Shown here: positions 1 through 64,000 of the stretch, piece after piece
How the letters are laid out: each line of letters starts with the position of its first letter
How positions within the stretch are numbered: the first letter of the stretch is position 1
NCBI RefSeq assembly: GCF_002954355.1
Contig: NZ_MQVV01000014.1
Location: forward strand, 372,001 to 436,000
DNA: 64,000 bases
Direction of reading: 5' to 3'
Origin: Nonlabens tegetincola
GTDB taxonomy: Bacteria > Bacteroidota > Bacteroidia > Flavobacteriales > Flavobacteriaceae
The notes under the pieces: model-generated
What the model was told of the DNA's origin: nothing
Seen by the model: the letters and a program-made list of their open reading frames with translations, nothing else
The model's database searches: none
Translations under genes and position numbers: made by a program

Positions 1-125
1 ATATCTAAATATTTATTACCATGAGTATCAAAGAAATAGTTCCCATTTGCATGGCTTATTTCTAATCCCGGAGCAAATGGATTGGTTTGTGCTTGATATT
101 TAAAGAAATCTGATTTAATTCCCAT
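1..125 (-). CDS. Class III aminotransferase, N-terminal fragment
   Basis: Only the first 41 codons lie in the window; the gene runs off the left edge. The translation starts MGIKSDFFKYQAQTNPF and continues with ISHANG, YFFDTHGNKYLD. This is the N-terminus typical of the PLP-dependent class III (ornithine/acetylornithine-like) aminotransferases that follow ostA in flavobacteria. The ATG at 125 overlaps the end of the OstA-like gene by 11 bases, so the two are co-transcribed. Substrate cannot be told from this fragment. Family assignment is good; the exact reaction is unknown. Confidence 0.75.
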   Translation of the reverse strand, partial: MGIKSDFFKYQAQTNPFAPGLEISHANGNYFFDTHGNKYLD

Positions 126-1815
126 TATTTTCTTCACCTGATGGTTGCTGTAATTCTTTGGACTGATTTTCTATACGATTTTCTAGTTCGCCATTTTGCA
201 AGACCGAATTCTCATTAAGTTTTCCATCATCTTCATCAAAAAAACCTTCATCCAGTTCAGGTAAAGGAATTCCTTTAATTTTTGTGAATACAGGTGGTTT
301 TTTGCCTTTGAATAAATCAGCTTTTGTATTTAATCGTTCATCACCTCGCCAGTTAAATCCTCTCAGAGTTCTAGCATTCTCTGGTAGTTCTTTTGGTGGA
401 TAAAGTATGTCTTCAGAATTATCAGCAGGAGCAATGATGGATATTGCCTTGTCTTCAAATTCTATTTCCATGGTTCCACTTGTACCTTTGTTAATTCCTA
501 TTAATTCCTGTTTGTCGTTACGGCTATAAATGAGGTTTTCTACATTTTTATTGAGAAAAACTTTATCTAATTCATTGTTCTTGAAAAAGCCAGTCAATTC
601 CTTTCCTTTAATTTGGTTAAAGCCGCCACTGGAGTCTTGATCAATGATAAACGCGTTATAGAAAACTCTTAAACTATCTAACTTTTCGGTTTTGACATTA
701 CTTTGTAAGAAAATCGAATCACCCGTCATTTGACTTTTACCACTCCATAGTATTGGTTTCCTAATCATTTTGGTTAATCCAGTGCTTTGTCTTGTGGTTA
801 TAGAGTCACATTTACCGCTTAAGTCTGTTTTAAAAAGTCTTACATCGTTATAACCTCTTACAAATCTATTGTCTTTGGGACCCGTTACAATTAGTTGGTT
901 TGCAGTCATGTAAACACTGTCTTGCTGTTCTATCGTTATAGCTAGTGGACGTTTAGTAATCATAACCGAATCCTTATCTCTGTAAACTTCGGCGTAATGT
1001 CCTTTGATGATACTATTATTGATCGTATCGGTCACAACTATATTGTTAGTTGCGCTTGCAAAATTTCTGGGCCTACTGAAATAAAGACTATCTCCTGTAA
1101 TAGTTCTCGTGTTGTAATCAATTCGGGAGTTTTTTACAAAATAACCTGTATCACCTCGAGTATCATAGAAACCTCGTTCACAATATACCTTACTGGTCTT
1201 ACCTGTTATGGTACTCGGTCCATACATAAAGGCATGTCCATTTTCTTCGTAAAAATCTAGATGATTCGAGTTTATGGTATATTCAGGATTAGTTACTACT
1301 ACATTGTCTATAAATCGGTACTTCTGCTCTTGTATATAAAATCTTCCTACTCGGCTTGTTAATGTGCTAGCACTATCTCTAACGGTACCACCAGACCTAT
1401 AATAAGCTTGCTGTTTTATTCGATTGAAAAATAGAGTGTCGGTAGTTAAACGAGTATCGGGTGTAATCATATTTACCTTTTCACTCGCGAATGCTAATTG
1501 GGTATTACCATTATATTCGGCATAATTACATGTCATTGTGATACTATCACCTTGTTTCATGATGACGTTTCCTACTGCGCGTAAAAAGTTATCTTTTTGA
1601 TATAAAACAGCTCTATCGCAAGTCATTTCAATACCTCTATGATTCACTACAACCCTGCGAGCATTATCCTTAGAATAGATAACTGCATCGGGTAGGACTG
1701 CTTCATCGATAGTTTGATATCCTGCAGTTACCCGGATAAGGGAATCTACTGGCTGTTCTTGTGCTGTGAGCGCTTTCGCGAAAGCGAAACATAAAAAGAC
1801 AATGAGATATTTCAA
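115..1815 (-). CDS. OstA-like (LptA/LptD N-domain) periplasmic protein
   Basis: A 566-residue exported protein with a cleavable signal peptide (residues about 1-19, ending LTAQ). The body is rich in short beta strands with repeating patterns such as 'DRAVLYQKDNFLRAVGNV' and 'GDSLYFSRP', the beta-jellyroll repeats of the OstA/LptA fold that bind lipopolysaccharide acyl chains. It probably forms part of the LPS bridge across the periplasm. The last 60 or so residues are acidic and low-complexity. It sits downstream of lolA and an LptF/G permease in the same leftward block, which supports an envelope-assembly role. The signal peptide contains the AFAKA sequence encoded by the genome-wide palindrome. 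It is much longer than proteobacterial LptA (about 185 residues), as usual for this phylum. Confidence 0.85.
   Translation of the reverse strand: MKYLIVFLCFAFAKALTAQEQPVDSLIRVTAGYQTIDEAVLPDAVIYSKDNARRVVVNHRGIEMTCDRAVLYQKDNFLRAVGNVIMKQGDSITMTCNYAEYNGNTQLAFASEKVNMITPDTRLTTDTLFFNRIKQQAYYRSGGTVRDSASTLTSRVGRFYIQEQKYRFIDNVVVTNPEYTINSNHLDFYEENGHAFMYGPSTITGKTSKVYCERGFYDTRGDTGYFVKNSRIDYNTRTITGDSLYFSRPRNFASATNNIVVTDTINNSIIKGHYAEVYRDKDSVMITKRPLAITIEQQDSVYMTANQLIVTGPKDNRFVRGYNDVRLFKTDLSGKCDSITTRQSTGLTKMIRKPILWSGKSQMTGDSIFLQSNVKTEKLDSLRVFYNAFIIDQDSSGGFNQIKGKELTGFFKNNELDKVFLNKNVENLIYSRNDKQELIGINKGTSGTMEIEFEDKAISIIAPADNSEDILYPPKELPENARTLRGFNWRGDERLNTKADLFKGKKPPVFTKIKGIPLPELDEGFFDEDDGKLNENSVLQNGELENRIENQSKELQQPSGEENNGN
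1771..1786. repeat. Palindromic repeat, copy 1
   Basis: Full 16-base CGCTTTCGCGAAAGCG inside the ostA-like gene; on the coding strand it gives AFAKA in the signal peptide. Confidence 0.95.
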
Positions 1816-1822
1816 TCTTTAT

Positions 1823-2611
1823 TTAATTTATTTGAATCCAGTCTACAGGAGAATTGTTTACTGAAGTTGATGTATAGGTAACGAGACTAGGCCTTGCGGT
1901 ATTGTCTACTTTAACAACCTCTTGTACACTATAAGTAATTAAATTCCAACCTTTAAGTAGGTTGATGTCGTACTTGTAATTAGTTGTAAAAATACTAGTC
2001 GAATAATCTTCAACTAGATTGTCTTGCTGGTACTCACCTTTAATTAAAACGGGATTATTAGTATAAATATAATATGAAAGCCATCCTGTTTGGGTTTGAG
2101 GTATTGCTTGAATCTCATTTTTAATGAAGGCAGCGCTGCTTGCAGGAGCAATTAGAACTTGATCATCAACATCATCTTGCGCCACTTCAAAAGTATAGAA
2201 TTTACCGGCAAGGCTTATTTGTGAATCTAAACCTTGAGTTTTTAAGCTGTCATGAGGAAGAAATAATTCTGCAGCGTTAGAAAGCTCTAATTCATATTCG
2301 GCAGAGTCGCTTTTGTTGTATTCTTCAAATTTATTTGAGGAAATTTTATTAAAACTAGGTGGTAATTGAAAGGTGAACTTTCCACGGTCATCCACACTTC
2401 CTGTGTTTTCTGGTTGAACATAGAATCCCAAAATATTAATAGGACCTTTATCACCTTCATAATTAATTACGTTACCAGTTATCGTTGCTTGTTCGACAGG
2501 TTGTACTATAGACTCCTTAGATGTTGTTTGAGTTTCACCAGTAGCATCTGTAGCATTGTTTTGTTTGCACGATATTATGGAAATGATTAATAGTAGATAG
2601 ATAAATTTCAT
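1823..2611 (-). CDS. Putative lipoprotein of unknown function
   Basis: A 262-residue protein with a lipoprotein signal (MKFIYLLLIISIISCK; lipobox IISC, Cys15). After a polar linker there is a segment beginning about residue 44 (ATITGNVINYEGDKGPINILG) that resembles a short carboxypeptidase-regulatory-like beta domain. The remainder is not recognised. It overlaps the stop of the upstream DUF6095 gene by 4 bases (ATGA) and precedes ostA by 7 bases, so it is probably translated from the murQ-ostA transcript. Location is inferred as periplasm-facing inner or outer membrane. No catalytic motif is visible. Confidence 0.7.
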   Translation of the reverse strand: MKFIYLLLIISIISCKQNNATDATGETQTTSKESIVQPVEQATITGNVINYEGDKGPINILGFYVQPENTGSVDDRGKFTFQLPPSFNKISSNKFEEYNKSDSAEYELELSNAAELFLPHDSLKTQGLDSQISLAGKFYTFEVAQDDVDDQVLIAPASSAAFIKNEIQAIPQTQTGWLSYYIYTNNPVLIKGEYQQDNLVEDYSTSIFTTNYKYDINLLKGWNLITYSVQEVVKVDNTARPSLVTYTSTSVNNSPVDWIQIN

Positions 2612-2841
2612 CTTGACTTTTTGGTTTTAAACATAGCATCTAATACGGTCATAATACCACTAAAAATTAAAAATATGGCCAATATACTAAAGGCTATTCC
2701 AGGCATGAGAAAAATGATCGGATGGTCACTTCCTGCTCCTAAATAAATTAAAATAGGACCAGCAAATATAAATAGGACACTTAAAGCTAGTCTTTTAAGT
2801 CCTTTTCCTAGTATTTCTTTATCTGTAGATGGCTGTTCCAT
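2608..2841 (-). CDS. Small membrane protein, DUF6095-like
   Basis: A 77-residue protein with two hydrophobic helices (roughly residues 18-37 and 44-66) separated by a short Gly/Ser/Asp turn, and basic ends. The ATG at 2841 is preferred over an upstream TTG at 2850 because it starts right after the murQ stop. Small proteins of this shape are commonly found just after murQ in flavobacteria and carry the name DUF6095; I give that name from memory. Function is unknown. Translational coupling to both neighbours suggests a membrane partner in cell-wall recycling, but that is inference. Confidence 0.7.
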   Translation of the reverse strand: MEQPSTDKEILGKGLKRLALSVLFIFAGPILIYLGAGSDHPIIFLMPGIAFSILAIFLIFSGIMTVLDAMFKTKKSR

Positions 2842-2843
2842 AA

Positions 2844-3659
2844 TTAACAAATACCATAATTATCCAGTGCAGCTCTTACGCTTCCATGTTCTAGCAATAA
2901 GTTATGAGCCTTTTCATAACCTAGACCTGTGTTTTCCATAATCATTCTTGTACCACGATCTACTAATTTATCATTGCTAAGTTGCATATCTACCATTTTA
3001 TTGCCTTTTACATGACCTAACTTGATCATAACACTGGTACTAATCATGTTAAGTACCATTTTTTGAGCAGTGCCAGCTTTCATACGGCTACTTCCTGTAA
3101 CGAATTCTGGTCCTACAATAGGAACTATGGAATCATCGGCTATTTGATCAAGTGGACTGTTAAGATTGCAGGTTATCCCTCCGGTATGTATACCTAATTG
3201 TTTACAAGCTTGTAAACCTCCTATTACGTAAGGCGTTGTTCCACTTGCAGCAATTCCTATGACTACATCTTGGGCATTTATATTGTATTTTTTTAAGTCT
3301 TTTATAGCTTGTTGATCGTTATCCTCTGCATTTTCAACAGCTTTTCTAATTGCCGCATCACCACCTGCGATTAATCCAATAACTTTGTCATAAGAAACAC
3401 CGAATGTAGGTGGACATTCACTGGCATCCAATATGCCTAACCTTCCACTTGTACCAGCCCCAATGTAAAATAAACGACCACCAGATTTCATTTGATCAAC
3501 AATACGATCAACTAGTTTTTCAACAGCTGGCAGTACTTTTTTAACAGCTACTGCAACCTTGTGATCTTCGGCATTGATGTTTTCAAGCAAAGTTGCCGTT
3601 GACATCGTCTCTAGATTTTGATAAAGCGAAGACTCTTCTGTTGTTTTTTTGAATTGCAT
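2844..3659 (-). CDS. murQ: N-acetylmuramic acid 6-phosphate etherase
   Basis: MurQ cleaves the lactyl ether of MurNAc-6-phosphate to give GlcNAc-6-phosphate and D-lactate in peptidoglycan recycling, in the cytoplasm. The 271-residue protein carries the SIS sugar-phosphate fold with the family motifs GAGTSGRLGILDASECPPTF (about residues 67-86) and GPEFVTGSSRMKAGTAQK near residue 180. E. coli MurQ is about 298 residues, so this is slightly short but complete. It is 22 bases downstream of ribB and followed immediately by the small membrane protein. Confidence 0.95.
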   Translation of the reverse strand: MQFKKTTEESSLYQNLETMSTATLLENINAEDHKVAVAVKKVLPAVEKLVDRIVDQMKSGGRLFYIGAGTSGRLGILDASECPPTFGVSYDKVIGLIAGGDAAIRKAVENAEDNDQQAIKDLKKYNINAQDVVIGIAASGTTPYVIGGLQACKQLGIHTGGITCNLNSPLDQIADDSIVPIVGPEFVTGSSRMKAGTAQKMVLNMISTSVMIKLGHVKGNKMVDMQLSNDKLVDRGTRMIMENTGLGYEKAHNLLLEHGSVRAALDNYGIC

Positions 3660-3681
3660 AAAAGCTGAGTAGTTCTTTTGA

Positions 3682-4818
3682 TTAGTAATCGGTAGTATTC
3701 ACTACTTCTAGGCCATAACCAACCATTCCTATACGTTTACTTTGCTCAGAATTGGTCATTAAATCTAATTTACTAATGTTTAAATCATGTAAGATTTGCG
3801 CGCCTATTCCATAGTCACGATTGTCCAGTTGTTTACGCGGCGCTTTTACTTGTCCAGACTCCTGAATTTCCTTGAGCGTTTCAAGTCTAGCTAGCATATT
3901 TTCTGGTTCAAACTGTTGATTGATAAATACAATGGCTCCTGAACCGCGCTCATTAAGTTTATGAAACATTGCATCGAGTTTTCTGTCAGCTTCAGAGGTT
4001 AGGGTAGAGAATAAGTCGTTATTAACTTTGGTACTATTCATTCTTGTTAAGACTGTTTCATCGTCATCCCAACTTCCTAATGTTAAGGCCAAATGAATTT
4101 GCCCATTTGTAGTTTGTTGATAGGCTCTTAAACGATATTCTCCAAATCTTGTGGTAAGCATGAAGTCTTCTTTCTTGATAATCAAGCTGTCGTTTTTCAT
4201 GCGGTAGGCAACAAGATCCTCAATAGAAACCAATTTTAGATCAAACTTTTTTGCCACTTCATAAAGTTGTGGAAGTCTAGCCATGGTTCCATCTTCATTC
4301 ATGATTTCTACAATCACTCCAGCTGGTTCATGACCTGCTAGTCTTGCAAAATCAATGGCAGCTTCGGTATGACCAGTTCTTCTTAAAACTCCACCGTCTT
4401 TTGCTCTTAAAGGAAAAATGTGACCTGGTTTACTAAAATCGTGAGGTCTAGTATCTGGATTAATTAAGGCTTGAATAGTTTTGGCTCTATCGCTAGCGCT
4501 TATTCCAGTTGTTACTCCATGACCTCTTAAATCTATTGAAACTGTAAATGCAGTTTCCATAGGGTCGGAGTTATTAGTTACCATGGCTTGTAAATCTAAT
4601 TCTTTACATCTTGAGTCTGTAATAGGAGCACAAATCAAACCACGACCATGAGTGGCCATAAAGTTGATCATTTCTGGTGTTACAGATGCTGCACTAGCCA
4701 AAAAATCACCTTCATTTTCACGATTTTCATCGTCTACAACAATGATTACTTTACCTTTTTTAATGTCTTCTATTGCGTCTTCAATGCGATCCAGCTTAAT
4801 TTCTGCAGGAGCAATCAT
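3682..4818 (-). CDS. ribB: 3,4-dihydroxy-2-butanone 4-phosphate synthase with degenerate GTP cyclohydrolase II domain
   Basis: The N-terminal half (about residues 1-200 of 378) is a complete RibB: VVDDENRENEGD, a CAPIT motif, GVTTGISASDRA, PGHIFPLRAKDGGVLRR and RTGHTEAA are all present. It converts ribulose 5-phosphate to the four-carbon riboflavin precursor. The C-terminal half aligns with RibA and keeps RDYGIGAQILHDL and KLDLMTNS, but the three zinc-binding cysteines of GTP cyclohydrolase II are absent from the expected stretch (after VLTRMNSTKVNNDLF). So this half is probably not a cyclohydrolase. The ATG at 4818 is chosen over an upstream GTG/ATG-type extension to 4920 because the extension lies inside the LptF/G gene and adds non-homologous sequence. 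Confidence 0.9.
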   Translation of the reverse strand: MIAPAEIKLDRIEDAIEDIKKGKVIIVVDDENRENEGDFLASAASVTPEMINFMATHGRGLICAPITDSRCKELDLQAMVTNNSDPMETAFTVSIDLRGHGVTTGISASDRAKTIQALINPDTRPHDFSKPGHIFPLRAKDGGVLRRTGHTEAAIDFARLAGHEPAGVIVEIMNEDGTMARLPQLYEVAKKFDLKLVSIEDLVAYRMKNDSLIIKKEDFMLTTRFGEYRLRAYQQTTNGQIHLALTLGSWDDDETVLTRMNSTKVNNDLFSTLTSEADRKLDAMFHKLNERGSGAIVFINQQFEPENMLARLETLKEIQESGQVKAPRKQLDNRDYGIGAQILHDLNISKLDLMTNSEQSKRIGMVGYGLEVVNTTDY

Positions 4819-4864
4819 ATCTTTAATTTTTAAGGAGTAACAAAGATAAGGATAAGCAAGATGC

Positions 4865-6295
4865 CTATGCCTTATTTGGCTTTTTTTTGAATATTCTAAA
4901 TAGGCTATCCATAGCACCACCTACATCAAAGAAACCTTGATCTGAAGTCGCTCGATAGGTAAGAATAACCCCAATAGGAAATATGATCATGGTACCCAGC
5001 CATGCACCTAACCAAACAGGAATAGCACCTCGTGTGGCAGACTGTTCAGCACCAATGTTAATAAAGTGATAGGTAAGGAAAAACACAACAGCAACTACAA
5101 GAGGTAGTCCTAATCCACCTTTTCTAATTATTGCTCCTAACGGAGCACCAATAAAGAAAAGAATAATACAGGCTATACCTAGTACGTATTTTTTGTGTAT
5201 TTCTATTTCGTGTTTCCACAACCGTTCATTTTCAGTTTTTTCAAAGGATATCCTACTTTGAATGGCAGATCGATCAGATTTAGATCTATTAATCGCATTT
5301 TCAATAGCCCTGCGTTGATCAAAGATGCTCATCGTATCAAAGAAGTTTTCTTTGTAAACAATCGAATCAATTTCTTTAACTCTATTGTCTATATTTTCAG
5401 GAGTCCATTTAGTGTGTTGTGTTTGATGATACACTTTCATATTTTGCTCAAAAGTGTTTACAAAAGTGTCTATACGTTCTTTCAACTCGTTTATTCGTAG
5501 CATCTTTTGATTGTCGGTGACAGTTTCCGTATCTAGATCTACCTCGTTAAGTTCAGAAACGTCAACATTCAATTCGTATTCCTTAAACTCACCCTTGATA
5601 AAAGGAAGGCTTATACGTTGTTCAGCAGTTTTGGGAATCATTTCTTCGTAATAATTACCATCATAAAGTACCAGCTGGATTACGTCACTTTTTAAACTAC
5701 TTTTAAGTTCACCTTTTTTACTTTTAATTACCGTAAAATTTCCGGTACGATTGGGTGTTTTTTTATGTATAATCACATCTTCCAGAAATCTACCATTATC
5801 ACCAGATTTCTTGGTCACTTTAATATTATAGTCTCCTAATTGCTCAAAAGAACCTTCAACGATAGCCATAGCTGGCTTCATTCTTTTAATATTATTAATG
5901 AGGTTTTTTTGTTTTAAATTACCCCATGGTATCACTGTATTTGCAAAGAAAAATGATGTGACACCTATACTAAGTATAATTATAGTAAGAGACCTCATAG
6001 CACGTTGCAATGAAATACCATTGGATTTCATGGCTGCAAATTCATAGTTTTCTGCCATCTCACCAAATACGAGTAAAGCGGCTAACAGCACACTCAAGGG
6101 TAATGATAAAGGAATCGTAAGTGGTATGTTGTAATACAGAAAGAGAAAAATAGTTTCTGCATCTAGATCTTTACCAGCTAGGGCCTTTATATATAACCAA
6201 ATAGCTTGTAAAACTAGAATAAACGTAAATACAATAAAGACGCTTAAAAACGTCTTTGTAAATTTAGTTAATATGTAGCGGTCTAGAATTTTCAA
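4865..6295 (-). CDS. LptF/LptG-family LPS export permease
   Basis: A 476-residue inner-membrane protein with the YjgP/YjgQ layout: three N-terminal helices (about 13-35, 50-78 and 98-120) containing the characteristic stretch GEMAENYEFAAMKSNGIS, a large periplasmic beta-jellyroll region (about 130-365), and three C-terminal helices. LptF and LptG pull LPS from the inner membrane together with the LptB ATPase and pass it to periplasmic Lpt proteins. The gene lies between lolA and ribB, one base from the lolA stop-side boundary, and OstA-like is in the same block. Whether it acts as F or G cannot be told. Confidence 0.9.
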   Translation of the reverse strand: MKILDRYILTKFTKTFLSVFIVFTFILVLQAIWLYIKALAGKDLDAETIFLFLYYNIPLTIPLSLPLSVLLAALLVFGEMAENYEFAAMKSNGISLQRAMRSLTIIILSIGVTSFFFANTVIPWGNLKQKNLINNIKRMKPAMAIVEGSFEQLGDYNIKVTKKSGDNGRFLEDVIIHKKTPNRTGNFTVIKSKKGELKSSLKSDVIQLVLYDGNYYEEMIPKTAEQRISLPFIKGEFKEYELNVDVSELNEVDLDTETVTDNQKMLRINELKERIDTFVNTFEQNMKVYHQTQHTKWTPENIDNRVKEIDSIVYKENFFDTMSIFDQRRAIENAINRSKSDRSAIQSRISFEKTENERLWKHEIEIHKKYVLGIACIILFFIGAPLGAIIRKGGLGLPLVVAVVFFLTYHFINIGAEQSATRGAIPVWLGAWLGTMIIFPIGVILTYRATSDQGFFDVGGAMDSLFRIFKKKPNKA

Positions 6296-6296
6296 A

Positions 6297-6941
6297 TTAG
6301 TCCAACTCTTCTATGTCGTAGCCGCTGTACTCTTCTTTATTAAATACAAAAGAATTCTCAGGCAAGGGCTCATTTACCTTCAAAGATTTAATGGTAAAGG
6401 TTATAACTGTCCCGTTCTTTTCAGTAACAATAACTTCATTAATATGCTTTGTATTGGAGTCTATACCTATTAAAACACTTTTGTAATTGCTATCTGATTT
6501 AATTGGAGTAAGTTTTACAAATTGTATTTTACGACCGCCTACATTTTTGACAATATCCATCTTTTTATTATAGCCTTTATTGTAAAAGGATAACATGTTT
6601 GATGGTGTTATAGATTGTGCATTGTCATCATCTAGGGTTGATACTGTAACCTGCTCATCCTCGCTATTAATGACATACTGTTTAGTACCGTCAAAAATTA
6701 TGGTGGTTCCTAAATAACCTACGTTATATTTTTCGCCAGACATTCTCGCACTTCCTTGAATGTCCATATTAGTTTTACTTTTTGCGTTGCGTAAATTCCC
6801 TTTGTACAAAAAGCTGATGTTTTCATAGGATTGGAATTTTGCTGTTACTTCATCAAGTAATTTTTCTGCTTTAGCATCTTGTGCTGTTACCGCTTTCGCG
6901 AAAGCAAAAATCATAAACACTGCTGTAATAATGTGTTTCAT
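6297..6941 (-). CDS. LolA-like outer-membrane lipoprotein carrier
   Basis: A 214-residue exported protein with a signal peptide (MKHIITAVFMIFAFAKAVTAQ) and a LolA-type half-barrel pattern: AEKLLDEVTAKFQSYENISF at the mature N-terminus, then regularly spaced beta strands such as GTTIIFDGTKQYVINSEDEQVTV. LolA shuttles lipoproteins from the LolCDE exporter to the outer membrane. The ATG at 6941 is preferred to one at 6962 because it begins the signal peptide directly and avoids a longer overlap with ftsK. It lies 2 bases after the ftsK stop. The palindrome at 6891 encodes the AFAKA in the signal peptide. Confidence 0.88.
   Translation of the reverse strand: MKHIITAVFMIFAFAKAVTAQDAKAEKLLDEVTAKFQSYENISFLYKGNLRNAKSKTNMDIQGSARMSGEKYNVGYLGTTIIFDGTKQYVINSEDEQVTVSTLDDDNAQSITPSNMLSFYNKGYNKKMDIVKNVGGRKIQFVKLTPIKSDSNYKSVLIGIDSNTKHINEVIVTEKNGTVITFTIKSLKVNEPLPENSFVFNKEEYSGYDIEELD
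6891..6905. repeat. Palindromic repeat, copy 2
   Basis: Fifteen of 16 bases, perfect 14-base core; encodes AFAKA in the LolA-like signal peptide. Confidence 0.95.
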
Positions 6942-6942
6942 T

Positions 6943-9384
6943 TTAGGAGTTCTTTTCTTCATTTAACAATTGTTCTAGAGAGTTTAAATCCGGTACTAGG
7001 ACTTGTCTTGCTTTACTACCTTCAAAAGGGCCTACAATTCCTGCAGCTTCTAATTGATCAATGATACGACCAGCTCGATTGTAACCTAACTTTAACTTAC
7101 GTTGTAATAAAGAGGCGCTTCCTTGCTGTGCCGTAATAATTACCTCGGCTGCATCACGGAATTTACTATCTCTTTCTTCTATGCTTATATCAAGACTCGT
7201 GCCACCGTCTTCTCCTACATACTCCGGAAGTAAGTGAGCATCTGGATATGCTTTTTGCGAGCCTATAAAGTCGGTAATTTTCTCAACTTCTGGAGTGTCT
7301 ACAAAGGCACACTGAATCCTGATTAATTCATTTCCAGCGGTGTACAACATATCTCCACGGCCTATTAATTGATCGGCACCACCGCTATCTAGGATGGTAC
7401 GGGAATCAACCTTTTGCATTACTCTAAATGAAATTCTGGCAGGGAAGTTTGCCTTAATCATACCAGTAATTACATTAACCGATGGTCGTTGAGTAGCAAT
7501 AATCAAGTGAATACCAACCGCACGTGCAAGTTGTGCAAGACGAGCAATAGGAGTTTCTACCTCTTTTCCAGCAGTCATTATCAAATCGGCAAATTCATCT
7601 ACAACCAAAACTATGTAGGGTAAAAATTTATGCCCATTTGCAGGATTAAGTTTACGCGATTTAAACTTGGCATTATACTCCTTAATGTTACGACACATAG
7701 CATCCTTAAGAATGTCGTATCGTTGGTCCATTTCAATACATAAACTATTAAGTGTGTTGATTACCTTAGAGTTATCAGTGATGATGGCATCCTCGCTATC
7801 TGGTAGTTTTGCTAGATAATGGCGTTCTATTTTATTAAAAAGAGTAAGCTCTACTTTCTTTGGGTCAACAAGAACAAATTTTACTTCGGCAGGATGCTTT
7901 GAATAAAGCAATGAAGTAAGTATACAGTTTAATCCTACCGATTTACCTTGACCGGTGGCTCCAGCCATCAATAAGTGAGGCATTTTTGCCAGGTCAACAA
8001 CAAAGGTCTCGTTTGAAATATTTTTACCAAGTGCAATAGGTAATTGCATTTCGGCTTTTTGAAATTTAGGAGACGAGATTACCGATCGCATCGATACGAT
8101 TGACGGCTTTTGGTTAGGTACTTCAATTCCTATTGTTCCTCGACCTGGAATAGGTGCTATAATTCGAATACCTAATGCACTTAACGATAATGCAATATCG
8201 TCTTCAAGATTTTTAATTTTAGAAATACGAATCCCAGCTTCAGGTACAATTTCATAAAGAGTAACTGTAGGACCTATGTTTGCAGTGATTTTTGCGATTC
8301 CTATTTTGTAGTTCTTAAGGGTTTCTACAATACGATCTTTATTGGCTGCAAGTTCTTCTTCATTAATAGTGATGGTTTTACCTTGTGAGTAATCCTTTAA
8401 TAAATCAATAGGAGGGAACTGGTAGTTACCCAATTCAAGCGTAGGGTCAAACTCTCCAAAATCTTCTACCAGCTTTGAAGCTTTATTATCTATAAGTTGC
8501 TCTTCATCAATTACTTCACCTACTTCTAGATCGACTTCCTTTTCTGTGGTTTTTAAAGTAGGCTCGAGTTCTGGTGATAGTTCTTCCTCTTCTTCTTGAG
8601 CAATATTTATTTCCATATCACCACTTTTCATGGTGGTAGGCTGCTTTTCTATTTCGTTTTCTGTAGTTGGTTCACTTGTCGTAGTGGCAGTATGTGTAAC
8701 AGATTCTTCCCAGTCTTTTTCTTCATCTGTAGATTCAATATGGGAAGAAACGTCTTCTATCGAATTTTCCACAGTTTGTTTTGCTTTAGCAAAACGAGCA
8801 GCAATTTTCTCTGGAGTAAGTTTTAATCTTAGAGTTAAGTATACAATCGCAAAAAAGGTAAGTATAAGTATACTTCCTATCAGGCCTACGTAATCTTGAA
8901 GAAGGTCATTAATTTCAAAACCTACAGTTCCTCCTAGTAAAGCACTGTAATTATGGAAATATCCTAACACAACACTTAACCATATCATAAGTAATAATCC
9001 CCAAAACCACAGTTGCAGGATACGCTTTCGCGAAAGCGATAAAAAGTTCTTGCCTGCTGCAAATAGATAGACACCTGTGAGTATAGTGAGTACAGCGATT
9101 GAAAATGCGGCTATTCCAAAACCTTTATAAACAAATATATCGCCTAACCAAGCACCTAGTTGGTTGAGCCAGTTTTTTGTCACAACTGCACGATTTCCTA
9201 GATCTACTAGTTCACTTTGATCTTCCCTCCAAGTAAATAGAAAGGACAAGAAGGAGAAGAAGAATATGGCACCTAGAGCCATAAGTCCAGATCCGAGAAT
9301 AACCTCTTGTCTACGTGTAAGAGAAAAGTTTTTGATTTTAGAAATCAACGATGGTGGAGTAGATGTTTTCTTTTTGCGCGCCAT
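6943..9384 (-). CDS. ftsK: FtsK/SpoIIIE DNA translocase
   Basis: FtsK pumps chromosomal DNA through the division septum and activates dimer resolution. The 813-residue protein has four or five N-terminal membrane helices (about 28-200), an acidic low-complexity linker (about 205-310), the alpha domain, and the motor with Walker A GATGQGKSVGLN (about 471-482) and Walker B IVLVVDEFADLIM near 595. The TQRPSVNVITG segment and a C-terminal winged-helix gamma domain follow (about 740-805, with LQRKLKLGYNRAGRIIDQLE), the part that reads KOPS sites. The linker is short compared with E. coli FtsK (1,329 residues). One palindrome copy lies in it, coding LSRKR between two helices. Confidence 0.96.
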   Translation of the reverse strand: MARKKKTSTPPSLISKIKNFSLTRRQEVILGSGLMALGAIFFFSFLSFLFTWREDQSELVDLGNRAVVTKNWLNQLGAWLGDIFVYKGFGIAAFSIAVLTILTGVYLFAAGKNFLSLSRKRILQLWFWGLLLMIWLSVVLGYFHNYSALLGGTVGFEINDLLQDYVGLIGSILILTFFAIVYLTLRLKLTPEKIAARFAKAKQTVENSIEDVSSHIESTDEEKDWEESVTHTATTTSEPTTENEIEKQPTTMKSGDMEINIAQEEEEELSPELEPTLKTTEKEVDLEVGEVIDEEQLIDNKASKLVEDFGEFDPTLELGNYQFPPIDLLKDYSQGKTITINEEELAANKDRIVETLKNYKIGIAKITANIGPTVTLYEIVPEAGIRISKIKNLEDDIALSLSALGIRIIAPIPGRGTIGIEVPNQKPSIVSMRSVISSPKFQKAEMQLPIALGKNISNETFVVDLAKMPHLLMAGATGQGKSVGLNCILTSLLYSKHPAEVKFVLVDPKKVELTLFNKIERHYLAKLPDSEDAIITDNSKVINTLNSLCIEMDQRYDILKDAMCRNIKEYNAKFKSRKLNPANGHKFLPYIVLVVDEFADLIMTAGKEVETPIARLAQLARAVGIHLIIATQRPSVNVITGMIKANFPARISFRVMQKVDSRTILDSGGADQLIGRGDMLYTAGNELIRIQCAFVDTPEVEKITDFIGSQKAYPDAHLLPEYVGEDGGTSLDISIEERDSKFRDAAEVIITAQQGSASLLQRKLKLGYNRAGRIIDQLEAAGIVGPFEGSKARQVLVPDLNSLEQLLNEEKNS
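9023..9038. repeat. Palindromic repeat, copy 3
   Basis: Full 16-mer in ftsK; encodes LSRKR in a loop between membrane helices. Confidence 0.95.
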
Positions 9385-9401
9385 GAATTATAATGAACGA
9401 A

Positions 9402-9409
9402 CAAAAATA
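9402..9409 (-). promoter_or_regulatory. Promoter -7 box for ftsK
   Basis: Minus strand reads TATTTTTG, exact TAnnTTTG match, 18 bases before the ftsK ATG; no clear -33. Confidence 0.55.
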
Positions 9410-9463
9410 ACAATATTGTACATTCCTTAAACATTTGAAACGTACAGATATCAACAGGATTTA

Positions 9464-9841
9464 TTAACTAAAAAGTTCTACGATATAAGGTATGTAGATG
9501 ATTAGACCGACAATACTTGCTGTTATTGCGGTTATAAAAACAGCTCCTGCTGCTATGTCCTTGATACGGCCTATTTTTTCGTGAAATTCTGGATGAATAA
9601 AGTCGGCAATGCCTTCAATGGCAGTGTTTAAACCTTCTAAACTCATTATGCCTCCTATACACATACATTGTATCATCCATTCTAACCTTGTGATATTAAA
9701 TACAAAACCAGCAATTGTCATTACAACACCGATGATCGCCTGTACTTGTATACTAGGCTCTGATAAAATAAGGGCAAAGGCTCCTTTAAAAGCATAGCCC
9801 ACGCCCTTTATTCTACCAATAATAAATTGTTTTAAATTCAA
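9464..9841 (-). CDS. dgkA: Diacylglycerol kinase family (DgkA) membrane protein
   Basis: A 125-residue integral membrane protein with an N-terminal amphipathic helix (FIIGRIKGVGYAFKGAF) and three membrane helices. The DgkA signature is intact: SLEGLNTAIEGIADF followed by KIGRIKDIAAGAVFI, which supplies the catalytic Glu and Asp/Lys residues. The family phosphorylates diacylglycerol or undecaprenol at the inner membrane; in Gram-negatives it recycles diacylglycerol. It starts directly after the tpx stop with no spacer, so the two are coupled. Confidence 0.9.
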   Translation of the reverse strand: MNLKQFIIGRIKGVGYAFKGAFALILSEPSIQVQAIIGVVMTIAGFVFNITRLEWMIQCMCIGGIMSLEGLNTAIEGIADFIHPEFHEKIGRIKDIAAGAVFITAITASIVGLIIYIPYIVELFS

Positions 9842-10342
9842 TTATAAAAGTGATTTAAGTGCCGAAAGATAGTCAGGTTCATCAGCAATTTCACCAACTT
9901 GCTGATTATAAATTACTTTTCCTTCTTCGTCTAGAACTACGACGGCTCTTGAGTGAAATCCTGATAATGGACCACTTGTCATTTCTAACCCATAACTTTT
10001 ACCAAATTCACCTGTTATGACATCGCTTAAGTTAGTGACGTTTTCTATATCCTCGTCGCTTGCAAATCTTTTTTGAGCAAACGGTGTATCTCTTGAAATA
10101 CAAAGCACTGCTGTGTTATCAAGTTCAGTCGCTCTTTTATTAAAGTTTTTTACGCTTGTTGCACAAGTGTCGGTATCTATACTAGGAAAGATATTAAGCA
10201 CAAGGCGTTTTCCCTTAAAATCGTTTAAGGTTTTAGTGTTAAGATCTGAATCTAATAATTGAAAGTCTGGTGCTTGTGATCCTACTTCAGGTAATGATCC
10301 TGATGTAGATATTTCATTGCCTCCTAAAGTTATTGTAGCCAT
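9842..10342 (-). CDS. tpx: Thiol peroxidase (atypical 2-Cys peroxiredoxin)
   Basis: A 166-residue peroxiredoxin. The peroxidatic cysteine is in IFPSIDTDTCATSVKNF (about Cys60) and the resolving cysteine in AVLCISRDTPFAQKRF (about Cys95), the arrangement of Tpx. It reduces hydrogen and alkyl peroxides with thioredoxin as the electron donor, probably cytoplasmic since no signal peptide is seen. It is followed directly by dgkA and preceded by a flavin reductase gene 2 bases upstream. oxyR lies 1.2 kb away on the other strand, which fits an oxidative-stress neighbourhood. Confidence 0.95.
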   Translation of the reverse strand: MATITLGGNEISTSGSLPEVGSQAPDFQLLDSDLNTKTLNDFKGKRLVLNIFPSIDTDTCATSVKNFNKRATELDNTAVLCISRDTPFAQKRFASDEDIENVTNLSDVITGEFGKSYGLEMTSGPLSGFHSRAVVVLDEEGKVIYNQQVGEIADEPDYLSALKSLL

Positions 10343-10344
10343 AA

Positions 10345-10869
10345 TTATTTTATTTTATGAAGTAAATCGTTTAATGCTTGTTTAATATCTGGATTGATTA
10401 TACCCTTTTCAACATCAAAGTTTTCATTGAATGAAGGTACGGATAAAGCTCCTATTACACTAGCGTCATTTCTAGGGAATCTATCTCTAGCTATTTCCAA
10501 TACCGTGGATGCACCACGTGATCCTGGTGAAGTAGCTAGTAATAAGGTCTTGCGATTATGAAATCCTTTTGTATCTGGCACTCTAGATAACCAATCAAAG
10601 ATATTTTTAAAAGCCGCTGTATAACTTCCGTTGTGTTCTGCAAGAGAAATAATTAAAAAGTCGCTATTTTTTATTTTTTGGGATAGTTCCAGAATTTCAC
10701 TGGGTATACCTTTTTCAATCTCTTTGTCAATACCGTAAATAGGAACCTCGTATTTATTGATGTCTATTAACTCTACATCTAAAGGAGCTAATAGAGTAGC
10801 AACATGAGTAAGCAGTTTCTTATTTATAGATTGCAAACTATTACTAGCCGCAATTGCAAGTATTTTCAT
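10345..10869 (-). CDS. NADPH-dependent FMN reductase family protein
   Basis: A 174-residue flavodoxin-fold protein. Family features are the N-terminal ILAIAASNSLQSINKKLL phosphate loop for FMN, the AEHNGSYTAAFKNIFDWLSR segment and the later LLLATSPGSRGA stretch. Members reduce FMN, quinones or azo compounds with NAD(P)H in the cytoplasm; the physiological substrate here is unknown. It is the first gene of the leftward tpx-dgkA unit. Confidence 0.88.
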   Translation of the reverse strand: MKILAIAASNSLQSINKKLLTHVATLLAPLDVELIDINKYEVPIYGIDKEIEKGIPSEILELSQKIKNSDFLIISLAEHNGSYTAAFKNIFDWLSRVPDTKGFHNRKTLLLATSPGSRGASTVLEIARDRFPRNDASVIGALSVPSFNENFDVEKGIINPDIKQALNDLLHKIK

Positions 10870-10936
10870 TATTGATATTTAAAAGTAAAAATACCTTAGA
10901 ATATAAATGTATGGAGTTGTGAAAATGTTAATGTGT

Positions 10937-11380
10937 TTATTTAGGAATTTCCACGTAAGCTAGTATAGCATCAATTTGCTCGTTTGATAATTGAGGGAAT
11001 GCATTCATATTACTTTGATTCCATTCATTGTAAAGTTTTACCGCTGTTGGGTCACCACTTGCTATTAATGCACTGCTATTTTTGATCCATTTATATAACC
11101 ATTCTTTTTCTCTTCTTTCTGTGACACCATGAAGAGCAGGTCCGGTAGCCTTTTTGTAACGTTTATGGCAGCTAGCACAGTTTGTATTGAATAGTTCTTT
11201 TCCTTGTTTTTGGACATCGGTAAGTTCTACAGCAGGTTTACTCACAACTGCTACTTCTTGAATAGGAGCAGTGGTTTGGGATTGCGTCGAAACATAAAAC
11301 GCAGTACCAAATATCACTAATACAATCATTAACAATAAAGTGAAAATAATACCAAACGCTTTGGATAAATCTTGAAACAT
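10937..11380 (-). CDS. Membrane-anchored monoheme cytochrome c
   Basis: A 147-residue protein with one N-terminal uncleaved helix (about residues 10-31) and a periplasmic class I cytochrome c domain. The single heme motif is CASCH (about 65-69) in ELFNTNCASCHKRYKKATGP, and the likely axial methionine is in SNMNAFPQLS near residue 125. It should carry electrons on the periplasmic face of the inner membrane. It is transcribed away from oxyR. No oxidase gene is adjacent, so the partner is unknown. Confidence 0.88.
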   Translation of the reverse strand: MFQDLSKAFGIIFTLLLMIVLVIFGTAFYVSTQSQTTAPIQEVAVVSKPAVELTDVQKQGKELFNTNCASCHKRYKKATGPALHGVTERREKEWLYKWIKNSSALIASGDPTAVKLYNEWNQSNMNAFPQLSNEQIDAILAYVEIPK

Positions 11381-11568
11381 GTTTTTTTGTTTTAGTCTAG
11401 TTTAGGTCGTTATAATTACAAAGAACCCAACCTGATCATACTGATGGTAATTTGGTTTATAATTATTGAAAACCGCTATCATTTTAGCCAGTATAAAAGT
11501 AGTTGACAATTTGTTGACTGCTTTTTAATTGGGATTAATTTAGCATCGATAATATATATAATAAGCAT

Positions 11569-11576
11569 TATTTTTG
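11569..11576 (+). promoter_or_regulatory. Promoter -7 box for oxyR
   Basis: TATTTTTG, an exact match to the Bacteroidota -7 consensus TAnnTTTG, 15 bases before the oxyR ATG. No clear -33 TTG is seen at the usual distance. Confidence 0.6.
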
Positions 11577-11591
11577 TAGAAAATATCTATC

Positions 11592-12524
11592 ATGACAATT
11601 ACCCAGTTAAAATACGTTCTAGCTGTTGCTCAATATCAAAATTTCACCAAAGCTGCAGAGAAAGTATTTGTGACCCAGCCTACTTTGAGTATGCAAATTC
11701 AAAAACTTGAAGAGGAGCTAGATGTCCAAATTTTTGATAGGTCCAAAAAGCCGATTGAACTTACTGAAACAGGGAAGAAAATTGTGAATCAAGCTCGCAA
11801 TATTGTGAATGAAAGTGATCGTATTCAAGACATTGTAGATCAGGAAAAAGGCTTTATAGGTGGTGAATTCAAATTAGGCGTTATTCCTACTGTAATGCCT
11901 ACTTTATTACCTATGTTCTTAACTAATTTCATTAATAAATATCCAAAGGTCAAATTAATTATTGAAGAACTTACCACCGATAGTATTATCGATAGTTTAC
12001 AAGACGGAACAATTGATGCAGCTATAGCCGCTACACCTTTAAATCATGAGTTAATTAAAGAGCGAGTTTTATACTATGAACCTTTCGTTGTTTACGATCC
12101 AAGAAAAGCAGCTACCACTTCAGGTAAGATAAAAGTCGACGATATTAATGTAGATGAGCTATTGTTGCTAGAAGATGGTCATTGTTTTAAAGACAGTGTC
12201 CTTAATCTATGTAAGGGAAGTAGAGATACAGATGACGATAGATTTATGCTCGAGAGTGGTAGTTTTGAAACGCTTACAAAATTAGCCGATGAAGGTTTAG
12301 GGATGACTTTGTTACCTTATTTAAACACGTTGGATTTAAACGAACGTAAACAAAACAATTTGATTCATTTCGAAGAACCTTCACCTGCAAGAGAAGTAAG
12401 TTTAATATATCATCGCAGTGAACTTAAATTACAAATCATAGAGGCCCTGCAAAAGGTAATAGCAGGAGTTATTAAGGGAGCTATAGCGTTTCAAAACGTT
12501 CAAATCATAAGTCCAAAAGCATAA
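11592..12524 (+). CDS. oxyR: Hydrogen peroxide-sensing LysR-type regulator OxyR
   Basis: A 310-residue LysR-type regulator: winged helix-turn-helix at residues 1-60 (ITQLKYVLAVAQYQNFTKAA, QPTLSMQIQKLEEEL) and a two-lobed sensor domain. The redox pair is visible as Cys198 and Cys207 in EDGHCFKDSVLNLC, with the same eight-residue spacing as Cys199/Cys208 of E. coli OxyR, which form a disulfide on contact with peroxide. It should activate peroxidase genes. Nearby tpx is a plausible but unproven target. It is divergent from the cytochrome c gene and ends at a strong terminator. Confidence 0.94.
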   Translation: MTITQLKYVLAVAQYQNFTKAAEKVFVTQPTLSMQIQKLEEELDVQIFDRSKKPIELTETGKKIVNQARNIVNESDRIQDIVDQEKGFIGGEFKLGVIPTVMPTLLPMFLTNFINKYPKVKLIIEELTTDSIIDSLQDGTIDAAIAATPLNHELIKERVLYYEPFVVYDPRKAATTSGKIKVDDINVDELLLLEDGHCFKDSVLNLCKGSRDTDDDRFMLESGSFETLTKLADEGLGMTLLPYLNTLDLNERKQNNLIHFEEPSPAREVSLIYHRSELKLQIIEALQKVIAGVIKGAIAFQNVQIISPKA

Positions 12525-12547
12525 GCTTTATAATATAGTATCAATAT

Positions 12548-12577
12548 AAAAAGCGACCTACAAGAGGTCGCTTTTTT
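12548..12577 (+). terminator. Intrinsic terminator after oxyR
   Basis: Nine-base-pair stem AAGCGACCT / AGGTCGCTT with a 5-base loop, followed by a run of T. It also faces the end of the small convergent gene at 12600. Confidence 0.9.
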
Positions 12578-12599
12578 CGTTTTAAAAATTAATAGAAAG

Positions 12600-12797
12600 C
12601 TATTTTGGTAATAGCGGAATGCAAGTTTTAAGCTCTGGATTTGAAGCAAAAAGCTCATCTAACCAGATTTTGAGTTCAGTAAGTTCAAAAGGTAATAAGC
12701 GTTCTACGGCCTTTTCTAATTCCTTACAGAAAAGTGCTGGACTGAAAGAAACTTTCACTAGCACTGTTTTAGTGTACTCAAACATTGCTCTAGCCAT
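12600..12797 (-). CDS. Small conserved flavobacterial protein
   Basis: A 65-residue, mostly helical acidic protein with no membrane segment. The core MFEYTKTVLVKVSFSPALF followed by CKELEKAVERLLPFELTEL and WLDELF is a pattern I recognise as widely conserved in flavobacteria without a known function. The start could be the ATG at 12785 (MFEYTK) rather than 12797 (MARAMFEYTK); the shorter form fits the conserved N-terminus. It stands alone between the oxyR terminator and a 185-base AT-rich gap. Confidence 0.72.
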   Translation of the reverse strand: MARAMFEYTKTVLVKVSFSPALFCKELEKAVERLLPFELTELKIWLDELFASNPELKTCIPLLPK

Positions 12798-12982
12798 ATT
12801 AAATAGGGTTTTTAGGTTAAAGTAATATTTTCTATAAGCTGTTATTTAGTGTCATTAAAAATAATAAAAAACTATATGTAATAAAATAGTTTAGGTTAAA
12901 ATTAAAGATCTTTATTAACAATGTGTAATTTTTATGAAATTAATGATCTTAATCTCAATAAATTATCAATATGTTAAATAAA

Positions 12983-13981
12983 TCAAAAAACTAAAACCTG
13001 GCTTGTAAAGCTTAAAACGGAAATCAAGAAGGTAGAGAGTGCTACTTTTTTTAATTCTGGATCTAATGAAATAGGTTCCTCGGTATTGTGTACTCTTATG
13101 ATGTGGCTAATCAAAGGAATAACCCCAAAAAGAGGAATAAGTAGTAGGTAAGAAGTAATTTCATCAAAATAACTAAGTTGTGTAAACTGTAACAAAAGAT
13201 GACAGACAAGCATTAATAAAGCAATAACTACAATGAAGAGATGTAATTTCTTGGCTCTCTCAAAACCAATTTTTACTACTAGTGTGTTCTTACCAACCTT
13301 GCTATCGCTTATCACATCCCTCATATTATTTAGATTGAGAACGGCAACACTCAATAAACCTATAAGTGTTGACGGAATAATGTTTATCATATATACTTCC
13401 TTGGTAATCAAATAATACATTCCCATAACGCTTACAGGTCCAAAAAAGATAAAAACAAATACATCGCCAAGTCCCTTGTAACCGTAGGCATTGTCACCTA
13501 CAGTATACTTTATAGCTGCCCAAATTGCAATGATGGCTAGAAACAGAAATACCGATGCAATTAAAACCTCATCAAAACTTAGACTCATAGCTATTAATGC
13601 TATAGCGCTTATTAGAGATATGGTAGCCGTAAGAATAATCGCTATTTTCATTTGCTTTGCAGTGATTGCTCCGCTTTGTATAGCCCTTTCAGGACCTATT
13701 CGATCCTCATTATCAGTACCTTTAACACCATCTCCATAATCATTGGCAAAATTAGATAATACTTGAAAGCCTAAAGTCGTGATTATTCCAAGTAGGGTGA
13801 TGAACCAAAATTGATTAGAAATACTGAAATCCATTTCAGTAAATATGGTAACACTTTCCTTATTTAAATTTATAGAGAATAGGGCGCAGGAGCATCCCAT
13901 TAAAATACCACTTATGCTTAAAGGTAGGGTGCGCAACCTAGCTGCACTTATCCAAGATTTAATTTTACTCTTCTTACTCAT
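12983..13981 (-). CDS. menA: 1,4-dihydroxy-2-naphthoate polyprenyltransferase
   Basis: A 332-residue UbiA-superfamily membrane enzyme with about eight or nine helices. It has the first Asp-rich motif NDYGDGVKGTDNEDR (about 78-92) and the second NNMRDVISDSKVGK (about 217-230), both in the MenA form. It attaches a polyprenyl chain to 1,4-dihydroxy-2-naphthoate in menaquinone synthesis, consistent with menaquinone as the respiratory quinone of this phylum. The ATG overlaps the holA stop by 4 bases, so it is translated with holA. Confidence 0.93.
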   Translation of the reverse strand: MSKKSKIKSWISAARLRTLPLSISGILMGCSCALFSINLNKESVTIFTEMDFSISNQFWFITLLGIITTLGFQVLSNFANDYGDGVKGTDNEDRIGPERAIQSGAITAKQMKIAIILTATISLISAIALIAMSLSFDEVLIASVFLFLAIIAIWAAIKYTVGDNAYGYKGLGDVFVFIFFGPVSVMGMYYLITKEVYMINIIPSTLIGLLSVAVLNLNNMRDVISDSKVGKNTLVVKIGFERAKKLHLFIVVIALLMLVCHLLLQFTQLSYFDEITSYLLLIPLFGVIPLISHIIRVHNTEEPISLDPELKKVALSTFLISVLSFTSQVLVF

Positions 13982-14985
13982 CGTGACATAATATTTACAA
14001 TAAGCTCCTTAAGAATATCATTTTGTGATAGTTGGTGACTGCCTACACCTTTAGATTGCATATCTGCTTTACGAATTAGTTTTATGGCTCTACTGCAGTA
14101 TTTCATAGGGAAGTTACGAGCAGCAGTTATTATTTCATTTGCAAAATACGGATTGACACCAGCTGCTCGAGCAACATTTGCAGGATTTTTATCGGATAAC
14201 GCGTGTACTTTTAATAATTGAGTATAAAATGAATACAATTGGCCTATGGTAAGTACGATAGGATGGTCCTTCGGGTTTTCACCGAAGTAATTAATTATGC
14301 GATGTACCTTTACGATATCGCGATTTCCTATTGCCTTTCGTAATTCAAAATTATTGTAATCCTTAGAGATTCCAATGTTGTCCTCAATGACCTGTGGTGT
14401 TATAGGTTGATCCTTGGGATGAACAATTTCTAATTTGCCTAATTCATTATTAATTTTACTTAAATCCGTTCCTAAATATTCCACAAGCATTTGTGTGGCT
14501 TTAGGATCTATACGATAACCTTTAGATTTTAGTATATCCGTTATAAAAGCAGGTACTTTATTTTCATATAGCGGTTTGCTTTCTAAATAAACACTATGCT
14601 TTTTAAGCAATTTACCTGCTTTTGAGCGACCATCTGGAGTCTTATATTTATAGGCAAAACATAAAATTGTAGTTTGCTGCGGTTGCTCTAGATAGCTCGT
14701 TAACTGATCAAGTTGTTTTGATAAATGCTGTGCTTCCTTCACTATGACCACTTGATAATCTGCCATCATCGGGAATCGTTTTGCATTCTCCAGGACCGCG
14801 GCCATATTTGTTTCCTTTCCATAAAGAATAACTTGGTTAAAACCTTTCTCTGATTCATCCAGTACATTATTTTCTATATAATTAGAAACTAGATCTATAA
14901 AATAGGATTCCTCGCCACACAAAAAATAGACAGGTTGATATTTTTTCTGTTTAAGATCAGATAGGATTTTTAAGGCATCACTCAT
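13978..14985 (-). CDS. holA: DNA polymerase III delta subunit
   Basis: HolA opens the sliding clamp as part of the clamp loader. The 335-residue protein has the degenerate AAA+ N-terminus YQPVYFLCGEESYFIDLVS, the beta-clamp-contacting region MMADYQVVIVKEAQHL, the LEYLGTDLSKINNELGKLE stretch in domain II, and a C-terminal helical collar domain. As expected for delta there is no functional Walker A. It heads the holA-menA unit and diverges from the HsdR-N gene with only 34 bases between. Confidence 0.92.
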   Translation of the reverse strand: MSDALKILSDLKQKKYQPVYFLCGEESYFIDLVSNYIENNVLDESEKGFNQVILYGKETNMAAVLENAKRFPMMADYQVVIVKEAQHLSKQLDQLTSYLEQPQQTTILCFAYKYKTPDGRSKAGKLLKKHSVYLESKPLYENKVPAFITDILKSKGYRIDPKATQMLVEYLGTDLSKINNELGKLEIVHPKDQPITPQVIEDNIGISKDYNNFELRKAIGNRDIVKVHRIINYFGENPKDHPIVLTIGQLYSFYTQLLKVHALSDKNPANVARAAGVNPYFANEIITAARNFPMKYCSRAIKLIRKADMQSKGVGSHQLSQNDILKELIVNIMSR

Positions 14986-15019
14986 GTAATGGCACGTAGG
15001 GTTTTTGTATTATTGCTTT

Positions 15020-15466
15020 ATGATTCCACTGCATTTACCAGCCGGAAAATTTAGAGTCAAAAGTACTGAAAAAGGGCGCTTGATTTTTGACCAGGTTAGA
15101 AAAAAATTTGTTGTACTCACTCCAGAGGAATGGGTAAGGCAACATGTGGTGGAGTTTTTGCTTTCGCGAAAGCGTATACCCTTAAATCTTCTTACAGTAG
15201 AAAAACAAATAAGTGTATCGGGTTCAGTCAAGCGGTATGATATCGTTTCCTATAATAAGGATGGAAGCGCTCATCTAGTCGTAGAGTGTAAAGCACCTGA
15301 TGTTAAAATTACCCAAGAAACCTTTGACCAAATCGCGAGATATAATAAAGAATTACAATCGGAGTATTTGATGGTTACAAATGGATTAGATCATTATTTT
15401 TGTACCATGGATTATGAAACAAGAGGTTATACATTTATCCCGGATATTCCAGAATATTCTTTATGA
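15020..15466 (+). CDS. Solo type I restriction HsdR N-terminal domain protein
   Basis: A 148-residue protein consisting almost entirely of an HsdR-N (PD-(D/E)XK-like) domain: KRYDIVSYNKDG followed by AHLVVECKAPDVKITQ gives the D...(E)xK nuclease-type core (Asp, then Glu-Cys-Lys). No helicase, methylase or specificity subunit is nearby. The ATG at 15020 is chosen over a TTG at 15005. It diverges from holA and overlaps the glycosyltransferase start by 4 bases. Solo copies next to holA are, in my recollection, common in flavobacteria. Its role is unknown; a DNA-repair or housekeeping nuclease is more likely than restriction. Confidence 0.82.
   Translation: MIPLHLPAGKFRVKSTEKGRLIFDQVRKKFVVLTPEEWVRQHVVEFLLSRKRIPLNLLTVEKQISVSGSVKRYDIVSYNKDGSAHLVVECKAPDVKITQETFDQIARYNKELQSEYLMVTNGLDHYFCTMDYETRGYTFIPDIPEYSL
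15160..15174. repeat. Palindromic repeat, copy 4
   Basis: Fifteen of 16 bases, perfect core, in the HsdR-N gene; encodes LSRKR. Confidence 0.95.
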
Positions 15467-16470
15467 AAATTGCCATAGCTATACTTAATTGGAATGGTTT
15501 GTCTTTACTAAAGGAATATTTACCCGAGGTAGTAAAGTACAGCAATGAACATCCCATTTACATTATTGATAATGCATCAACTGATGATTCTGTTCAATGG
15601 ATCAAAAGTCATTATGAAAATAAAGTCGAGATTATTATTCTGGATCAAAACTTTGGTTATTCAGGTGGTTACAACCGTGGTATTGACAAGATAAAAGAAG
15701 AGTGGATTTGTTTACTAAATAGTGATGTTAGAGTCACCGAGAACTGGTTGGAACCTATCACAAATGCCATAGAAAAATATCCAAAACTTGCGGCCTGTCA
15801 ACCGAAGATTTTAGATGATAAACAAAAGGAACTTTTTGAATATGCAGGCGCAGCAGGTGGATTCTTGGATCGTTTCGGTTACCCATATTGTCGTGGACGT
15901 GTTTTTGATACTATAGAGCAAGATTACGGACAATATGATACGGTAGTAGATATTGACTGGGCTAGTGGCGCTTGTTTATTTGTGAATAAAAGGGTGTTTA
16001 CTGCCGCTGGTAGGTTAGATGAAGATTTCTTTGCCCATCAAGAAGAGATTGATTTGTGCTGGAGAATAAAACTTCTAGATAAAGAAATTAAGGCTATTCC
16101 ATCAAGTCAGGTCTATCATAAAGGTGGTGCGACACTAAGCTATACCAATCCTAAAAAAACCTATTTGAACTTTAGAAATAGTTTGTTTGTTCAAGTAAAA
16201 AACAATCATCACTCATTATGGCTGCTACATTTATTTATAAGAATGGTACTAGATGGTCTAGCAGCTTTTAAATTATGGAGCGATTACGGATTTACTTTTT
16301 TTGTTGCTGTTTTAAAGGCTCATAAAGATTTCTATTTATCTCTCGGAAAGTTTGTAAATAAACGTAAAGCGATTAAGAAACAATCGGTTGTTGAAAATGT
16401 TTCTTTAACTTCATTCTCTGTAGTTTTAAAGTATTACTTCTGGAAGAAAACGCGTTATCAAGATTTATAG
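15463..16470 (+). CDS. Family 2 glycosyltransferase
   Basis: A 335-residue GT-A fold enzyme. Residues 1-210 carry the family 2 pattern: IAILNWNGLSLL at the N-terminus, YIIDNASTDDSV for nucleotide-sugar binding, NFGYSGGYNRG, the metal-binding LLNSDVRV in place of DxD, and an EEIDLCWR motif near residue 198. The C-terminal 90 residues contain an amphipathic or membrane-associated region. Rhamnosyltransferase-like members build O-antigen or capsule, but the sugar is not determinable here. The start overlaps the HsdR-N gene, so the pair is coupled despite no obvious functional link. Confidence 0.9.
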   Translation: MKIAIAILNWNGLSLLKEYLPEVVKYSNEHPIYIIDNASTDDSVQWIKSHYENKVEIIILDQNFGYSGGYNRGIDKIKEEWICLLNSDVRVTENWLEPITNAIEKYPKLAACQPKILDDKQKELFEYAGAAGGFLDRFGYPYCRGRVFDTIEQDYGQYDTVVDIDWASGACLFVNKRVFTAAGRLDEDFFAHQEEIDLCWRIKLLDKEIKAIPSSQVYHKGGATLSYTNPKKTYLNFRNSLFVQVKNNHHSLWLLHLFIRMVLDGLAAFKLWSDYGFTFFVAVLKAHKDFYLSLGKFVNKRKAIKKQSVVENVSLTSFSVVLKYYFWKKTRYQDL

Positions 16471-16522
16471 AAGATTTTTGATAATCTAGTGTTAATAGCG
16501 CATGATTGTGTTTTGACTTTTA

Positions 16523-16530
16523 TATTTTTG
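16523..16530 (+). promoter_or_regulatory. Promoter -7 box for OmpA-family lipoprotein
   Basis: TATTTTTG matches TAnnTTTG and lies 19 bases before the ATG at 16550, in the short gap after the glycosyltransferase gene. Confidence 0.55.
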
Positions 16531-16549
16531 ATCAAAATTTATAATAAAG

Positions 16550-17422
16550 ATGAAGAAAATAGCAGTATTATTATTAAGTGGGATTGTGCTTGCTAGTTGT
16601 GCTTCTAAAAAAGAATTGGAAGCCGCACTAGCTAAACAACAAGAGACTAAAGAATTACTAGATACAGCAACCGTGAAGCTCAACGCATGTGAATCGGATT
16701 TAAAAGCAGCAAAAGCTAGTATCGACTCTAAAAACGATCAAATTTCTACCTTAAAGAATACTAATGCAGCTCTTATGGATAATAACGGTGAATTAGTTAC
16801 TCTTTCTACACAGGGTAGTCGTAACCTAGAGCGTAGCTTAGAAAGCATTCGTGAAAAAGATTTACAAATCAAATCTCTTAACGATGCTATCAGTAAGAAA
16901 GATAGTGTAACTATAGCCTTAGTAACCAGTTTAAAAAGTTCATTAGGTAACTTAAACGACCAAGATATCGAGGTTAATGTAGAGAAAGGCGTAGTTTATA
17001 TTTCGATCAGTGATAAACTCTTATTTAAGAGTGGTCAGGCACAAGTACAACAAGAGGCAAAAAGAGTATTAGGCAAAGTAGCAACTGTTGTAAATGATAA
17101 ACCTGAAATAGACATAATGATTGAAGGTCATACAGATAATAAGCCTATTGCAAGTGCCAATTTTAAAGACAATTGGGAGTTAAGTACTGCAAGAGCTCTT
17201 GCTGTAACTAGAGTATTACAAGAAGAGTTTAGTGTGGACCCTAAACGTATGACAGCGGCTGGTCGTAGTTATTACATGCCTGTTGCTTCAAATGATACGG
17301 CTGAAGGACGTGCCAAAAACAGAAGAACTAGAATAGTTGTATTACCTAAACTTGATCAATTCTTTAACATGATTGAAGAAGGTATGGAACAAGCTAAAAT
17401 AGATGCGAAGAAGCAAAATTAA
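16550..17422 (+). CDS. OmpA-family peptidoglycan-binding lipoprotein
   Basis: A 290-residue outer-membrane lipoprotein: signal with lipobox LASC (Cys17), a long coiled coil at about 20-125 rich in Lys, Glu and Ala, and a C-terminal OmpA domain (about 150-270). The peptidoglycan-binding residues are visible in IMIEGHTDNKPI, NWELSTARALAVTRVL and AEGRAKNRRTRIVV. It likely anchors the outer membrane to the cell wall. The coiled coil resembles the periplasmic spacer in Lpp-like proteins. It is followed by a strong bidirectional terminator. Confidence 0.93.
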   Translation: MKKIAVLLLSGIVLASCASKKELEAALAKQQETKELLDTATVKLNACESDLKAAKASIDSKNDQISTLKNTNAALMDNNGELVTLSTQGSRNLERSLESIREKDLQIKSLNDAISKKDSVTIALVTSLKSSLGNLNDQDIEVNVEKGVVYISISDKLLFKSGQAQVQQEAKRVLGKVATVVNDKPEIDIMIEGHTDNKPIASANFKDNWELSTARALAVTRVLQEEFSVDPKRMTAAGRSYYMPVASNDTAEGRAKNRRTRIVVLPKLDQFFNMIEEGMEQAKIDAKKQN

Positions 17423-17441
17423 TCCTGTTTATACAGAAATG

Positions 17442-17470
17442 AAAAGCTCCAATTAATTGGAGCTTTTTTT
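17442..17470. terminator. Bidirectional terminator between convergent genes
   Basis: Eleven-base arms AAAAGCTCCAA / TTGGAGCTTTT with a 4-base loop and T/A tracts on both sides. Its right arm overlaps the stop codon of the leftward Nudix gene. Confidence 0.9.
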
Positions 17471-18161
17471 ATTTGTTTACAATCTGCCTCATCAATACTT
17501 TATATTCTGAAAGCATCATGGCAGTTGCTCCCCAAACGATATTTCCTTGTAAGCGATAGCAGGGCACACTAACTTCTGTCATATAACTAGTTGATAATAC
17601 CACTCTATCCGAATCAGAAGTTTCTAGAAATTCACTCAAAGGGACCTCAATTATTGATTTAACTTCTTCAATTTGAGGTGTGAAGGATAAAAAATTATTT
17701 GTATCAAGTTCTTTTTTACCATTAAAATCAAGCTGTTTATGGGGATAGTACGCCAAATAATTATACACAAGATAATTGCTAGGTGGAATATACAAGGGTG
17801 TGCCTTCGATGATTATTTCTTGAAATTCATAAGGTACGCCAACCTCTTCAAAGGTTTCTCTCAAAGCAGTATCTTCAAAACCGTTATCATCCGGTTCTGT
17901 TTTTCCTCCAGGAAAGGCAATTTGTCCACTATGTTTACCTTTGCTTTTTTGCCTTTCAATGAGAACAAAATGAGCCTCGTTGTTTTTAGGATATACATAC
18001 ATCATTACAGCAGCCTTTTTAGGTGTATTTTTTTCTAAGCCTTCTGACTGTAATTCTTCTAATCTTTCCAATGCAGCCATTTTAAGCTGACTTTCTGCTC
18101 CTGGAGCTTCAAGATTTTTTAATTTTGGTACCCATTGCAAAAATTGCTCGTATGAAATCAT
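17469..18161 (-). CDS. Nudix hydrolase, CoA pyrophosphatase type
   Basis: A 230-residue Nudix enzyme. The box region reads GQIAFPGGKTEPDDNG followed by FEDTALRETFEEVGV, with the REtfEEvG metal-binding core intact. The preceding SKGKHSGQIAFPGG matches the CoA-pyrophosphatase subgroup (NudL/UPF0035), which cleaves coenzyme A or its oxidised forms to 3',5'-ADP and phosphopantetheine. It is cytoplasmic. It is convergent with the OmpA gene. Its start codon at 18161 lies beyond the candidate ATG of the divergent cyclophilin gene at 18152, so the two 5' ends may overlap. Confidence 0.87.
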   Translation of the reverse strand: MISYEQFLQWVPKLKNLEAPGAESQLKMAALERLEELQSEGLEKNTPKKAAVMMYVYPKNNEAHFVLIERQKSKGKHSGQIAFPGGKTEPDDNGFEDTALRETFEEVGVPYEFQEIIIEGTPLYIPPSNYLVYNYLAYYPHKQLDFNGKKELDTNNFLSFTPQIEEVKSIIEVPLSEFLETSDSDRVVLSTSYMTEVSVPCYRLQGNIVWGATAMMLSEYKVLMRQIVNK

Positions 18162-18171
18162 TATACTGTAT

Positions 18172-18891
18172 TTGTCTAATTGTCTTTTTTATTCATGTAA
18201 AGATACACCTGTAACTCTTAATGAGGTTGATACTCCTAGTAAGGAATCAAATGCAGGAAAATGGATTACTAAGGAAGAAAAAGAAGAACGACGTTTAGAG
18301 AAAATTTATACACGTGCAGTAAGCGCCAAAGGAGATACGCTTTTACATTACATACCTCAGGATAGTGTGCCATTATTTTTTAAGCGGTATGGAAAAAAGA
18401 ATCCTGAAACTCGTGTTCTTCTCTCGACAAAATATGGTGATGTAACCTTTGAATTATTTAAAGAAACTGAACTTTATAGATCAAGTTTCATTTACTTGAT
18501 CAAGAATGGGTACTTTAATCAAACAGTATTTCATCGAGTAGTAGATGATTTTATCGTACAAGGTGGTAACAGCGATGATTCATACCCATCATTGATGCGT
18601 AATAGTTCGGGAAATTACCAACTGCCACCTCATTTTTTAGACAACGTAAGACATGAACGCGGTACTTTGAGTATGGCAAAATCATGGGATAATAATCCAG
18701 ACAACTGGCACAATGCTTTTGACTTCTTTATTACGTTGAAAAAGGCAGAACATTTAGATGGAGAGCACACCATTTTTGGTAGAGTAGTGGAAGGTATAGA
18801 AGTATTGGAACGTATCTCTCAAATTCCTACAGATTCTAGAGACTGGCCTGAAGAAGATGTTTATATGACTTTTAAAGTTTTAAAAGAATAA
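18172..18891 (+). CDS. Cyclophilin-type peptidyl-prolyl isomerase lipoprotein
   Basis: The 239-residue reading frame contains a cyclophilin domain from about residue 85: VLLSTKYGDVTFELF, NGYFNQTVFHRVVDDFIVQGG and DFFITLKKAEHLDGEHTIFG carry the family's FHRV, QGG and TIFG motifs. It should catalyse proline isomerisation in the periplasm. The start is uncertain: in this frame there is only a TTG and a short hydrophobic lead to a lipobox-like YSCK. An ATG at 18152 in the other phase encodes a good lipoprotein signal (MKSLYCICLIVFF) that would join this frame if the T run at 18185-18190 had one more T. It could be a frameshift, a sequencing error or programmed slippage. Confidence 0.85.
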   Translation: MSNCLFYSCKDTPVTLNEVDTPSKESNAGKWITKEEKEERRLEKIYTRAVSAKGDTLLHYIPQDSVPLFFKRYGKKNPETRVLLSTKYGDVTFELFKETELYRSSFIYLIKNGYFNQTVFHRVVDDFIVQGGNSDDSYPSLMRNSSGNYQLPPHFLDNVRHERGTLSMAKSWDNNPDNWHNAFDFFITLKKAEHLDGEHTIFGRVVEGIEVLERISQIPTDSRDWPEEDVYMTFKVLKE

Positions 18892-18924
18892 TTAAATCCA
18901 ATAATTGAGATTTGGATCATTTTA

Positions 18925-18968
18925 TATCAAAAAAAAAGCTGTCCGTTTGGACAGCTTTTTTTTTGATA
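18925..18968. terminator. Strong bidirectional terminator
   Basis: Core stem AGCTGTCC / GGACAGCT with loop GTTT, extended by A8/T8 and TATC/GATA to about 20 paired bases. It separates the convergent cyclophilin and rplS genes. Confidence 0.93.
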
Positions 18969-18977
18969 TAATGAAAA

Positions 18978-19331
18978 TTACTTTCTTTGAGCTTCTTTGA
19001 TACGAGCTTTCTTTCCAGTAAGTTCTCTAAAGTAGAAGATACGTTTTCTACGTACTTTACCTCTTTTATTGATTTCGATTTTCTGAATAGCTGGAAGGTT
19101 GATAGGGAAAATTCTTTCTACACCAATACCACCACTCATTTTTCTAATTGTAAAAGTTTTAGTAGCTCCAGTACCTCTTAATTGTAGTACAACACCACGG
19201 AAAAACTGAGTACGGCTTTTTTCACCTTCTTTAATCTCATAATAAACTGTGATAGTATCACCAGCTGAGAATTTTGGTAAATCTTTTGTTGAAATAAATT
19301 CGTCTTGTACGAACTTTACTAAATCTGACAT
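18978..19331 (-). CDS. rplS: 50S ribosomal protein L19
   Basis: bL19 sits at the interface of the two ribosomal subunits. The 117-residue protein shows the family pattern: FSAGDTITVYYEIKEGEKSR, QFFRGVVLQLRGTGATKTFT, IRKMSGGIGVERIFP and a basic C-terminus with GKVRRKRIFYFRELTGKKAR. The ATG at 19331 (MSDLVKFVQ) is the family start; an upstream in-frame ATG at 19370 would put coding sequence through the leader hairpin. The usual rplS-trmD adjacency is interrupted by a 120-codon T9SS-tail gene. Confidence 0.96.
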   Translation of the reverse strand: MSDLVKFVQDEFISTKDLPKFSAGDTITVYYEIKEGEKSRTQFFRGVVLQLRGTGATKTFTIRKMSGGIGVERIFPINLPAIQKIEINKRGKVRRKRIFYFRELTGKKARIKEAQRK

Positions 19332-19371
19332 TTTTATAGACTTATTATATTTAATTAAAACAACATACACG

Positions 19372-19398
19372 AACCTCGTCAGAGGTTGATTTAACGAG
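19372..19398 (-). promoter_or_regulatory. Candidate L19 leader with alternative pairings
   Basis: In the rplS 5' UTR, AACCTC / GAGGTT (19372-19377 with 19382-19387) can form a 6-bp hairpin. On the mRNA strand CTCGT near 19394-19398 can instead pair with ACGAG at about 19375-19379, so the two are exclusive. This suggests an autoregulatory ribosomal-protein leader. Confidence 0.4.
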
Positions 19399-19401
19399 CT
19401 G

Positions 19402-19432
19402 CAAAAATAAACACTTATTTAAAAGTGTACAA
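19402..19432 (-). promoter_or_regulatory. rplS promoter
   Basis: Reading the minus strand, TTG (19430-19432) is followed after 20 bases by TATTTTTG (19402-19409), a consensus Bacteroidota promoter. It predicts an mRNA leader of roughly 65 bases. Confidence 0.75.
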
Positions 19433-19452
19433 TAAATAAAATAAAAAAAACT

Positions 19453-19815
19453 TTATTGAATGATAAGTTTCTTAACGTGACTATTTCCTTCCGTATTAAC
19501 TCTAAGGAAATAAATACCAGCGCTTAATTTTGAAACATCAAAGGACATTACACCCGATTTGATTTTACTGTTTGTTCGATAGACTTCTTTTCCTAGCGAA
19601 TTAATGATACTTAATTGTAGGCTGCTGGAGTTAGTATTATTCAATGAGAACTTTAAAGTTCCGTTCTTTACTGGATTGGAAAGTAAAATTAGATTTTCGT
19701 TTCCTATCTGATTGTAAGAATAAGTCGATACAGGAGAGGTAGGTACTATTACAGAAGCCTTCACTGTAAAGCACAAACCAAGTACTAGGGTAAAAGAGAG
19801 TAATAGTTTCTTCAT
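19453..19815 (-). CDS. Minimal T9SS type A sorting-domain protein
   Basis: A 120-residue exported protein: signal peptide to about residue 20, a roughly 20-residue Ser/Thr/Pro linker, then a type A T9SS C-terminal domain filling the rest. Visible domain elements are NLILLSNPVKNGTLKFSL, LSIINSLGKEVYRT, SAGIYFLRVNTEG and the basic end HVKKLIIQ. There is essentially no cargo domain. Such a tail should be exported through type IX secretion and attached to the surface. It lies between rplS and trmD. It may be a remnant of a larger secreted protein or a genuine small surface protein. Confidence 0.82.
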   Translation of the reverse strand: MKKLLLSFTLVLGLCFTVKASVIVPTSPVSTYSYNQIGNENLILLSNPVKNGTLKFSLNNTNSSSLQLSIINSLGKEVYRTNSKIKSGVMSFDVSKLSAGIYFLRVNTEGNSHVKKLIIQ

Positions 19816-19874
19816 TTTCTACAATTTCAAAATAAAGATACAATTATTTTGCCAAACTGTGACGTTAATTTAAG

Positions 19875-20555
19875 TTAATCGTCTTTTAATAAGTCAGGGC
19901 GACGTTCTTCCGTGCGTTTAAACGCTTGTTCTTCTCGCCATTTATCTATGGCTTGAAAATTTCCGCTTAGTAATATATCAGGTACTTGTTGACCTTTATA
20001 ATTCGCAGGACGCGTGTATACCGGTGGCGCAAGTAAGTCGTCTTGAAAACTATCGGTAAGTGCACTTGTTTCGTTTGATAGGACACCAGGAATTAAACGT
20101 ATTACTGCATCACATAGTACGGCAGCTCCTAATTCACCACCAGAGAGTACGTAATCACCTATGGAAATTTCTTTGGTAACAAACATATCTCTTACACGTT
20201 GATCGACACCTTTATAATGACCACATAAAATGATAATGTTTTCTTGAAGTGAAATAGTATTTGCTATTCCTTGATTCAAAGTCTCTCCATCTGGCGTCAT
20301 GTAAATGATTTCATCATAATCACGTTCTTTTTTGAGATCCGAAATTAAGTGATCTATAGGCTCGATCATCATCACCATGCCAGCGCCACCACCATATTGA
20401 TAATCATCAATTTGATTGTATTTATTAAGACCGTACTTTCTCAAATCGTGTAGATGTACCTCAACAAGACCTTTTTCCACAGCACGTTTTAAAATACTGG
20501 CTTCAAATGGACTAGTTATTAATTCTGGTAAAACGGTGATTATATCTATGCGCAC
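19875..20555 (-). CDS. trmD: tRNA (guanine-37-N1)-methyltransferase
   Basis: TrmD methylates G37 next to the anticodon and prevents frameshifting. The 226-residue SPOUT-family protein begins [17 protein letters not shown] and has [13 protein letters not shown], the AdoMet knot segments [15 protein letters not shown] and [16 protein letters not shown], and [19 protein letters not shown]. Length matches the family. It is divergent from mtaB, another position-37 tRNA enzyme, across a 104-base promoter region. Confidence 0.96.
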
Positions 20556-20571
20556 TATTCTTATTTTCTTG

Positions 20572-20579
20572 CAAAAATA
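20572..20579 (-). promoter_or_regulatory. Promoter -7 box for trmD
   Basis: The minus strand reads TATTTTTG, 17 bases before the trmD ATG; exact TAnnTTTG match. No clear -33 TTG. Confidence 0.55.
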
Positions 20580-20629
20580 CTAAGAATAAGCTGTTATAGG
20601 ATTCTGCTTTTCAACTCATTCCTTTCAAT

Positions 20630-20637
20630 TATCTTTG
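20630..20637 (+). promoter_or_regulatory. Promoter -7 box for mtaB
   Basis: TATCTTTG, exact TAnnTTTG match, 22 bases before the mtaB ATG, in the shared divergent region with trmD. Confidence 0.58.
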
Positions 20638-20659
20638 CAGCCTATTTAGGAAAAGGAAT

Positions 20660-21982
20660 ATGGAGGTAGCAACAGCTGCAAAATCAGTCGCATTTTACAC
20701 ATTAGGGTGTAAGCTTAATTTTAGTGAAACCAGTACCATTGCACGCAGTTTTAAAGACGAAGGCTTTGATAGAGTGGATTTCAATGAAAAAGCAGATATT
20801 TATGTAATCAATACATGTAGTGTTACAGAAAATGCCGATAAACGATTTAAGTCCATTGTAAGAAAAGCACAACAGCACAATGAAGATGCTTTTGTAATTG
20901 CGGTAGGTTGTTATGCACAATTAAAACCTGCAGAACTGGCAGCCGTTGATGGTGTAGACCTAGTTCTTGGAGCTACTGAAAAGTTTAAGGTAACAGATTA
21001 TCTTAATCAACTGTCTAAAGAAGAACCAGCGCAAATTCATTCCTGTGAAATAGACGATGCCGATTTTTATGTAGGATCCTATTCTATAGGTGATCGCACA
21101 CGAGCTTTTCTCAAAGTACAGGACGGTTGTGATTATAAATGTACCTATTGTACCATACCACTGGCACGCGGTATTTCTAGAAGTGATACTCTTGAAAATG
21201 TAATGAATAACGCTAGAGAGATTAGCAATAAAGGTATCAAGGAAATTGTCCTCACCGGTGTAAATATAGGCGACTACGGAAAAGGTGAATTTGGTAATAA
21301 AAGACATGAGCATACTTTTCTAGACCTTGTACATGCTCTAGACACGGTGAACGGTATAGAAAGATTACGTATCTCTAGTATCGAACCTAATCTACTTAAA
21401 AATGAAACCATTGAGTTCGTTAGCCGTGCAAACGCCTTTGTGCCACATTTTCACATTCCCTTACAATCGGGTAACAATGAATTGCTAGGTAAAATGCGTC
21501 GCCGTTATAATAGAGAATTATATGTTGATCGGGTTACTAAAATTAAAGAGGTAATGCCTGATTGCTGTATAGGTGTAGATGTTATCGTGGGATTTCCTGG
21601 AGAAACAGATGAACACTTTCTAGATACATATCAATTTTTATCAGAACTGGACATTTCTTACCTGCATGTTTTCACATACTCAGAAAGAGATAATACACTT
21701 GCCGCAACCATGGATAGTCCTGTACCAATGAATGTGCGTAAAAAACGTAGTAAAATGCTACGAGGTTTATCGGTTAAAAAACGTCGAGCCTTCTACGAAA
21801 GTCAATTAGGTAAAGAAAAAACGGTTCTTTGGGAAGCTGAAAATAAGGAAGGTTTCATACATGGTTTTACTGAAAATTACGTAAAAGTAAAAACCTTTTG
21901 GAACCCTAATCTAGTCAATCAATTAGAGCCTGTAAGTCTAGATTACATTGATGAAGATGGCCTGGTACGCATCAAATCATAG
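20660..21982 (+). CDS. mtaB: tRNA t6A37 methylthiotransferase MtaB
   Basis: MtaB converts t6A37 to ms2t6A37 in tRNAs reading ANN codons. The 440-residue protein has the UPF0004 domain with three cluster cysteines (LGCKLNFSET, INTCSVTENADKRFKS, VGCYAQLKP), the radical-SAM motif DGCDYKCTYCTIPLARG near residue 155, and a C-terminal TRAM-like RNA-binding region. This is the MtaB (MiaB-like, eukaryal CDKAL1 relative) arrangement rather than MiaB or RimO. It may be co-transcribed with porQ and cmk. Confidence 0.93.
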   Translation: MEVATAAKSVAFYTLGCKLNFSETSTIARSFKDEGFDRVDFNEKADIYVINTCSVTENADKRFKSIVRKAQQHNEDAFVIAVGCYAQLKPAELAAVDGVDLVLGATEKFKVTDYLNQLSKEEPAQIHSCEIDDADFYVGSYSIGDRTRAFLKVQDGCDYKCTYCTIPLARGISRSDTLENVMNNAREISNKGIKEIVLTGVNIGDYGKGEFGNKRHEHTFLDLVHALDTVNGIERLRISSIEPNLLKNETIEFVSRANAFVPHFHIPLQSGNNELLGKMRRRYNRELYVDRVTKIKEVMPDCCIGVDVIVGFPGETDEHFLDTYQFLSELDISYLHVFTYSERDNTLAATMDSPVPMNVRKKRSKMLRGLSVKKRRAFYESQLGKEKTVLWEAENKEGFIHGFTENYVKVKTFWNPNLVNQLEPVSLDYIDEDGLVRIKS

Positions 21983-22039
21983 TTCTCTTAAAATTTTTTA
22001 AACTTGCATGCGTTATTGCTACATAATTTGGGACACTTA

Positions 22040-23053
22040 ATGAGGTATATTTTCTGTTTGATTTTTCTTTTTTCCGCTTTCGCGAAAGCGCAAATAGGAG
22101 GAACCTCAACGTATCAATTTCTTAATCTCGTATCAGGAACTAAGCAGGCTGCTTTGGGCGGTAGAGTGCTTACCAGTGTAGATTATGATCCCACTACAGC
22201 ATTTTACAATCCAGCGACTATAAATCCCAAAATGGATAATCAATTACAAGTAAATTATGCTAATTGGTTAGGTGATATTAATTATGGAACAGCCAGTTAT
22301 GCTTATACTTGGGACAGACATGTGCAAACCTTTCATGTAGGTGTAACCTATGTGAATTATGGAACATTTGCCGGTTACAATGAACAAGGGATTTCAACGG
22401 GAGATTTTAGTGGTAATGAAACAGCAATTTCTGCTGGATACAGTTACAACATACCTTGGTCTGATTTTTATGTAGGCGCAAATGTTAAGTTCATTTCTTC
22501 AAAACTTGACATCTACACCTCACTAGGTGGTGCGCTTGATTTAGGGTTGCTTTATTACAATGAAGATAAAGCGATAAGAGCCGCGCTGGTAGTTAGAAAT
22601 TTAGGAATACAGTTTACTCCATACAATGAATTACAAGAAGATTTACCGCTAGAGATTGCTTTAGGATTTTCAAATACCATGAAACAGTTACCTGTAAGAC
22701 TTCATGTTACTTTGGAAAATTTGCAAAAATGGAATTTGGCCTTTTCAAATACCGCAAATGCTCAAACAGATCTGGATGGGAATGTGATAGAAGATGAACC
22801 TGGATTTTTTAATAATATGCTCAGGCATACCGTTTTAGGAGTAGAATTATTTCCTGAGCAAACTTTTGAAATAAGGTTGGGTTACAGTTTTAGACGCGCT
22901 GAAGAATTACGTATTCAGGATACTCGAGCATTTAGTGGATTAAGCGCTGGGTTTAGTTTAAAAATGAATAAAATGCGATTCAGTTATTCGCATGCTCGCT
23001 ATAGTCTGGCAGCGCACACCAGTTTTATAGGAGTTAATATAGATTTACAATAA
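22040..23053 (+). CDS. porQ: Type IX secretion protein PorQ
   Basis: A 337-residue outer-membrane beta-barrel of the FadL-like fold used by T9SS. The mature N-terminus reads GGTSTYQFLNLVSGTKQAAL and is followed by AFYNPATINP and many amphipathic strands, ending in an aromatic-terminated strand. PorQ works with PorU/PorV/PorZ at the surface attachment complex. The ATG at 22040 starts the signal peptide directly; an earlier TTG at 22004 adds unrelated residues. Its signal peptide contains AFAKA from the palindrome at 22075. The stop overlaps the cmk start (TAATG). Confidence 0.9.
   Translation: MRYIFCLIFLFSAFAKAQIGGTSTYQFLNLVSGTKQAALGGRVLTSVDYDPTTAFYNPATINPKMDNQLQVNYANWLGDINYGTASYAYTWDRHVQTFHVGVTYVNYGTFAGYNEQGISTGDFSGNETAISAGYSYNIPWSDFYVGANVKFISSKLDIYTSLGGALDLGLLYYNEDKAIRAALVVRNLGIQFTPYNELQEDLPLEIALGFSNTMKQLPVRLHVTLENLQKWNLAFSNTANAQTDLDGNVIEDEPGFFNNMLRHTVLGVELFPEQTFEIRLGYSFRRAEELRIQDTRAFSGLSAGFSLKMNKMRFSYSHARYSLAAHTSFIGVNIDLQ
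22075..22090. repeat. Palindromic repeat, copy 5
   Basis: Full 16-mer in porQ; encodes AFAKA in the signal peptide. Confidence 0.95.
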
Positions 23054-23745
23054 TGGGAAGAATTATAATTGCCATAGATGGGCATTCAAGCACTGGTAAA
23101 AGCACAGCTGCTAAACAACTTGCAGAACATTTAGATTACGTTTATGTTGATACAGGTGCTATGTATCGTGCTATTGCCTTTCATGCATTATCTTCAAATA
23201 TGGTTGAAAATGGTAGGCTAGATAAACAAGCCTTAATAGCTGCATTACCTGGTCTTGCCATATCATTTAAATTAAATCCAGACACTCATAAAGCAGATGT
23301 TTATTTAAATGGAACAAACATTGAAAAAGAAATACGTACACTCGAGGTAAGTAATATTGTAAGTCCAGTTGCCGAAATAAGTGAGGTAAGAGTTAAACTT
23401 GTAGAACAACAACAAGCCATGGGCCAGGAGCGAGGTATAGTTATGGATGGTAGAGATATAGGTACTGTGGTTTTTCCCAGTGCCGAGCTAAAGGTATTTA
23501 TGACTGCCGCTCCAGAGGTAAGAGCAAAACGCAGGTATGACGAGCTAGTGCAACGTGGCGATCAAGTAACCTATGAAGAAATTCATAAAAATGTTTTACA
23601 GCGAGATCATATTGATTCTACTCGTGAGGACAGTCCTTTAATCCAAGCAAAAGATGCTAGATTGTTAGATACTAGTGAAATGTCTAGAGAAGAGCAATTT
23701 GAATTACTTAAAAAATGGGCAATGGAGACAATTGAAGCTTCTTAA
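23053..23745 (+). CDS. cmk: Cytidylate kinase
   Basis: Cmk phosphorylates CMP and dCMP. The 230-residue protein has the P-loop GHSSTGKST (about 8-16), the substrate segment VDTGAMYRAIAFHAL, the VMDGRDIGTVVFPSAELKVF region and the lid residues in RAKRRYDELVQRG. Length fits the short bacterial form. Coupled with porQ; convergent and overlapping by 4 bases with the next lipoprotein gene. Confidence 0.95.
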   Translation: MGRIIIAIDGHSSTGKSTAAKQLAEHLDYVYVDTGAMYRAIAFHALSSNMVENGRLDKQALIAALPGLAISFKLNPDTHKADVYLNGTNIEKEIRTLEVSNIVSPVAEISEVRVKLVEQQQAMGQERGIVMDGRDIGTVVFPSAELKVFMTAAPEVRAKRRYDELVQRGDQVTYEEIHKNVLQRDHIDSTREDSPLIQAKDARLLDTSEMSREEQFELLKKWAMETIEAS

Positions 23746-25007
23746 TGTCTATTGTCACAACTTAAAATAATATTAGGATAGTTGCTTTCAAGGTAGTACA
23801 ACTTTGGACAACCAAAAGATTCACTACTCAGGCCGTAAATAAGTGGTGGTTCATTTTTAAATAGTTTCATTGCAAATTGTGAGGAGCTTTCAAGATAATC
23901 TGTATTTAAAGGAATGAGACCAGTACTTTCTCCTTCTTGCTCAATAAATGAGTTGGTAATTTCACCATTTTCTTTTACTACAATCACATAACGGGTTAGT
24001 AAGTTATACTTGTTTACATGATCCAGAGAGTATATTGTATAGTTGTTATAAATAGTGTAAAACAATTTAGTCTTAGGTTCATTTGAAAACTCTGATTTAA
24101 GATAAGGAAATCGTTTTGTATATAGTTGTCTTAGACTTTCTGTTTCTTCTTCTGGATACCATTTTAAGTATTTAAAATCTGTTGCAGTTTCAAATGGATT
24201 ATCAATAGCTATGGTAGCAAAATCAAAATCAGTATTTGTATTTTCTGGTAATTCTAGACAAGTTTCAAAATCATAAACGTTGTATTCACCGCTACCGCTG
24301 GCATAAACGTTCACATTTGCGATAAGTTTTAAGTCTTTAATAGGATAACTTGCGACTTGACCAGTAGTAATTTTTGTTACGTGTAATTGATCATATTTAG
24401 TAATGCCACCTGCCTTTAAAAAGTTATCTCTATACGCCTTGTCCCATTCAAAGTACTCTTTTGAATACGTTTTTTCTTCATCCAGAGCAGAATAAAAGTT
24501 CGAATTATAATTAGGGGCTTCACTTATATTTACATTGTCTTTGTAATTTTCATCTTCTCCATAGGGATCAATTGAAGTGACGTAGTATACTTTTCTATCT
24601 GAATAAACAGGTGAATCAGATACAAAAGCATCAACAACATATACCGTATCTTTTTGTTTTTTAATGCCTAGCCAAGTACCTTCATAGATTTGATCATCAT
24701 CAGCTATCTCGTAATATTTATTGGTGTACTCAACCACTTCAATAGTTTCGTTTAGGAAAAACTTTCCTAGAACTTTACCATCAGGCTCTTCTCTGTAATT
24801 AAGACCAGATTGGGCTGAGGCATATCTTATAACGGGTTTATTTTCAATAGAATCAATAGGTTCACTTACGGTTGTCTTGTTTACATTTACTTGTTTTATT
24901 GCTTCCTTTGATTCTTTAATTTCTATAGAGTTGGATCGTTCTTTTTGATTACAGCCTACAGATGCTAAGAGAGAAAAAGTTATAAAAGCGACATACAAAT
25001 TTTTCAC
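23742..25007 (-). CDS. SH3-domain-containing putative lipoprotein
   Basis: A 421-residue protein with a lipoprotein signal (lipobox ASVGC, Cys19). After a charged linker a bacterial SH3-like segment is visible (about 62-115: SGLNYREEPDGKVLGKF, IEVVEYTNKYYEIAD, GTWLGIKK). The rest, about 300 residues rich in Tyr, Asp and Asn, is unrecognised. Bacterial SH3 domains often bind cell-wall peptides. It ends the leftward three-gene unit with a beta-barrel protein and a DUF1801 protein. Confidence 0.72.
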   Translation of the reverse strand: MKNLYVAFITFSLLASVGCNQKERSNSIEIKESKEAIKQVNVNKTTVSEPIDSIENKPVIRYASAQSGLNYREEPDGKVLGKFFLNETIEVVEYTNKYYEIADDDQIYEGTWLGIKKQKDTVYVVDAFVSDSPVYSDRKVYYVTSIDPYGEDENYKDNVNISEAPNYNSNFYSALDEEKTYSKEYFEWDKAYRDNFLKAGGITKYDQLHVTKITTGQVASYPIKDLKLIANVNVYASGSGEYNVYDFETCLELPENTNTDFDFATIAIDNPFETATDFKYLKWYPEEETESLRQLYTKRFPYLKSEFSNEPKTKLFYTIYNNYTIYSLDHVNKYNLLTRYVIVVKENGEITNSFIEQEGESTGLIPLNTDYLESSSQFAMKLFKNEPPLIYGLSSESFGCPKLYYLESNYPNIILSCDNRH

Positions 25008-25010
25008 CGA

Positions 25011-25472
25011 TTATTTTTTTGCTAGATTCTCTTCATACACTTGAATCCATTTATCAACACTCATTTTGGATGCTAGTTCGGCTATTAGTTCAAACGGTAT
25101 GGCATCTGGTTTTTTAAAACGCACACAGCTTTTTCCCATATCTAATTTATACTTAGAATGCTTGGGATATTCATCTACAAACCATTGATAGGTAGGTTGG
25201 TGTGCATACATTCCCATATGATATAGCGCGATGTAATTTTTTTGACTTGCTATATTGATAAAGGGTAGAGGAGTCACCTTTTTATTTGCCCTATACCCAT
25301 GTGGATAATCTTCTAATGAGATATAAAATCCTGGCATGTTATATAGCATACCTTCTGTAAGTCCAGCCGGTAAATTGCTTTTTAAAGTATCATATAATTT
25401 AGTAAAGGGCTCTTTACGTTCTTCTGGAATTTGAGTAATATAGTCCTGTATATTTTCAGCTTTAATGGTCAT
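25011..25472 (-). CDS. DUF1801 domain protein (YdhG/CyaY-like fold)
   Basis: A 153-residue cytoplasmic protein with the DUF1801 features: DYITQIPEERKEPFTKLYDT at the N-terminus, TEGMLYNMPGFYI, the ASQKNYIALYHMGMY strand pair and KLDMGKSCVRFKKPDAIP. The fold is known from structures but the biochemical role is not established. It lies 3 bases before the lipoprotein gene and 9 bases after the outer-membrane gene. Confidence 0.85.
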   Translation of the reverse strand: MTIKAENIQDYITQIPEERKEPFTKLYDTLKSNLPAGLTEGMLYNMPGFYISLEDYPHGYRANKKVTPLPFINIASQKNYIALYHMGMYAHQPTYQWFVDEYPKHSKYKLDMGKSCVRFKKPDAIPFELIAELASKMSVDKWIQVYEENLAKK

Positions 25473-25481
25473 AATATCTAT

Positions 25482-26195
25482 TTAAAAGGAATCATCTCTC
25501 ATTTCTCCATTGCTATATTCTGGTCCTATTGCGATTTTAAGACCTACATTGAATAAAATGTTTGAGAAATTGGTTAATTTACGATCAACAGTTCCATTTC
25601 CACTAAAATAGGCTATTGGTTCTCCTAGTGTACTCATATATTGTGGAGAAAAGAAAACCTGAACGCTTCTTCTAAAGTAATAATTAAAACGCAAGCCTAC
25701 CTGTAGCACGGCAGCGGTTGTATTAAAGTTTTCGCTATCGGTAGCGTAATTCGTTTCTATGAGACTTGACGTTGCACTACTTTCTTGCTCATCAATAAAT
25801 TGAAATCCTATTCTTGTGAATGCGTCTAATTGAAATCTATTGTTAGTAAAGCTATATTGAGGTCCTATTGCTAGAGTAACGGCACTCCAGTTTTCTTCAT
25901 TGTTAATGGTTGTTTGTTGAGTGCTTCCGATGGGTGAGAACTCATTATAAACATATCTAGTGCTGGCTGTAAGAGCCCAGTGCTTGTCCATGTAGAAATC
26001 ATATCCTGCACCTATATTTAATCCAGATACAGCAACATCTTTATAGTCTCCTGTAGGTGATGAAAGTCCGAGATCGATCACTAGATTATGCTTAGGAACC
26101 TCTCTTAAATGTACTGCATCTTTAGGTATTGAGTCATTCTGTCCTTTAGCATAAAAGGAAATAGTTAATAAAAGAGTAAGAAATAATATTCTCAT
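25482..26195 (-). CDS. Outer-membrane beta-barrel protein
   Basis: A 237-residue exported protein (signal peptide about 1-18, ending YAKGQ). The mature part has alternating amphipathic strands typical of an eight- to ten-stranded porin-like barrel: LVIDLGLSSPTGDYKDV, LNIGAGYDFYMDKHWALTA, LAIGPQYSFTNNRFQLDAF, LQVGLRFNYYFRRSVQVFF. Function unknown. It starts the leftward unit and is divergent from phhB; a palindrome copy lies in the shared promoter region. Confidence 0.8.
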   Translation of the reverse strand: MRILFLTLLLTISFYAKGQNDSIPKDAVHLREVPKHNLVIDLGLSSPTGDYKDVAVSGLNIGAGYDFYMDKHWALTASTRYVYNEFSPIGSTQQTTINNEENWSAVTLAIGPQYSFTNNRFQLDAFTRIGFQFIDEQESSATSSLIETNYATDSENFNTTAAVLQVGLRFNYYFRRSVQVFFSPQYMSTLGEPIAYFSGNGTVDRKLTNFSNILFNVGLKIAIGPEYSNGEMRDDSF

Positions 26196-26219
26196 AAGGT
26201 TAGGGATGAATTATTATGA

Positions 26220-26227
26220 TAGTTTTG
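26220..26227 (+). promoter_or_regulatory. Promoter -7 box for phhB
   Basis: TAGTTTTG matches TAnnTTTG. The expected transcription start lies at about 26234, inside the palindrome copy at 26232-26247. Confidence 0.55.
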
Positions 26228-26231
26228 TGTA

Positions 26232-26247
26232 CGCTTTCGCGAAAGCG
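26232..26247. repeat. Palindromic repeat, copy 6
   Basis: Full 16-mer, intergenic, just after the phhB -7 box, in a divergent promoter region. Confidence 0.95.
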
Positions 26248-26275
26248 TGATTAAATTTAAACAAAATATACAGCT

Positions 26276-26563
26276 ATGAACAAATTAACCGAGGCACAAA
26301 TTGAAGAACATTTAAAAGAAGTTGAAGGATGGGATTATTACGACGATGCTATCCATACTACTTTTGAATTTGACAATTTTATGGATTGTTTTTCTGTGAT
26401 GACGCGAATTGCTATGGAAGCAGAAAAAATGGAGCATCACCCAGAATGGTACAACGTTTATAACACACTAGAAATCACGTTGAATACACACGATGCTGGT
26501 GGTTTAACAGAAAAAGATTTTAAGCTCGCTAAAGCTATCGAGTACATTGTAGGTGATGAATAA
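26276..26563 (+). CDS. phhB: Pterin-4a-carbinolamine dehydratase
   Basis: A 95-residue protein with the complete family core: [20 protein letters not shown] then [20 protein letters not shown], including the paired histidines that catalyse dehydration. It regenerates pterin cofactor after phenylalanine hydroxylase; phenylalanine hydroxylase itself is not in the window. Ends just before a strong hairpin that abuts the next gene. Confidence 0.94.
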
Positions 26564-26581
26564 TTAGAATCATTTATATTT

Positions 26582-26609
26582 AAGCCGCTTTTATAAAGCG
26601 GCTTTTTTT
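26582..26609 (+). terminator. Terminator touching the next start codon
   Basis: Stem AAGCCGCTT / AAGCGGCTT with a short loop and a seven-T run that ends directly against the ATG at 26610. It terminates phhB but also occupies the normal ribosome-binding zone of the following gene. Confidence 0.85.
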
Positions 26610-27527
26610 ATGAGGATTTTTATTTCATTATTATTTGTTTTTACCATTGCTACAACGACTGCTAGCGATAACCCACGTCAATATTTAAAGTTTATCGATG
26701 ACCTTAATGAAGATGTTGTTGTTCAAACCTGGGAATACATGAACGCTTATACGAATGGTGGTAGTCTAATTGAACTAAAATCCAATAGGAAAAGATTAGA
26801 AAACTATTTACTGCGAGCATTAAAAAAGGTTCAAAAACGTCCTACCGCACATGAGGATTTTAAAAATCAAGCCAAAGCCTACTTTGAAGGTAATCTGGCA
26901 ATCGTAAAAAAAGATTTATACGTTTTATTACGAAATAAGGAACTTAAAAAGGTTGAGGTAGATCCTTATGAATTACAATTAAATATACGTAGAGCTATTG
27001 TACAACTGCGCGTTGATTATGACAATGCCGTTCAAAACTTTGCTAGTGAACACAATTTACAACTAGAACTCAATAGGTCTGATGTGGCAATTGCGATGAA
27101 TACTACAATGGCTGCCTATGATTACTATCATCATTACAACATCCAGATTAAAAAATTAATTAATCTTGAACAGCAATATTGGACCGATTTACATAATAAA
27201 AGTGGCAACCAACTTAACTCTATAGAAAATCAATTGTGCCAGGCAAACCTTGATTTAATTGAAGTGCCTCAATTACTGAATAATGATTCATCTTTAGTTA
27301 CAGCTGCACAAGAATATATGAGTTATATACAAACATTGTGTGGTCAGGAACTTCAAGAAATTAAAAATTTCAAATTAATAGAAAGCACAGGCGATCGTAA
27401 AAAAATAGCTCAAGCAACTAGTGCTTATAATAAAGCTATCAAGGATGCCAATGATAAAAGAAGGAGTCAAATAACGCAATGGCAAAATAAAACAACAGCC
27501 TTTTTACAAAGACATGTAAAAATGTAA
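26610..27527 (+). CDS. Exported helical protein of unknown function
   Basis: A 305-residue protein with a signal peptide (MRIFISLLFVFTIATTTA, cleavage near residue 19). The rest is strongly helical and charged, with possible coiled-coil stretches (LENYLLRALKKVQKRPTA, QEIKNFKLIESTGD, and a lysine-rich C-terminus) and two cysteines at about 205 and 238 that could pair. It vaguely resembles family surface proteins described in other flavobacteria and Leptospira, but I cannot name it with confidence. The first codon follows a terminator hairpin with no visible promoter, so expression is puzzling. Convergent with the SUI1 gene, 2 bases apart. Confidence 0.6.
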   Translation: MRIFISLLFVFTIATTTASDNPRQYLKFIDDLNEDVVVQTWEYMNAYTNGGSLIELKSNRKRLENYLLRALKKVQKRPTAHEDFKNQAKAYFEGNLAIVKKDLYVLLRNKELKKVEVDPYELQLNIRRAIVQLRVDYDNAVQNFASEHNLQLELNRSDVAIAMNTTMAAYDYYHHYNIQIKKLINLEQQYWTDLHNKSGNQLNSIENQLCQANLDLIEVPQLLNNDSSLVTAAQEYMSYIQTLCGQELQEIKNFKLIESTGDRKKIAQATSAYNKAIKDANDKRRSQITQWQNKTTAFLQRHVKM

Positions 27528-27529
27528 AC

Positions 27530-27853
27530 CTATCCGCCTACTCGTTTAACCTTAAAGCCTTTGTCTTTAAGAATATCCATAATTCTATCTCTGTAATCAC
27601 CTTGAATTATGATTTCATCATTTTTAAAACTACCGCCTACTCCTAGAGTTGTTTTAATTTCTTTGGCTAATATTTTGAAGTCACTAGTCGCACCATTGTA
27701 GCCTGAAATAATGGTGTTTACTTTTCCTTTTCTCTTCTCAAACTTGCAGAGTAATGGATCATCTTGTAGCCAAACATTGCTTTCTGGTGCTTTTTCTTCC
27801 TCCTTATAATCGTGATCAGGAAATAGATTTTTAAGTTGATCTTGTAAGTCCAT
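27530..27853 (-). CDS. SUI1/eIF1-family translation factor (YciH-like)
   Basis: A 107-residue protein with the SUI1 fold: CKFEKRKGKVNTIISGYNG, KEIKTTLGVGGSFKNDEI and the C-terminal GDYRDRIMDILKDKGF, all typical of bacterial YciH. E. coli YciH influences initiation fidelity. It lies 2 bases after the MscS gene in a leftward unit and is cytoplasmic. Confidence 0.87.
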   Translation of the reverse strand: MDLQDQLKNLFPDHDYKEEEKAPESNVWLQDDPLLCKFEKRKGKVNTIISGYNGATSDFKILAKEIKTTLGVGGSFKNDEIIIQGDYRDRIMDILKDKGFKVKRVGG

Positions 27854-27855
27854 AA

Positions 27856-28407
27856 TTAAGTAGCTGTGGGATCGGTTTCATTTGTTATATCAAAGATAGA
27901 CTCTTTTCTTTGATGTAATATAGAAACGCCTTTTTGTAATAATAAGTTATTGGGGTAAGTTATTTCCTCACCTTCACTAGTTTCTAGTAGTGTATAAAAT
28001 CCTTTAATATCCTTAATGGTAGCGGTTACAGGTAGATCTTTATCATGAATACGCACTCTGTCACCTATCTTATAGGGAAAAGTAAAGTAAAGTATGAAGC
28101 TAGCAGTAACATTGCTCAAAATACTCCAGTTTGCAAATAAAGCAACACCTACAACGGCAAATGCACTACCTAGTGCTACCCAAAAACCATCGTTATTAAT
28201 ACCCCAAACAAGTATTATACTTATCAAACACAAGGTCCAAAGTATATAACCAAAATACCTGCTTACGTATTGCTTGCGCAATTCTGATCTTGATACGCGC
28301 TCTGATATTTTTGAAGCACTCCATATAATCAATCTATGGGTAACAATCCCTAAGATAACGATGATTACAGTGATTATAAATTCCTCTTTTTTTAATAGTT
28401 CGATCAT
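27856..28407 (-). CDS. Small MscS-family mechanosensitive channel
   Basis: A 183-residue protein with three predicted helices (about 10-30, 52-72 and 80-105), the third carrying the pore pattern AVVGVALFANWSILSNVTAS, then a beta domain (IGDRVRIHDKDLPVTATIKD) as in MscS. It is shorter than E. coli MscS (286 residues) and lacks much of the C-terminal cage. It should release solutes on osmotic downshift. Start overlaps the preceding lipoprotein gene by 4 bases. Confidence 0.85.
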   Translation of the reverse strand: MIELLKKEEFIITVIIVILGIVTHRLIIWSASKISERVSRSELRKQYVSRYFGYILWTLCLISIILVWGINNDGFWVALGSAFAVVGVALFANWSILSNVTASFILYFTFPYKIGDRVRIHDKDLPVTATIKDIKGFYTLLETSEGEEITYPNNLLLQKGVSILHQRKESIFDITNETDPTAT

Positions 28408-29315
28408 AGTTGCAAACTGTCCCTTAAGTGTGCGAATTTATTAGAGTTTTTATTCCAATAATCGGTTTTTATCGTTTTTTTAAGGCTGGCCGTACTTACC
28501 ATAGGAATTTGATTATCCATGTAGCGTTCCATCCAGTTTAATATCCTGAACGGAAACTCTTTTTCAGTTTTATAAGCAATAGTTCTATTGATTTCAGGAT
28601 AATTTACACTGTATAAATATCCATCTGGTAATTCTCTAAGTTTGGCTATCGCCTCCATTGGTTCGGCATCTATATGCTTAAGCCTTAAAAATTCTGCACT
28701 AGGCACGATATTAAGGGTGTCTACTGGCATTTTCAATGGTCCTAATCTCAATTGACTAGGAATTTGATTTTCAAGTAGTGCGCTCTCTATTTGGAAACTT
28801 TTATTGCCTTCACTTTGAAAATAAGAATGCAATTGAACATCATATGACGTATTGTTCTCATTGAATTGCATATAAGTATGACCGCACCATTCTTGAATTG
28901 AAGCTGCAACTTTGATAGCATTACCTTCAAAATCTAAAGGTAAAAATGTACTGCTCATCATTTTATAAGGATAAATACCAGTATTAAAATCCCTTGTTGC
29001 ATTAAGTTTAAGGACTGAATAATTATCATCTTTAATACGATCAGCTTTAATTTGGTCCTTAGAATCAAACGGTTCAGTTACATAGATTAATACTGCTGTA
29101 CCTTGTCTCATTTCTCCATAACGTGCTTGATTCAACTCATAACTAGAAATTTCTGCGGTACCATCAAACCAGTAAGATTTAAAATTTTCATCTAAAGAAC
29201 GAGATTGTCTTTTTGATTTTGTCGGAGTACTGACTTCATCGGTAGTTGATGTTTCTTTCTCAGTTTGACAAGAAATAAGTGTTGCGACTAGTACATATAA
29301 ATAAAAAAACTTCAT
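28404..29315 (-). CDS. Lipoprotein of unknown function
   Basis: A 303-residue protein with lipoprotein signal LISC (Cys16) and a polar linker. The mature part includes ARYGEMRQGTAVLIYVTEPF and SIQEWCGHTYMQFNENN. Homologues in flavobacteria are, from memory, often labelled 'septum formation inhibitor Maf', but nothing here resembles the Maf nucleotide pyrophosphatase fold, so that label is doubtful. The start codon sits inside a 12-bp hairpin followed by T7 (29307-29342). It heads the lipoprotein-mscS-SUI1 unit. Confidence 0.7.
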   Translation of the reverse strand: MKFFYLYVLVATLISCQTEKETSTTDEVSTPTKSKRQSRSLDENFKSYWFDGTAEISSYELNQARYGEMRQGTAVLIYVTEPFDSKDQIKADRIKDDNYSVLKLNATRDFNTGIYPYKMMSSTFLPLDFEGNAIKVAASIQEWCGHTYMQFNENNTSYDVQLHSYFQSEGNKSFQIESALLENQIPSQLRLGPLKMPVDTLNIVPSAEFLRLKHIDAEPMEAIAKLRELPDGYLYSVNYPEINRTIAYKTEKEFPFRILNWMERYMDNQIPMVSTASLKKTIKTDYWNKNSNKFAHLRDSLQL

Positions 29316-29342
29316 AACCTTTTTTTCAAAGTTATGAAGTTT
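29307..29342 (-). promoter_or_regulatory. Hairpin enclosing a start codon (attenuator-like)
   Basis: Perfect 12-base arms (29307-29318 and 29331-29342) with a 12-base loop. On the minus strand the ATG at 29315 lies in the 3' arm and is followed by seven T, so the structure looks like an intrinsic terminator built over the start codon. Confidence 0.6.
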
Positions 29343-29360
29343 GCGATTAATAGGTGTTAA

Positions 29361-29375
29361 GCTTTCGCGAAAGCG
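29361..29375. repeat. Palindromic repeat, copy 7
   Basis: Fifteen of 16 bases, perfect core, intergenic between two leftward genes, 19 bases from the start-codon hairpin at 29307-29342. Confidence 0.95.
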
Positions 29376-29389
29376 AAACGTAAAAATAA

Positions 29390-30898
29390 TTATTGGGATC
29401 TTATTAGAATATATACGTTCCTTAAAGCAATATTATTACTTCCTACCCAAGAATGTAATTTAATATCTTGTGCGGACAAACCTGCATTAAAAGGTTCCCA
29501 AGGGCTTGTTGCGATTGTTTCTGTATTTCCAAATCCATCATCAAAAGTATTAGAATATGTCCACGCAGAACTAGAAGTTATGGGAAAATTATCAGTTGTT
29601 GTAGTAGTCGATCTTAATTGAAAGTTTGCAGTTGAAGCATTGTTGTTTCGATACCTAACCACCATTTTAATTTCTATATTTCCTAGACTGTTATATAATG
29701 TAGGCTCTAGCGCAGCGTTTGTCAAATTAATATTTTGACCAGAAGTATTGTTAATTACATAACCAGTTCCATCATGTTGCGTATATAATTGAATCGTTGA
29801 GAAAGGTCTGATAGTTGGAGAAATTGTTATTGAATTACTTACCTCGCTTACAGTTATTCCATTGCCACCTGTTATTGTGGCTGTTTCAGATCCTGTTGTG
29901 TTACTTGTTATGGTTGCTGTATTTACACCGCTATTATCAACAGTTAAAACTCCTTCATTGGTAGCACTAGCATCTGCTTCGTTTTGCCAACTAGCGTTTC
30001 CGCTTCCATCAGTAGTAAGAACTTGTCCAGCAGTACCATCCACCGTAGGTAATTCATATCCATCGGTATCAGCTTCATTCCTTATGGCAAATCTATCACC
30101 TGAAAAATACCCGGAATAGGCATTACTGGATCCATCATTAATTGCCTGAGAATATATCCCGTATCTCACTCCTGTACTTGTTGAATTACCACTAACTGTT
30201 CTAATTCCATAAATAGTGCCTGCAGATGTGGATCCCGTATCGATATTGTTATTAATACCATAACTAGTAGCAGTGCTTGATGAATTTATCTCTGTAAGAT
30301 TATTTAGCCCTATATGTGTACCATCTCCACTGCTTGATATTTCATTATTAATTCCTACTTTATTTCCTCTTGCAGAACTTGTGTTGTTTACGTTTATGGA
30401 AAACGTATTGGAAGAAAGGGCACTACTAGAATGTCTATTAGTTATGGATAATGTGGTGCGATCTTCAGAAGCTAGAGCTCCTTGGTTTTCAATACTCACA
30501 ACACTTGCAGGTACTCCATCGTTACCGAAGCGCGTTCTTCCCGATCTAAATATTTCTGAAGTTGTAGCGGTGGCATTAGTAGTTGTTCCACTGTCAAAAA
30601 ATGCAGCAGTACCGCTGGATAAATCAGTTACGTTTTGGTAGGCACTACCATTACTAAAATAAAATCCTATTGGGTTTGAGCCGTCCACAGTGTCTAAGTA
30701 AATTATGGTACCAGCAGGAGCAGCTGGTGAAGGTATATTACTTACTCTAGGGACCATAATTCCATTAAATTCTCCTGGCCCTAACGATGTACTTGCTTCA
30801 ACTTGTAAGTCAGTTACTGGTGTTGCTGTACCTATTCCTACTTGACCTGTAACCGAGTAGCTGATAGCTATTAAAAATATGAGTAAAAACTGTTTCAT
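29390..30898 (-). CDS. Putative secreted adhesin-like protein with GIGT head
   Basis: A 502-residue exported protein (signal to about residue 18). The mature N-terminus begins QVGIGTATPVTDLQVEAST, a head motif common to many Bacteroidota surface and phage-tail-like proteins. The middle is Ser/Thr/Asn-rich with short repeats (TATSYGINNNIDTGS, ASATNEGVLTVDNSGVN, TATITGGNGITV) resembling tail-fibre or autotransporter stalks, and the C-terminal 130 residues look like a beta-rich head. No T9SS tail is seen. A cell-surface or binding protein is likely. Confidence 0.65.
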   Translation of the reverse strand: MKQFLLIFLIAISYSVTGQVGIGTATPVTDLQVEASTSLGPGEFNGIMVPRVSNIPSPAAPAGTIIYLDTVDGSNPIGFYFSNGSAYQNVTDLSSGTAAFFDSGTTTNATATTSEIFRSGRTRFGNDGVPASVVSIENQGALASEDRTTLSITNRHSSSALSSNTFSINVNNTSSARGNKVGINNEISSSGDGTHIGLNNLTEINSSSTATSYGINNNIDTGSTSAGTIYGIRTVSGNSTSTGVRYGIYSQAINDGSSNAYSGYFSGDRFAIRNEADTDGYELPTVDGTAGQVLTTDGSGNASWQNEADASATNEGVLTVDNSGVNTATITSNTTGSETATITGGNGITVSEVSNSITISPTIRPFSTIQLYTQHDGTGYVINNTSGQNINLTNAALEPTLYNSLGNIEIKMVVRYRNNNASTANFQLRSTTTTTDNFPITSSSAWTYSNTFDDGFGNTETIATSPWEPFNAGLSAQDIKLHSWVGSNNIALRNVYILIRSQ

Positions 30899-30969
30899 AT
30901 CTGATTTATTAAGAGCCTTAAATTAATCAGTTTATTACTACTATATTTTTTAGGTTGACTGCTTACAGA

Positions 30970-31004
30970 CAAAAAATGCTTTACATCTTAAAAAATAGAT
31001 GTAA
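30970..31004 (-). terminator. Probable terminator downstream of uvrB
   Basis: Stem TTACATCT / AGATGTAA with 8-base loop. On the minus strand it is followed by a T-rich run (ATTTTTTG), giving a weak intrinsic terminator between uvrB and the adhesin-like gene. Confidence 0.5.
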
Positions 31005-31040
31005 GGTTTAAATAATCGTTAATATATAGCTATCAGTAAG

Positions 31041-33038
31041 TTAAGAACTTGCTTTTTCTTGATACATCTTAAGTTGGTCTCGTAATCTAGCAGCTTCCAT
31101 GAAGTCCAATTCTTTGGCAGCTTTCTCCATCGCCTTGCGTGTATCTCTTACTTTTTTGTCTAATTGCTCTTTTGATAAGTATTCAGCTTCTTCTTCAGCT
31201 GCTTGTTGAGTGAGCACTTCTTCAATGGCATAGCTAGCAGCATTTTTACGAGCAATAGTATTGTCCAATGATTTTTTGATCGCAGTTGGAGTTAGACCAT
31301 TTTCTTCGTTATAGGCAATTTGCTTGCTACGTCTATATTCCGTTTCATCAATAGTTTTTTGCATGCTATCAGTGATTTTGTCCGCATATAGGATGGCTAG
31401 ACCATTTACATTACGAGCAGCACGACCAATAGTTTGTGTTAAAGATCGATTGTTTCTTAAAAACCCTTCTTTATCAGCATCAAGTATAGCAACTAATGAT
31501 ACTTCTGGTAAATCTAATCCTTCTCTTAATAGGTTTACACCAATCAACACATCAAATAGACCTCTTCTTAAATCGCTCATTATCTCTACACGTTCTAGCG
31601 TGTCGACATCACTGTGAATATAGCGACATCGCACACGTATACGAGTGAGATACTTTGTCAATTCTTCTGCCATTCGTTTTGTAAGAGTAGTAACCAGTAC
31701 ACGTTCATCACGTTCTTCTCTCAGTCGAATTTCCTCGACAAGATCATCTATTTGATTTTGACTAGGACGCACTTCAATTATTGGATCTAATAGTCCCGTA
31801 GGTCTTATGATTTGCTCTACATAAATTCCTTCGGTTTTTTCAAGTTCATAATCAGCAGGCGTCGCACTTACATATAATACTTGATTTTGAAGAGCTTCAA
31901 ACTCTTCAAATTTCAAAGGTCTGTTATCCATCGCCGCTGGTAGTCTAAAACCATAATCAACTAGGTTTTCTTTTCTAGACCTATCACCACCGTACATAGC
32001 ACCTACTTGAGGAACACTTACATGGCTTTCATCAATAATCATCAAATAATCGTCTGGGAAATAATCTAGTAAACAAAAGGGTCTAGTTCCTGGTAATCGA
32101 CCATCTAAATAACGACTGTAATTTTCGATACCCGAGCAATAACCTAATTCTCTGATCATTTCAAGGTCAAATTCTGTGCGTTCCTGTAAACGTTTAGCTT
32201 CAAGGGGTTTACCTATTTCTTTAAAATAGTCAACTTGTTTAACTAGATCTTCTTGAATTTGATGAATAGCATTTTGTAGTACATCAGGTGATGTCACAAA
32301 CATATTAGCTGGGTAAATAGTTATCTGATTAAATTTCTCTAAAACATTTCCATTTACCGGATCAAATCTCTCGATTTCTTCAATTTCATCTCCGAAAAAA
32401 TGAATTCTAAACGCAGTGTCTGCATAACTAGGGAAGACATCTAGCGTATCACCTTTTACCCTGAAATTCCCACGATTAAAATCGGCAGTAGTACGAGAGT
32501 ATAAACTTTGTACCAGCATTTGTAATAGCTTGGTTCTAGGAATTTCTTGATCTTGTTTTAATCTGATTACATTTTTTTGGAATTCTACGGGATTACCTAT
32601 ACCATACAAACAAGATACCGATGCTACAACAATTATATCTCGCCTTCCAGATAGTAAAGATGAGGTAGTGCTCAATCGCATTTTTTCAATTTCCTCGTTG
32701 ATAGATAGGTCCTTCTCAATATAAGTACCACTCGTAGGTATAAAAGCCTCAGGCTGGTAATAATCATAATAGGAAACAAAGTATTCTACAGCATTTTCAG
32801 GAAAAAAAGCTTTGAATTCTGAGTATAATTGAGCAGCGAGTGTTTTATTATGACACAAAACTAGGGTAGGGCGTTGAGTTTTTTCAACCACGTTTGCAGC
32901 AGTAAATGTTTTTCCACTTCCTGTAACACCTAGTAGGGTTTGATATCGTTCTCCTGAATTAATTCCATCGGCCAATTTTTTAATGGCTTGTGGTTGATCT
33001 CCAGTTGGCGAAAAGTCTGATACTATTTTGAAGTCCAT
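31041..33038 (-). CDS. uvrB: Excinuclease ABC subunit B
   Basis: UvrB is the damage-verifying helicase of nucleotide excision repair. The 665-residue protein has Walker A LLGVTGSGKTFTAANVVEK, the beta-hairpin YYDYYQPEAFIPTSGTYIEK, the DESH motif IIDESHVSVPQVGAMYGGD, motif VI TIGRAARNVNGLAILYAD, and a C-terminal UVR domain (about 630-660). Length matches the family. Stands alone in the region with its own 5' gap carrying a palindrome. Confidence 0.97.
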   Translation of the reverse strand: MDFKIVSDFSPTGDQPQAIKKLADGINSGERYQTLLGVTGSGKTFTAANVVEKTQRPTLVLCHNKTLAAQLYSEFKAFFPENAVEYFVSYYDYYQPEAFIPTSGTYIEKDLSINEEIEKMRLSTTSSLLSGRRDIIVVASVSCLYGIGNPVEFQKNVIRLKQDQEIPRTKLLQMLVQSLYSRTTADFNRGNFRVKGDTLDVFPSYADTAFRIHFFGDEIEEIERFDPVNGNVLEKFNQITIYPANMFVTSPDVLQNAIHQIQEDLVKQVDYFKEIGKPLEAKRLQERTEFDLEMIRELGYCSGIENYSRYLDGRLPGTRPFCLLDYFPDDYLMIIDESHVSVPQVGAMYGGDRSRKENLVDYGFRLPAAMDNRPLKFEEFEALQNQVLYVSATPADYELEKTEGIYVEQIIRPTGLLDPIIEVRPSQNQIDDLVEEIRLREERDERVLVTTLTKRMAEELTKYLTRIRVRCRYIHSDVDTLERVEIMSDLRRGLFDVLIGVNLLREGLDLPEVSLVAILDADKEGFLRNNRSLTQTIGRAARNVNGLAILYADKITDSMQKTIDETEYRRSKQIAYNEENGLTPTAIKKSLDNTIARKNAASYAIEEVLTQQAAEEEAEYLSKEQLDKKVRDTRKAMEKAAKELDFMEAARLRDQLKMYQEKASS

Positions 33039-33065
33039 AATGTAAAACTAAGATTTTTATGAGTA

Positions 33066-33081
33066 CGCTTTCGCGAAAGCG
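33066..33081. repeat. Palindromic repeat, copy 8
   Basis: Full 16-mer, intergenic, 28 bases upstream of the uvrB start. Confidence 0.95.
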
Positions 33082-33110
33082 TAATTAAAATAATCCTAAC
33101 AAAAATGTAA

Positions 33111-36071
33111 TTATCTGATGAGTGAAAAATGACCTTTAAAGGAGCGTCCATCTGCCAGTTCAACTAAGTACCAATAATCCGTACTAGGCATAGGATTGTT
33201 ATTATAAGTGCCGTCCCATCCTACACCTAGTGGATTCAATTGTTTGAGCAGTTTACCGAACCGGTCAAAGATGTAAATATTTGCATCTGGCTCCGTTTCA
33301 ATCGCGGTTACTTGCCAGTAGTCGTGAAAACCATCTTCATTTGGAGTGAAGTAAGGTGGAGCAGCTACAATTGTTGCAGGAACTGTTAATGTATTACAGG
33401 TAGTTTGAGAGCGTACTGTAATCGTATAAAATCCAGGTAACAAATTCGTAAAAATTGGACTGTCCTGAAATATAAAATTATCTATACTGTATTGCCACGG
33501 TCCATCTCCTGTTACATCGATCCTGATGCTATTGGAACGTATTGTAAATTGCTCAATTTCTACGGATTCTAGTTGGGTGAGATCGTAATGAGCTATACTG
33601 GTTGAGATACTATCGGTACATCCATTATTATCAATTCCTGTTACCGAATAGATTCCTGGTAGAGTAGTGGTTATACTGCGAGTGGTTTCACCATTACTCC
33701 ATAAATAGGAATCAAAATTGTTGCTGGCTGTTAAGGTTACTTCATCGTCTGGACAGGTTACAACTGGATCTGTTATTGTAATAACGGGTTTTTCGTTTAC
33801 GACAATAGTAAATGGTTGTGTGTCTATACAGGTAATTGGACCGTTGTTTGCTAATCGTATATAAATTTGTTCATTTGCCTGTGTGTTTTGATAGTTATCT
33901 GGTAACGCGTTACTATTACTCAAAGCGCTAGCTTGATCAGGATGAAAACTTACATCCCAGTTAGAAGCAGTACTACTCAAAATTTGATCACGAATAGTGG
34001 TTAAATCAAAAATTTCAATTCCATCTCTAGAGTTATCATCACAAACCTCGTAATCATTTATAAATGGTATTTGTGGTTCTTCAATAAGCTCGAAGTCAAA
34101 GGATATAATTTCAAAGCAAGAAGTGAAATCGCTATTTTCTATGCGGGCATAGAAAGGTGAGTTTGTTGCATTAAGTATATGAAAATAAGGAAGCTCATTA
34201 ATTCTATTTTGAGCATCATTATTTGATGAGTAAAAACTGATATTAAAATCTATGGGATTTTGGGATCCTAGTATCTCACTAGCGGCTTGAGTGAAATCTA
34301 TTGTCTCGATTCCATCATTTCCTATATCACATGTGTATTGTGTTTGAATAGGATTTGCAATTGGCGAATTAACTACATTAAATTCAAAACTTGTTACATC
34401 ATAACAGCCGTTAGAGTTTAAGTTGTCTAATCTTACATAATAGGTACCTGCGGTTAATTGAGTATTAGGCGCAATAGAGTTAAAATCTTGCTGAGCTTCA
34501 GTTAAGTTGTAGTGTAAAGAGATTTCAAGATTATTGGATGTATTATTTTGAAGCACTTGTTGCGATACCAGGGAGAAGTCTATTGTAGCTAAACCATCAT
34601 TTGAGAGGTCATCGCACACAATTATATCATTAATTGTACCTGCATTGGGTTGGTTCACTACAGTAATGGTATCAATTATTGTAAAAGTTTCAAGAGGCGT
34701 TGTTATTGTTAAACTTACTTGGTAATCGCCTGGGTTTACAAATGTATGGGTCGGATTTATTACAGTACTAGTATTAGTACTGCTAGTTGAATCACCAAAA
34801 TCCCACCACAATGTTGTGTTTGGACAAGTTGCCAAAGCATCTGCTGTGAATTGGGTAGGATTGCCACTACAGCCTTCTACAAAAGAAAAACGTGGTGTAA
34901 AAAAAGCATTATAAAAGGGTGGTAATCCTTCATTTACATTGGTGCCAGGAGCAAGGCTGACTCCATTAAGAATAAATGCAGCACTTGCTCCTAAGTTGTT
35001 AGGTTGATCAATTACGCTTAAATAGTTTTTTAAATCATTTGAATAGTAAATTTTACCATCTGGACCAATTTGCAAAGCACCTCTAGAAACATCATCGGTT
35101 GAGTCCAAAGGATCTGTTTGATATATAGTAATAGGATTTGATTGGTAATTAGATGAAGTTGTATCGTATTGAAGTAGCGTGCGTTCACCAAACACACCAT
35201 TTTGAGCTGTATTCAAATCCAAATAGAATAACCTAGAGTCCAAGCTAAATTCACCACCATAAGCCAATAGATTAGAAGGAAAACTAAGTTCGGTGGGATT
35301 GGTAACACTACCGTTAGTAGTGTCAAAATCAAAAATAAAGGCACCTGTTCCCAGATTGTTGGCAGGTGTTCCATTAGGTAAAAATTGATTCATTAAGGCT
35401 ATTTTACTGCCATCAGGAGCAATTTTTAAATATCCACGTCTATCTTCAACTCTTGTGGAAGGACTGTTACTTACAATCACATTGTTATCTAATCCTTGCG
35501 GAGTTAACTTAAAAGCATAAAATGAATCAAAAATACCGGTATTAAAATTTGATTCGGCATAGGAGATTATCCACGCATCTCGACCATTACTGTGGGCACT
35601 TGCTGTAACTTTTTCAGAAGAATCAGGTAACAAATTGATGTTTTTTTGAGATGGTATAACAGCTCCTAATCCATTATCTAATAGCATGTCTACAACACTA
35701 TAATTTAAACCAGTAACAGGATTAAAATCACCAACAGTAAAGATGTAATAGAGGTTTTCATTCTCGGGCATTGGAATAATTATTCCAGATTGTGTACTGC
35801 TGGGGTCACCTAGTAGTCCAGAACCATTGAGCATGACTTGATGATTGCGATTCCAGATTGTTATTCCGTCTGTATAGAATAATAAATTTCCACAAGCGTC
35901 ACTTATGGTTGCGCAACCTTCCGTAGTATCCAATTGCCCTAGGTCATTTGCGACAGGAGAACCACTATTGAAATCTAAACCAGCATTGGAACCAAAAAAC
36001 CACCAATTAGCCTGATTTTGTGCATTAATGAAGCAAGCAAAAAAAAGTATCAAAAAAAGTAGCTTTTTCAT
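33111..36071 (-). CDS. Large T9SS type B surface protein with PKD domain
   Basis: A 986-residue secreted protein: signal peptide (about 1-17), an N-terminal beta-propeller-like region (about 20-390), a PKD domain (WWDFGDSTSSTNTSTV, PTHTFVNPGDYQVSLTI; about 425-470), then three tandem repeats of about 90-95 residues, each opening with a CD....DG....D motif (VCDDLSNDGLATIDFS, TCDIGNDGIETIDFT, VCDDNSRDGIEIFDLT). It ends in a type B sorting domain: PNEDGFHDYWQVTAIE, IFDRFGKLL and WDGTYNNNPMPSTDYWYLV. It is probably exported through T9SS to the cell surface. The repeats look calcium-binding and may mediate adhesion or gliding. Confidence 0.88.
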   Translation of the reverse strand: MKKLLFLILFFACFINAQNQANWWFFGSNAGLDFNSGSPVANDLGQLDTTEGCATISDACGNLLFYTDGITIWNRNHQVMLNGSGLLGDPSSTQSGIIIPMPENENLYYIFTVGDFNPVTGLNYSVVDMLLDNGLGAVIPSQKNINLLPDSSEKVTASAHSNGRDAWIISYAESNFNTGIFDSFYAFKLTPQGLDNNVIVSNSPSTRVEDRRGYLKIAPDGSKIALMNQFLPNGTPANNLGTGAFIFDFDTTNGSVTNPTELSFPSNLLAYGGEFSLDSRLFYLDLNTAQNGVFGERTLLQYDTTSSNYQSNPITIYQTDPLDSTDDVSRGALQIGPDGKIYYSNDLKNYLSVIDQPNNLGASAAFILNGVSLAPGTNVNEGLPPFYNAFFTPRFSFVEGCSGNPTQFTADALATCPNTTLWWDFGDSTSSTNTSTVINPTHTFVNPGDYQVSLTITTPLETFTIIDTITVVNQPNAGTINDIIVCDDLSNDGLATIDFSLVSQQVLQNNTSNNLEISLHYNLTEAQQDFNSIAPNTQLTAGTYYVRLDNLNSNGCYDVTSFEFNVVNSPIANPIQTQYTCDIGNDGIETIDFTQAASEILGSQNPIDFNISFYSSNNDAQNRINELPYFHILNATNSPFYARIENSDFTSCFEIISFDFELIEEPQIPFINDYEVCDDNSRDGIEIFDLTTIRDQILSSTASNWDVSFHPDQASALSNSNALPDNYQNTQANEQIYIRLANNGPITCIDTQPFTIVVNEKPVITITDPVVTCPDDEVTLTASNNFDSYLWSNGETTRSITTTLPGIYSVTGIDNNGCTDSISTSIAHYDLTQLESVEIEQFTIRSNSIRIDVTGDGPWQYSIDNFIFQDSPIFTNLLPGFYTITVRSQTTCNTLTVPATIVAAPPYFTPNEDGFHDYWQVTAIETEPDANIYIFDRFGKLLKQLNPLGVGWDGTYNNNPMPSTDYWYLVELADGRSFKGHFSLIR

Positions 36072-36089
36072 ACTTTAAAAATACGCTAA

Positions 36090-36120
36090 TAAAAAATGCC
36101 TTCAAATTATTGAAGGCATT
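36090..36120 (-). terminator. Terminator downstream of ilvE
   Basis: Arms AATGCCTTCAA / TTGAAGGCATT with loop ATTA. On the minus strand followed by TTTTTT, so it ends ilvE before the surface-protein gene. Confidence 0.85.
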
Positions 36121-36146
36121 ACATGTGTATAAGATAAAAAGCACTT

Positions 36147-37208
36147 TTAAATTTTAACTCTCCACCCGTGTTTATCTTCCGTACGATTGTATTGAATATC
36201 CATCAATGCGGCTTTAATATTAGTCGCATAATCGTTTTCAATTACAGGTAATTCATATTTAAAATCTTCGTGTTTGAAACCTTTAATAGGTACAATTACT
36301 GCAGCCGTACCACTTCCAAAAATTTCCTTTAATTCACCGTTTTGCGCAGCTTCTTTAATTTCTGAAACTCGTATTCTTCTTTCTTCTACTTCTATACCGT
36401 GATCTTTGGCCATTTGAATAACACTTCTTCTTGTTATTCCATTCAATATTCTATCATTATTAGGAGCAGTCAAAAGTTTATCGCCAATGCGCACAAAGAT
36501 GTTCATTGTTCCTGCTTCTTCAATGTATTCGTGCGAGGCAGCATCAGTCCAGATTATTTGTTGATAACCTTCTTCCATCGCCAGGTTATTTGGGTAAAAA
36601 CTTGCAGCATAATTACCTGCAGCTTTTGCATATCCTACACCACCATCTGCTGCACGTGAAAATTGATTGGCTATAATAACTCTTACTTCACCACGGTAAT
36701 AAGCAAAAGCAGGAGACATAACGATCATAAATTTGTACTCGGTAGAAGGAGCTGCCGCTACTCCGTTTTCACTAGCTATCATAAATGGTCTTAAATACAA
36801 AGAAAGTCCTTCTCCATATTTTACCCATCCTTTATCTAAATTTACTAATGTTTTTAATCCTTCTACAAATACCTCATAAGGTACTTCAGGCATTGCAAGT
36901 CTTTTGGCACTTTCATTAAAACGTTTCCAGTTGTCTTCTGGTCTAAAAAGGAAAACATCACCAGCTTCATCTTTGTAGGCTTTCATACCTTCAAAAATGG
37001 CCTGTCCATAATGAAATACTTTACAACTAGGTTCTACTTGAATTGGTCCGTATGGTTTGATATGTGTTGTTTCCCATTTTCCATCGCGCCAGTTGCATTC
37101 AAGCATGTGGTCTGTAAAAGTTTTTCCGAAAACTAGATCATCAAAATTCGTTGATGCTAATCTAGATTCCGAAACTCTATCTATAACGATTTCGTTGGTA
37201 TCGGTCAT
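36147..37208 (-). CDS. ilvE: Branched-chain amino acid aminotransferase
   Basis: IlvE is the PLP enzyme for the last step of Val/Leu/Ile synthesis and the first of their breakdown. The 353-residue protein fits the eukaryote-like long BCAT subgroup: CKVFHYGQAIFEGMKAYK, FRPEDNWKRFNESAKR, the catalytic-lysine region GVGYAKAAGNYAASFYPN, EEAGTMNIFVRIGDKLLTAP and EIFGSGTAAVIVPIK. Single gene with its own promoter and terminator. Cytoplasmic. Confidence 0.95.
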   Translation of the reverse strand: MTDTNEIVIDRVSESRLASTNFDDLVFGKTFTDHMLECNWRDGKWETTHIKPYGPIQVEPSCKVFHYGQAIFEGMKAYKDEAGDVFLFRPEDNWKRFNESAKRLAMPEVPYEVFVEGLKTLVNLDKGWVKYGEGLSLYLRPFMIASENGVAAAPSTEYKFMIVMSPAFAYYRGEVRVIIANQFSRAADGGVGYAKAAGNYAASFYPNNLAMEEGYQQIIWTDAASHEYIEEAGTMNIFVRIGDKLLTAPNNDRILNGITRRSVIQMAKDHGIEVEERRIRVSEIKEAAQNGELKEIFGSGTAAVIVPIKGFKHEDFKYELPVIENDYATNIKAALMDIQYNRTEDKHGWRVKI

Positions 37209-37231
37209 GGGTTATTTTTATTAATTTTTTG

Positions 37232-37239
37232 CAAAGATA
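37232..37239 (-). promoter_or_regulatory. Promoter -7 box for ilvE
   Basis: Minus strand reads TATCTTTG, exact TAnnTTTG match, 24 bases before the ilvE ATG. Confidence 0.58.
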
Positions 37240-37252
37240 ACGGATAGTATCA

Positions 37253-37283
37253 TTGAATAAATCCCAACGAATTACTAATTTTG
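37253..37283 (+). promoter_or_regulatory. Promoter for DUF4920-mnmD
   Basis: TTG (37253-37255), a 20-base spacer, then TAATTTTG (37276-37283); consensus -33/-7 pair 17 bases before the ATG. Confidence 0.72.
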
Positions 37284-37299
37284 TGGAAAATATAAACAA

Positions 37300-37857
37300 A
37301 TGAAAACCTATTTACCTTTATTTTTTATCATTTTCTCAATAATCGGCTGTAAAGAAACTCAAAAAGAAACTGACATGCCTGCAGTAAATGATGAACAAGT
37401 TGAAGAAATGGCTTATATGAGCTATGGATCAAAAATTACTGCAGAAAATGCTATTTCAACAGCAGAATTATTCGAGAAATATCAAACCTTAACTGACTCA
37501 GACACAATCCAAGTAAAGGTAAAAAGTGAGATTCTTGATGTATGTCCAAAAAAAGGATGTTGGGTTAAAATGGCAGTTGGTAGCGATACAACACGTGTGA
37601 TGTTTAAGGACTATGGATTTTTTCTACCTAAAAACGGTAAAGGAAAAGAAGTGGTATTTGAAGGTAAAGTATATAAATCAATCACTGACGTAGAAACTCT
37701 TCGTCACTATGCAGAAGATGCTGGAAAATCTCAAGAGGAAATAGAAAAGATCAATGAACCTGAAACAAGCTATACTTTTATAGCTGATGGTGCTCTTGTG
37801 GAAGAGTTTGAAAACCCAGATGTTGAAATGCCTGCAGAAGAAAGCGCAAGCGAATAA
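37300..37857 (+). CDS. DUF4920 lipoprotein
   Basis: A 185-residue lipoprotein (lipobox SIIGC, Cys17) with the DUF4920 core: YMSYGSKITAENAIST, EILDVCPKKGCWVKMAVG (a conserved C-P-x-x-G-C-W motif) and VMFKDYGFFLPKN, then VFEGKVYKSITDVETLRHYA. The CxxxGCW pattern could bind metal or form a disulfide; the domain's biochemical role is unknown. The acidic C-terminus is variable. Coupled to mnmD by a TAATGA-type overlap. Confidence 0.88.
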   Translation: MKTYLPLFFIIFSIIGCKETQKETDMPAVNDEQVEEMAYMSYGSKITAENAISTAELFEKYQTLTDSDTIQVKVKSEILDVCPKKGCWVKMAVGSDTTRVMFKDYGFFLPKNGKGKEVVFEGKVYKSITDVETLRHYAEDAGKSQEEIEKINEPETSYTFIADGALVEEFENPDVEMPAEESASE

Positions 37858-38522
37858 TGAAAAGAGAAATCATGATCACTGGCGATGGTTCCAAAACCAT
37901 TCACATGCCAGATCTTAACGAGCAATATCATTCTAAACATGGCGCCTTGCAAGAGGCGCTTCATGTTTTTATAAAGATGGGTTTACAGCCTTTACAAGAG
38001 TCATTACAATCTGATAAAGGCAGCGTTAATATTCTAGAATATGGTTTTGGTACCGGTCTTAATGCTATTTTAACCAAGCAACATGCGAGTACTACTAGAA
38101 TTCATTATACCGCAATGGAAGCATACCCAGTAAGTGCCGATGAGGTCCTAGCTATGGATTATGGAAGCTTACTGAAAGATCAAATCTTTTATGAAGCATT
38201 GCATGAGATGGATTGGGAAATTGACAAGCAGTTAACTTCTACATTTAGTATAATTAAAAAGCAAATGAAATTTGAAGAGGTCAAATTCGACAACCAGTTT
38301 GATCTTATATATTTTGATGCTTTTGGACCTAGAACACAACCAGAACTTTGGACCAGACCCATTTTTCAAAAAGCGTTTGATAGCCTAAAAAATGGTGGTG
38401 TACTCACTACTTATTGTGCTCAAGGTCAGGCTAGACGCAATATGCAAGAAGTTGGTTTTAACGTAGAACGTCTTCCTGGTCCACCAGGTAAAAGAGAAAT
38501 GTTGCGAGCGACAAAATTATAG
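37857..38522 (+). CDS. mnmD: tRNA (mnm5s2U34)-methyltransferase MnmD
   Basis: MnmD carries out the last methylation making mnm5s2U34 at the wobble base. The 221-residue protein is the free-standing methyltransferase half of MnmC: SKHGALQEALHVFIKMGL, the AdoMet motif ILEYGFGTGLNAILT, FDLIYFDAFGPRTQPELW and GGVLTTYCAQGQARR. No FAD oxidase half is attached, as is usual outside proteobacteria. Overlaps the DUF4920 stop by one base. Confidence 0.93.
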   Translation: MKREIMITGDGSKTIHMPDLNEQYHSKHGALQEALHVFIKMGLQPLQESLQSDKGSVNILEYGFGTGLNAILTKQHASTTRIHYTAMEAYPVSADEVLAMDYGSLLKDQIFYEALHEMDWEIDKQLTSTFSIIKKQMKFEEVKFDNQFDLIYFDAFGPRTQPELWTRPIFQKAFDSLKNGGVLTTYCAQGQARRNMQEVGFNVERLPGPPGKREMLRATKL

Positions 38523-38564
38523 GTAATTTAAAAGACTAGCCTGTCTAGTCACTATTAAAAAGAT

Positions 38565-40025
38565 ATGAGTAACGAAGTAAGAAATCAAGAACCTAAGTCA
38601 CTTTGGAATCACTTTGCCGATTTGAACGCAGTTCCTAGACCTTCTAAAAAAGAGGAACGTGTAAGAGCCTTTATGGTGAAATTCGGTAATGAATTAAATC
38701 TACAAGTTATAGAGGACGCTGTAGGTAATGTAATTATAAAAAAGCCTGCAACTGCAGGAATGGAGAACCGTAAAAGTGTGATTTTACAATCTCATCTAGA
38801 TATGGTACACCAAAAAAACAACGACACTCAATTTGATTTTGATACCCAAGGTATTGAAATGATTGTCGATGGTGATATTATTAAGGCAAATGGAACAACT
38901 CTAGGTGCCGACAATGGAATAGGCGTGGCTGCAATCATGGCTGTTTTATCCTCAACTGATATTGAGCATCCAGCGATTGAAGCTTTGTTTACGATTGATG
39001 AGGAAACAGGTATGACCGGTGCCAAAGAATTGGATAAAAATATTCTTAAATCAACTATACTTCTAAACCTAGATACTGAAGAAGATGATGAAATTGATAT
39101 AGGATGTGCTGGTGGAGTAGATATCACTGGTAAAAAACAGTACGATACTAGTAATCCAGAAGATACTTATTCTACGGTTACGATTACTGTGAAAGGTCTT
39201 AACGGTGGCCACAGCGGTATGGATATCATTAAAGGTTTAGGTAACGCAAATAAAATGGCTACCAGACTATTGGATGCGCTACAAAAGAAATCAGATATTC
39301 ATATTGTTTCTATTCAAGGTGGTAGTTTGAGAAATGCTATTCCACGTGAGGCTGTTGTAGAATTACGCTTTCGCGAAAGCGAACTACAGAACATGCAATT
39401 TACCTTTGAGAAATGCAAGCAAGCCATAATAAATGAGTATAAATCCTTAGAAGAAAATTTAAATATTTCGTGGGAATTGACGAATTCTAGTTTAGGTCAT
39501 CTTAATGCTTCTGACAGTCGTGAGGTAATACACGTTTTACTAGGAATTCATAATGGTGTTTACAGAATGAGTCCAGATATTGAAGGTCTTGTAGAAACTT
39601 CAAACAACTTGGCTCGAGTAAAATTACATGATGGACAATTGGAGATAGCTTGTTTAACTAGATCATCTGTTGAAAGTTCCAAAACAGATCTAGCATCTTC
39701 AATAAGTGCTGTAATGCAGTTAGCTGGAATCAGTGTTGAATTATCTGGTGACTATCCTGGTTGGGAACCAAATCGTGATAGTGCAATTTTAGAAATCGCG
39801 GAAAATAAGTATAAGGAACTATTCAATGAATCACCTAGAGTAGTCGCTTGTCATGCAGGATTAGAATGTGGAATTTTAGGTGAACGTTATCCAGGTTTGG
39901 ACATGATATCTTTTGGTCCAAATATTAGAGGCGCTCACAGTCCAGATGAACACGTTGAGATTTCTAGTGTTCAAAAATTTTGGGATTTTTATTTAGAAAT
40001 CCTTAATAATGTTCCAATGAAATAA
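38565..40025 (+). CDS. pepD: Cytosolic aminoacyl-histidine dipeptidase
   Basis: PepD cleaves dipeptides with broad specificity, including Xaa-His. The 486-residue M20 metallopeptidase has the metal ligands in LQSHLDMVHQKN, TTLGADNGIGVAAIM, FTIDEETGMTGAKEL, CHAGLECGILG and GAHSPDEHVEISS, as in E. coli PepD (485 residues). Palindrome at 39366 codes RFRES in the lid/dimerisation domain. 42 bases after mnmD, probably co-transcribed. Confidence 0.95.
   Translation: MSNEVRNQEPKSLWNHFADLNAVPRPSKKEERVRAFMVKFGNELNLQVIEDAVGNVIIKKPATAGMENRKSVILQSHLDMVHQKNNDTQFDFDTQGIEMIVDGDIIKANGTTLGADNGIGVAAIMAVLSSTDIEHPAIEALFTIDEETGMTGAKELDKNILKSTILLNLDTEEDDEIDIGCAGGVDITGKKQYDTSNPEDTYSTVTITVKGLNGGHSGMDIIKGLGNANKMATRLLDALQKKSDIHIVSIQGGSLRNAIPREAVVELRFRESELQNMQFTFEKCKQAIINEYKSLEENLNISWELTNSSLGHLNASDSREVIHVLLGIHNGVYRMSPDIEGLVETSNNLARVKLHDGQLEIACLTRSSVESSKTDLASSISAVMQLAGISVELSGDYPGWEPNRDSAILEIAENKYKELFNESPRVVACHAGLECGILGERYPGLDMISFGPNIRGAHSPDEHVEISSVQKFWDFYLEILNNVPMK
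39366..39381. repeat. Palindromic repeat, copy 9
   Basis: Full 16-mer in pepD; encodes RFRES, a third reading frame. Confidence 0.95.
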
Positions 40026-40072
40026 AAGAGCACCTACAGCTAGATTAATACTTTAAGTAGGTTTTAAGAAGG

Positions 40073-40112
40073 ATTATTAATGCCAGGTTTTATTTTGCTT
40101 GGCATTAATAAT
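40073..40112 (+). promoter_or_regulatory. 13-bp hairpin before the metalloprotease gene
   Basis: Perfect arms ATTATTAATGCCA / TGGCATTAATAAT (40073-40085 and 40100-40112) with a 14-base loop. No T tract follows, and it ends 7 bases before the ATG at 40120, so it may act on translation as much as on pepD termination. Confidence 0.5.
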
Positions 40113-40119
40113 TACTTAC

Positions 40120-42555
40120 ATGAAAATCAGTACTAAAATTCTTTCTATTTTTTTGGTTTTAGGAATTATTGCTTGTTCTGCACCAAAAAAGGTGAGTTCC
40201 AAAGCAACAAAATCCGAAGCATCAAATAAAACCAGCTCAAAGTTTAAACCTTATAGTAAACTTATAACGGGTAAAACTAAAACAGACGACGGTCTTTTTA
40301 AAGTTCATCAAAATGAGGATGAATATTTTTATGAGTTACCAGATTCCCTATTAGGTAAAGATATGTTATGGGTTACCCGTATTGCACAAATACCTGCAAA
40401 TTTGGGTGGTGGATATTTAAATGCTGGTAGTAAAACCAACCAACAATTAGTTTCATGGGAGCGATTTAAGGATAAAATATTACTTAAAGTCAAATCTTAT
40501 GATGCCGTTACATTAGACTCTACAGCGGCTATATCCAATAGTGTTAAGGTTAATAATTATGAACCTATTATGTACGCTTTTGATATAGAAGCTATTAATG
40601 CCGATTCTACGGGTGTAGTAATTGATGTTACCAAATTTTTAAGCAACGATATACCTGCAATAAGTGGTTTGAATTCCAGACTACGCAAACAGTATAAGGT
40701 AAGAAGTCTGGATAAATCACGCAGTTTCATTAATCGTGTAGCTGCTTATCCTTTAAATGTTGAGGTTGTGCAGGATATGACTTATACAGCTAGTGACGCA
40801 CCTTCAAATTCATCTGTAGGTTCCATAAGTTTACAGATGAATCAATCTATGATATTGTTACCTGAAAAACCTATGACACCTAGATTGTATGATCCTAGAG
40901 TTGGTTTCTTCACGGTTAATCAAATTGATTACAGTTCTCCTAAATTAAAAGCCGATGAAAAATCTTATATAAGAAGATGGAGGCTAGAGCCTAAAGATCC
41001 TGAAGCGTATGCAAGAGGTGAATTGGTAGAACCTGTAAAACCAATTGTTTATTACCTTGATCCTGGTACCCCAGAATCTTTGAAGAAATACATAAAACAA
41101 GGTATTGAAGACTGGCAGAAACCATTTGAAACTGCAGGGTTTAAAAATGCTATCATAGCAAAGGAGGCTCCTAGCATAGAAGAAGATCCTGAGTTTAGTC
41201 CAGAAGATATAAGATATTCTGTGGTTAGATACGTGGCAAGTACTACTCGTAATGCTGTAGGTCCTAGTGTGAGTGATCCTCGTAGTGGTGAAATTATTGA
41301 AAGTGATATTATCTGGTATCATAACCATTTAAGATCTTATAGAAACCGTTATTTACTTGAAACAGGTGCGGCAAATCCTAGTGCAAGAACATTAGATACG
41401 CCTGCTGAAGAGATAGGTGAGATGATGAGACAAGTAATTGCCCATGAGGTAGGTCACGCGTTAGGATTTCCACACAATATGGCGGCGAGTTACGCCTATG
41501 ATGTCGAAAGTTATAGAGACGGAGACTTTACACAAGCAAATGGAATTGCGGCAAGTCTTATGGATTATGCCCGTTATAATTACATTGCTCAACCTGGAGA
41601 CAAAAACATAAGATTTGTACGCCAAATGGGTCCTTACGATCATTATGCTGTCAATTGGGGTTATAGAGTAATCCCTAACTCCAATACTCCAGAAGATGAA
41701 AAAGAGGTACTGAATCAATGGATTTTAGAAAAAGCAAATGATCCTAAATATAAATTCGGAAGACAAAGCAGTCGTTTTGATCCTCAATCTCAAACTGAAG
41801 CTATTGGTAATAATCCTGTAAAGGCAAGTAGTTATGGAGTTGAAAACTTAAAAATTGTTGCCAAAAACTTACCACAGTGGACTTCCAATGACACTAATAA
41901 TTACGACGATTTAGATGAATTGTATAGAGAACTTTTAGGTGTGTTTTCTAGATATGTAGGTCACGTTGTTACAAATGTTGGTGGCGTTTATGAAAATCTA
42001 AAAACTCCTTCTCAAGATGGTACTGTTTATGAACCTGTAGATTCAAAAACACAAGAACAGTCAGTACAGTGGTTGATTGAAAATGTGTTTGAAACACCAG
42101 AGTGGTTAGTTCGACCTGAGATTCTTAAAAATATAAATGAATCGGGATATACAGATAGAGTGAGATCATTACAATCTAGATATCTGTCAAGCCTACTGTC
42201 TTACCATCGCTTGGGTAGAATGATTGATGCAAAAGCAATGGATGATAGTGCCTACTCTGTAGTGGAGTTGATGCAAGATTTGAACAACGGGATATTTAAA
42301 AATATACAACCAGATGTATATGAACGTAACTTGCAAAAAGCCTATGTAGATCGTTTAATTGAGCTTATGACAAATGAAAAACCTCGTGCTAGCTTTAATG
42401 TTACCCAAAGCGATGTACCTTCAATTGTAAGAGGTCAACTTAATGAAATTAAAAAAATAGCAAGAAGGAATAATGCGCGTACTTCAAATAAGGTGGTAAG
42501 TTTTCACTATGAAGATTTAATTGCTAGAATTGAGAGAACGCTCGATCCAAAGTAA
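40120..42555 (+). CDS. Zinc-dependent metalloprotease lipoprotein (DUF5117/DUF5118)
   Basis: An 811-residue secreted protease. The lipobox is IIACS (about Cys17). The N-terminal DUF5118/DUF5117 part (about 40-370) precedes a gluzincin-type site QVIAHEVGHALGFPHNMAAS (HExxHxxGxxH near residues 444-456), with the Met-turn-like SLMDYARYNYIAQPGD following. Such proteases are common in Bacteroidota; substrates are unknown. The ATG at 40120 begins the signal directly; the in-frame extension to 40099 runs into the hairpin. Confidence 0.88.
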   Translation: MKISTKILSIFLVLGIIACSAPKKVSSKATKSEASNKTSSKFKPYSKLITGKTKTDDGLFKVHQNEDEYFYELPDSLLGKDMLWVTRIAQIPANLGGGYLNAGSKTNQQLVSWERFKDKILLKVKSYDAVTLDSTAAISNSVKVNNYEPIMYAFDIEAINADSTGVVIDVTKFLSNDIPAISGLNSRLRKQYKVRSLDKSRSFINRVAAYPLNVEVVQDMTYTASDAPSNSSVGSISLQMNQSMILLPEKPMTPRLYDPRVGFFTVNQIDYSSPKLKADEKSYIRRWRLEPKDPEAYARGELVEPVKPIVYYLDPGTPESLKKYIKQGIEDWQKPFETAGFKNAIIAKEAPSIEEDPEFSPEDIRYSVVRYVASTTRNAVGPSVSDPRSGEIIESDIIWYHNHLRSYRNRYLLETGAANPSARTLDTPAEEIGEMMRQVIAHEVGHALGFPHNMAASYAYDVESYRDGDFTQANGIAASLMDYARYNYIAQPGDKNIRFVRQMGPYDHYAVNWGYRVIPNSNTPEDEKEVLNQWILEKANDPKYKFGRQSSRFDPQSQTEAIGNNPVKASSYGVENLKIVAKNLPQWTSNDTNNYDDLDELYRELLGVFSRYVGHVVTNVGGVYENLKTPSQDGTVYEPVDSKTQEQSVQWLIENVFETPEWLVRPEILKNINESGYTDRVRSLQSRYLSSLLSYHRLGRMIDAKAMDDSAYSVVELMQDLNNGIFKNIQPDVYERNLQKAYVDRLIELMTNEKPRASFNVTQSDVPSIVRGQLNEIKKIARRNNARTSNKVVSFHYEDLIARIERTLDPK

Positions 42556-42579
42556 GAATAATAGAACAGCAATAGTAAG

Positions 42580-42620
42580 AACCTACCTGATGGTGCTCAT
42601 CAGGTAGGTTTATTTTTTTT
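42580..42620. terminator. Terminator between convergent genes
   Basis: Thirteen-base arms AACCTACCTGATG / CATCAGGTAGGTT with a 5-base loop and a T-rich tail ending at the stop of the aldo/keto reductase gene. Confidence 0.9.
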
Positions 42621-43522
42621 TACGGTACATCGTCTCCCAAAGAAGCAACGTAAATTTTAAACCACTGCTCTAGGGATAATTTAACTTTTTTACTTTTTAC
42701 CGCACTTTGTAAACGTTCGTATTTACCAGTTCCTATAACTGGGATAATTTGAGAAGGATGTGCTAGAATCCATGCAAAAATAACTTGATCAAAGGGTATG
42801 TTTCCTAGCTCTGTACTGACTTCTTGGATTGCATTAAGAACTCGTTTTCCTTTATCAGTTTCAGGATGTAGTAAAGATCCACCAGCTAATGGAGACCAAG
42901 CCATAGGACGTATTCCAGCACTGGTCAAATAATCAATATTCTCATTTTCAAAATGCTCGAGGGCATAAGGAGATATTTCAATTTGATTTGTAATTAAGGG
43001 TTCTTCACAATGTTCTTGTAAGCTTTTAAACTGATTAAGTGTAAAATTAGAAACCCCAAAGTACTTTACTTTACCATCTTTTTTTAATTGGCTAAATGTT
43101 TCTGCAACTTCAGCATGATCAAAAAAGGGAGATGGCCTGTGTAATAATAGAGCATCGATATAATCGGTCTTCAAATTTTTTAAGGAAGTCTCTACTTGAT
43201 TAATAATATACTTTTTTGAATAGTCGTAATACTTCACTTGACGATTAGGAAATTTATCTGACCTAAGTTTTATACCACATTTAGTCACAAGCTGCATTTT
43301 GTGTCTTATTGATGGGTCTAGAGATATTGCTTGGGCAAATATTTCTTCACATTCATAATTACCATAAATATCAGCATGGTCCATGGTGGTAACACCTAGG
43401 TCAATTGCTTGCTTAATATAGGTAAGCAGTTCCTGATTAGGTAAATTCCAGTCGCCTAATCTCCACATTCCCAAAGCAAATTGGGACAATGGGTAATACG
43501 ATTTATTCTCACTCAATGACAT
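42620..43522 (-). CDS. Aldo/keto reductase (YdhF-like)
   Basis: A 300-residue NADPH-dependent reductase with the TIM-barrel family's catalytic set: MDHADIYGNYECEEIF (Asp and Tyr), LVTKCGIKL (Lys), DALLLHRPSPFFDHAEV (His), then YFGVSNFTLNQF and PVIGTGKYERLQSAV for cofactor binding. Substrate unknown; E. coli YdhF is the close match in style. Single gene, cytoplasmic. Confidence 0.9.
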   Translation of the reverse strand: MSLSENKSYYPLSQFALGMWRLGDWNLPNQELLTYIKQAIDLGVTTMDHADIYGNYECEEIFAQAISLDPSIRHKMQLVTKCGIKLRSDKFPNRQVKYYDYSKKYIINQVETSLKNLKTDYIDALLLHRPSPFFDHAEVAETFSQLKKDGKVKYFGVSNFTLNQFKSLQEHCEEPLITNQIEISPYALEHFENENIDYLTSAGIRPMAWSPLAGGSLLHPETDKGKRVLNAIQEVSTELGNIPFDQVIFAWILAHPSQIIPVIGTGKYERLQSAVKSKKVKLSLEQWFKIYVASLGDDVP

Positions 43523-43646
43523 ATTCTATTTTTTGCAAAGATGGATATTGTAAGTAGATAAATACATAAATAAAATTATATTAGTCATTAAAACATAAAT
43601 AAAAATATATGAAAACTATTTGCAACCTTTGTACAAACAAAAATTC

Positions 43647-45083
43647 ATGAAAACAATTTCAATAGCAAAAGGTGATGGAATAGGTCCAGAAATTATGAAT
43701 GCTACATTGGCTATCATAAAGGCATCCGGTGCCGCAGTTAAATTTGAAGAAGTACAATTAGGTAAAGAAGTATACTTATCAGGTAACACATCTGGAATTA
43801 CTCCTGAAGCTTGGGAAAGTATACGACGTAACAGGGTTTTACTTAAAGCACCTATTACTACACCTCAAGGTGGTGGTTACAAAAGTTTGAACGTAACTAT
43901 GAGAAAAACTTTGGGACTTTATGCAAATGTAAGACCGTGTGCCAGCCTACATCCATATGTTACAACAAAACATCCTGATATGGATGTAGTTATTGTAAGA
44001 GAAAATGAAGAAGATTTATACGCAGGGATTGAACACCAACAAACTCCAGATGTTGTTCAATGTCTTAAATTAATAAGTCGCCCAGGTTGTGAAAAAATCA
44101 TAAGGTACGCATTTGAGTATGCGAGATACAACAACCGTAAAAAGGTAACTTGTTTTTCAAAAGACAATATTATGAAACAAACTGATGGTTTGTTCCATAA
44201 AATATATAATGAAGTAGCACAGGAGTACCCAGATATAGAAAAAGAACATTGGATCGTTGATATAGGTGCAGCTAAGGTTGCTGATTCACCAGAGCATTTT
44301 GACGTAATAGTGATGCCTAATTTATACGGTGATATCATAAGTGATATTGCGGCACAAATTACTGGTTCTGTAGGAATGGCAGGTAGTGCCAACATAGGTG
44401 AAAGCGTAGCTATGTTTGAGGCCATTCACGGTAGTGCTCCAGATATTGCAGGGCAAAAAATTGCAAATCCTTCTGGTTTGTTGCGTGGAGCAATCATGAT
44501 GCTTAATCATATAGGAGAAAATGAAGCAGCACAATCTATTCATAACGCTTGGTTACTTACCTTAGAACAAGGTATTCATACTGCAGATATATTTAAAGAG
44601 GATATAAGTAGTAGTAAAGTCAATACAGAAGAGTTTGCTCACGCAGTAATTGCTAATATGGGAAAGGAACCACAACAATTAACTAAAGTGAGGTATAATG
44701 CAAAAGAGCCGTTTAAGCTGCCTCATGTAAAGGAGCGTGCAGCTCAAAAGAAAGAGTTACTAGGTGTTGATCTGTTTGTAGATTGTGAAAATAAAAACCC
44801 TAATTTCGTAGGAGAGCTCTTGCGTAGTATTGAAAAGGAAGATGTCAAATTACAAATGATTACAAATCGTGGAGTGAAAGTATGGCCTAATGGATTTGAT
44901 GAAACATTTTGTACACAACACTGGCGATGTAGATTTATGCCCGATGGTGGTAGAGCCATGACAAATCAAGAAATTGTTGCATTGCTTAATGAAGCGATTG
45001 ACAAAAAGGTAGATGTAATTAAAACAGAAAATCTGTACTCATTTGATGGAGAACGAGCTTTTTCTCTAGGACAAGGACAGTAA
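43647..45083 (+). CDS. icd: NADP-dependent isocitrate dehydrogenase, Thermus type
   Basis: A 478-residue enzyme of the TCA cycle, oxidising isocitrate to 2-oxoglutarate. The isopropylmalate-dehydrogenase-like fold is seen in ISIAKGDGIGPEIM, YANVRPCASLHPYV, VIVRENEEDLYAGIEH, and PNLYGDIISDIAAQITGSVGM with AIHGSAPDIAGQ. A C-terminal extension of about 140 residues after ANMGKEPQQL is the distinctive feature of T. thermophilus-type IDH. ATG 43647 (MKTISIAKGDG) is used rather than the upstream TTG/ATG-type start at 43620. Ends at a strong hairpin. Confidence 0.9.
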   Translation: MKTISIAKGDGIGPEIMNATLAIIKASGAAVKFEEVQLGKEVYLSGNTSGITPEAWESIRRNRVLLKAPITTPQGGGYKSLNVTMRKTLGLYANVRPCASLHPYVTTKHPDMDVVIVRENEEDLYAGIEHQQTPDVVQCLKLISRPGCEKIIRYAFEYARYNNRKKVTCFSKDNIMKQTDGLFHKIYNEVAQEYPDIEKEHWIVDIGAAKVADSPEHFDVIVMPNLYGDIISDIAAQITGSVGMAGSANIGESVAMFEAIHGSAPDIAGQKIANPSGLLRGAIMMLNHIGENEAAQSIHNAWLLTLEQGIHTADIFKEDISSSKVNTEEFAHAVIANMGKEPQQLTKVRYNAKEPFKLPHVKERAAQKKELLGVDLFVDCENKNPNFVGELLRSIEKEDVKLQMITNRGVKVWPNGFDETFCTQHWRCRFMPDGGRAMTNQEIVALLNEAIDKKVDVIKTENLYSFDGERAFSLGQGQ

Positions 45084-45105
45084 TTTAATATAGATTATAC
45101 AACTT

Positions 45106-45144
45106 AATGCCAACAGTACTTTACATTTACTGTTGGCATTTTAT
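45106..45144 (+). terminator. Terminator after icd
   Basis: Thirteen-base arms AATGCCAACAGTA / TACTGTTGGCATT around a 9-base loop, then a T-rich tail. It lies 10 bases before the nitroreductase ATG. Confidence 0.8.
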
Positions 45145-45154
45145 ATGTAATATT

Positions 45155-45718
45155 ATGAACGAAATTATAAAAACGAGACGCAGTATTTTCCCTGCGCAAT
45201 ATATTGAAGGTACTATAGAGAAACAGGATCTCCTTTCTATTATAGATGCAGCAAGATGGGCTCCTAACCATCGTAAAACTGAACCATGGAGATATAAGGT
45301 TCTTACCGGTAAAGCGCTAGATAGGCTAGGTACGTACCTTGGAGATGCCTATGAAGAAACCCCAGGCCACAAGAAAATCAAGCTTAAAAAGTTAAGAGAA
45401 AATCCTAGTAAAGCTGCAGCGGTTATTTTAATTTTTATGCACAGGGATGAAAAAGAATCAGTTCCAGAATGGGAAGAAGTAGCAGCAACTTCCATGAGTG
45501 TACAAAATATGTGGTTAATGACTCATGAATTGGGTTATGGTGCCTACTGGAGTAGTCCTAAATCCTTTGTTGACATGAAGAATTTTGAAGGTATAACAAC
45601 ACATGAGAACGAACGATTTTTAGGTTTTTTCTACATTGGAAATTATGATAAAAAGGGGTTTGATTATAATGCAACAAGAAAAACTATAGAAGAAATAGCC
45701 ACTTTTATTGATATGTAA
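45155..45718 (+). CDS. Nitroreductase-family flavoprotein
   Basis: A 187-residue FMN-dependent oxidoreductase. Family marks are IIKTRRSIFPAQYIEG at the N-terminus, AARWAPNHRKTEPWRYKVL (FMN and substrate contact), and GYGAYWSSPKSF, giving a YdjA-like compact enzyme. It reduces nitro or quinone compounds; native substrate unknown. ATG 45155 is used because an upstream in-frame ATG at 45107 lies inside the icd terminator. Confidence 0.88.
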   Translation: MNEIIKTRRSIFPAQYIEGTIEKQDLLSIIDAARWAPNHRKTEPWRYKVLTGKALDRLGTYLGDAYEETPGHKKIKLKKLRENPSKAAAVILIFMHRDEKESVPEWEEVAATSMSVQNMWLMTHELGYGAYWSSPKSFVDMKNFEGITTHENERFLGFFYIGNYDKKGFDYNATRKTIEEIATFIDM

Positions 45719-45762
45719 ATTTATTGAAATTCAAGTATTTAGTTCATTGTTTAAATTATTTA

Positions 45763-45818
45763 AACTAACAATTTAGTTTTATAACTATAAAAATAGTTTG
45801 AAAACTAAAAAAATAGTT
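45763..45818 (+). promoter_or_regulatory. Triple BlaI-type operator
   Basis: Three AACTA-N6-TAGTT dyads at 45763-45778, 45783-45798 and 45803-45818, exactly 20 bases (two helical turns) apart. The ACTA-N6-TAGT core has the same half-site spacing as staphylococcal bla/mec operators. The second overlaps the -33 box and the third fills the promoter spacer. Confidence 0.85.
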
Positions 45819-45827
45819 ATACGTTTG
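45797..45827 (+). promoter_or_regulatory. Promoter of the BlaI/M56 operon
   Basis: TTTG (45797-45800), 19 bases, then TACGTTTG (45820-45827): a full -33/-7 consensus pair. Transcription should start near 45834, giving a leader of about 85 bases. Confidence 0.8.
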
Positions 45828-45847
45828 TAATGCGTTAAGGATAGAGT

Positions 45848-45903
45848 GGTGTTACCATGTAACAACGATAGCCTGACCTCGAGTGATCACTCGAGGTAAC
45901 GCC
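45848..45903 (+). promoter_or_regulatory. Structured leader with 22-bp perfect palindrome
   Basis: Positions 45876-45897 are a perfect 22-base palindrome centred on TGATCA. In addition GTTAC (45851-45855) pairs with GTAAC (45859-45863), and GGTGTTACC (45848-45856) can pair with GGTAACGCC (45895-45903) with one G-U, which excludes the other two. Confidence 0.6.
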
Positions 45904-45918
45904 CTTAAAACATCATAA

Positions 45919-46278
45919 ATGGAAAAACTAACAGCTAAAGAAGAAGAAATTATGCAGGTTTTATGGAAGCTAGAGAAGGCTTTTGTAAAAGAAGTGGTAC
46001 CACACCTGTTTGGAACCAATCATTATAATACCGTATCTACCATTGTGCGTAAACTAGAGGATAAGGGATTTGTATCTCACGAGGCCTTTGGTAAAACACA
46101 CAGGTATTTTCCAATAGTTCAAAAGGAAGACTATCGCAATAAATACGTGACTACAGCGATTACCGATTATTTCAATAATTCATATAAGAATGTGGTTTCT
46201 TTCTTTGCCGATGAGAAGAAAATATCGGCCAAGGAATTAAGAGAAATATTAAATATGATTGAATCTAAAGACAAATAG
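45919..46278 (+). CDS. BlaI/MecI/CopY-family transcriptional repressor
   Basis: A 119-residue winged-helix repressor: LTAKEEEIMQVLWKLEKAF, NHYNTVSTIVRKLEDKGFV (recognition helix) and the dimerising C-terminal helices to AKELREILNM. In the classic system it represses its own operon until an M56 antirepressor cleaves it. That logic is supported here by three matching operators upstream and an M56 peptidase gene one base downstream. Confidence 0.93.
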   Translation: MEKLTAKEEEIMQVLWKLEKAFVKEVVPHLFGTNHYNTVSTIVRKLEDKGFVSHEAFGKTHRYFPIVQKEDYRNKYVTTAITDYFNNSYKNVVSFFADEKKISAKELREILNMIESKDK

Positions 46279-46279
46279 C

Positions 46280-48739
46280 ATGGAAACACTTGTAGAATAC
46301 CTTTGGAAAAGTACAGCAGTTCTAGCTGTATTCGTTTTGGGATATCACTTCATATTAAGAAAGTTAACTTTTTTTCAGGCCAATAGAGTTTTTTTACTTG
46401 TTGGAATAGTTGCTAGCATCGTTCTACCTTTTGTTGAGTTTACAGAGGTTGTATACATGGAACAATTACCTGTCACCACTACAAATAATGTGATCTATTT
46501 TTCTGATGCAGCAATGATGAATACGGTTACTCCAGAAGTTACTACTTATAACTGGATGGAACTTTTTATTTATGCTTATCTAGCTGTCGTATTATTCTTT
46601 TTGGGTAAATTAAGTATAGAAATTATGAGCGTTCAACGACTCTTAAACGCTGGTACGAGTAGAAAGGAAGATGGAGTAGTGTTAGTATCGCTTTCGCGAA
46701 AGCTTACTGCATTCAGCTTTTTTAATAAAATAGGATTTCATAATGGTGACGAGAAGTCTGAACAGTTTGCACATATTCTAAGACACGAAAAAGTACACGC
46801 CAAGGAATGGCATAGTATAGATGTGATTATAACACATATATATTGCGCTTTATTTTGGATCAATCCATTATCGTGGTTTTTGAAAAAACAGGTGGCTCAA
46901 AATTTAGAGTTCATTGCCGATGCCAAAGCGGCTGCTGTACAAGAAGGTAATATGAGCTATGCTAGAACATTAGTTAATGCAGTAGTATTACAACAACAAC
47001 CAGCGCTTGCAAATAATTTTGTAACCCCTTTTATTAAACAACGTATCATAATGTTACAAAAAGAAGCTTCAAAGAAATGGAGTGCCTATAAATATGCTCT
47101 TATATTACCGGTAATCATTCTTTTCCTTTACAGTTTCAATACGGTTACTAAAGTTGAGTATTTAAATAGTCCAGTTGAAAAAATGATTCCTACTGAAAAG
47201 GCATCAAAAAATTATGAACCTTCAATTGCACCAGGTAACTCTAATTTACAAACAGCACAGCCTGTTATAGAAGCAATAGATACAGTATTCAGGTTAAAGG
47301 AACGTGTTAATTTAAGGATTGTGAGTTCCAGTACTCGAGAATCTCTTGAAAAACAAGCTGAAAATCTTAAAAAGAAGTACAATGTAGATCTTAAAATCAA
47401 AAAGTTCAAAAAGAAGAATGGGAAAATTATAAAACTGGCAATTTCTATTGATAACAACAAGGGTTCTGTCATTGAACAGCAATATGAAAGCACCAATGGA
47501 CTAGACGATATCTGTATAGACGGCGTTTTTGATGACACAACAAGTGATTGGTCAATAGGTAAATGTGATGCACAAGTTTCACAAAGAATAATACAATCTG
47601 GTCCTGGAAATAAGTTTTACGCGTTCAGTACTGATAGTGTAATGAAGCCTTATATCTTCAATGGAACTTTTAAAGATTCTCTGTTATTGAACGCTTTGTC
47701 TATTGTAAAAACGGTGAATCTTGATTCAATTTTTGCTCAGATTGAAATGGGAGAAAATTCGATAAAATTAGATTCTTTAATGGCAAAAATGAATATCCAA
47801 TTTAAAGATTTAGACAGTCTAGTAAATATGGGAAACAGCTTTCATCATGCACAACCCATAATTATTGAAGAGCTCGATATTGATATGGATACATTAAGAG
47901 TTGATGCATCCCAACCTATGACGTATGGTAGTTCATACAGATGGAATAGTGATGCTAAACCACTTTTTATTTTAAACGGCAAAGAGGTGGAAGAAGCTAA
48001 AGTATTACGATTACATCCTAATGCAATACAGTCTGTTACAGTTCTTAAAGATGGTAATGCAACAAGTAGATATGGAGATAAAGGTGCAAATGGAGTAATT
48101 GTTGTGGTTAGTAAACCAGAAGATCTCGGAACTCTTGTAGAAGAGGAAATTATAATTGATAATGATTCTACTAGATATAAAGTAAGACGTAAGGCTATAG
48201 AAAAGCGTGAGGAGTATATGCGTGAAAGAGAGCAATTAATGGAGGAAAAGCGAGCTCAATACGAGGAGCGACGAGAATTATTACGTGAAAAATCCGAAGC
48301 TAAACGAGAAGAACTGGAAAAACGCAGAGAAATTATGCGTGAAAAAGCTGTGGAGAAAAGAAAACAAGTGGAATTGTTGAGAGAAGCGAAAAGATCAGAA
48401 CTAGAGGCAAGAAGACAAATCTTATTAGCCAAGAGAGATTCATTAAAGGCTGGATCACATTATTATGAAATTGAAGAAGTGATTGATGAGAATGTTGAAA
48501 ATATTTATCAAGTCAATGATCCTGAGAATAAAGATTCCCTTATCAAATTAGGAGAGATACTATCTGAAAAAGGTCATGTTTTAAATATTAAAACACATAG
48601 AGTAAGAGATGGTATTTTACGTAAATTAAAATTTGAAATTGACGGTAATCAATACACATCACAATCAGATGCTGGAATTAAACAAGTTGTATTTAAAGAG
48701 GTAAACGGTCAACTTAGAGTAAGCATCATTCAAAATTGA
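46280..48739 (+). CDS. BlaR1-like M56 antirepressor peptidase with plug-like domain and coiled coil
   Basis: An 819-residue membrane protein. Residues 1-300 are an M56 domain: about four helices, with the cytoplasmic zinc site ILRHEKVHAKEWHSID (HExxH near 169) and LEFIADAKAAAVQEG, which supplies the third ligand. The last helix is at about 273-288. No penicillin-binding sensor follows. The extracytoplasmic part instead contains a TonB-plug-like segment (about 555-610: PLFILNGKEVEEAKVL, SVTVLKDGNATSRYGDKGAN, GVIVVVS) and then a roughly 75-residue Glu/Arg/Lys coiled coil (about 635-710). The palindrome at 46689 encodes LSRK before the zinc site. Its signal is unknown. Confidence 0.88.
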   Translation: METLVEYLWKSTAVLAVFVLGYHFILRKLTFFQANRVFLLVGIVASIVLPFVEFTEVVYMEQLPVTTTNNVIYFSDAAMMNTVTPEVTTYNWMELFIYAYLAVVLFFLGKLSIEIMSVQRLLNAGTSRKEDGVVLVSLSRKLTAFSFFNKIGFHNGDEKSEQFAHILRHEKVHAKEWHSIDVIITHIYCALFWINPLSWFLKKQVAQNLEFIADAKAAAVQEGNMSYARTLVNAVVLQQQPALANNFVTPFIKQRIIMLQKEASKKWSAYKYALILPVIILFLYSFNTVTKVEYLNSPVEKMIPTEKASKNYEPSIAPGNSNLQTAQPVIEAIDTVFRLKERVNLRIVSSSTRESLEKQAENLKKKYNVDLKIKKFKKKNGKIIKLAISIDNNKGSVIEQQYESTNGLDDICIDGVFDDTTSDWSIGKCDAQVSQRIIQSGPGNKFYAFSTDSVMKPYIFNGTFKDSLLLNALSIVKTVNLDSIFAQIEMGENSIKLDSLMAKMNIQFKDLDSLVNMGNSFHHAQPIIIEELDIDMDTLRVDASQPMTYGSSYRWNSDAKPLFILNGKEVEEAKVLRLHPNAIQSVTVLKDGNATSRYGDKGANGVIVVVSKPEDLGTLVEEEIIIDNDSTRYKVRRKAIEKREEYMREREQLMEEKRAQYEERRELLREKSEAKREELEKRREIMREKAVEKRKQVELLREAKRSELEARRQILLAKRDSLKAGSHYYEIEEVIDENVENIYQVNDPENKDSLIKLGEILSEKGHVLNIKTHRVRDGILRKLKFEIDGNQYTSQSDAGIKQVVFKEVNGQLRVSIIQN
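46689..46703. repeat. Palindromic repeat, copy 10
   Basis: Fifteen of 16 bases, perfect core, in the M56 peptidase gene; encodes LSRK. Confidence 0.95.
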
Positions 48740-48756
48740 TAGGTTATCAGAAAAAT

Positions 48757-48790
48757 AAAAAAAGCCTGCAACAAGAAGCAGGCTTTTTTT
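48757..48790. terminator. Terminator after the M56 gene
   Basis: Arms AAAAAAAGCCTGC / GCAGGCTTTTTTT around an 8-base loop, between convergent genes. Confidence 0.9.
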
Positions 48791-48858
48791 ATGATAGCGT
48801 TTAATCTTTTATTAGAATTTTACAATCTTGACTTATTAAGAGTAAACTTAGTCAAGAT

Positions 48859-49917
48859 TTAATAGCGATATACAATAGCGTTTATATTCATTCCTGCACC
48901 TACACTGGCAAACATGACCACGTCACCTTTTTCAACTTTGTGTTCTGGCATTTTATCATGGACAACAAGATCCATGACAGTAGGTACTGTAGCGACTGAG
49001 CTATTTCCAAGCTTGTGAATAATCATAGGCATGATATCTTTAGGAACTTCCATATCATAAAGTTTGTAAAAACGCTGCACAATAGCTTCATCCATTTTTT
49101 CATTAGCTTGGTGAATGAAAATTTTCTTTAAATCTTTAATATCAACTCCAGCTTGATCCATTGCAGCTTTCATTCCATCTGGCACTTTTGAAAGAGCAAA
49201 ATTATAGATGCGTCTTCCATACATTTTTATGTATTGTGTTTTGTCTTCTATTTCTTTATTGTAAGAAGTTTCATTAAAAATGAAATAGGTTTCTTCTTCC
49301 GTATAAGTAGCGGTAGCCTGACCTAATATACCGTGTTCATCCATGCTAGGTTCTACAATAGCGGCACCAGCACCATCAGAGTAAATCATAGAATCTCTAT
49401 CGTGTGGATCAACTACCCTTGAAAGTGCTTCGGCACCGATAACAAGTACACGTTTAGCTAGTCCAGATTTTATAAAACTATCTGCTTGGCTTAAACCTAA
49501 AACCCAACCAGGACATCCAAAGAGCACATCATAAGCGACACATTGAGGATTTCTTATTCCTAACTTGTTTTTTATTCGGCTAGCCAGACTAGGAACCATA
49601 TCGCTGGAACCGCCATCTGGTTTAACATCTCCGTAATTATGAGCTACGATAATAAAATCAATTTCTTCTTGGTTACAATTAGCGTCTACAATAGCATTTC
49701 TAGCAGCAATAGCGCCTATATCACTTGTAAGTTGTTCAGGTGTAAGGTAGCGTCGTTCTTCAATACCAGTAATGGCTACAAATTTTTCAATAATTACTTC
49801 ATTGTCACTACCAAATGAGCTACCGTCATTATTTAAGAATTCATGATTTAAAAAGTCCTCATTTTTAGTTACTACTTCCGGAATGTAACTTCCTACTCCT
49901 GTTATTTTTGCTCTCAT
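48859..49917 (-). CDS. 3-oxoacyl-ACP synthase III family protein
   Basis: A 352-residue FabH-like thiolase-fold enzyme. The catalytic triad is visible: Cys135 in VLFGCPGWVLGL, His in KKIFIHQANEKMD (about 245) and Asn in IHKLGNSSVATVPTV (about 290). It is longer at the N-terminus than E. coli FabH, with an insertion around residues 28-45 (NNDGSSFGSDNEVI). It may start fatty-acid synthesis or load a special acyl chain; no other fab genes are adjacent, so a specialised role is possible. Single leftward gene with its own terminator. Confidence 0.87.
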   Translation of the reverse strand: MRAKITGVGSYIPEVVTKNEDFLNHEFLNNDGSSFGSDNEVIIEKFVAITGIEERRYLTPEQLTSDIGAIAARNAIVDANCNQEEIDFIIVAHNYGDVKPDGGSSDMVPSLASRIKNKLGIRNPQCVAYDVLFGCPGWVLGLSQADSFIKSGLAKRVLVIGAEALSRVVDPHDRDSMIYSDGAGAAIVEPSMDEHGILGQATATYTEEETYFIFNETSYNKEIEDKTQYIKMYGRRIYNFALSKVPDGMKAAMDQAGVDIKDLKKIFIHQANEKMDEAIVQRFYKLYDMEVPKDIMPMIIHKLGNSSVATVPTVMDLVVHDKMPEHKVEKGDVVMFASVGAGMNINAIVYRY

Positions 49918-50186
49918 AAAGGCATTAATATCTTCAATTCATCGTAAAAAAAGTCATTAAACTTGTGTTTTCCTAATCTATCACTCTTAAATTTTTAAGT
50001 CTTTCTTAACTATTGAGAATATTTAAGATAATTGTAGATTATTCTATGAATAATACAATGCAATGAATAGTAATAACACTTGAAAAGGCATTTTATGAGA
50101 TTTTATACCTTCAGGATGTTTTATTAGTTAATCAACTTTAATTCAAAATTATCTTGAAATTTATCGCCTATTTTATACTTCCCATT

Positions 50187-50194
50187 TAAATTTG
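50187..50194 (+). promoter_or_regulatory. Promoter -7 box for the CDGKC gene
   Basis: TAAATTTG matches TAnnTTTG. It overlaps the first of two possible TTG starts, which favours the TTG at 50210 as the real start. Confidence 0.45.
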
Positions 50195-50587
50195 CAGCAA
50201 ACATCGATCTTGAAAAATCTTATCGTTTTTTCTTTGTTATTTGCTCTTGCGGTAAGGCCTGTTTTCTACTTAGGTCAATGGACGTATTACGCAACTAATT
50301 TAGATAAGATCATAGACGAATATTGTGTTAATAAAGATCGTCCCCAACTACAGTGTGATGGAAAATGTTATTTAGCACAGCAAATGATGCTGGCAGAGGC
50401 TAACTATGAAAAGGAACAATTACAAGTAGGTGCATTAGTGGCTTTTTATCCTGTGTATTATCAACAGAACAATATTGATTTTAATTTTTCTAAAGCATTT
50501 CATTACAAGCAAGAATTGATTGTAAGTAAAGAACAGCTTTTATTATCTAGTTATAAACACGACCTGTTCAAACCACCAATCGTTTAA
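50192..50587 (+). CDS. Small membrane protein with CDGKC motif
   Basis: A 126-131 residue protein with one N-terminal helix (LIVFSLLFALAVRPVFYLG) and a short periplasmic domain containing three cysteines: YCVNKDRPQLQCDGKCYLAQQ. The C-x3-C pair and its position directly before MbnP/MbnH-like genes suggest metal binding. No ATG is available; the start is a TTG at 50192 or, more likely given the promoter position, TTG 50210. I recognise the pattern from flavobacterial MbnP loci but have no established name for it. Confidence 0.72.
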   Translation: MQQTSILKNLIVFSLLFALAVRPVFYLGQWTYYATNLDKIIDEYCVNKDRPQLQCDGKCYLAQQMMLAEANYEKEQLQVGALVAFYPVYYQQNNIDFNFSKAFHYKQELIVSKEQLLLSSYKHDLFKPPIV

Positions 50588-50708
50588 CGGCTCTCCGTAA
50601 AAAAGCTTATGCTATTATTATTCTATTAGCATTGGCTTATATCAATTCATATAAAATCATAATTATCCGTGATCCCATTATTAATCGAGATGATGGATCA
50701 CAACTAGG

Positions 50709-50740
50709 TTGGATATTTTGAATTATTCAAAATAATCCAA
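50709..50740 (+). promoter_or_regulatory. Hairpin upstream of mbnP-like gene
   Basis: TTGGATATTTTGAA pairs with TTCAAAATAATCCAA except for one bulged base, 25 bases before the ATG at 50765. With no T tract it may be an operator or a leader structure for the copper-type operon. Confidence 0.4.
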
Positions 50741-50764
50741 TGCACCATTATACTATTAAATAAA

Positions 50765-51565
50765 ATGAAACTAAATCATATATTTTCAACAATCGCTCTT
50801 ACGTTAATTCTAACCTCATGCTCTACTGATGATGATTCTACCGGTGATCAACTAGAAGGCCAGCAAGGTGATATCACGATTAAATTTGACAATGCTGTGG
50901 GAAGCAATGACTTCCTATTTAATAACACCTACTCATTGTCAAATGGAGATACTTTTCAAGTTCAAACTCTTAAATACATCATTAGTAACATAGTGTTGTT
51001 AGATGAAAATGGAAACGAGAGTACTATTCCAGCAATAGATAATATTTTTATTGTAGATGAATCTCAAGCTAACAATGCAGGTGAATTCAACATTACACTT
51101 AATGATATTGATGCAGGAAATTACACTCAAATTAAATTTGGAATAGGTGTTGACCAAGATCGTTATACGCTAGGTGCGGCAGGTCAAGGTAATTTTTTAC
51201 AACAAGCAGATGACGCTGGAATGATGTGGAGCTGGGCAACTGGATATAAGTTTATTAGATTAGACGGAACTTATACCGATTCTAATGCAGCAGACCAAGC
51301 TCTAAATATTCACATGGGTAGTGTGGGAACCTCATTAGATAATTATAGAGAAATTACATTAGACTTACCAAATACATCACGAGTACGTGAAAATAGTATT
51401 GCCGAAATTCACGTGATTGCTGATATTATGAAAATTTTTGAAGGGTCTACCACAGTTTCTTTCGCCGATGGTTACAATCAAGTGCACACAAACGAAGTAG
51501 AGACACCTATTATAGCTCAAAATTTTTCTGAAAGCTTCAGTGTACACCACGTTCATAACAATTAA
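50765..51565 (+). CDS. MbnP family copper-handling lipoprotein
   Basis: A 266-residue lipoprotein (lipobox LTSC, Cys19) with the MbnP pattern: DITIKFDNAVGSNDFLF, VQTLKYIISNIVLLDENG, a conserved aromatic core MMWSWATGYKFIRLDGTY and LNIHMGSVGTSL. In the characterised pair the partner heme enzyme MbnH oxidises a conserved tryptophan of MbnP to kynurenine, which then helps bind copper; the two Trp of MMWSWATGY are the candidates here. It stands directly before an MbnH-like gene, supporting that role. Confidence 0.87.
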   Translation: MKLNHIFSTIALTLILTSCSTDDDSTGDQLEGQQGDITIKFDNAVGSNDFLFNNTYSLSNGDTFQVQTLKYIISNIVLLDENGNESTIPAIDNIFIVDESQANNAGEFNITLNDIDAGNYTQIKFGIGVDQDRYTLGAAGQGNFLQQADDAGMMWSWATGYKFIRLDGTYTDSNAADQALNIHMGSVGTSLDNYREITLDLPNTSRVRENSIAEIHVIADIMKIFEGSTTVSFADGYNQVHTNEVETPIIAQNFSESFSVHHVHNN

Positions 51566-51647
51566 TAGTTCTTATAATCACTGATATTGAAATTCTTCCC
51601 TATAAAAAGAATATTCTGTATCAGTGATTTGTTCAATTTTTTAAGTT

Positions 51648-52688
51648 ATGTATAGACTTTTTACAATTACATGTATCTATCTATTGATACTAAGTTGTCA
51701 AAGCGAAGAGGACTTGGGATATGAACCTACTCCCGTAGATTTCAGTATTCCAAGTAATTTTCCTTCCATGGAATATGATTTGAATAACAATCCTTTGACA
51801 GAACAAGGGATTGCGCTAGGCAAAAAGCTTTTTTTCGATGGTAGATTATCCTCTAACAACGCTATAGCTTGCGCTTTTTGTCATGAACAAGAGTTTGCTT
51901 TTACGCATCACGGTCATACACTTAGTCATGGTGTGAATGGTAACATAGGTTTTAGGAACACTCCACCATTACAAAACTTAGCTTTTCAAAAGGAGTTTGG
52001 CTGGGATGGTGCAGCAAGTCACTTAGATCTTCAACCTATTATTCCAATAACAAATCCTATTGAGATGGATGAAACTTTGGAAAATGTAATCGAAAAACTT
52101 AAAGCAGATTCTGACTATCCACATCTCTTTAAACAATCCTTTGAAGATGGTGAAATAAATACAGCAAATATGTTGCAAGCATTGTCACAGTTCATGCTCA
52201 CTATGGTATCGTCAAATTCAATATATGACCAAGTAAAACGAGGTGAAGGACCAGTATTTAACCCATTAGAATCTCAGGGAGAACAAGTGTTTAATCAAAA
52301 GTGCGCTAGTTGTCATGCAGGAGCTTTATTTACTGATCAATCCTATCGTAATAATGGTTTAAGTATCAATAGTAGACTTGACGATAAAGGAAGATTTCTT
52401 GTATTAGAAAGGCAGGAAGATCTTTATAAGTTTAAAGTGCCCAGCTTAAGAAATGTGGAAGTCACAGCACCCTACATGCACGATGGTAGATTTTCAACTT
52501 TAAAGGCGGTTTTAGACTTTTATGACACAGGTATGGTTGATACAGGCACCATAGATTCATCACTAGTAAGACCAGATAATTCTTTAGGAATTGATCTTAC
52601 AGAACAAGAAAAGGAAAGTTTAATTGCTTTCTTGAAAACATTAACCGATCCAACTTTTTTAAACGATGATCAATTTTCAGAATATTAA
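51648..52688 (+). CDS. MbnH-like di-heme cytochrome c peroxidase family protein
   Basis: A 346-residue lipoprotein (lipobox LILSC, Cys16) of the MauG/CCP family. Two heme motifs are present: IACAFCHEQEFAF (CxxCH about 75-80) and KCASCHAGALFTD (about 220). The stretch NTPPLQNLAFQKEFGWDGAAS and PSLRNVEVTAPYMHDGRFSTL are typical of the family. With MbnP it should form a tryptophan-oxidising pair. Overlaps the next gene by 23 bases. Confidence 0.88.
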   Translation: MYRLFTITCIYLLILSCQSEEDLGYEPTPVDFSIPSNFPSMEYDLNNNPLTEQGIALGKKLFFDGRLSSNNAIACAFCHEQEFAFTHHGHTLSHGVNGNIGFRNTPPLQNLAFQKEFGWDGAASHLDLQPIIPITNPIEMDETLENVIEKLKADSDYPHLFKQSFEDGEINTANMLQALSQFMLTMVSSNSIYDQVKRGEGPVFNPLESQGEQVFNQKCASCHAGALFTDQSYRNNGLSINSRLDDKGRFLVLERQEDLYKFKVPSLRNVEVTAPYMHDGRFSTLKAVLDFYDTGMVDTGTIDSSLVRPDNSLGIDLTEQEKESLIAFLKTLTDPTFLNDDQFSEY

Positions 52689-53754
52689 AACCCATCTAAT
52701 TTGCTCAATTGCTTTTTTATTGTGGTCTCTCAATTACAGTCAAAATTTAAATCAAAACGATATTGATTTTCAAGACAGCAAACTTATACTTAATGATTTA
52801 CAAGAGTCTTTTCAATCAGACCGTGAAGAGTGCCATTTAAATTCTTTTACTCGCACTGTAAAAATTGACTCACCTTCAAAATTGCTTTGTGACCTTTGTA
52901 GTTGTACAACCTCAAGTGGTAGTTCGGGATTTGGGACGTTACAAAATTTAAATTTTGTTGGCATTAGGTTCATTTACCAAAACTTTGAATCAAAAGATGG
53001 CATATTTAATAATTCTCCATCCAGTGAGGAGCAATTTTACACTTACCAAGCTTGGGCCAATATTCCCATTAGTAAGAAAATCGCATTAAATGCTGTTATT
53101 CCGTATCAGGATTTAAGTAGAAAACGAGTTAATGGAAATGAAAATATCAATGGAGTAGGAGATATCACAATAATAGGATGGTATAAACATGTGCTTTATA
53201 AACGTCCAGAAGGATATAACGTAGTCTTTGAAAACAAAGATCCATCTGGTCATCAATTCCAGTATGGGCTAGGAATTAAATTACCTACTGGTAAATTTGA
53301 AGAACAGCTTGTAGATCGTGTAAATCCAGGTTTTCAAGTAGGTACCGGTAGTACCGATTTTTTAATCAGTGTAATGCATAATTACTCTGCCAAAAAATGG
53401 GGAATAAAAACACAGGGAACCTATTATTTAAAGTCTGAAAATAAAAATGAGTATCGATTTGGAAATCAATTAAGTGCATCGAGCAATGTTTTTTATAATA
53501 TCGCTTTCGCGAAAGCGTCATTAAATCCATACCTAGGTATTTCTACAGATTTATATGGTAGTATTAGACAATTTGATGAAGAGATTAAGGATACTGACGG
53601 TTATGTATTCAATGGAACTCTGGGAGCTGAGTTTAATTTTGATCGATTCAACTTGGGAGCGAGTTATACCTTACCTGTGGCTCAAGAATTGTTTGCAGGA
53701 AATGTTGAATCTCAACAACGAGTAAGTATTTATTTAAATGTTTTGTGGCAATAA
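52666..53754 (+). CDS. Outer-membrane transporter-like barrel with CxxCxC
   Basis: A 362-residue exported barrel (signal about 1-25). Just after the signal region comes LLCDLCSCTTSSGSSGFG, a CxxCxC motif, then LQNLNFVGIRFIYQNF and amphipathic strands (WANIPISKKIALNAVIPYQ, GIKLPTGKFEEQL, LGASYTLPVAQEL). Proteins with this start are a recurring third partner of MbnP/MbnH genes in Bacteroidota, in my recollection. A metal-linked outer-membrane channel is likely. The palindrome at 53512 codes AFAKA late in the barrel. Confidence 0.78.
   Translation: MINFQNIKTHLICSIAFLLWSLNYSQNLNQNDIDFQDSKLILNDLQESFQSDREECHLNSFTRTVKIDSPSKLLCDLCSCTTSSGSSGFGTLQNLNFVGIRFIYQNFESKDGIFNNSPSSEEQFYTYQAWANIPISKKIALNAVIPYQDLSRKRVNGNENINGVGDITIIGWYKHVLYKRPEGYNVVFENKDPSGHQFQYGLGIKLPTGKFEEQLVDRVNPGFQVGTGSTDFLISVMHNYSAKKWGIKTQGTYYLKSENKNEYRFGNQLSASSNVFYNIAFAKASLNPYLGISTDLYGSIRQFDEEIKDTDGYVFNGTLGAEFNFDRFNLGASYTLPVAQELFAGNVESQQRVSIYLNVLWQ
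53512..53527. repeat. Palindromic repeat, copy 11
   Basis: Full 16-mer in the CxxCxC barrel gene; encodes AFAKA. Confidence 0.95.
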
Positions 53755-53773
53755 AGCTGAAATTTCGCAAAAC

Positions 53774-53810
53774 AAAAAACCGAATCAATTACAATTGATT
53801 CGGTTTTTTT
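53774..53810. terminator. Terminator between convergent copper locus and gcvP
   Basis: Arms of 11 bases CCGAATCAATT / AATTGATTCGG with a tiny loop and T/A runs on both sides. Confidence 0.9.
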
Positions 53811-53828
53811 ATAATTGGTTTTAAAAGT

Positions 53829-56666
53829 TTACAAGTACTCTTCCATAGGAGCACATGTACACATTAAATTTCTGTCACCATAAGCATCATCGGCGCGACG
53901 TACTGTAGGCCAGAATTTATTGTCACTTACCCATTCCAATGGATAAGCAGCTTTTTTCCTAGTGTAAGGAAAGTTCCAGTCATCACTGGTTATCATTTGT
54001 AAGGTATGCGGTGCATTTTTAAGAACATTATTAGGCTCTTCCTTAGTAGCCTCTTCAATTTCCTTTCTTATGGAAATCATAGCATCGCAAAAACGATCAA
54101 TCTCTTCCTTACTTTCCGATTCTGTTGGTTCGATCATCATAGTTCCATTTACCGGGAATGACACCGTAGGAGCGTGGAAACCATAATCCATCAAACGTTT
54201 GGCGATATCAGTTACTTCTATTCCATTTTCTTTAAATGGTCTACAGTCAATGATCATTTCGTGTGCGGCACGACCTCTTTCACCTACATATAAGCATTCA
54301 AAACTCCCGTCTAAACGTTCTTTGATATAATTAGCATTAACTATAGCATATTCAGTAGATCGCTTTAAACCAGCAGCACCTAGCATGCATATATAACCAT
54401 AAGAAATTACACAGGCTAGCGCACTTCCATAGGGTGCAGCACTAATAGGAGTAATCGCTTGATCGCCACCTGTAGGTACTACAGGATTTGTAGGTAAGAA
54501 AGGTACTAGTTGCTTTGCAACACAAATAGGACCTACACCAGGTCCACCACCACCGTGAGGTATGGCAAATGTTTTGTGTAGGTTAAGGTGACAAACATCA
54601 GCGCCTATATTTCCTGGATTAGTAAGACCTACTTGGGCATTCATGTTTGCACCATCCATATATACTTGACCACCATTTTCATGAATGATTCCCGTTATCT
54701 CCTTAATCGCACTCTCATAAACACCGTGAGTCGATGGATAAGTAACCATAAGAGCAGACAGGTTGTCTTTATATTCAATCGCCTTGGATCTTAAATCATC
54801 AACATCTATGTTACCATTTTCTAGTGCTTTTGTAACAACTACCTTCATTCCTGCCATAACAGCACTTGCAGGATTGGTTCCATGTGCACTAGATGGAATT
54901 AAACAAATATTACGGTGGCTATCACCACGAGACTCATGATAGGCTCTAATAGCCATAAGTCCTGCAAATTCTCCTTGCGCACCAGAATTAGGTTGCAATG
55001 AGGTACCTGCAAATCCAGTAACTTCATTCAATTGTTCCTCAAGCTTTGTCAACATTTCTAGATATCCTTGAGCCTGATCTGCAGGAACAAAAGGGTGAAT
55101 ATTACCCCATTGAGGATCTGAAAGTGGTAACATTTCGGCTGCTGCGTTCAATTTCATCGTACAAGAACCTAAAGAAATCATCGAGTGATTTAATGCCAGA
55201 TCCTTACGCTCTAATTTTTTAATATAACGCATCAATTCAGTCTCACTGTGATAACTATTGAATACGTCATAGGTCATGAATTCGCTTTCACGTTTTACAC
55301 CTACATTGTTTTGATCCAATAGATTAGTGATTACCGTTGCTTCTTTTGAGTACGCTTTCGCGAAAGCGGAAACAATATCGTTTAGATCTTTTATGGAAGT
55401 AGTCTCGTTTATAGAAACTTGGACTGTTTCTTCATCTGGATAATAGAAGTTAATTTCTAATGCTAAAGCTTGTTCGCGCACCTTGGCTGCATCAGCTTTA
55501 AAAGATAAAGTATCAAAATATTGTTCGTTTTCTTGATAAATACCTAGTTTTTCAACAGCATCGGCTAGGGTAGCAGCTGTGTTATGTACTTTACTAGCAA
55601 TGTATTTTAATCCCTTAGGACCGTGGTAAACACCGTACATTCCAGCCATTACTGCTAGTAGAACCTGAGCAGTACAAATATTAGAAGTTGCTTTGTCTCT
55701 TTTAATGTGTTGCTCACGAGTTTGTAAAGCCATACGCAAGGCACGCTTACCATCCATGTCGCGAGTTACACCTATAATTCTACCAGGTATTTGACGTTTA
55801 TACGTTTCCTTAGTTGCAAAATAGGCAGCATGAGGACCACCATATCCTAATGGAATACCAAAACGTTGTGTAGTACCTACAACAACATCGGCACCCCAAT
55901 TACCAGGAGCTTCTAACATTACTAGTGAAAGTATGTCTGCAGCTACTGCTATTTTTATGTCATTTTCTTTACAAGCTTGAGCAAATTGAGTATAATCAAC
56001 CACTTTACCACTTGCACCAGGATACTGAAGTAGTACGGCATAATAACCGTTGGACATATCCATCTCCTTAGGGTTACCTTCAACAAGCTCAATTCCTAAA
56101 GGAATAGCACGTGTTTTTAATAATTCTTTGGTTTGTGGCAAGGTGTCCTCGTCAACAAAGAATTTCACCACTCCTTCTTTTTTCTGTGCGCGTTCACGAA
56201 CTGCAAAAAGTAAGGTCATCGCCTCGGCAGCAGCAGTAGATTCATCTAATAACGAGGCGTTTGCCAATTCCATACCAGTAAGATCGGTGATCATGGTCTG
56301 GTAATTGAGCAATGCCTCTAGACGACCTTGTGCAATTTCTGCTTGGTAAGGTGTGTAAGCTGTATACCAACCTGGATTTTCAAGTATATTACGTTGAATT
56401 ACGGCAGGTGTAATAGCGGCGTTGTATCCTAAACCGATGTAGGTCTTAAATTGTTTGTTTTTATTACCTATTTCTTGGATATGATTTAGGTACTCGTACT
56501 CGCTCATCGCTGGATCTAATTCCAGTTCTTTTTTCAATTTAATTCCATCTGGAACGGTTTGATAAATGAGCTCGTCGATTGAGGAAACACCAATGGTATC
56601 TAGCATGGTGTTAAGATCTTTCTTGCGTGGCCCAATGTGTCTAAGGGCAAAACGATCTGTATTCAT
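53829..56666 (-). CDS. gcvP: Glycine dehydrogenase (decarboxylating), P-protein
   Basis: GcvP decarboxylates glycine in the glycine cleavage system. The 945-residue fused P-protein (N- and C-terminal halves in one chain) starts FALRHIGPRKKDLNTML, contains SLGSCTMKLNAAAEM, VYMDGANMNAQVGL, and the PLP-lysine motif NLHKTFAIPHGGGGPGVGPI. Length matches the fused bacterial form. ATG 56666 is chosen over an ORF extension to 56735, which precedes the predicted promoter. Genes for the T- and H-proteins are not in the window. Palindrome at 55353 codes AFAKA. Confidence 0.96.
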   Translation of the reverse strand: MNTDRFALRHIGPRKKDLNTMLDTIGVSSIDELIYQTVPDGIKLKKELELDPAMSEYEYLNHIQEIGNKNKQFKTYIGLGYNAAITPAVIQRNILENPGWYTAYTPYQAEIAQGRLEALLNYQTMITDLTGMELANASLLDESTAAAEAMTLLFAVRERAQKKEGVVKFFVDEDTLPQTKELLKTRAIPLGIELVEGNPKEMDMSNGYYAVLLQYPGASGKVVDYTQFAQACKENDIKIAVAADILSLVMLEAPGNWGADVVVGTTQRFGIPLGYGGPHAAYFATKETYKRQIPGRIIGVTRDMDGKRALRMALQTREQHIKRDKATSNICTAQVLLAVMAGMYGVYHGPKGLKYIASKVHNTAATLADAVEKLGIYQENEQYFDTLSFKADAAKVREQALALEINFYYPDEETVQVSINETTSIKDLNDIVSAFAKAYSKEATVITNLLDQNNVGVKRESEFMTYDVFNSYHSETELMRYIKKLERKDLALNHSMISLGSCTMKLNAAAEMLPLSDPQWGNIHPFVPADQAQGYLEMLTKLEEQLNEVTGFAGTSLQPNSGAQGEFAGLMAIRAYHESRGDSHRNICLIPSSAHGTNPASAVMAGMKVVVTKALENGNIDVDDLRSKAIEYKDNLSALMVTYPSTHGVYESAIKEITGIIHENGGQVYMDGANMNAQVGLTNPGNIGADVCHLNLHKTFAIPHGGGGPGVGPICVAKQLVPFLPTNPVVPTGGDQAITPISAAPYGSALACVISYGYICMLGAAGLKRSTEYAIVNANYIKERLDGSFECLYVGERGRAAHEMIIDCRPFKENGIEVTDIAKRLMDYGFHAPTVSFPVNGTMMIEPTESESKEEIDRFCDAMISIRKEIEEATKEEPNNVLKNAPHTLQMITSDDWNFPYTRKKAAYPLEWVSDNKFWPTVRRADDAYGDRNLMCTCAPMEEYL
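55353..55368. repeat. Palindromic repeat, copy 12
   Basis: Full 16-mer in gcvP; encodes AFAKA between the two P-protein halves. Confidence 0.95.
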
Positions 56667-56732
56667 AGTGCTTATGTGGTCTATGTTATTAAATAGCAAC
56701 TTGTTTTTAAGGGTAGCCGCTTTATTTTTATG

Positions 56733-56740
56733 CAAAAGTA
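56733..56740 (-). promoter_or_regulatory. Promoter -7 box for gcvP
   Basis: Minus strand reads TACTTTTG, exact TAnnTTTG match, giving a leader of about 60 bases. Confidence 0.58.
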
Positions 56741-56757
56741 GTCGATTAAGTAGTTTA

Positions 56758-56775
56758 AACTAACAGAGGTTAGTT
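56758..56775. promoter_or_regulatory. Dyad upstream of gcvP
   Basis: AACTAAC-AGAG-GTTAGTT, seven-base arms with a 4-base centre, in the -25 to -40 zone of the gcvP promoter; overlaps TAGTTTAAACTA. Possible operator, perhaps shared with the divergent gene. Confidence 0.4.
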
Positions 56776-56828
56776 AATTATTACCTCTTTTTATTCACGC
56801 TTTTTAATAGGTTATTAACCACTGCTAT

Positions 56829-56836
56829 TACCTTTG
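56829..56836 (+). promoter_or_regulatory. Promoter -7 box for the UbiA-like gene
   Basis: TACCTTTG, exact TAnnTTTG match, 4 bases before the ATG at 56841; the transcript would be nearly leaderless. Confidence 0.5.
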
Positions 56837-56840
56837 TTTT

Positions 56841-57674
56841 ATGATGCTAATAAAAAAAGGGTTGGAGTTCTACATAAGAACGAGTTTACATGTGGCAATT
56901 TGCTTTGTAACCTTGTCTATGGTTATCACATTACCTTATCTAGAGCCTTTTGTCGATTGGCCGTTTTACATTATGCAATTTTGTCTAGTTGTCGTTAGTT
57001 ATAACCTGACTAAATATTACCCATTAATATTAGCCAGAAAACCATTTAAATATCGAGGCTTTATATTAATCATGAGCTCCTTATTGATATTAATTGCTCT
57101 TAGTTTATTAGCCTTTGAAACAACGGAGTATTGGCTAATTGTGGCTTTGCTAGTACTGTTAAACTTAGTTTATGCGTTTCCTTTGCTATTCAATAAGAAA
57201 ATCAGAGAGTTTGTTTATTTAAAAACTCCTGTTGTAGCAATAAGCTGGGTGATATTGTTGTTGAGTTTTTTTTGGAGCGCGCACGGATTTACAAACACTG
57301 TTCGTGATTTGAATTACATGGATTTTGAAGATCATATGTATCTTGGAATAACTCTTCTTTGCTTTATGATAGCTTACTGTATACCTTTTGAAATTAGAGA
57401 TATTGAAGATGATAAAATACATCTAATCACATTACCTCAAAAAATAGGAGTTAGTTACACTAAAATTATCGGGTATCTAAGTGCCTTTTTCTTTTTTGTC
57501 TTGCAATTGATGTATCAACCCATTATTGGTTCAAATACGCCTGTAACAGTAATTATTACGGTTTTATTATTGCTTTTTATTTATTTATCAGACAAAATAA
57601 AAAGCTCCTATTTTGTGAGCTTTGCCGTTGAGGGATTACCGATTATTTGGCTACTTTTAAAAGTTTGCTGTTAA
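56841..57674 (+). CDS. Degenerate UbiA-like membrane protein
   Basis: A 277-residue protein with about eight membrane helices, laid out like UbiA prenyltransferases. The second Asp-rich motif is recognisable (FEIRDIEDDKIHLITLPQKIG near residue 190), but the first catalytic NDxxD is replaced by YNLTKYYP. It is probably not an active prenyltransferase of the standard kind. It may be a specialised or non-enzymatic relative. Ends overlapping the anti-sigma-like gene by 4 bases, tail to tail. Confidence 0.65.
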   Translation: MMLIKKGLEFYIRTSLHVAICFVTLSMVITLPYLEPFVDWPFYIMQFCLVVVSYNLTKYYPLILARKPFKYRGFILIMSSLLILIALSLLAFETTEYWLIVALLVLLNLVYAFPLLFNKKIREFVYLKTPVVAISWVILLLSFFWSAHGFTNTVRDLNYMDFEDHMYLGITLLCFMIAYCIPFEIRDIEDDKIHLITLPQKIGVSYTKIIGYLSAFFFFVLQLMYQPIIGSNTPVTVIITVLLLLFIYLSDKIKSSYFVSFAVEGLPIIWLLLKVCC

Positions 57675-57922
57675 AGTTTCCTTTCAATCGCATCCTTAAT
57701 GCGAGAACGAATTTTAGCCTTTTCGGCTGCGGTTAATTTAATCCAGTTCAAACCGTTTAACGTTCTAGTAAACTTGCAGTTTTTTTTATTAAAGGATCTA
57801 CATCTCCAGCAATGGGAGTGATGCATTTTAAGTTTAAAACGTTCTTTACTATTGAGATCATTGTATTGCTCTCGTGTACTCAACACTTCGGCATCGTTAC
57901 AATTTATAAATACTCTACCCAT
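57671..57922 (-). CDS. Small zinc-motif protein, possible anti-sigma factor
   Basis: An 83-residue soluble basic protein. KMHHSHCWRCRSFNKKNC contains an H-x3-C-x2-C array like the zinc-binding anti-sigma motif (HxxxCxxC). It follows the ECF sigma gene by 6 bases. No membrane helix. Anti-sigma partner is the best guess from order and motif; binding is not shown. Confidence 0.6.
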   Translation of the reverse strand: MGRVFINCNDAEVLSTREQYNDLNSKERFKLKMHHSHCWRCRSFNKKNCKFTRTLNGLNWIKLTAAEKAKIRSRIKDAIERKL

Positions 57923-57928
57923 GATAGT

Positions 57929-58492
57929 TTAATCGATCTTGTACCATTTTTTATTCAAACATTCCATTAATTGGACTCTGGCTCTATGAATTATCACCCA
58001 TAGATTGGACGCCGTGATATCATGCTCCTTACAAATGGTTTCTGTATCCATGCGATCGATGGTTTTTTGCACAAAGATAATGGCATATCTTTCAGGCAAA
58101 GCTGCAATACATTCTTGTAACGCTTCACCTAATTCTTTTTGTTCTATATCATCCTCTACGGTGGGATTGCGTAAATCTTTTACTCGTTCTTCTAGCCAAT
58201 CTCCTGTTTCATCATTGTTATCTAAATAACTCATTCTAACCTCGGCTTTCCCTTTATTAGAATTGATTTTGCGATAATAATCAATGATTTTACGTTTAAG
58301 AATTGATACAAGCCAAGTGCGCTCAGTGGATTTACCCTTGAATCTGTGCGCACTTTTAAGACCAGCCAGAAAAGTTTCGGCAACTAGATCTTGTGCCATA
58401 ACAGCATCATTAACTCTTGTTATGGTGTAATTAAATAAATAGTCGCTATAACGATCTACCCACTTTTTTGGATCTAATTCTACTTCTGGCAT
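57929..58492 (-). CDS. ECF-type RNA polymerase sigma factor
   Basis: A 187-residue sigma-70 family protein with regions 2 and 4 only: FNYTITRVNDAVMAQDLVAETF and RFKGKSTERTWLVSILKRK (region 2), and LPERYAIIFVQKTID with EHDITASNLWVIIHRARVQL (region 4, helix-turn-helix). Between the M3 peptidase gene (9 bases upstream) and the small zinc-motif gene. Stimulus unknown. Confidence 0.92.
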   Translation of the reverse strand: MPEVELDPKKWVDRYSDYLFNYTITRVNDAVMAQDLVAETFLAGLKSAHRFKGKSTERTWLVSILKRKIIDYYRKINSNKGKAEVRMSYLDNNDETGDWLEERVKDLRNPTVEDDIEQKELGEALQECIAALPERYAIIFVQKTIDRMDTETICKEHDITASNLWVIIHRARVQLMECLNKKWYKID

Positions 58493-58500
58493 TTAGTTTT

Positions 58501-60549
58501 TTATGTTTTTATAAGTCCTGCTCGTTTTAAAAGAGCGTCTGTTTTTGGTTTGCTTCCGCGAAAGCGAACATATAATTCCATAGGGTCTTCTGTTCCTCCC
58601 ATGGAAAGCACATTGTCTTTAAAAAGATCTGCAACCTCTCTATTGAAAATTCCCTTTTGTTTGAAAAATTCAAAAGCATCGGCATCCAAGACCTCAGCCC
58701 ATTTGTAACTGTAATATCCAGCACTATATCCTCCTTGAAAAATGTGGCTGAATGCTGTGCTCATGCAACTGCTAGGTACATTTGGATATAAATCTGTTTT
58801 CTCAAAAATGGTGCGCTCATGATCCTTAACATCTTGTATATGTGATGGATCAATACCGTGCCAGCTCATATCTAATAATCCAAAACTGAGTTGTCGCATG
58901 GTTTGCATACCTTCTAAAAAGGTAGCTGCAGCTTTGATTTTTTCAATATACTCTTGTGGTATTACCTCGTTAGTTTCATAGTGCCTTGCAAATAGTTCAA
59001 GTGCTTCTTTTTCATAACACCAGTTTTCAAGAACTTGACTAGGTAATTCTACAAAATCCCAATGCACCGATGTTCCTGAAAGGCTACGGTATGTAGTGTT
59101 TGCAAGCATACCGTGTAGGGCATGACCAAACTCATGAAATAAGGTTGTTACCTCATTAAAAGTAAGTAAAGATGGTTTTGTACTAGTAGGTTTTGTGAAA
59201 TTGCACACAATTGAAACATGTGGTCTGCTATCATGTCCATTTTCTTTCCATTGACTTTTAAAACTAGTCATCCACGCTCCATTACGCTTACCTTTTCTTG
59301 GAAAAAAGTCTGCATAGAATATGGAGTTCAATGATTTGTCTTCATTATAAACTTCATAAATCATTACATCTTTATGATAGCTGTCAATTTCTGTATTTTT
59401 CTTGAAAGTCAGTCCGAACAATTTGTTGGCAATTTCAAAAGCACCGTTTATTACATTTTCTAATTTAAAATAGGGTTTAAGCAACTCATCATCAAGTTCA
59501 AATCGTTGTTGCTTTAACTTTTCACTGTAGTAAGCGCTATCCCATTTTTGCAATTGATCAATCGGGAAATCCTTATGATTTTGGGCAAACCTCTGTAATT
59601 CATCAAACTCACTTTGAGCGGCAGGTTGTGCTTTTTCAAGTAATTCATTCAAAAAGTCGTTAACCTGCTCCGGCGATCCAGCCATACGTTCCTCTAGAAT
59701 AAAATGAGCATGACTATCATATCCTAATAATTGTGCTCTTTCAAACCTTAATTGCGCAATTTGCAGTACATTTTCTTGATTATCATGATCATCTTTGTAA
59801 GCTCTAGACCCAAAAGCAAGTGACATTTCTTTGCGTAAATCCCTATCGTTTGCATAGGTCATTAATGGAATATAACTAGGGTAGTCTAGTGTAAAAATAT
59901 AACCTTCATTATCACGACTGTTAGCTGTTTCTTTGGCAGCTTCTAGAGCGCTTTCTGGTAGGCCAGATAATTTTGATTCATCTGTTATATGCATTTCAAA
60001 TGCATTTGTTGCTGCCAGCACATTTTCACCAAATTGTAGACTTAACTGTGCTAGCTGTGTATCAATTTCTCGTAATCGTTCTTTCTGTTTATCATCAAGC
60101 AAGGCGCCATTACGTGAAAATCGTTTATACTTTTTATCAAGAAGAGTAAGTTGTTCTGGATTTAAATTAAGCTGATCACGTTTATTATACACATGCTTTA
60201 CACGTTCAAATAGGTCTATATTTAAGGTGACATCATTGCTAAATTTACTTAACTGTGGACTTACCTCACGAGCGATTCTTTGAATTTCATCGTTGGTTTC
60301 GGCACTATTAAGATTAAAGAAAATGCTTGATATTCTGCCTAATTTTTCGCCTGCCTTATCCAGGGCTTCAATCGTATTTTCAAATGAAGGCTCATCTTTA
60401 TTACTCGTAATAAGAGTAATTTCTTCTTGTGCTATTTTTATCGCTTTCGCGAAAGCGTCCTCATACAAATCCTCTGTGATAATTGAAAAAGGAGCTGTAT
60501 TGAATGGTGTATTAAATTTTTGTAATAACGGATTATCACTTGTTTTCAT
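58501..60549 (-). CDS. M3 family oligopeptidase (Dcp/OpdA-like)
   Basis: A 682-residue cytoplasmic zinc peptidase. The active site is TLFHEFGHALHGMLAN (HExxH near 465) with the distal glutamate in the DFVELPSQVLENW segment. The N-terminal helical domain (NPLLQKFNTPFNTAPFSIIT) and C-terminal YYSYKWAEVLDADAF are as in E. coli Dcp. It trims short peptides. Two palindromes lie in it: one perfect near the N-terminus (AFAKA) and a one-base variant at the C-terminus (RFRGS). Confidence 0.93.
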   Translation of the reverse strand: MKTSDNPLLQKFNTPFNTAPFSIITEDLYEDAFAKAIKIAQEEITLITSNKDEPSFENTIEALDKAGEKLGRISSIFFNLNSAETNDEIQRIAREVSPQLSKFSNDVTLNIDLFERVKHVYNKRDQLNLNPEQLTLLDKKYKRFSRNGALLDDKQKERLREIDTQLAQLSLQFGENVLAATNAFEMHITDESKLSGLPESALEAAKETANSRDNEGYIFTLDYPSYIPLMTYANDRDLRKEMSLAFGSRAYKDDHDNQENVLQIAQLRFERAQLLGYDSHAHFILEERMAGSPEQVNDFLNELLEKAQPAAQSEFDELQRFAQNHKDFPIDQLQKWDSAYYSEKLKQQRFELDDELLKPYFKLENVINGAFEIANKLFGLTFKKNTEIDSYHKDVMIYEVYNEDKSLNSIFYADFFPRKGKRNGAWMTSFKSQWKENGHDSRPHVSIVCNFTKPTSTKPSLLTFNEVTTLFHEFGHALHGMLANTTYRSLSGTSVHWDFVELPSQVLENWCYEKEALELFARHYETNEVIPQEYIEKIKAAATFLEGMQTMRQLSFGLLDMSWHGIDPSHIQDVKDHERTIFEKTDLYPNVPSSCMSTAFSHIFQGGYSAGYYSYKWAEVLDADAFEFFKQKGIFNREVADLFKDNVLSMGGTEDPMELYVRFRGSKPKTDALLKRAGLIKT
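58552..58565. repeat. Palindromic repeat, degenerate copy 13
   Basis: GCTTCCGCGAAAGC, one mismatch from the core, near the 3' end of the M3 peptidase gene; encodes RFRGS where the perfect copy would give RFRES. Confidence 0.8.
60442..60457. repeat. Palindromic repeat, copy 14
   Basis: Full 16-mer near the 5' end of the M3 peptidase gene; encodes AFAKA. Confidence 0.95.
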
Positions 60550-60568
60550 ATTGTAAAATTACTTATCA

Positions 60569-60587
60569 ATAGTCCAAAATGGACTAT
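60569..60587. promoter_or_regulatory. Dyad upstream of M3 peptidase/ECF operon
   Basis: ATAGTCCA-AAA-TGGACTAT, perfect 8-base arms, 20 bases before the peptidase start. No T run follows, so an operator is likelier than a terminator. Confidence 0.45.
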
Positions 60588-60615
60588 AATATTGTTAAAC
60601 TTTTGATTAATATAG

Positions 60616-60855
60616 TTAAACAAAAAAATATCCCCAACCCATTAAAACTACCATTAGAGTTCCATGAACGATCCCCAAATAGTTGTATTCCCAGTTGTGA
60701 TACTGTCGATTTATTATAAATGACATGATGAAATGAATTCCACCAGCGGTCATTAATTGCCATTTAATCCATTTGGGTTGAAATCCAGCATAGACTAACC
60801 AAATAAGGGTTAGAGAGGTGATTAAAATGGAAATTACTTTATAAGTTTTAGTCAT
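60616..60855 (-). CDS. Small integral membrane protein
   Basis: A 79-residue protein with two or three helices (about 5-24, 34-50 and 58-77) and a conserved-looking [16 protein letters not shown] loop. Overlaps the purE stop by 8 bases, so it is co-translated with purE. Unknown function; unrelated in type to purine synthesis. Confidence 0.65.
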
Positions 60856-61339
60856 ATTTCATCTCACTAGCAGCACGATGAACTTTTTCTTTAAGCCCTT
60901 CTTTATAGGTTATTATTCGGTCCCTTACATCGTCTTGTGTAGCACCTATTATTTGAGCCGCAAGAATTCCAGCATTTTTTGCGCCATTCAATGCTACTGT
61001 AGCTACAGGAACACCACCTGGCATTTGTAAAATAGATAAAACACTATCCCATCCATCAATAGAATTACTTGACTTGACAGGAACACCAATAACTGGTAAA
61101 GGAGACAGACTGGCTACCATGCCCGGTAAATGAGCAGCACCACCAGCGCCAGCAATTATTACTGCTATGCCATTCTCGTGTGCAGTGGTTCCAAATTCAA
61201 ACATTTTTTCAGGCGTGCGGTGTGCACTCACAACATCTACTTCAATTTCAATATTAAGTTCTTTAAGAACATCTATGGCGTCTTGCATCACAGGTAAATC
61301 ACTTGTAGATCCCATGATAATAGCTACTTTTTTATTCAT
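60848..61339 (-). CDS. purE: N5-carboxyaminoimidazole ribonucleotide mutase
   Basis: PurE shifts the carboxylate of N5-CAIR to CAIR in purine synthesis. The 163-residue protein has [47 protein letters not shown] and [15 protein letters not shown], the class I signature. ATG 61339 (MNKKVAII) is used. purK is not adjacent in this window. Confidence 0.96.
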
Positions 61340-61465
61340 GCTATAAAGGTACAAAACACCCTATAAAAAGAGAGAGACAACTGCTAGACATTTTTGCAAT
61401 GATATCGTGATACTTTCGACATAATACTTAACAGTCTTGCAACATATTCTGGCATGTTATTGGTA

Positions 61466-61473
61466 TAATTTTG
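61466..61473 (+). promoter_or_regulatory. Promoter -7 box for msrB pair
   Basis: TAATTTTG, exact TAnnTTTG match, 18 bases before the ATG at 61492. Confidence 0.58.
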
Positions 61474-61491
61474 AATCATAAATAAATAGTA

Positions 61492-62025
61492 ATGATTAAG
61501 AGAATAGTTATTTTAGTTACCGTACTAGGTTTTTTGTCCTGTAAAAATGAAGAAGCAAAAGTCGCAATGAATGATACTACTGCTTCCACAACCGAGCAAG
61601 AAACAACCTATAAAGTTTCTAAGACTAATGAAGAATGGAAACAAATCCTATCACCACAAGAGTACAACGTGTTACGCGAGGCTGGTACCGAAAGACCTTT
61701 TACCAGTCCTTTGAATAAACAATATAAACCAGGAACCTTAATTTGCGCAGCATGTTACGCACCTGTTTATAATAATGAGCACAAATTTGATTCCGGTACA
61801 GGATGGCCTAGTTATGATAGGGCTATTGATGGTCAGGTTGAAAGGGATACCGATTATAAAATTGGGTATGCAAGAACCGAGTTAAAATGTGCAACTTGCG
61901 GCAGTCATCTAGGTCATGAGTTTAATGACGGCCCTAGAAGAACAACTGGAAAAAGACATTGTATTAATGGTGTAGCATTGAATTTTATTCCTGAAGGTGA
62001 ATCTTTACCAGAACTACGTAAATAA
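61492..62025 (+). CDS. msrB: Lipoprotein methionine-R-sulfoxide reductase
   Basis: A 177-residue MsrB with a lipoprotein signal (lipobox FLSC, Cys17). The zinc cysteines are in TLICAACYAPV and ELKCATCGSHLGHEF and the catalytic cysteine in KRHCINGVALNF; FDSGTGWPSYDRA completes the domain. It repairs oxidised methionine in envelope proteins. Followed 6 bases later by a cytoplasmic msrB. Confidence 0.92.
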   Translation: MIKRIVILVTVLGFLSCKNEEAKVAMNDTTASTTEQETTYKVSKTNEEWKQILSPQEYNVLREAGTERPFTSPLNKQYKPGTLICAACYAPVYNNEHKFDSGTGWPSYDRAIDGQVERDTDYKIGYARTELKCATCGSHLGHEFNDGPRRTTGKRHCINGVALNFIPEGESLPELRK

Positions 62026-62031
62026 TTATTT

Positions 62032-62415
62032 ATGAAAAAGACCGAAGCAGAATGGAAGGAAGAGCTTACACCAGAGCAGTATTATATTCTACGAGAAAAA
62101 GGTACTGAAAGGCCCTTTAGTGGTGAATATAATACACATTTTGAAAAAGGAATGTATGTATGCGCAGCTTGCAACAATCCATTATTTAAGTCAGAGACAA
62201 AATTTGATTCTGGTTGTGGTTGGCCTTCTTTTGATGGAGAAATTCCTGGTGCAATTGAACGTAAATTAGATAAATCACATGGGATGATACGTACGGAAAT
62301 CCTTTGTTCTAATTGCGGTGGGCATTTGGGTCATGTATTTAATGATGGTCCTACCGCTAGTGGTATTAGACATTGTGTAAACAGTATTTCAATTGATTTT
62401 AAATCAAATCAATAA
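62032..62415 (+). CDS. msrB: Cytoplasmic methionine-R-sulfoxide reductase
   Basis: A 127-residue MsrB without signal peptide. Zinc cysteines in MYVCAACNNPLF and EILCSNCGGHLGHVF, catalytic cysteine in IRHCVNSISIDF, and FDSGCGWPSFDGE with an extra cysteine as possible resolving residue. Adjacent paralogue of the lipoprotein form; together they cover both compartments. Confidence 0.93.
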   Translation: MKKTEAEWKEELTPEQYYILREKGTERPFSGEYNTHFEKGMYVCAACNNPLFKSETKFDSGCGWPSFDGEIPGAIERKLDKSHGMIRTEILCSNCGGHLGHVFNDGPTASGIRHCVNSISIDFKSNQ

Positions 62416-62509
62416 CCTGTTAAATTGCAAGTGTTGCTCATAATAAGTATCGGCATTTTATGACAGCTACCGAGTTTTAAGTATATTTACTTGGACTCAA
62501 TTCACTTTT

Positions 62510-62725
62510 ATGACATCCTTACTGCTGCTGGCTATTTTTGTATTTGTTGTTTGTATGTATTTGTTTTGGCTTACAACTCACAAGCATTTCATAAAAATGT
62601 ATGGAGAAACTTATTTCAAGCAAACCACCTCAAAGTTATATTATTGGCAGGGAGCAATATCTTTTGGTATAGGAGGCGCATTACTTGTTGTCTATATAGT
62701 AAAGTATTTTAACTGGATGAATTAG
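62510..62725 (+). CDS. Small two-helix membrane protein
   Basis: A 71-residue protein with helices at about 2-21 and 48-65 and a basic/aromatic loop (THKHFIKMYGETYFKQTT). The ATG at 62510 is used. Its stop overlaps a GTG start of the next small protein. Not recognised. Confidence 0.55.
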   Translation: MTSLLLLAIFVFVVCMYLFWLTTHKHFIKMYGETYFKQTTSKLYYWQGAISFGIGGALLVVYIVKYFNWMN

Positions 62726-63015
62726 TGATAAAGCTTTTCTATAAATTTTCCATTTCGCTTTTTTTATCAATAACACTTTTCTGTAGTTTGTCTTTTATTT
62801 CCATTATTGATAATATTTCAACACCATGGAGTAATGAAAGTTCGTTTGAAATAGATATAGGTTTGCCTTTTACCTATTATCATGAATTTTTAGATGGTCA
62901 GGCTAACCTTCACCATTCTTGGTCACTGGATTTCTTAATTATTGATTTATTACAATGTGCGCTTGTGATGTCCTTATACATTTTAGCTAAGCATAAACTT
63001 AAATCAAAAATTTAA
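62725..63015 (+). CDS. Small membrane protein, GTG start
   Basis: A 96-residue protein with helices at about 8-30 and 69-87 and a polar middle (STPWSNESSFEIDIG, YYHEFLDGQANLHHSWS). Begins with GTG in a TAGTG overlap with the previous gene. Function unknown; the overlap supports a real pair. Confidence 0.5.
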   Translation: MIKLFYKFSISLFLSITLFCSLSFISIIDNISTPWSNESSFEIDIGLPFTYYHEFLDGQANLHHSWSLDFLIIDLLQCALVMSLYILAKHKLKSKI

Positions 63016-63052
63016 GGCTCATAAATCGAATTAAAAATTCAGAATGCTCTTA

Positions 63053-63808
63053 TCACCACTTATAGGAAACTCCATTTTCATCAAAATTGAGTTTGCTTGA
63101 AGGAAACATCTTATTTAATAAATTACTCGATAGCAATTCTTGTCTTGTATGTTTGTCAATGGAACCCTTATGAATAGTTACCAATTCATTTGCTAGATGA
63201 AGTGCCATTTCTAATTCATGAGTACAAAAAATTATACCTTTTTTATTACTAAGACAAACTTCTTTAAGTTGGTGCAACAGATCAATTTTAAAGTTAAGAT
63301 CTAGATGACTAGTAGGCTCATCCATCAGAATAAAATCAGTATCCTGCACTAGTGCTCTAGCAATTAGAACTCGCTGTAATTGCCCGTCACTTAAACTGTG
63401 TAATCTACGATCCAATAAAGTTGAAATTTGAAAATCAGTACTTATTTTTTGTATAATTTCATTATCTGCTTCACTTATTTTGGCCATAAAATTACTGTAG
63501 GGTATTCTACTAAGCTCCAGAAGTTCTTTTACTGTAAGATGGTGACTAAATTCTCTTTGTGTAAGTACAACAGCTACTTTTCTAGACCATTCAACATCGC
63601 TGTAATTTTGTCTTAATTTATTGTCTAGAATTACGTTCCCTGAAATCTTATGGTTACCATACGCCAGAGCTCGTAAAAACGTTGATTTCCCCATCCCGTT
63701 ACCACCTATGATTGCTGTTAGATTCGCTTTCGCGAAAGCGAAATCACCAACCGTGCGAGCAACTTCACAAGAACCGTATCCTATATGTAAATCCTCTGCT
63801 ACTAACAT
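63053..63808 (-). CDS. Iron/cobalamin-type ABC importer ATPase
   Basis: A 251-residue ATPase of the FecE/BtuD subgroup: Walker A GGNGMGKSTFLRAL (about 35-48), signature LSDGQLQRVLIARAL, Walker B FILMDEPTSHLD and the CTHELEMALHLAN switch. Its ATG touches the stop of a FecCD-type permease (TAATG), so it powers siderophore, heme or B12 import. The palindrome at 63725 codes AFAKA just before Walker A. Confidence 0.92.
   Translation of the reverse strand: MLVAEDLHIGYGSCEVARTVGDFAFAKANLTAIIGGNGMGKSTFLRALAYGNHKISGNVILDNKLRQNYSDVEWSRKVAVVLTQREFSHHLTVKELLELSRIPYSNFMAKISEADNEIIQKISTDFQISTLLDRRLHSLSDGQLQRVLIARALVQDTDFILMDEPTSHLDLNFKIDLLHQLKEVCLSNKKGIIFCTHELEMALHLANELVTIHKGSIDKHTRQELLSSNLLNKMFPSSKLNFDENGVSYKW
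63725..63740. repeat. Palindromic repeat, copy 15
   Basis: Full 16-mer in the ABC ATPase gene; encodes AFAKA ahead of Walker A. Confidence 0.95.
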
Positions 63809-64000
63809 TAAAAGTGAAGTTTACGTTTTCTTACAATTAACCAAATTACAACAGGAGCACCGATAAGTGATGTGACGGCATTTATGGGTAAGGATTTACT
63901 ACTAAAAGGCAATTGAGCTATTATATCACAAAATAGAAGTAGGGCAGCTCCTAATAAAACAGCTGTAGGAAATAAGGATTTATGATTAACACTGGGTAAC
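63808..64000 (-). CDS. FecCD-family permease, C-terminal fragment
   Basis: The last 63 codons of an importer permease; the gene continues off the right edge. Readable family end: GAALLLFCDIIAQ, PINAVTSLIGAPVVIWLI and the basic tail VRKRKLHF. Overlaps the ATPase start by one base, giving a typical FecCD-FecE pair. Confidence 0.85.
   Translation of the reverse strand, partial: LPSVNHKSLFPTAVLLGAALLLFCDIIAQLPFSSKSLPINAVTSLIGAPVVIWLIVRKRKLHF

Follow-up and report, generated by a model that had tools for sequence, protein, structure and literature searches.

This locus raises the question of what three copies of one inverted repeat are doing on the promoter of a blaI-M56 gene pair, and how much of a regulatory circuit can be read from them. 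Judging by its recurrence in relatives across the bacterial family, the triple array is very probably the way in which the pair switches itself off.

The dyad array and the genes behind it

Within the window, which is the whole 64,000 nt stretch analysed (G000:C14:372001–436000, from a genome of 3.03 Mb in 21 contigs), the motif AACTA-N6-TAGTT starts at 45763, 45783 and 45803, in steps of exactly 20 bp. The distal dyad O1 (AACTAACAATTTAGTT, 45763–45778), the middle dyad O2 (AACTATAAAAATAGTT, 45783–45798) and the proximal dyad O3 (AACTAAAAAAATAGTT, 45803–45818) are all free of mismatches, as an earlier sequence-only reading of this DNA had described. The 3′ end of O2 contributes to the forward-strand TTTG at 45797–45800, which we take to be the −33 box of a promoter whose −7 box is TACGTTTG (45820–45827, forward strand), of the TAnnTTTG type. 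The 19 bases between the two boxes (45801–45819) form the promoter spacer, which O3 occupies; both the overlap of the second dyad with the −33 box and the position of the third inside the spacer had been claimed previously, and both hold to the base.

Four exact dyads are present in the window, against 0.19 expected in shuffles, and none of 100 shuffles reached four. The 56-base triple pattern, with up to three mismatches allowed, matched once in the window and never in 100 shuffles. Single dyads with two mismatches were at background in the window (76, with 74.1 expected), and exact single dyads were rarer in the whole genome (9 sites) than matches to a backwards control pattern (25 sites). 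The phased array alone is informative, and a lone dyad carries no signal at the genome scale.

The genes that follow are those the earlier reading named. A forward-strand blaI-type gene (45919–46278) encodes a repressor of 119 residues, which Penicillinase_R (PF03965) spans from residue 4 to 115 (E 9.2e-30; 103.8 bits, cut-off 22.6). MecI (1sd6) matches with E 1.6e-8, and the repressor's PDB relatives at E 0.001, four distinct sequences, are all MecI or BlaI. The next gene (46280–48739, forward strand) encodes an M56 membrane metallopeptidase of 819 residues (PF05569, E 1.3e-9; 38.1 bits, cut-off 31), with HEKVH at residues 169–173 and four hydrophobic segments by hydropathy (8–26, 37–55, 95–113 and 268–286). 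Residues 556–618 form a SusC/RagA plug-like stretch (TIGR04056, 47.6 bits, below the cut-off of 368.25; the Pfam Plug match, E 0.001, is also below cut-off), after which the protein continues with a long charged stretch. A probable intrinsic terminator, AAAGCCTGC-loop-GCAGGCTTTTTTT, was read from the sequence at 48761–48790 (forward strand).

Pfam found no penicillin-binding domain in the M56 protein, and NCBIfam blaR1_generic scored 26.8 bits against a cut-off of 400. No gene for a beta-lactamase or resistant PBP adjoins the operon among the neighbours scanned, namely a nitroreductase and an isocitrate dehydrogenase upstream and an ACP synthase III downstream.

Conservation and reach of the array

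A similar repressor was detected in 120 of the 149 family genomes searched and in all 23 same-genus genomes, with G013 carrying a paralogue only. The 110 best-matching orthologues (30 family loci, 20 further same-genus loci and 60 additional regions) were compared; this set omits weaker clades, G075 and second copies, and hence represents the closest part of the family. Among the loci with enough sequence, a frame encoding HExxH follows blaI in 48 of 48, and its first Met lies 2–14 nt past the blaI match in 47 of these. Arrays were scored as two or more dyads with at most two mismatches each, at exact 20-bp steps, within 300 nt of the start codon. They precede 100 of the 110 orthologous blaI genes, 84 with three or more dyads and 16 with two. 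At the other ten, the best run within 300 nt was a single site (eight loci) or none (two loci), but the wider DNA of nine of them carries the array in front of an extra gene before blaI (eight loci) or of a duplicated blaI-M56 pair (L192). The tenth, L137, has one dyad only in its unextended upstream DNA.

Counting these nine, tandem arrays stand at 109 of the 110 orthologous operons, so the absence of dyads that would have spoken against the earlier reading is not what was found. Because the nine carry the array ahead of the extra gene or the duplicated pair, its position follows the promoter of the operon, not the start codon of blaI; and since 16 orthologues have two dyads and L137 has one, the third site is not essential everywhere. 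Across the relatives examined, sequence comparison supports the assignment of the array to the blaI-M56 operon. Of the eight extra genes, two code for members of the beta-lactamase family (PF00144, E 1.8e-55 and 1.2e-56), and the other six gave no Pfam match at E 0.01. The two PF00144 proteins have TPR ends and lie between array and blaI in two genera (L190:832–2253 and L193:1563–2990).

The spacing is nearly invariant. Among dyad pairs with at most one mismatch and 14–60 bp apart, 171 are separated by 20 bp, 72 by 40 bp, four by 23 bp and three by 17 bp, with one pair at each further distance listed; in 20 letter shuffles no pair fell at 20 bp. All 84 triple arrays have the same C in ACTA and the same G in TAGT at each of their three sites, while the six inner bases vary. 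AAC is fixed in all 84 middle sites and all 84 proximal sites, and the A-G-T-T of the middle sites is kept in 83, 84, 84 and 84 of 84, respectively. Conservation is weakest at the distal site, with T to G in ACTA in 12 of 84 and A to C in TAGT in 24 of 84. The middle dyad of the triple arrays reaches into the −33 region, and the proximal one reaches into the −7 box. The recognition helix of the repressors, HYNT[VLI]ST, is found in 109 of the 110 orthologues.

A search of the same-genus genomes with AACTA-N6-TAGTT, the route suggested earlier for defining the regulon, led back to this operon. In 22 of the 23 genomes, tandem dyads at up to one mismatch stand at a single place, the blaI-M56 operon; the remaining genome, G013, is 77% complete and lacks a match of the orthologous repressor clade. 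Tandem matches with two mismatches elsewhere in these genomes are no commoner than for the backwards control. On this evidence, the regulon defined by tandem arrays at up to one mismatch is the operon itself. A regulon of single dyads was rejected, given the deficit of exact sites relative to the control noted above and given that, of the six exact single dyads that this genome has beyond the array, five fall within reading frames or at their ends. As neither two-mismatch nor single-dyad counts exceed their controls, these counts speak neither for nor against weaker or single-site targets. At L002:1502, one exact AACTAACCGATTAGTT separates a gene of TetR-like appearance, as judged by eye, from the gene after it, and is perhaps the operator of that regulator itself.

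Nine paralogue loci, from two further BlaI groups, have other spacings or other dyads than the 20-bp array. Seven (L065, L066 and L068–L072; helix AYNTVSTI) carry ACTA-N6-TAGT dyads, three to a locus and each with at most one mismatch, at 17–18 and 23–24 bp, the third lying downstream of the −7 box. At the other two (L014 and L067; helix TTTVATLL), the sites are of the TACA-N2-TGTA form and lie 27 bp apart, and L014 is the only other BlaI found in this genome, which has two PF03965 matches. One paralogue group thus appears to share the half-site but not the spacing, and the other neither, in a small sample of nine loci.

These comparisons bear on two other explanations of the dyads. They might be operators of a different regulator, such as a TetR-type protein or a paralogous BlaI encoded elsewhere, as the exact AACTAACCGATTAGTT adjoining the TetR-like gene and the ACTA-N6-TAGT sites of paralogue group A in other species would allow. 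This is improbable, as the array tracks the blaI-M56 promoter in the relatives examined, even across an intervening gene, and the sole other BlaI found in the genome, L014, has its TACA-N2-TGTA sites 27 bp apart at its own gene, so that a group A repressor is not available here. Less probable still is that the array reflects the AT-rich, low-complexity character of the promoter, as curved DNA or a UP-like element, and has no repressor role. Positions 45700–45799 are only 15% G+C, as such a feature would have it, but curvature would not keep the ACTA C and the TAGT G constant at each site in all 84 arrays where the six inner bases differ, and the 20-bp register has hardly any exceptions.

The proposed switch and known BlaI systems

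Sequence comparison makes it highly likely that the locus is a negatively autoregulated sensor operon, with BlaI dimers held on the three dyads until they are lifted through the M56 protease. At steps of 20 bp, roughly two turns of the helix, the BlaI-type dimers would sit on almost the same side of the DNA at all three dyads. A dimer on O2 would cover the −33 box, and one on O3 the spacer as far as the −7 box, from which we infer that bound repressor and RNA polymerase are mutually exclusive; O1 probably adds cooperative occupancy. The co-transcribed M56 protease may lift repression on an envelope signal, either by cutting BlaI or by making a co-inducer, and derepression would raise the operon itself and, in some relatives, the extra gene between promoter and blaI. 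Steric autorepression of this kind is the most likely reading, with binding, cooperativity and induction predicted by analogy with the family, in which B. licheniformis BlaI has three operators (OP1–OP3) and the S. aureus model has the repressor cleaved between N101 and F102 (both in PMC3305447).

The cleavage step itself is not to be assumed here, as the residues aligned with the N-F bond of S. aureus are F-F in the 119-residue repressor. The motif listing shows VSFFA to be kept in 47 of 50 orthologues, so cleavage may occur at another bond. It had been proposed that the autoregulated circuit could be predicted almost completely from sequence. The operator and its autoregulation are well supported by the comparisons, but 'almost completely' overstates the case, because the M56 protein has no detected penicillin-binding domain that would point to the sensor signal, and F-F stands at the cleavage bond.

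Like the bla and mec systems of Staphylococcus and B. licheniformis, the operon combines a homologous PF03965 repressor, a co-transcribed M56 protease, inverted repeats at the promoter and, as predicted here, autoregulation, and B. licheniformis bla shares the number of three operators (PMC3305447). Unlike the bla/mec divergons, it has no divergent beta-lactamase or PBP gene, no penicillin-binding sensor domain was found in it, and F-F replaces N-F at the cleavage bond. Their sites lie between two divergent operons, whereas here a single promoter carries all three, one after another at a constant step of 20 bp. The likeness to staphylococcal operators drawn in the sequence-only reading holds in part: the ACTA...TAGT frame may agree with their geometry, but the core published for bla/mec/cop operators, TACA-N2-TGTA (PMC7253601), occurs in none of the three dyads.

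The nearest operator precedent, closer than the bla/mec core, is that of the C. thermocellum BlaI proteins, which have GTCTAT/GACTAT half-sites in ordered inverted-repeat pairs before their own operon and tiny regulons of three and one operons (PMC8457756). Two half-site pairs there contrast with three full dyads at 20-bp steps here, and the present locus differs further in its Bacteroidota-type promoter boxes and in a partner with a SusC/RagA plug-like stretch. CopR/CopY belong to the same repressor superfamily (TIGR02698, 47.1 bits, below the cut-off of 121.95) and have two operators, with a proposed two-layer repression that blocks the −35 element and the polymerase (PMC7253601). Their consensus is RNYKACANNYGTMRNY, and the 119-residue protein here has no cysteine and therefore no C-x-C motif.

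A structured repeat in the predicted leader

A TAnnTTTG box lies directly 3′ of the proximal dyad in 89 of the 100 tandem-array orthologues, and that box or a near form of it in 94 of 100. Promoters of F. psychrophilum are reported to carry TAnnTTTG at −12 to −5 (PMC9723704), and with TACGTTTG placed at −12 to −5, the +1 position is predicted to be G45832 on the forward strand, so the 5′ end formerly expected near 45834 moves to G45832. The transcript would then begin on the first base of a structured repeat that makes up most of the predicted 5′ leader, and which the earlier account of 45763–45827 had omitted.

This element (GCGTTAAGGAT...AACGCCC, 45832–45904, forward strand) belongs to a repeat that is scattered through genomes of the family, with copies in L046, L047, L201, L205 and L214 among other loci and the consensus GCGTTARGGAT...GCCYGACC...AACGCC. 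In the helix P1, GCGTT (45832–45836) pairs with AACGC (45898–45902), and a hairpin CCTCGAG/CTCGAGG lies within 45877–45896. The leader (45830–45925) folds with −26.2 kcal/mol (z-score −3.02). A covariance model, R1, matches 45830–45905 with 47.1 bits and E 1e-10, the copy itself being among the 46 rows from which R1 was built. Rfam 15 at its gathering threshold gave no match at 45832–45904. A T-box reading was discarded as chance, its best Rfam score being 17.9 bits against 93, and an integron attC reading was dropped since the AAC/GTT polarity of the outer arms is the reverse of that in attC. The sole Rfam match in the window at gathering threshold is an L19-Flavobacteria ribosomal protein leader at 19361–19388, on the reverse strand.

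The structure is supported by covariation. In the alignment of 46 copies (A1), 98.3% of cells are paired, the covariation is 0.244 against 0.102 (sd 0.010) in shuffled and at most 0.085 in slid versions, and 51 cells are changed on both sides against 15.9 in shuffles. Two other measures are no higher than in shuffles: pairs with a both-side change number 4 (271 of 500 shuffles), and further pair types number 11 (174 of 500). Since the pattern used to select the copies prescribes part of P2 and most letters of P1, the invariance of P1 is partly due to selection; the covarying columns 9/87 and 14/82 are free or nearly free in that pattern. A matching change in P1 is seen in L242, a copy between promoter and tmRNA gene, where GCGTA/TACGC replaces GCGTT/AACGC. 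L201, L202 and L205 have common flanks and a common P3 but a differing P2 arm, which suggests exchange of P2 arms between copies.

The repeat is intergenic and found in both orientations. A strict pattern detects it in 13 of 23 same-genus genomes, and R1 in 112 of 149 family genomes, 18 of them with at least 25 matches (25–27, with no more than 27 candidates scored); this genome has four. Taking one readable best copy from each of 26 genomes, two follow a promoter box, both at tmRNA. REP/RAYT repeats are similar in their high copy number in some genomes, intergenic position, palindromic parts and both orientations, and dissimilar in that the leader element measures about 70–125 nt in aligned copies and has two arms on a conserved P1. 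A REP/RAYT origin found no support: R1 detected no copy in 30 Y1-transposase loci (97,146 bases; 30 of the 40 matches listed, several broken or partial), and 5 of 14 searched genomes gave no match to Y1_Tnp. With none found and an estimated one expected by chance in element-rich genomes, what is excluded is systematic Y1 flanking and not a distant link.

By its 5′ motif, the element is present in 14 of the 110 blaI leaders and lacking in 96. Eight carriers are of the same genus (G000, G004, G008, G009, G018, G019, G020 and G022) and six of other genera. All 14 copies point forward and start 4 nt past the −7 box, or 5 nt in the one case of L122. R1 confirms 11 of the 14 at E < 1e-5, with L052 weak (E 0.026) and L057 and L064 missed, being diverged or interrupted. 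These 11, nine of which were among the 46 rows of R1, are all of the confident R1 matches in the 110 loci (203,627 bases), and each lies in the blaI leader; a weak match in L058 (E 0.058) falls outside it. On a tree of the first 78 codons, the carrier label needs seven changes, against 13.4 when shuffled, with at least two forced by well supported branches, so that one or a few old insertions followed by losses are possible.

The second recurrent setting is tmRNA. The pattern 'TAnnTTTG, 3–6 nt, GCGTTARGG' was searched in 397 genomes and gave 106 matches in 88 of them, against 39 for the backwards control, a sizeable background. Of the 30 loci listed for this pattern, five are blaI leaders, two are coding sequence and 22 of the other 23 contain a tmRNA gene; these 22 loci (within L198–L226) come from many genera, and the element often begins 3–6 nt past the −7 box. 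A less biased figure comes from the best 30 tmRNA loci by score, six of which have the element upstream of tmRNA. It starts 6 nt past the box in the tmRNA leaders L232, L238 and L252 and tens of bases past in L246 and L247. In 20 further tmRNA leaders, drawn mostly from genomes with matches, 18 match R1 and 12 of the starts are 5–6 nt past the box, with the element further downstream in L319, L325, L330 and L334. The tmRNA leader of this genome (L317) has no R1 match. The exact start at the predicted +1 thus appears to hold for blaI, and to be frequent, not general, for tmRNA.

Whether this position has a function is finely balanced. We give about even chances to a neutral insertion of a dispersed repeat, consistent with its intergenic spread in both orientations, with the 96 of 110 orthologous leaders that do without it, with three of the 14 carriers (L052, L057 and L064) that are weak or missed by the model as if decaying, and with the copies well away from the −7 box at tmRNA (L319, L325, L330, L334, L246 and L247). 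Chance placement sits less easily with the uniform orientation and 4 nt (once 5 nt) offset of the 14 blaI copies, with the confinement of all 11 confident matches in 203,627 bases to the blaI leader, and with the label changes, at least two, forced by well supported tree branches. It is possible, though less likely than not, that the repeat is a new structured class that enters or is kept at transcription starts, with blaI-M56 and tmRNA (ssrA) promoters as recurrent homes. It could be a non-autonomous mobile element inserting into the melted promoter bubble or, alternatively, a 5′-end RNA module (for stability or processing) copied between leaders with exchange of P2 arms.

In the literature within reach of our search, which covered few subscription papers, no description of the operator array (including GCGTTAGGGAT) or of the leader element was found, and nothing treated BlaI, Bacteroidetes, operator and M56 together; a term search of PMC2267715 gave no matches. 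As far as this literature could be searched, the dispersed leader element is undescribed, and if anything at this locus proves new, it may be this element. If its position at +1 is not accidental, it would be a dispersed element that recurs at two defined promoters, one of them that of tmRNA.

For the large and little studied set of BlaI-M56 sensors, the array provides an operator code at the sequence level. One genus holds three repressor groups with different recognition helices and three types of dyad and spacing (nine paralogue loci), and because group and dyad type go together, specificity and insulation are directly testable. Clues to what the switch may control come from the arrays in front of extra genes, two of which code for proteins of the beta-lactamase family.
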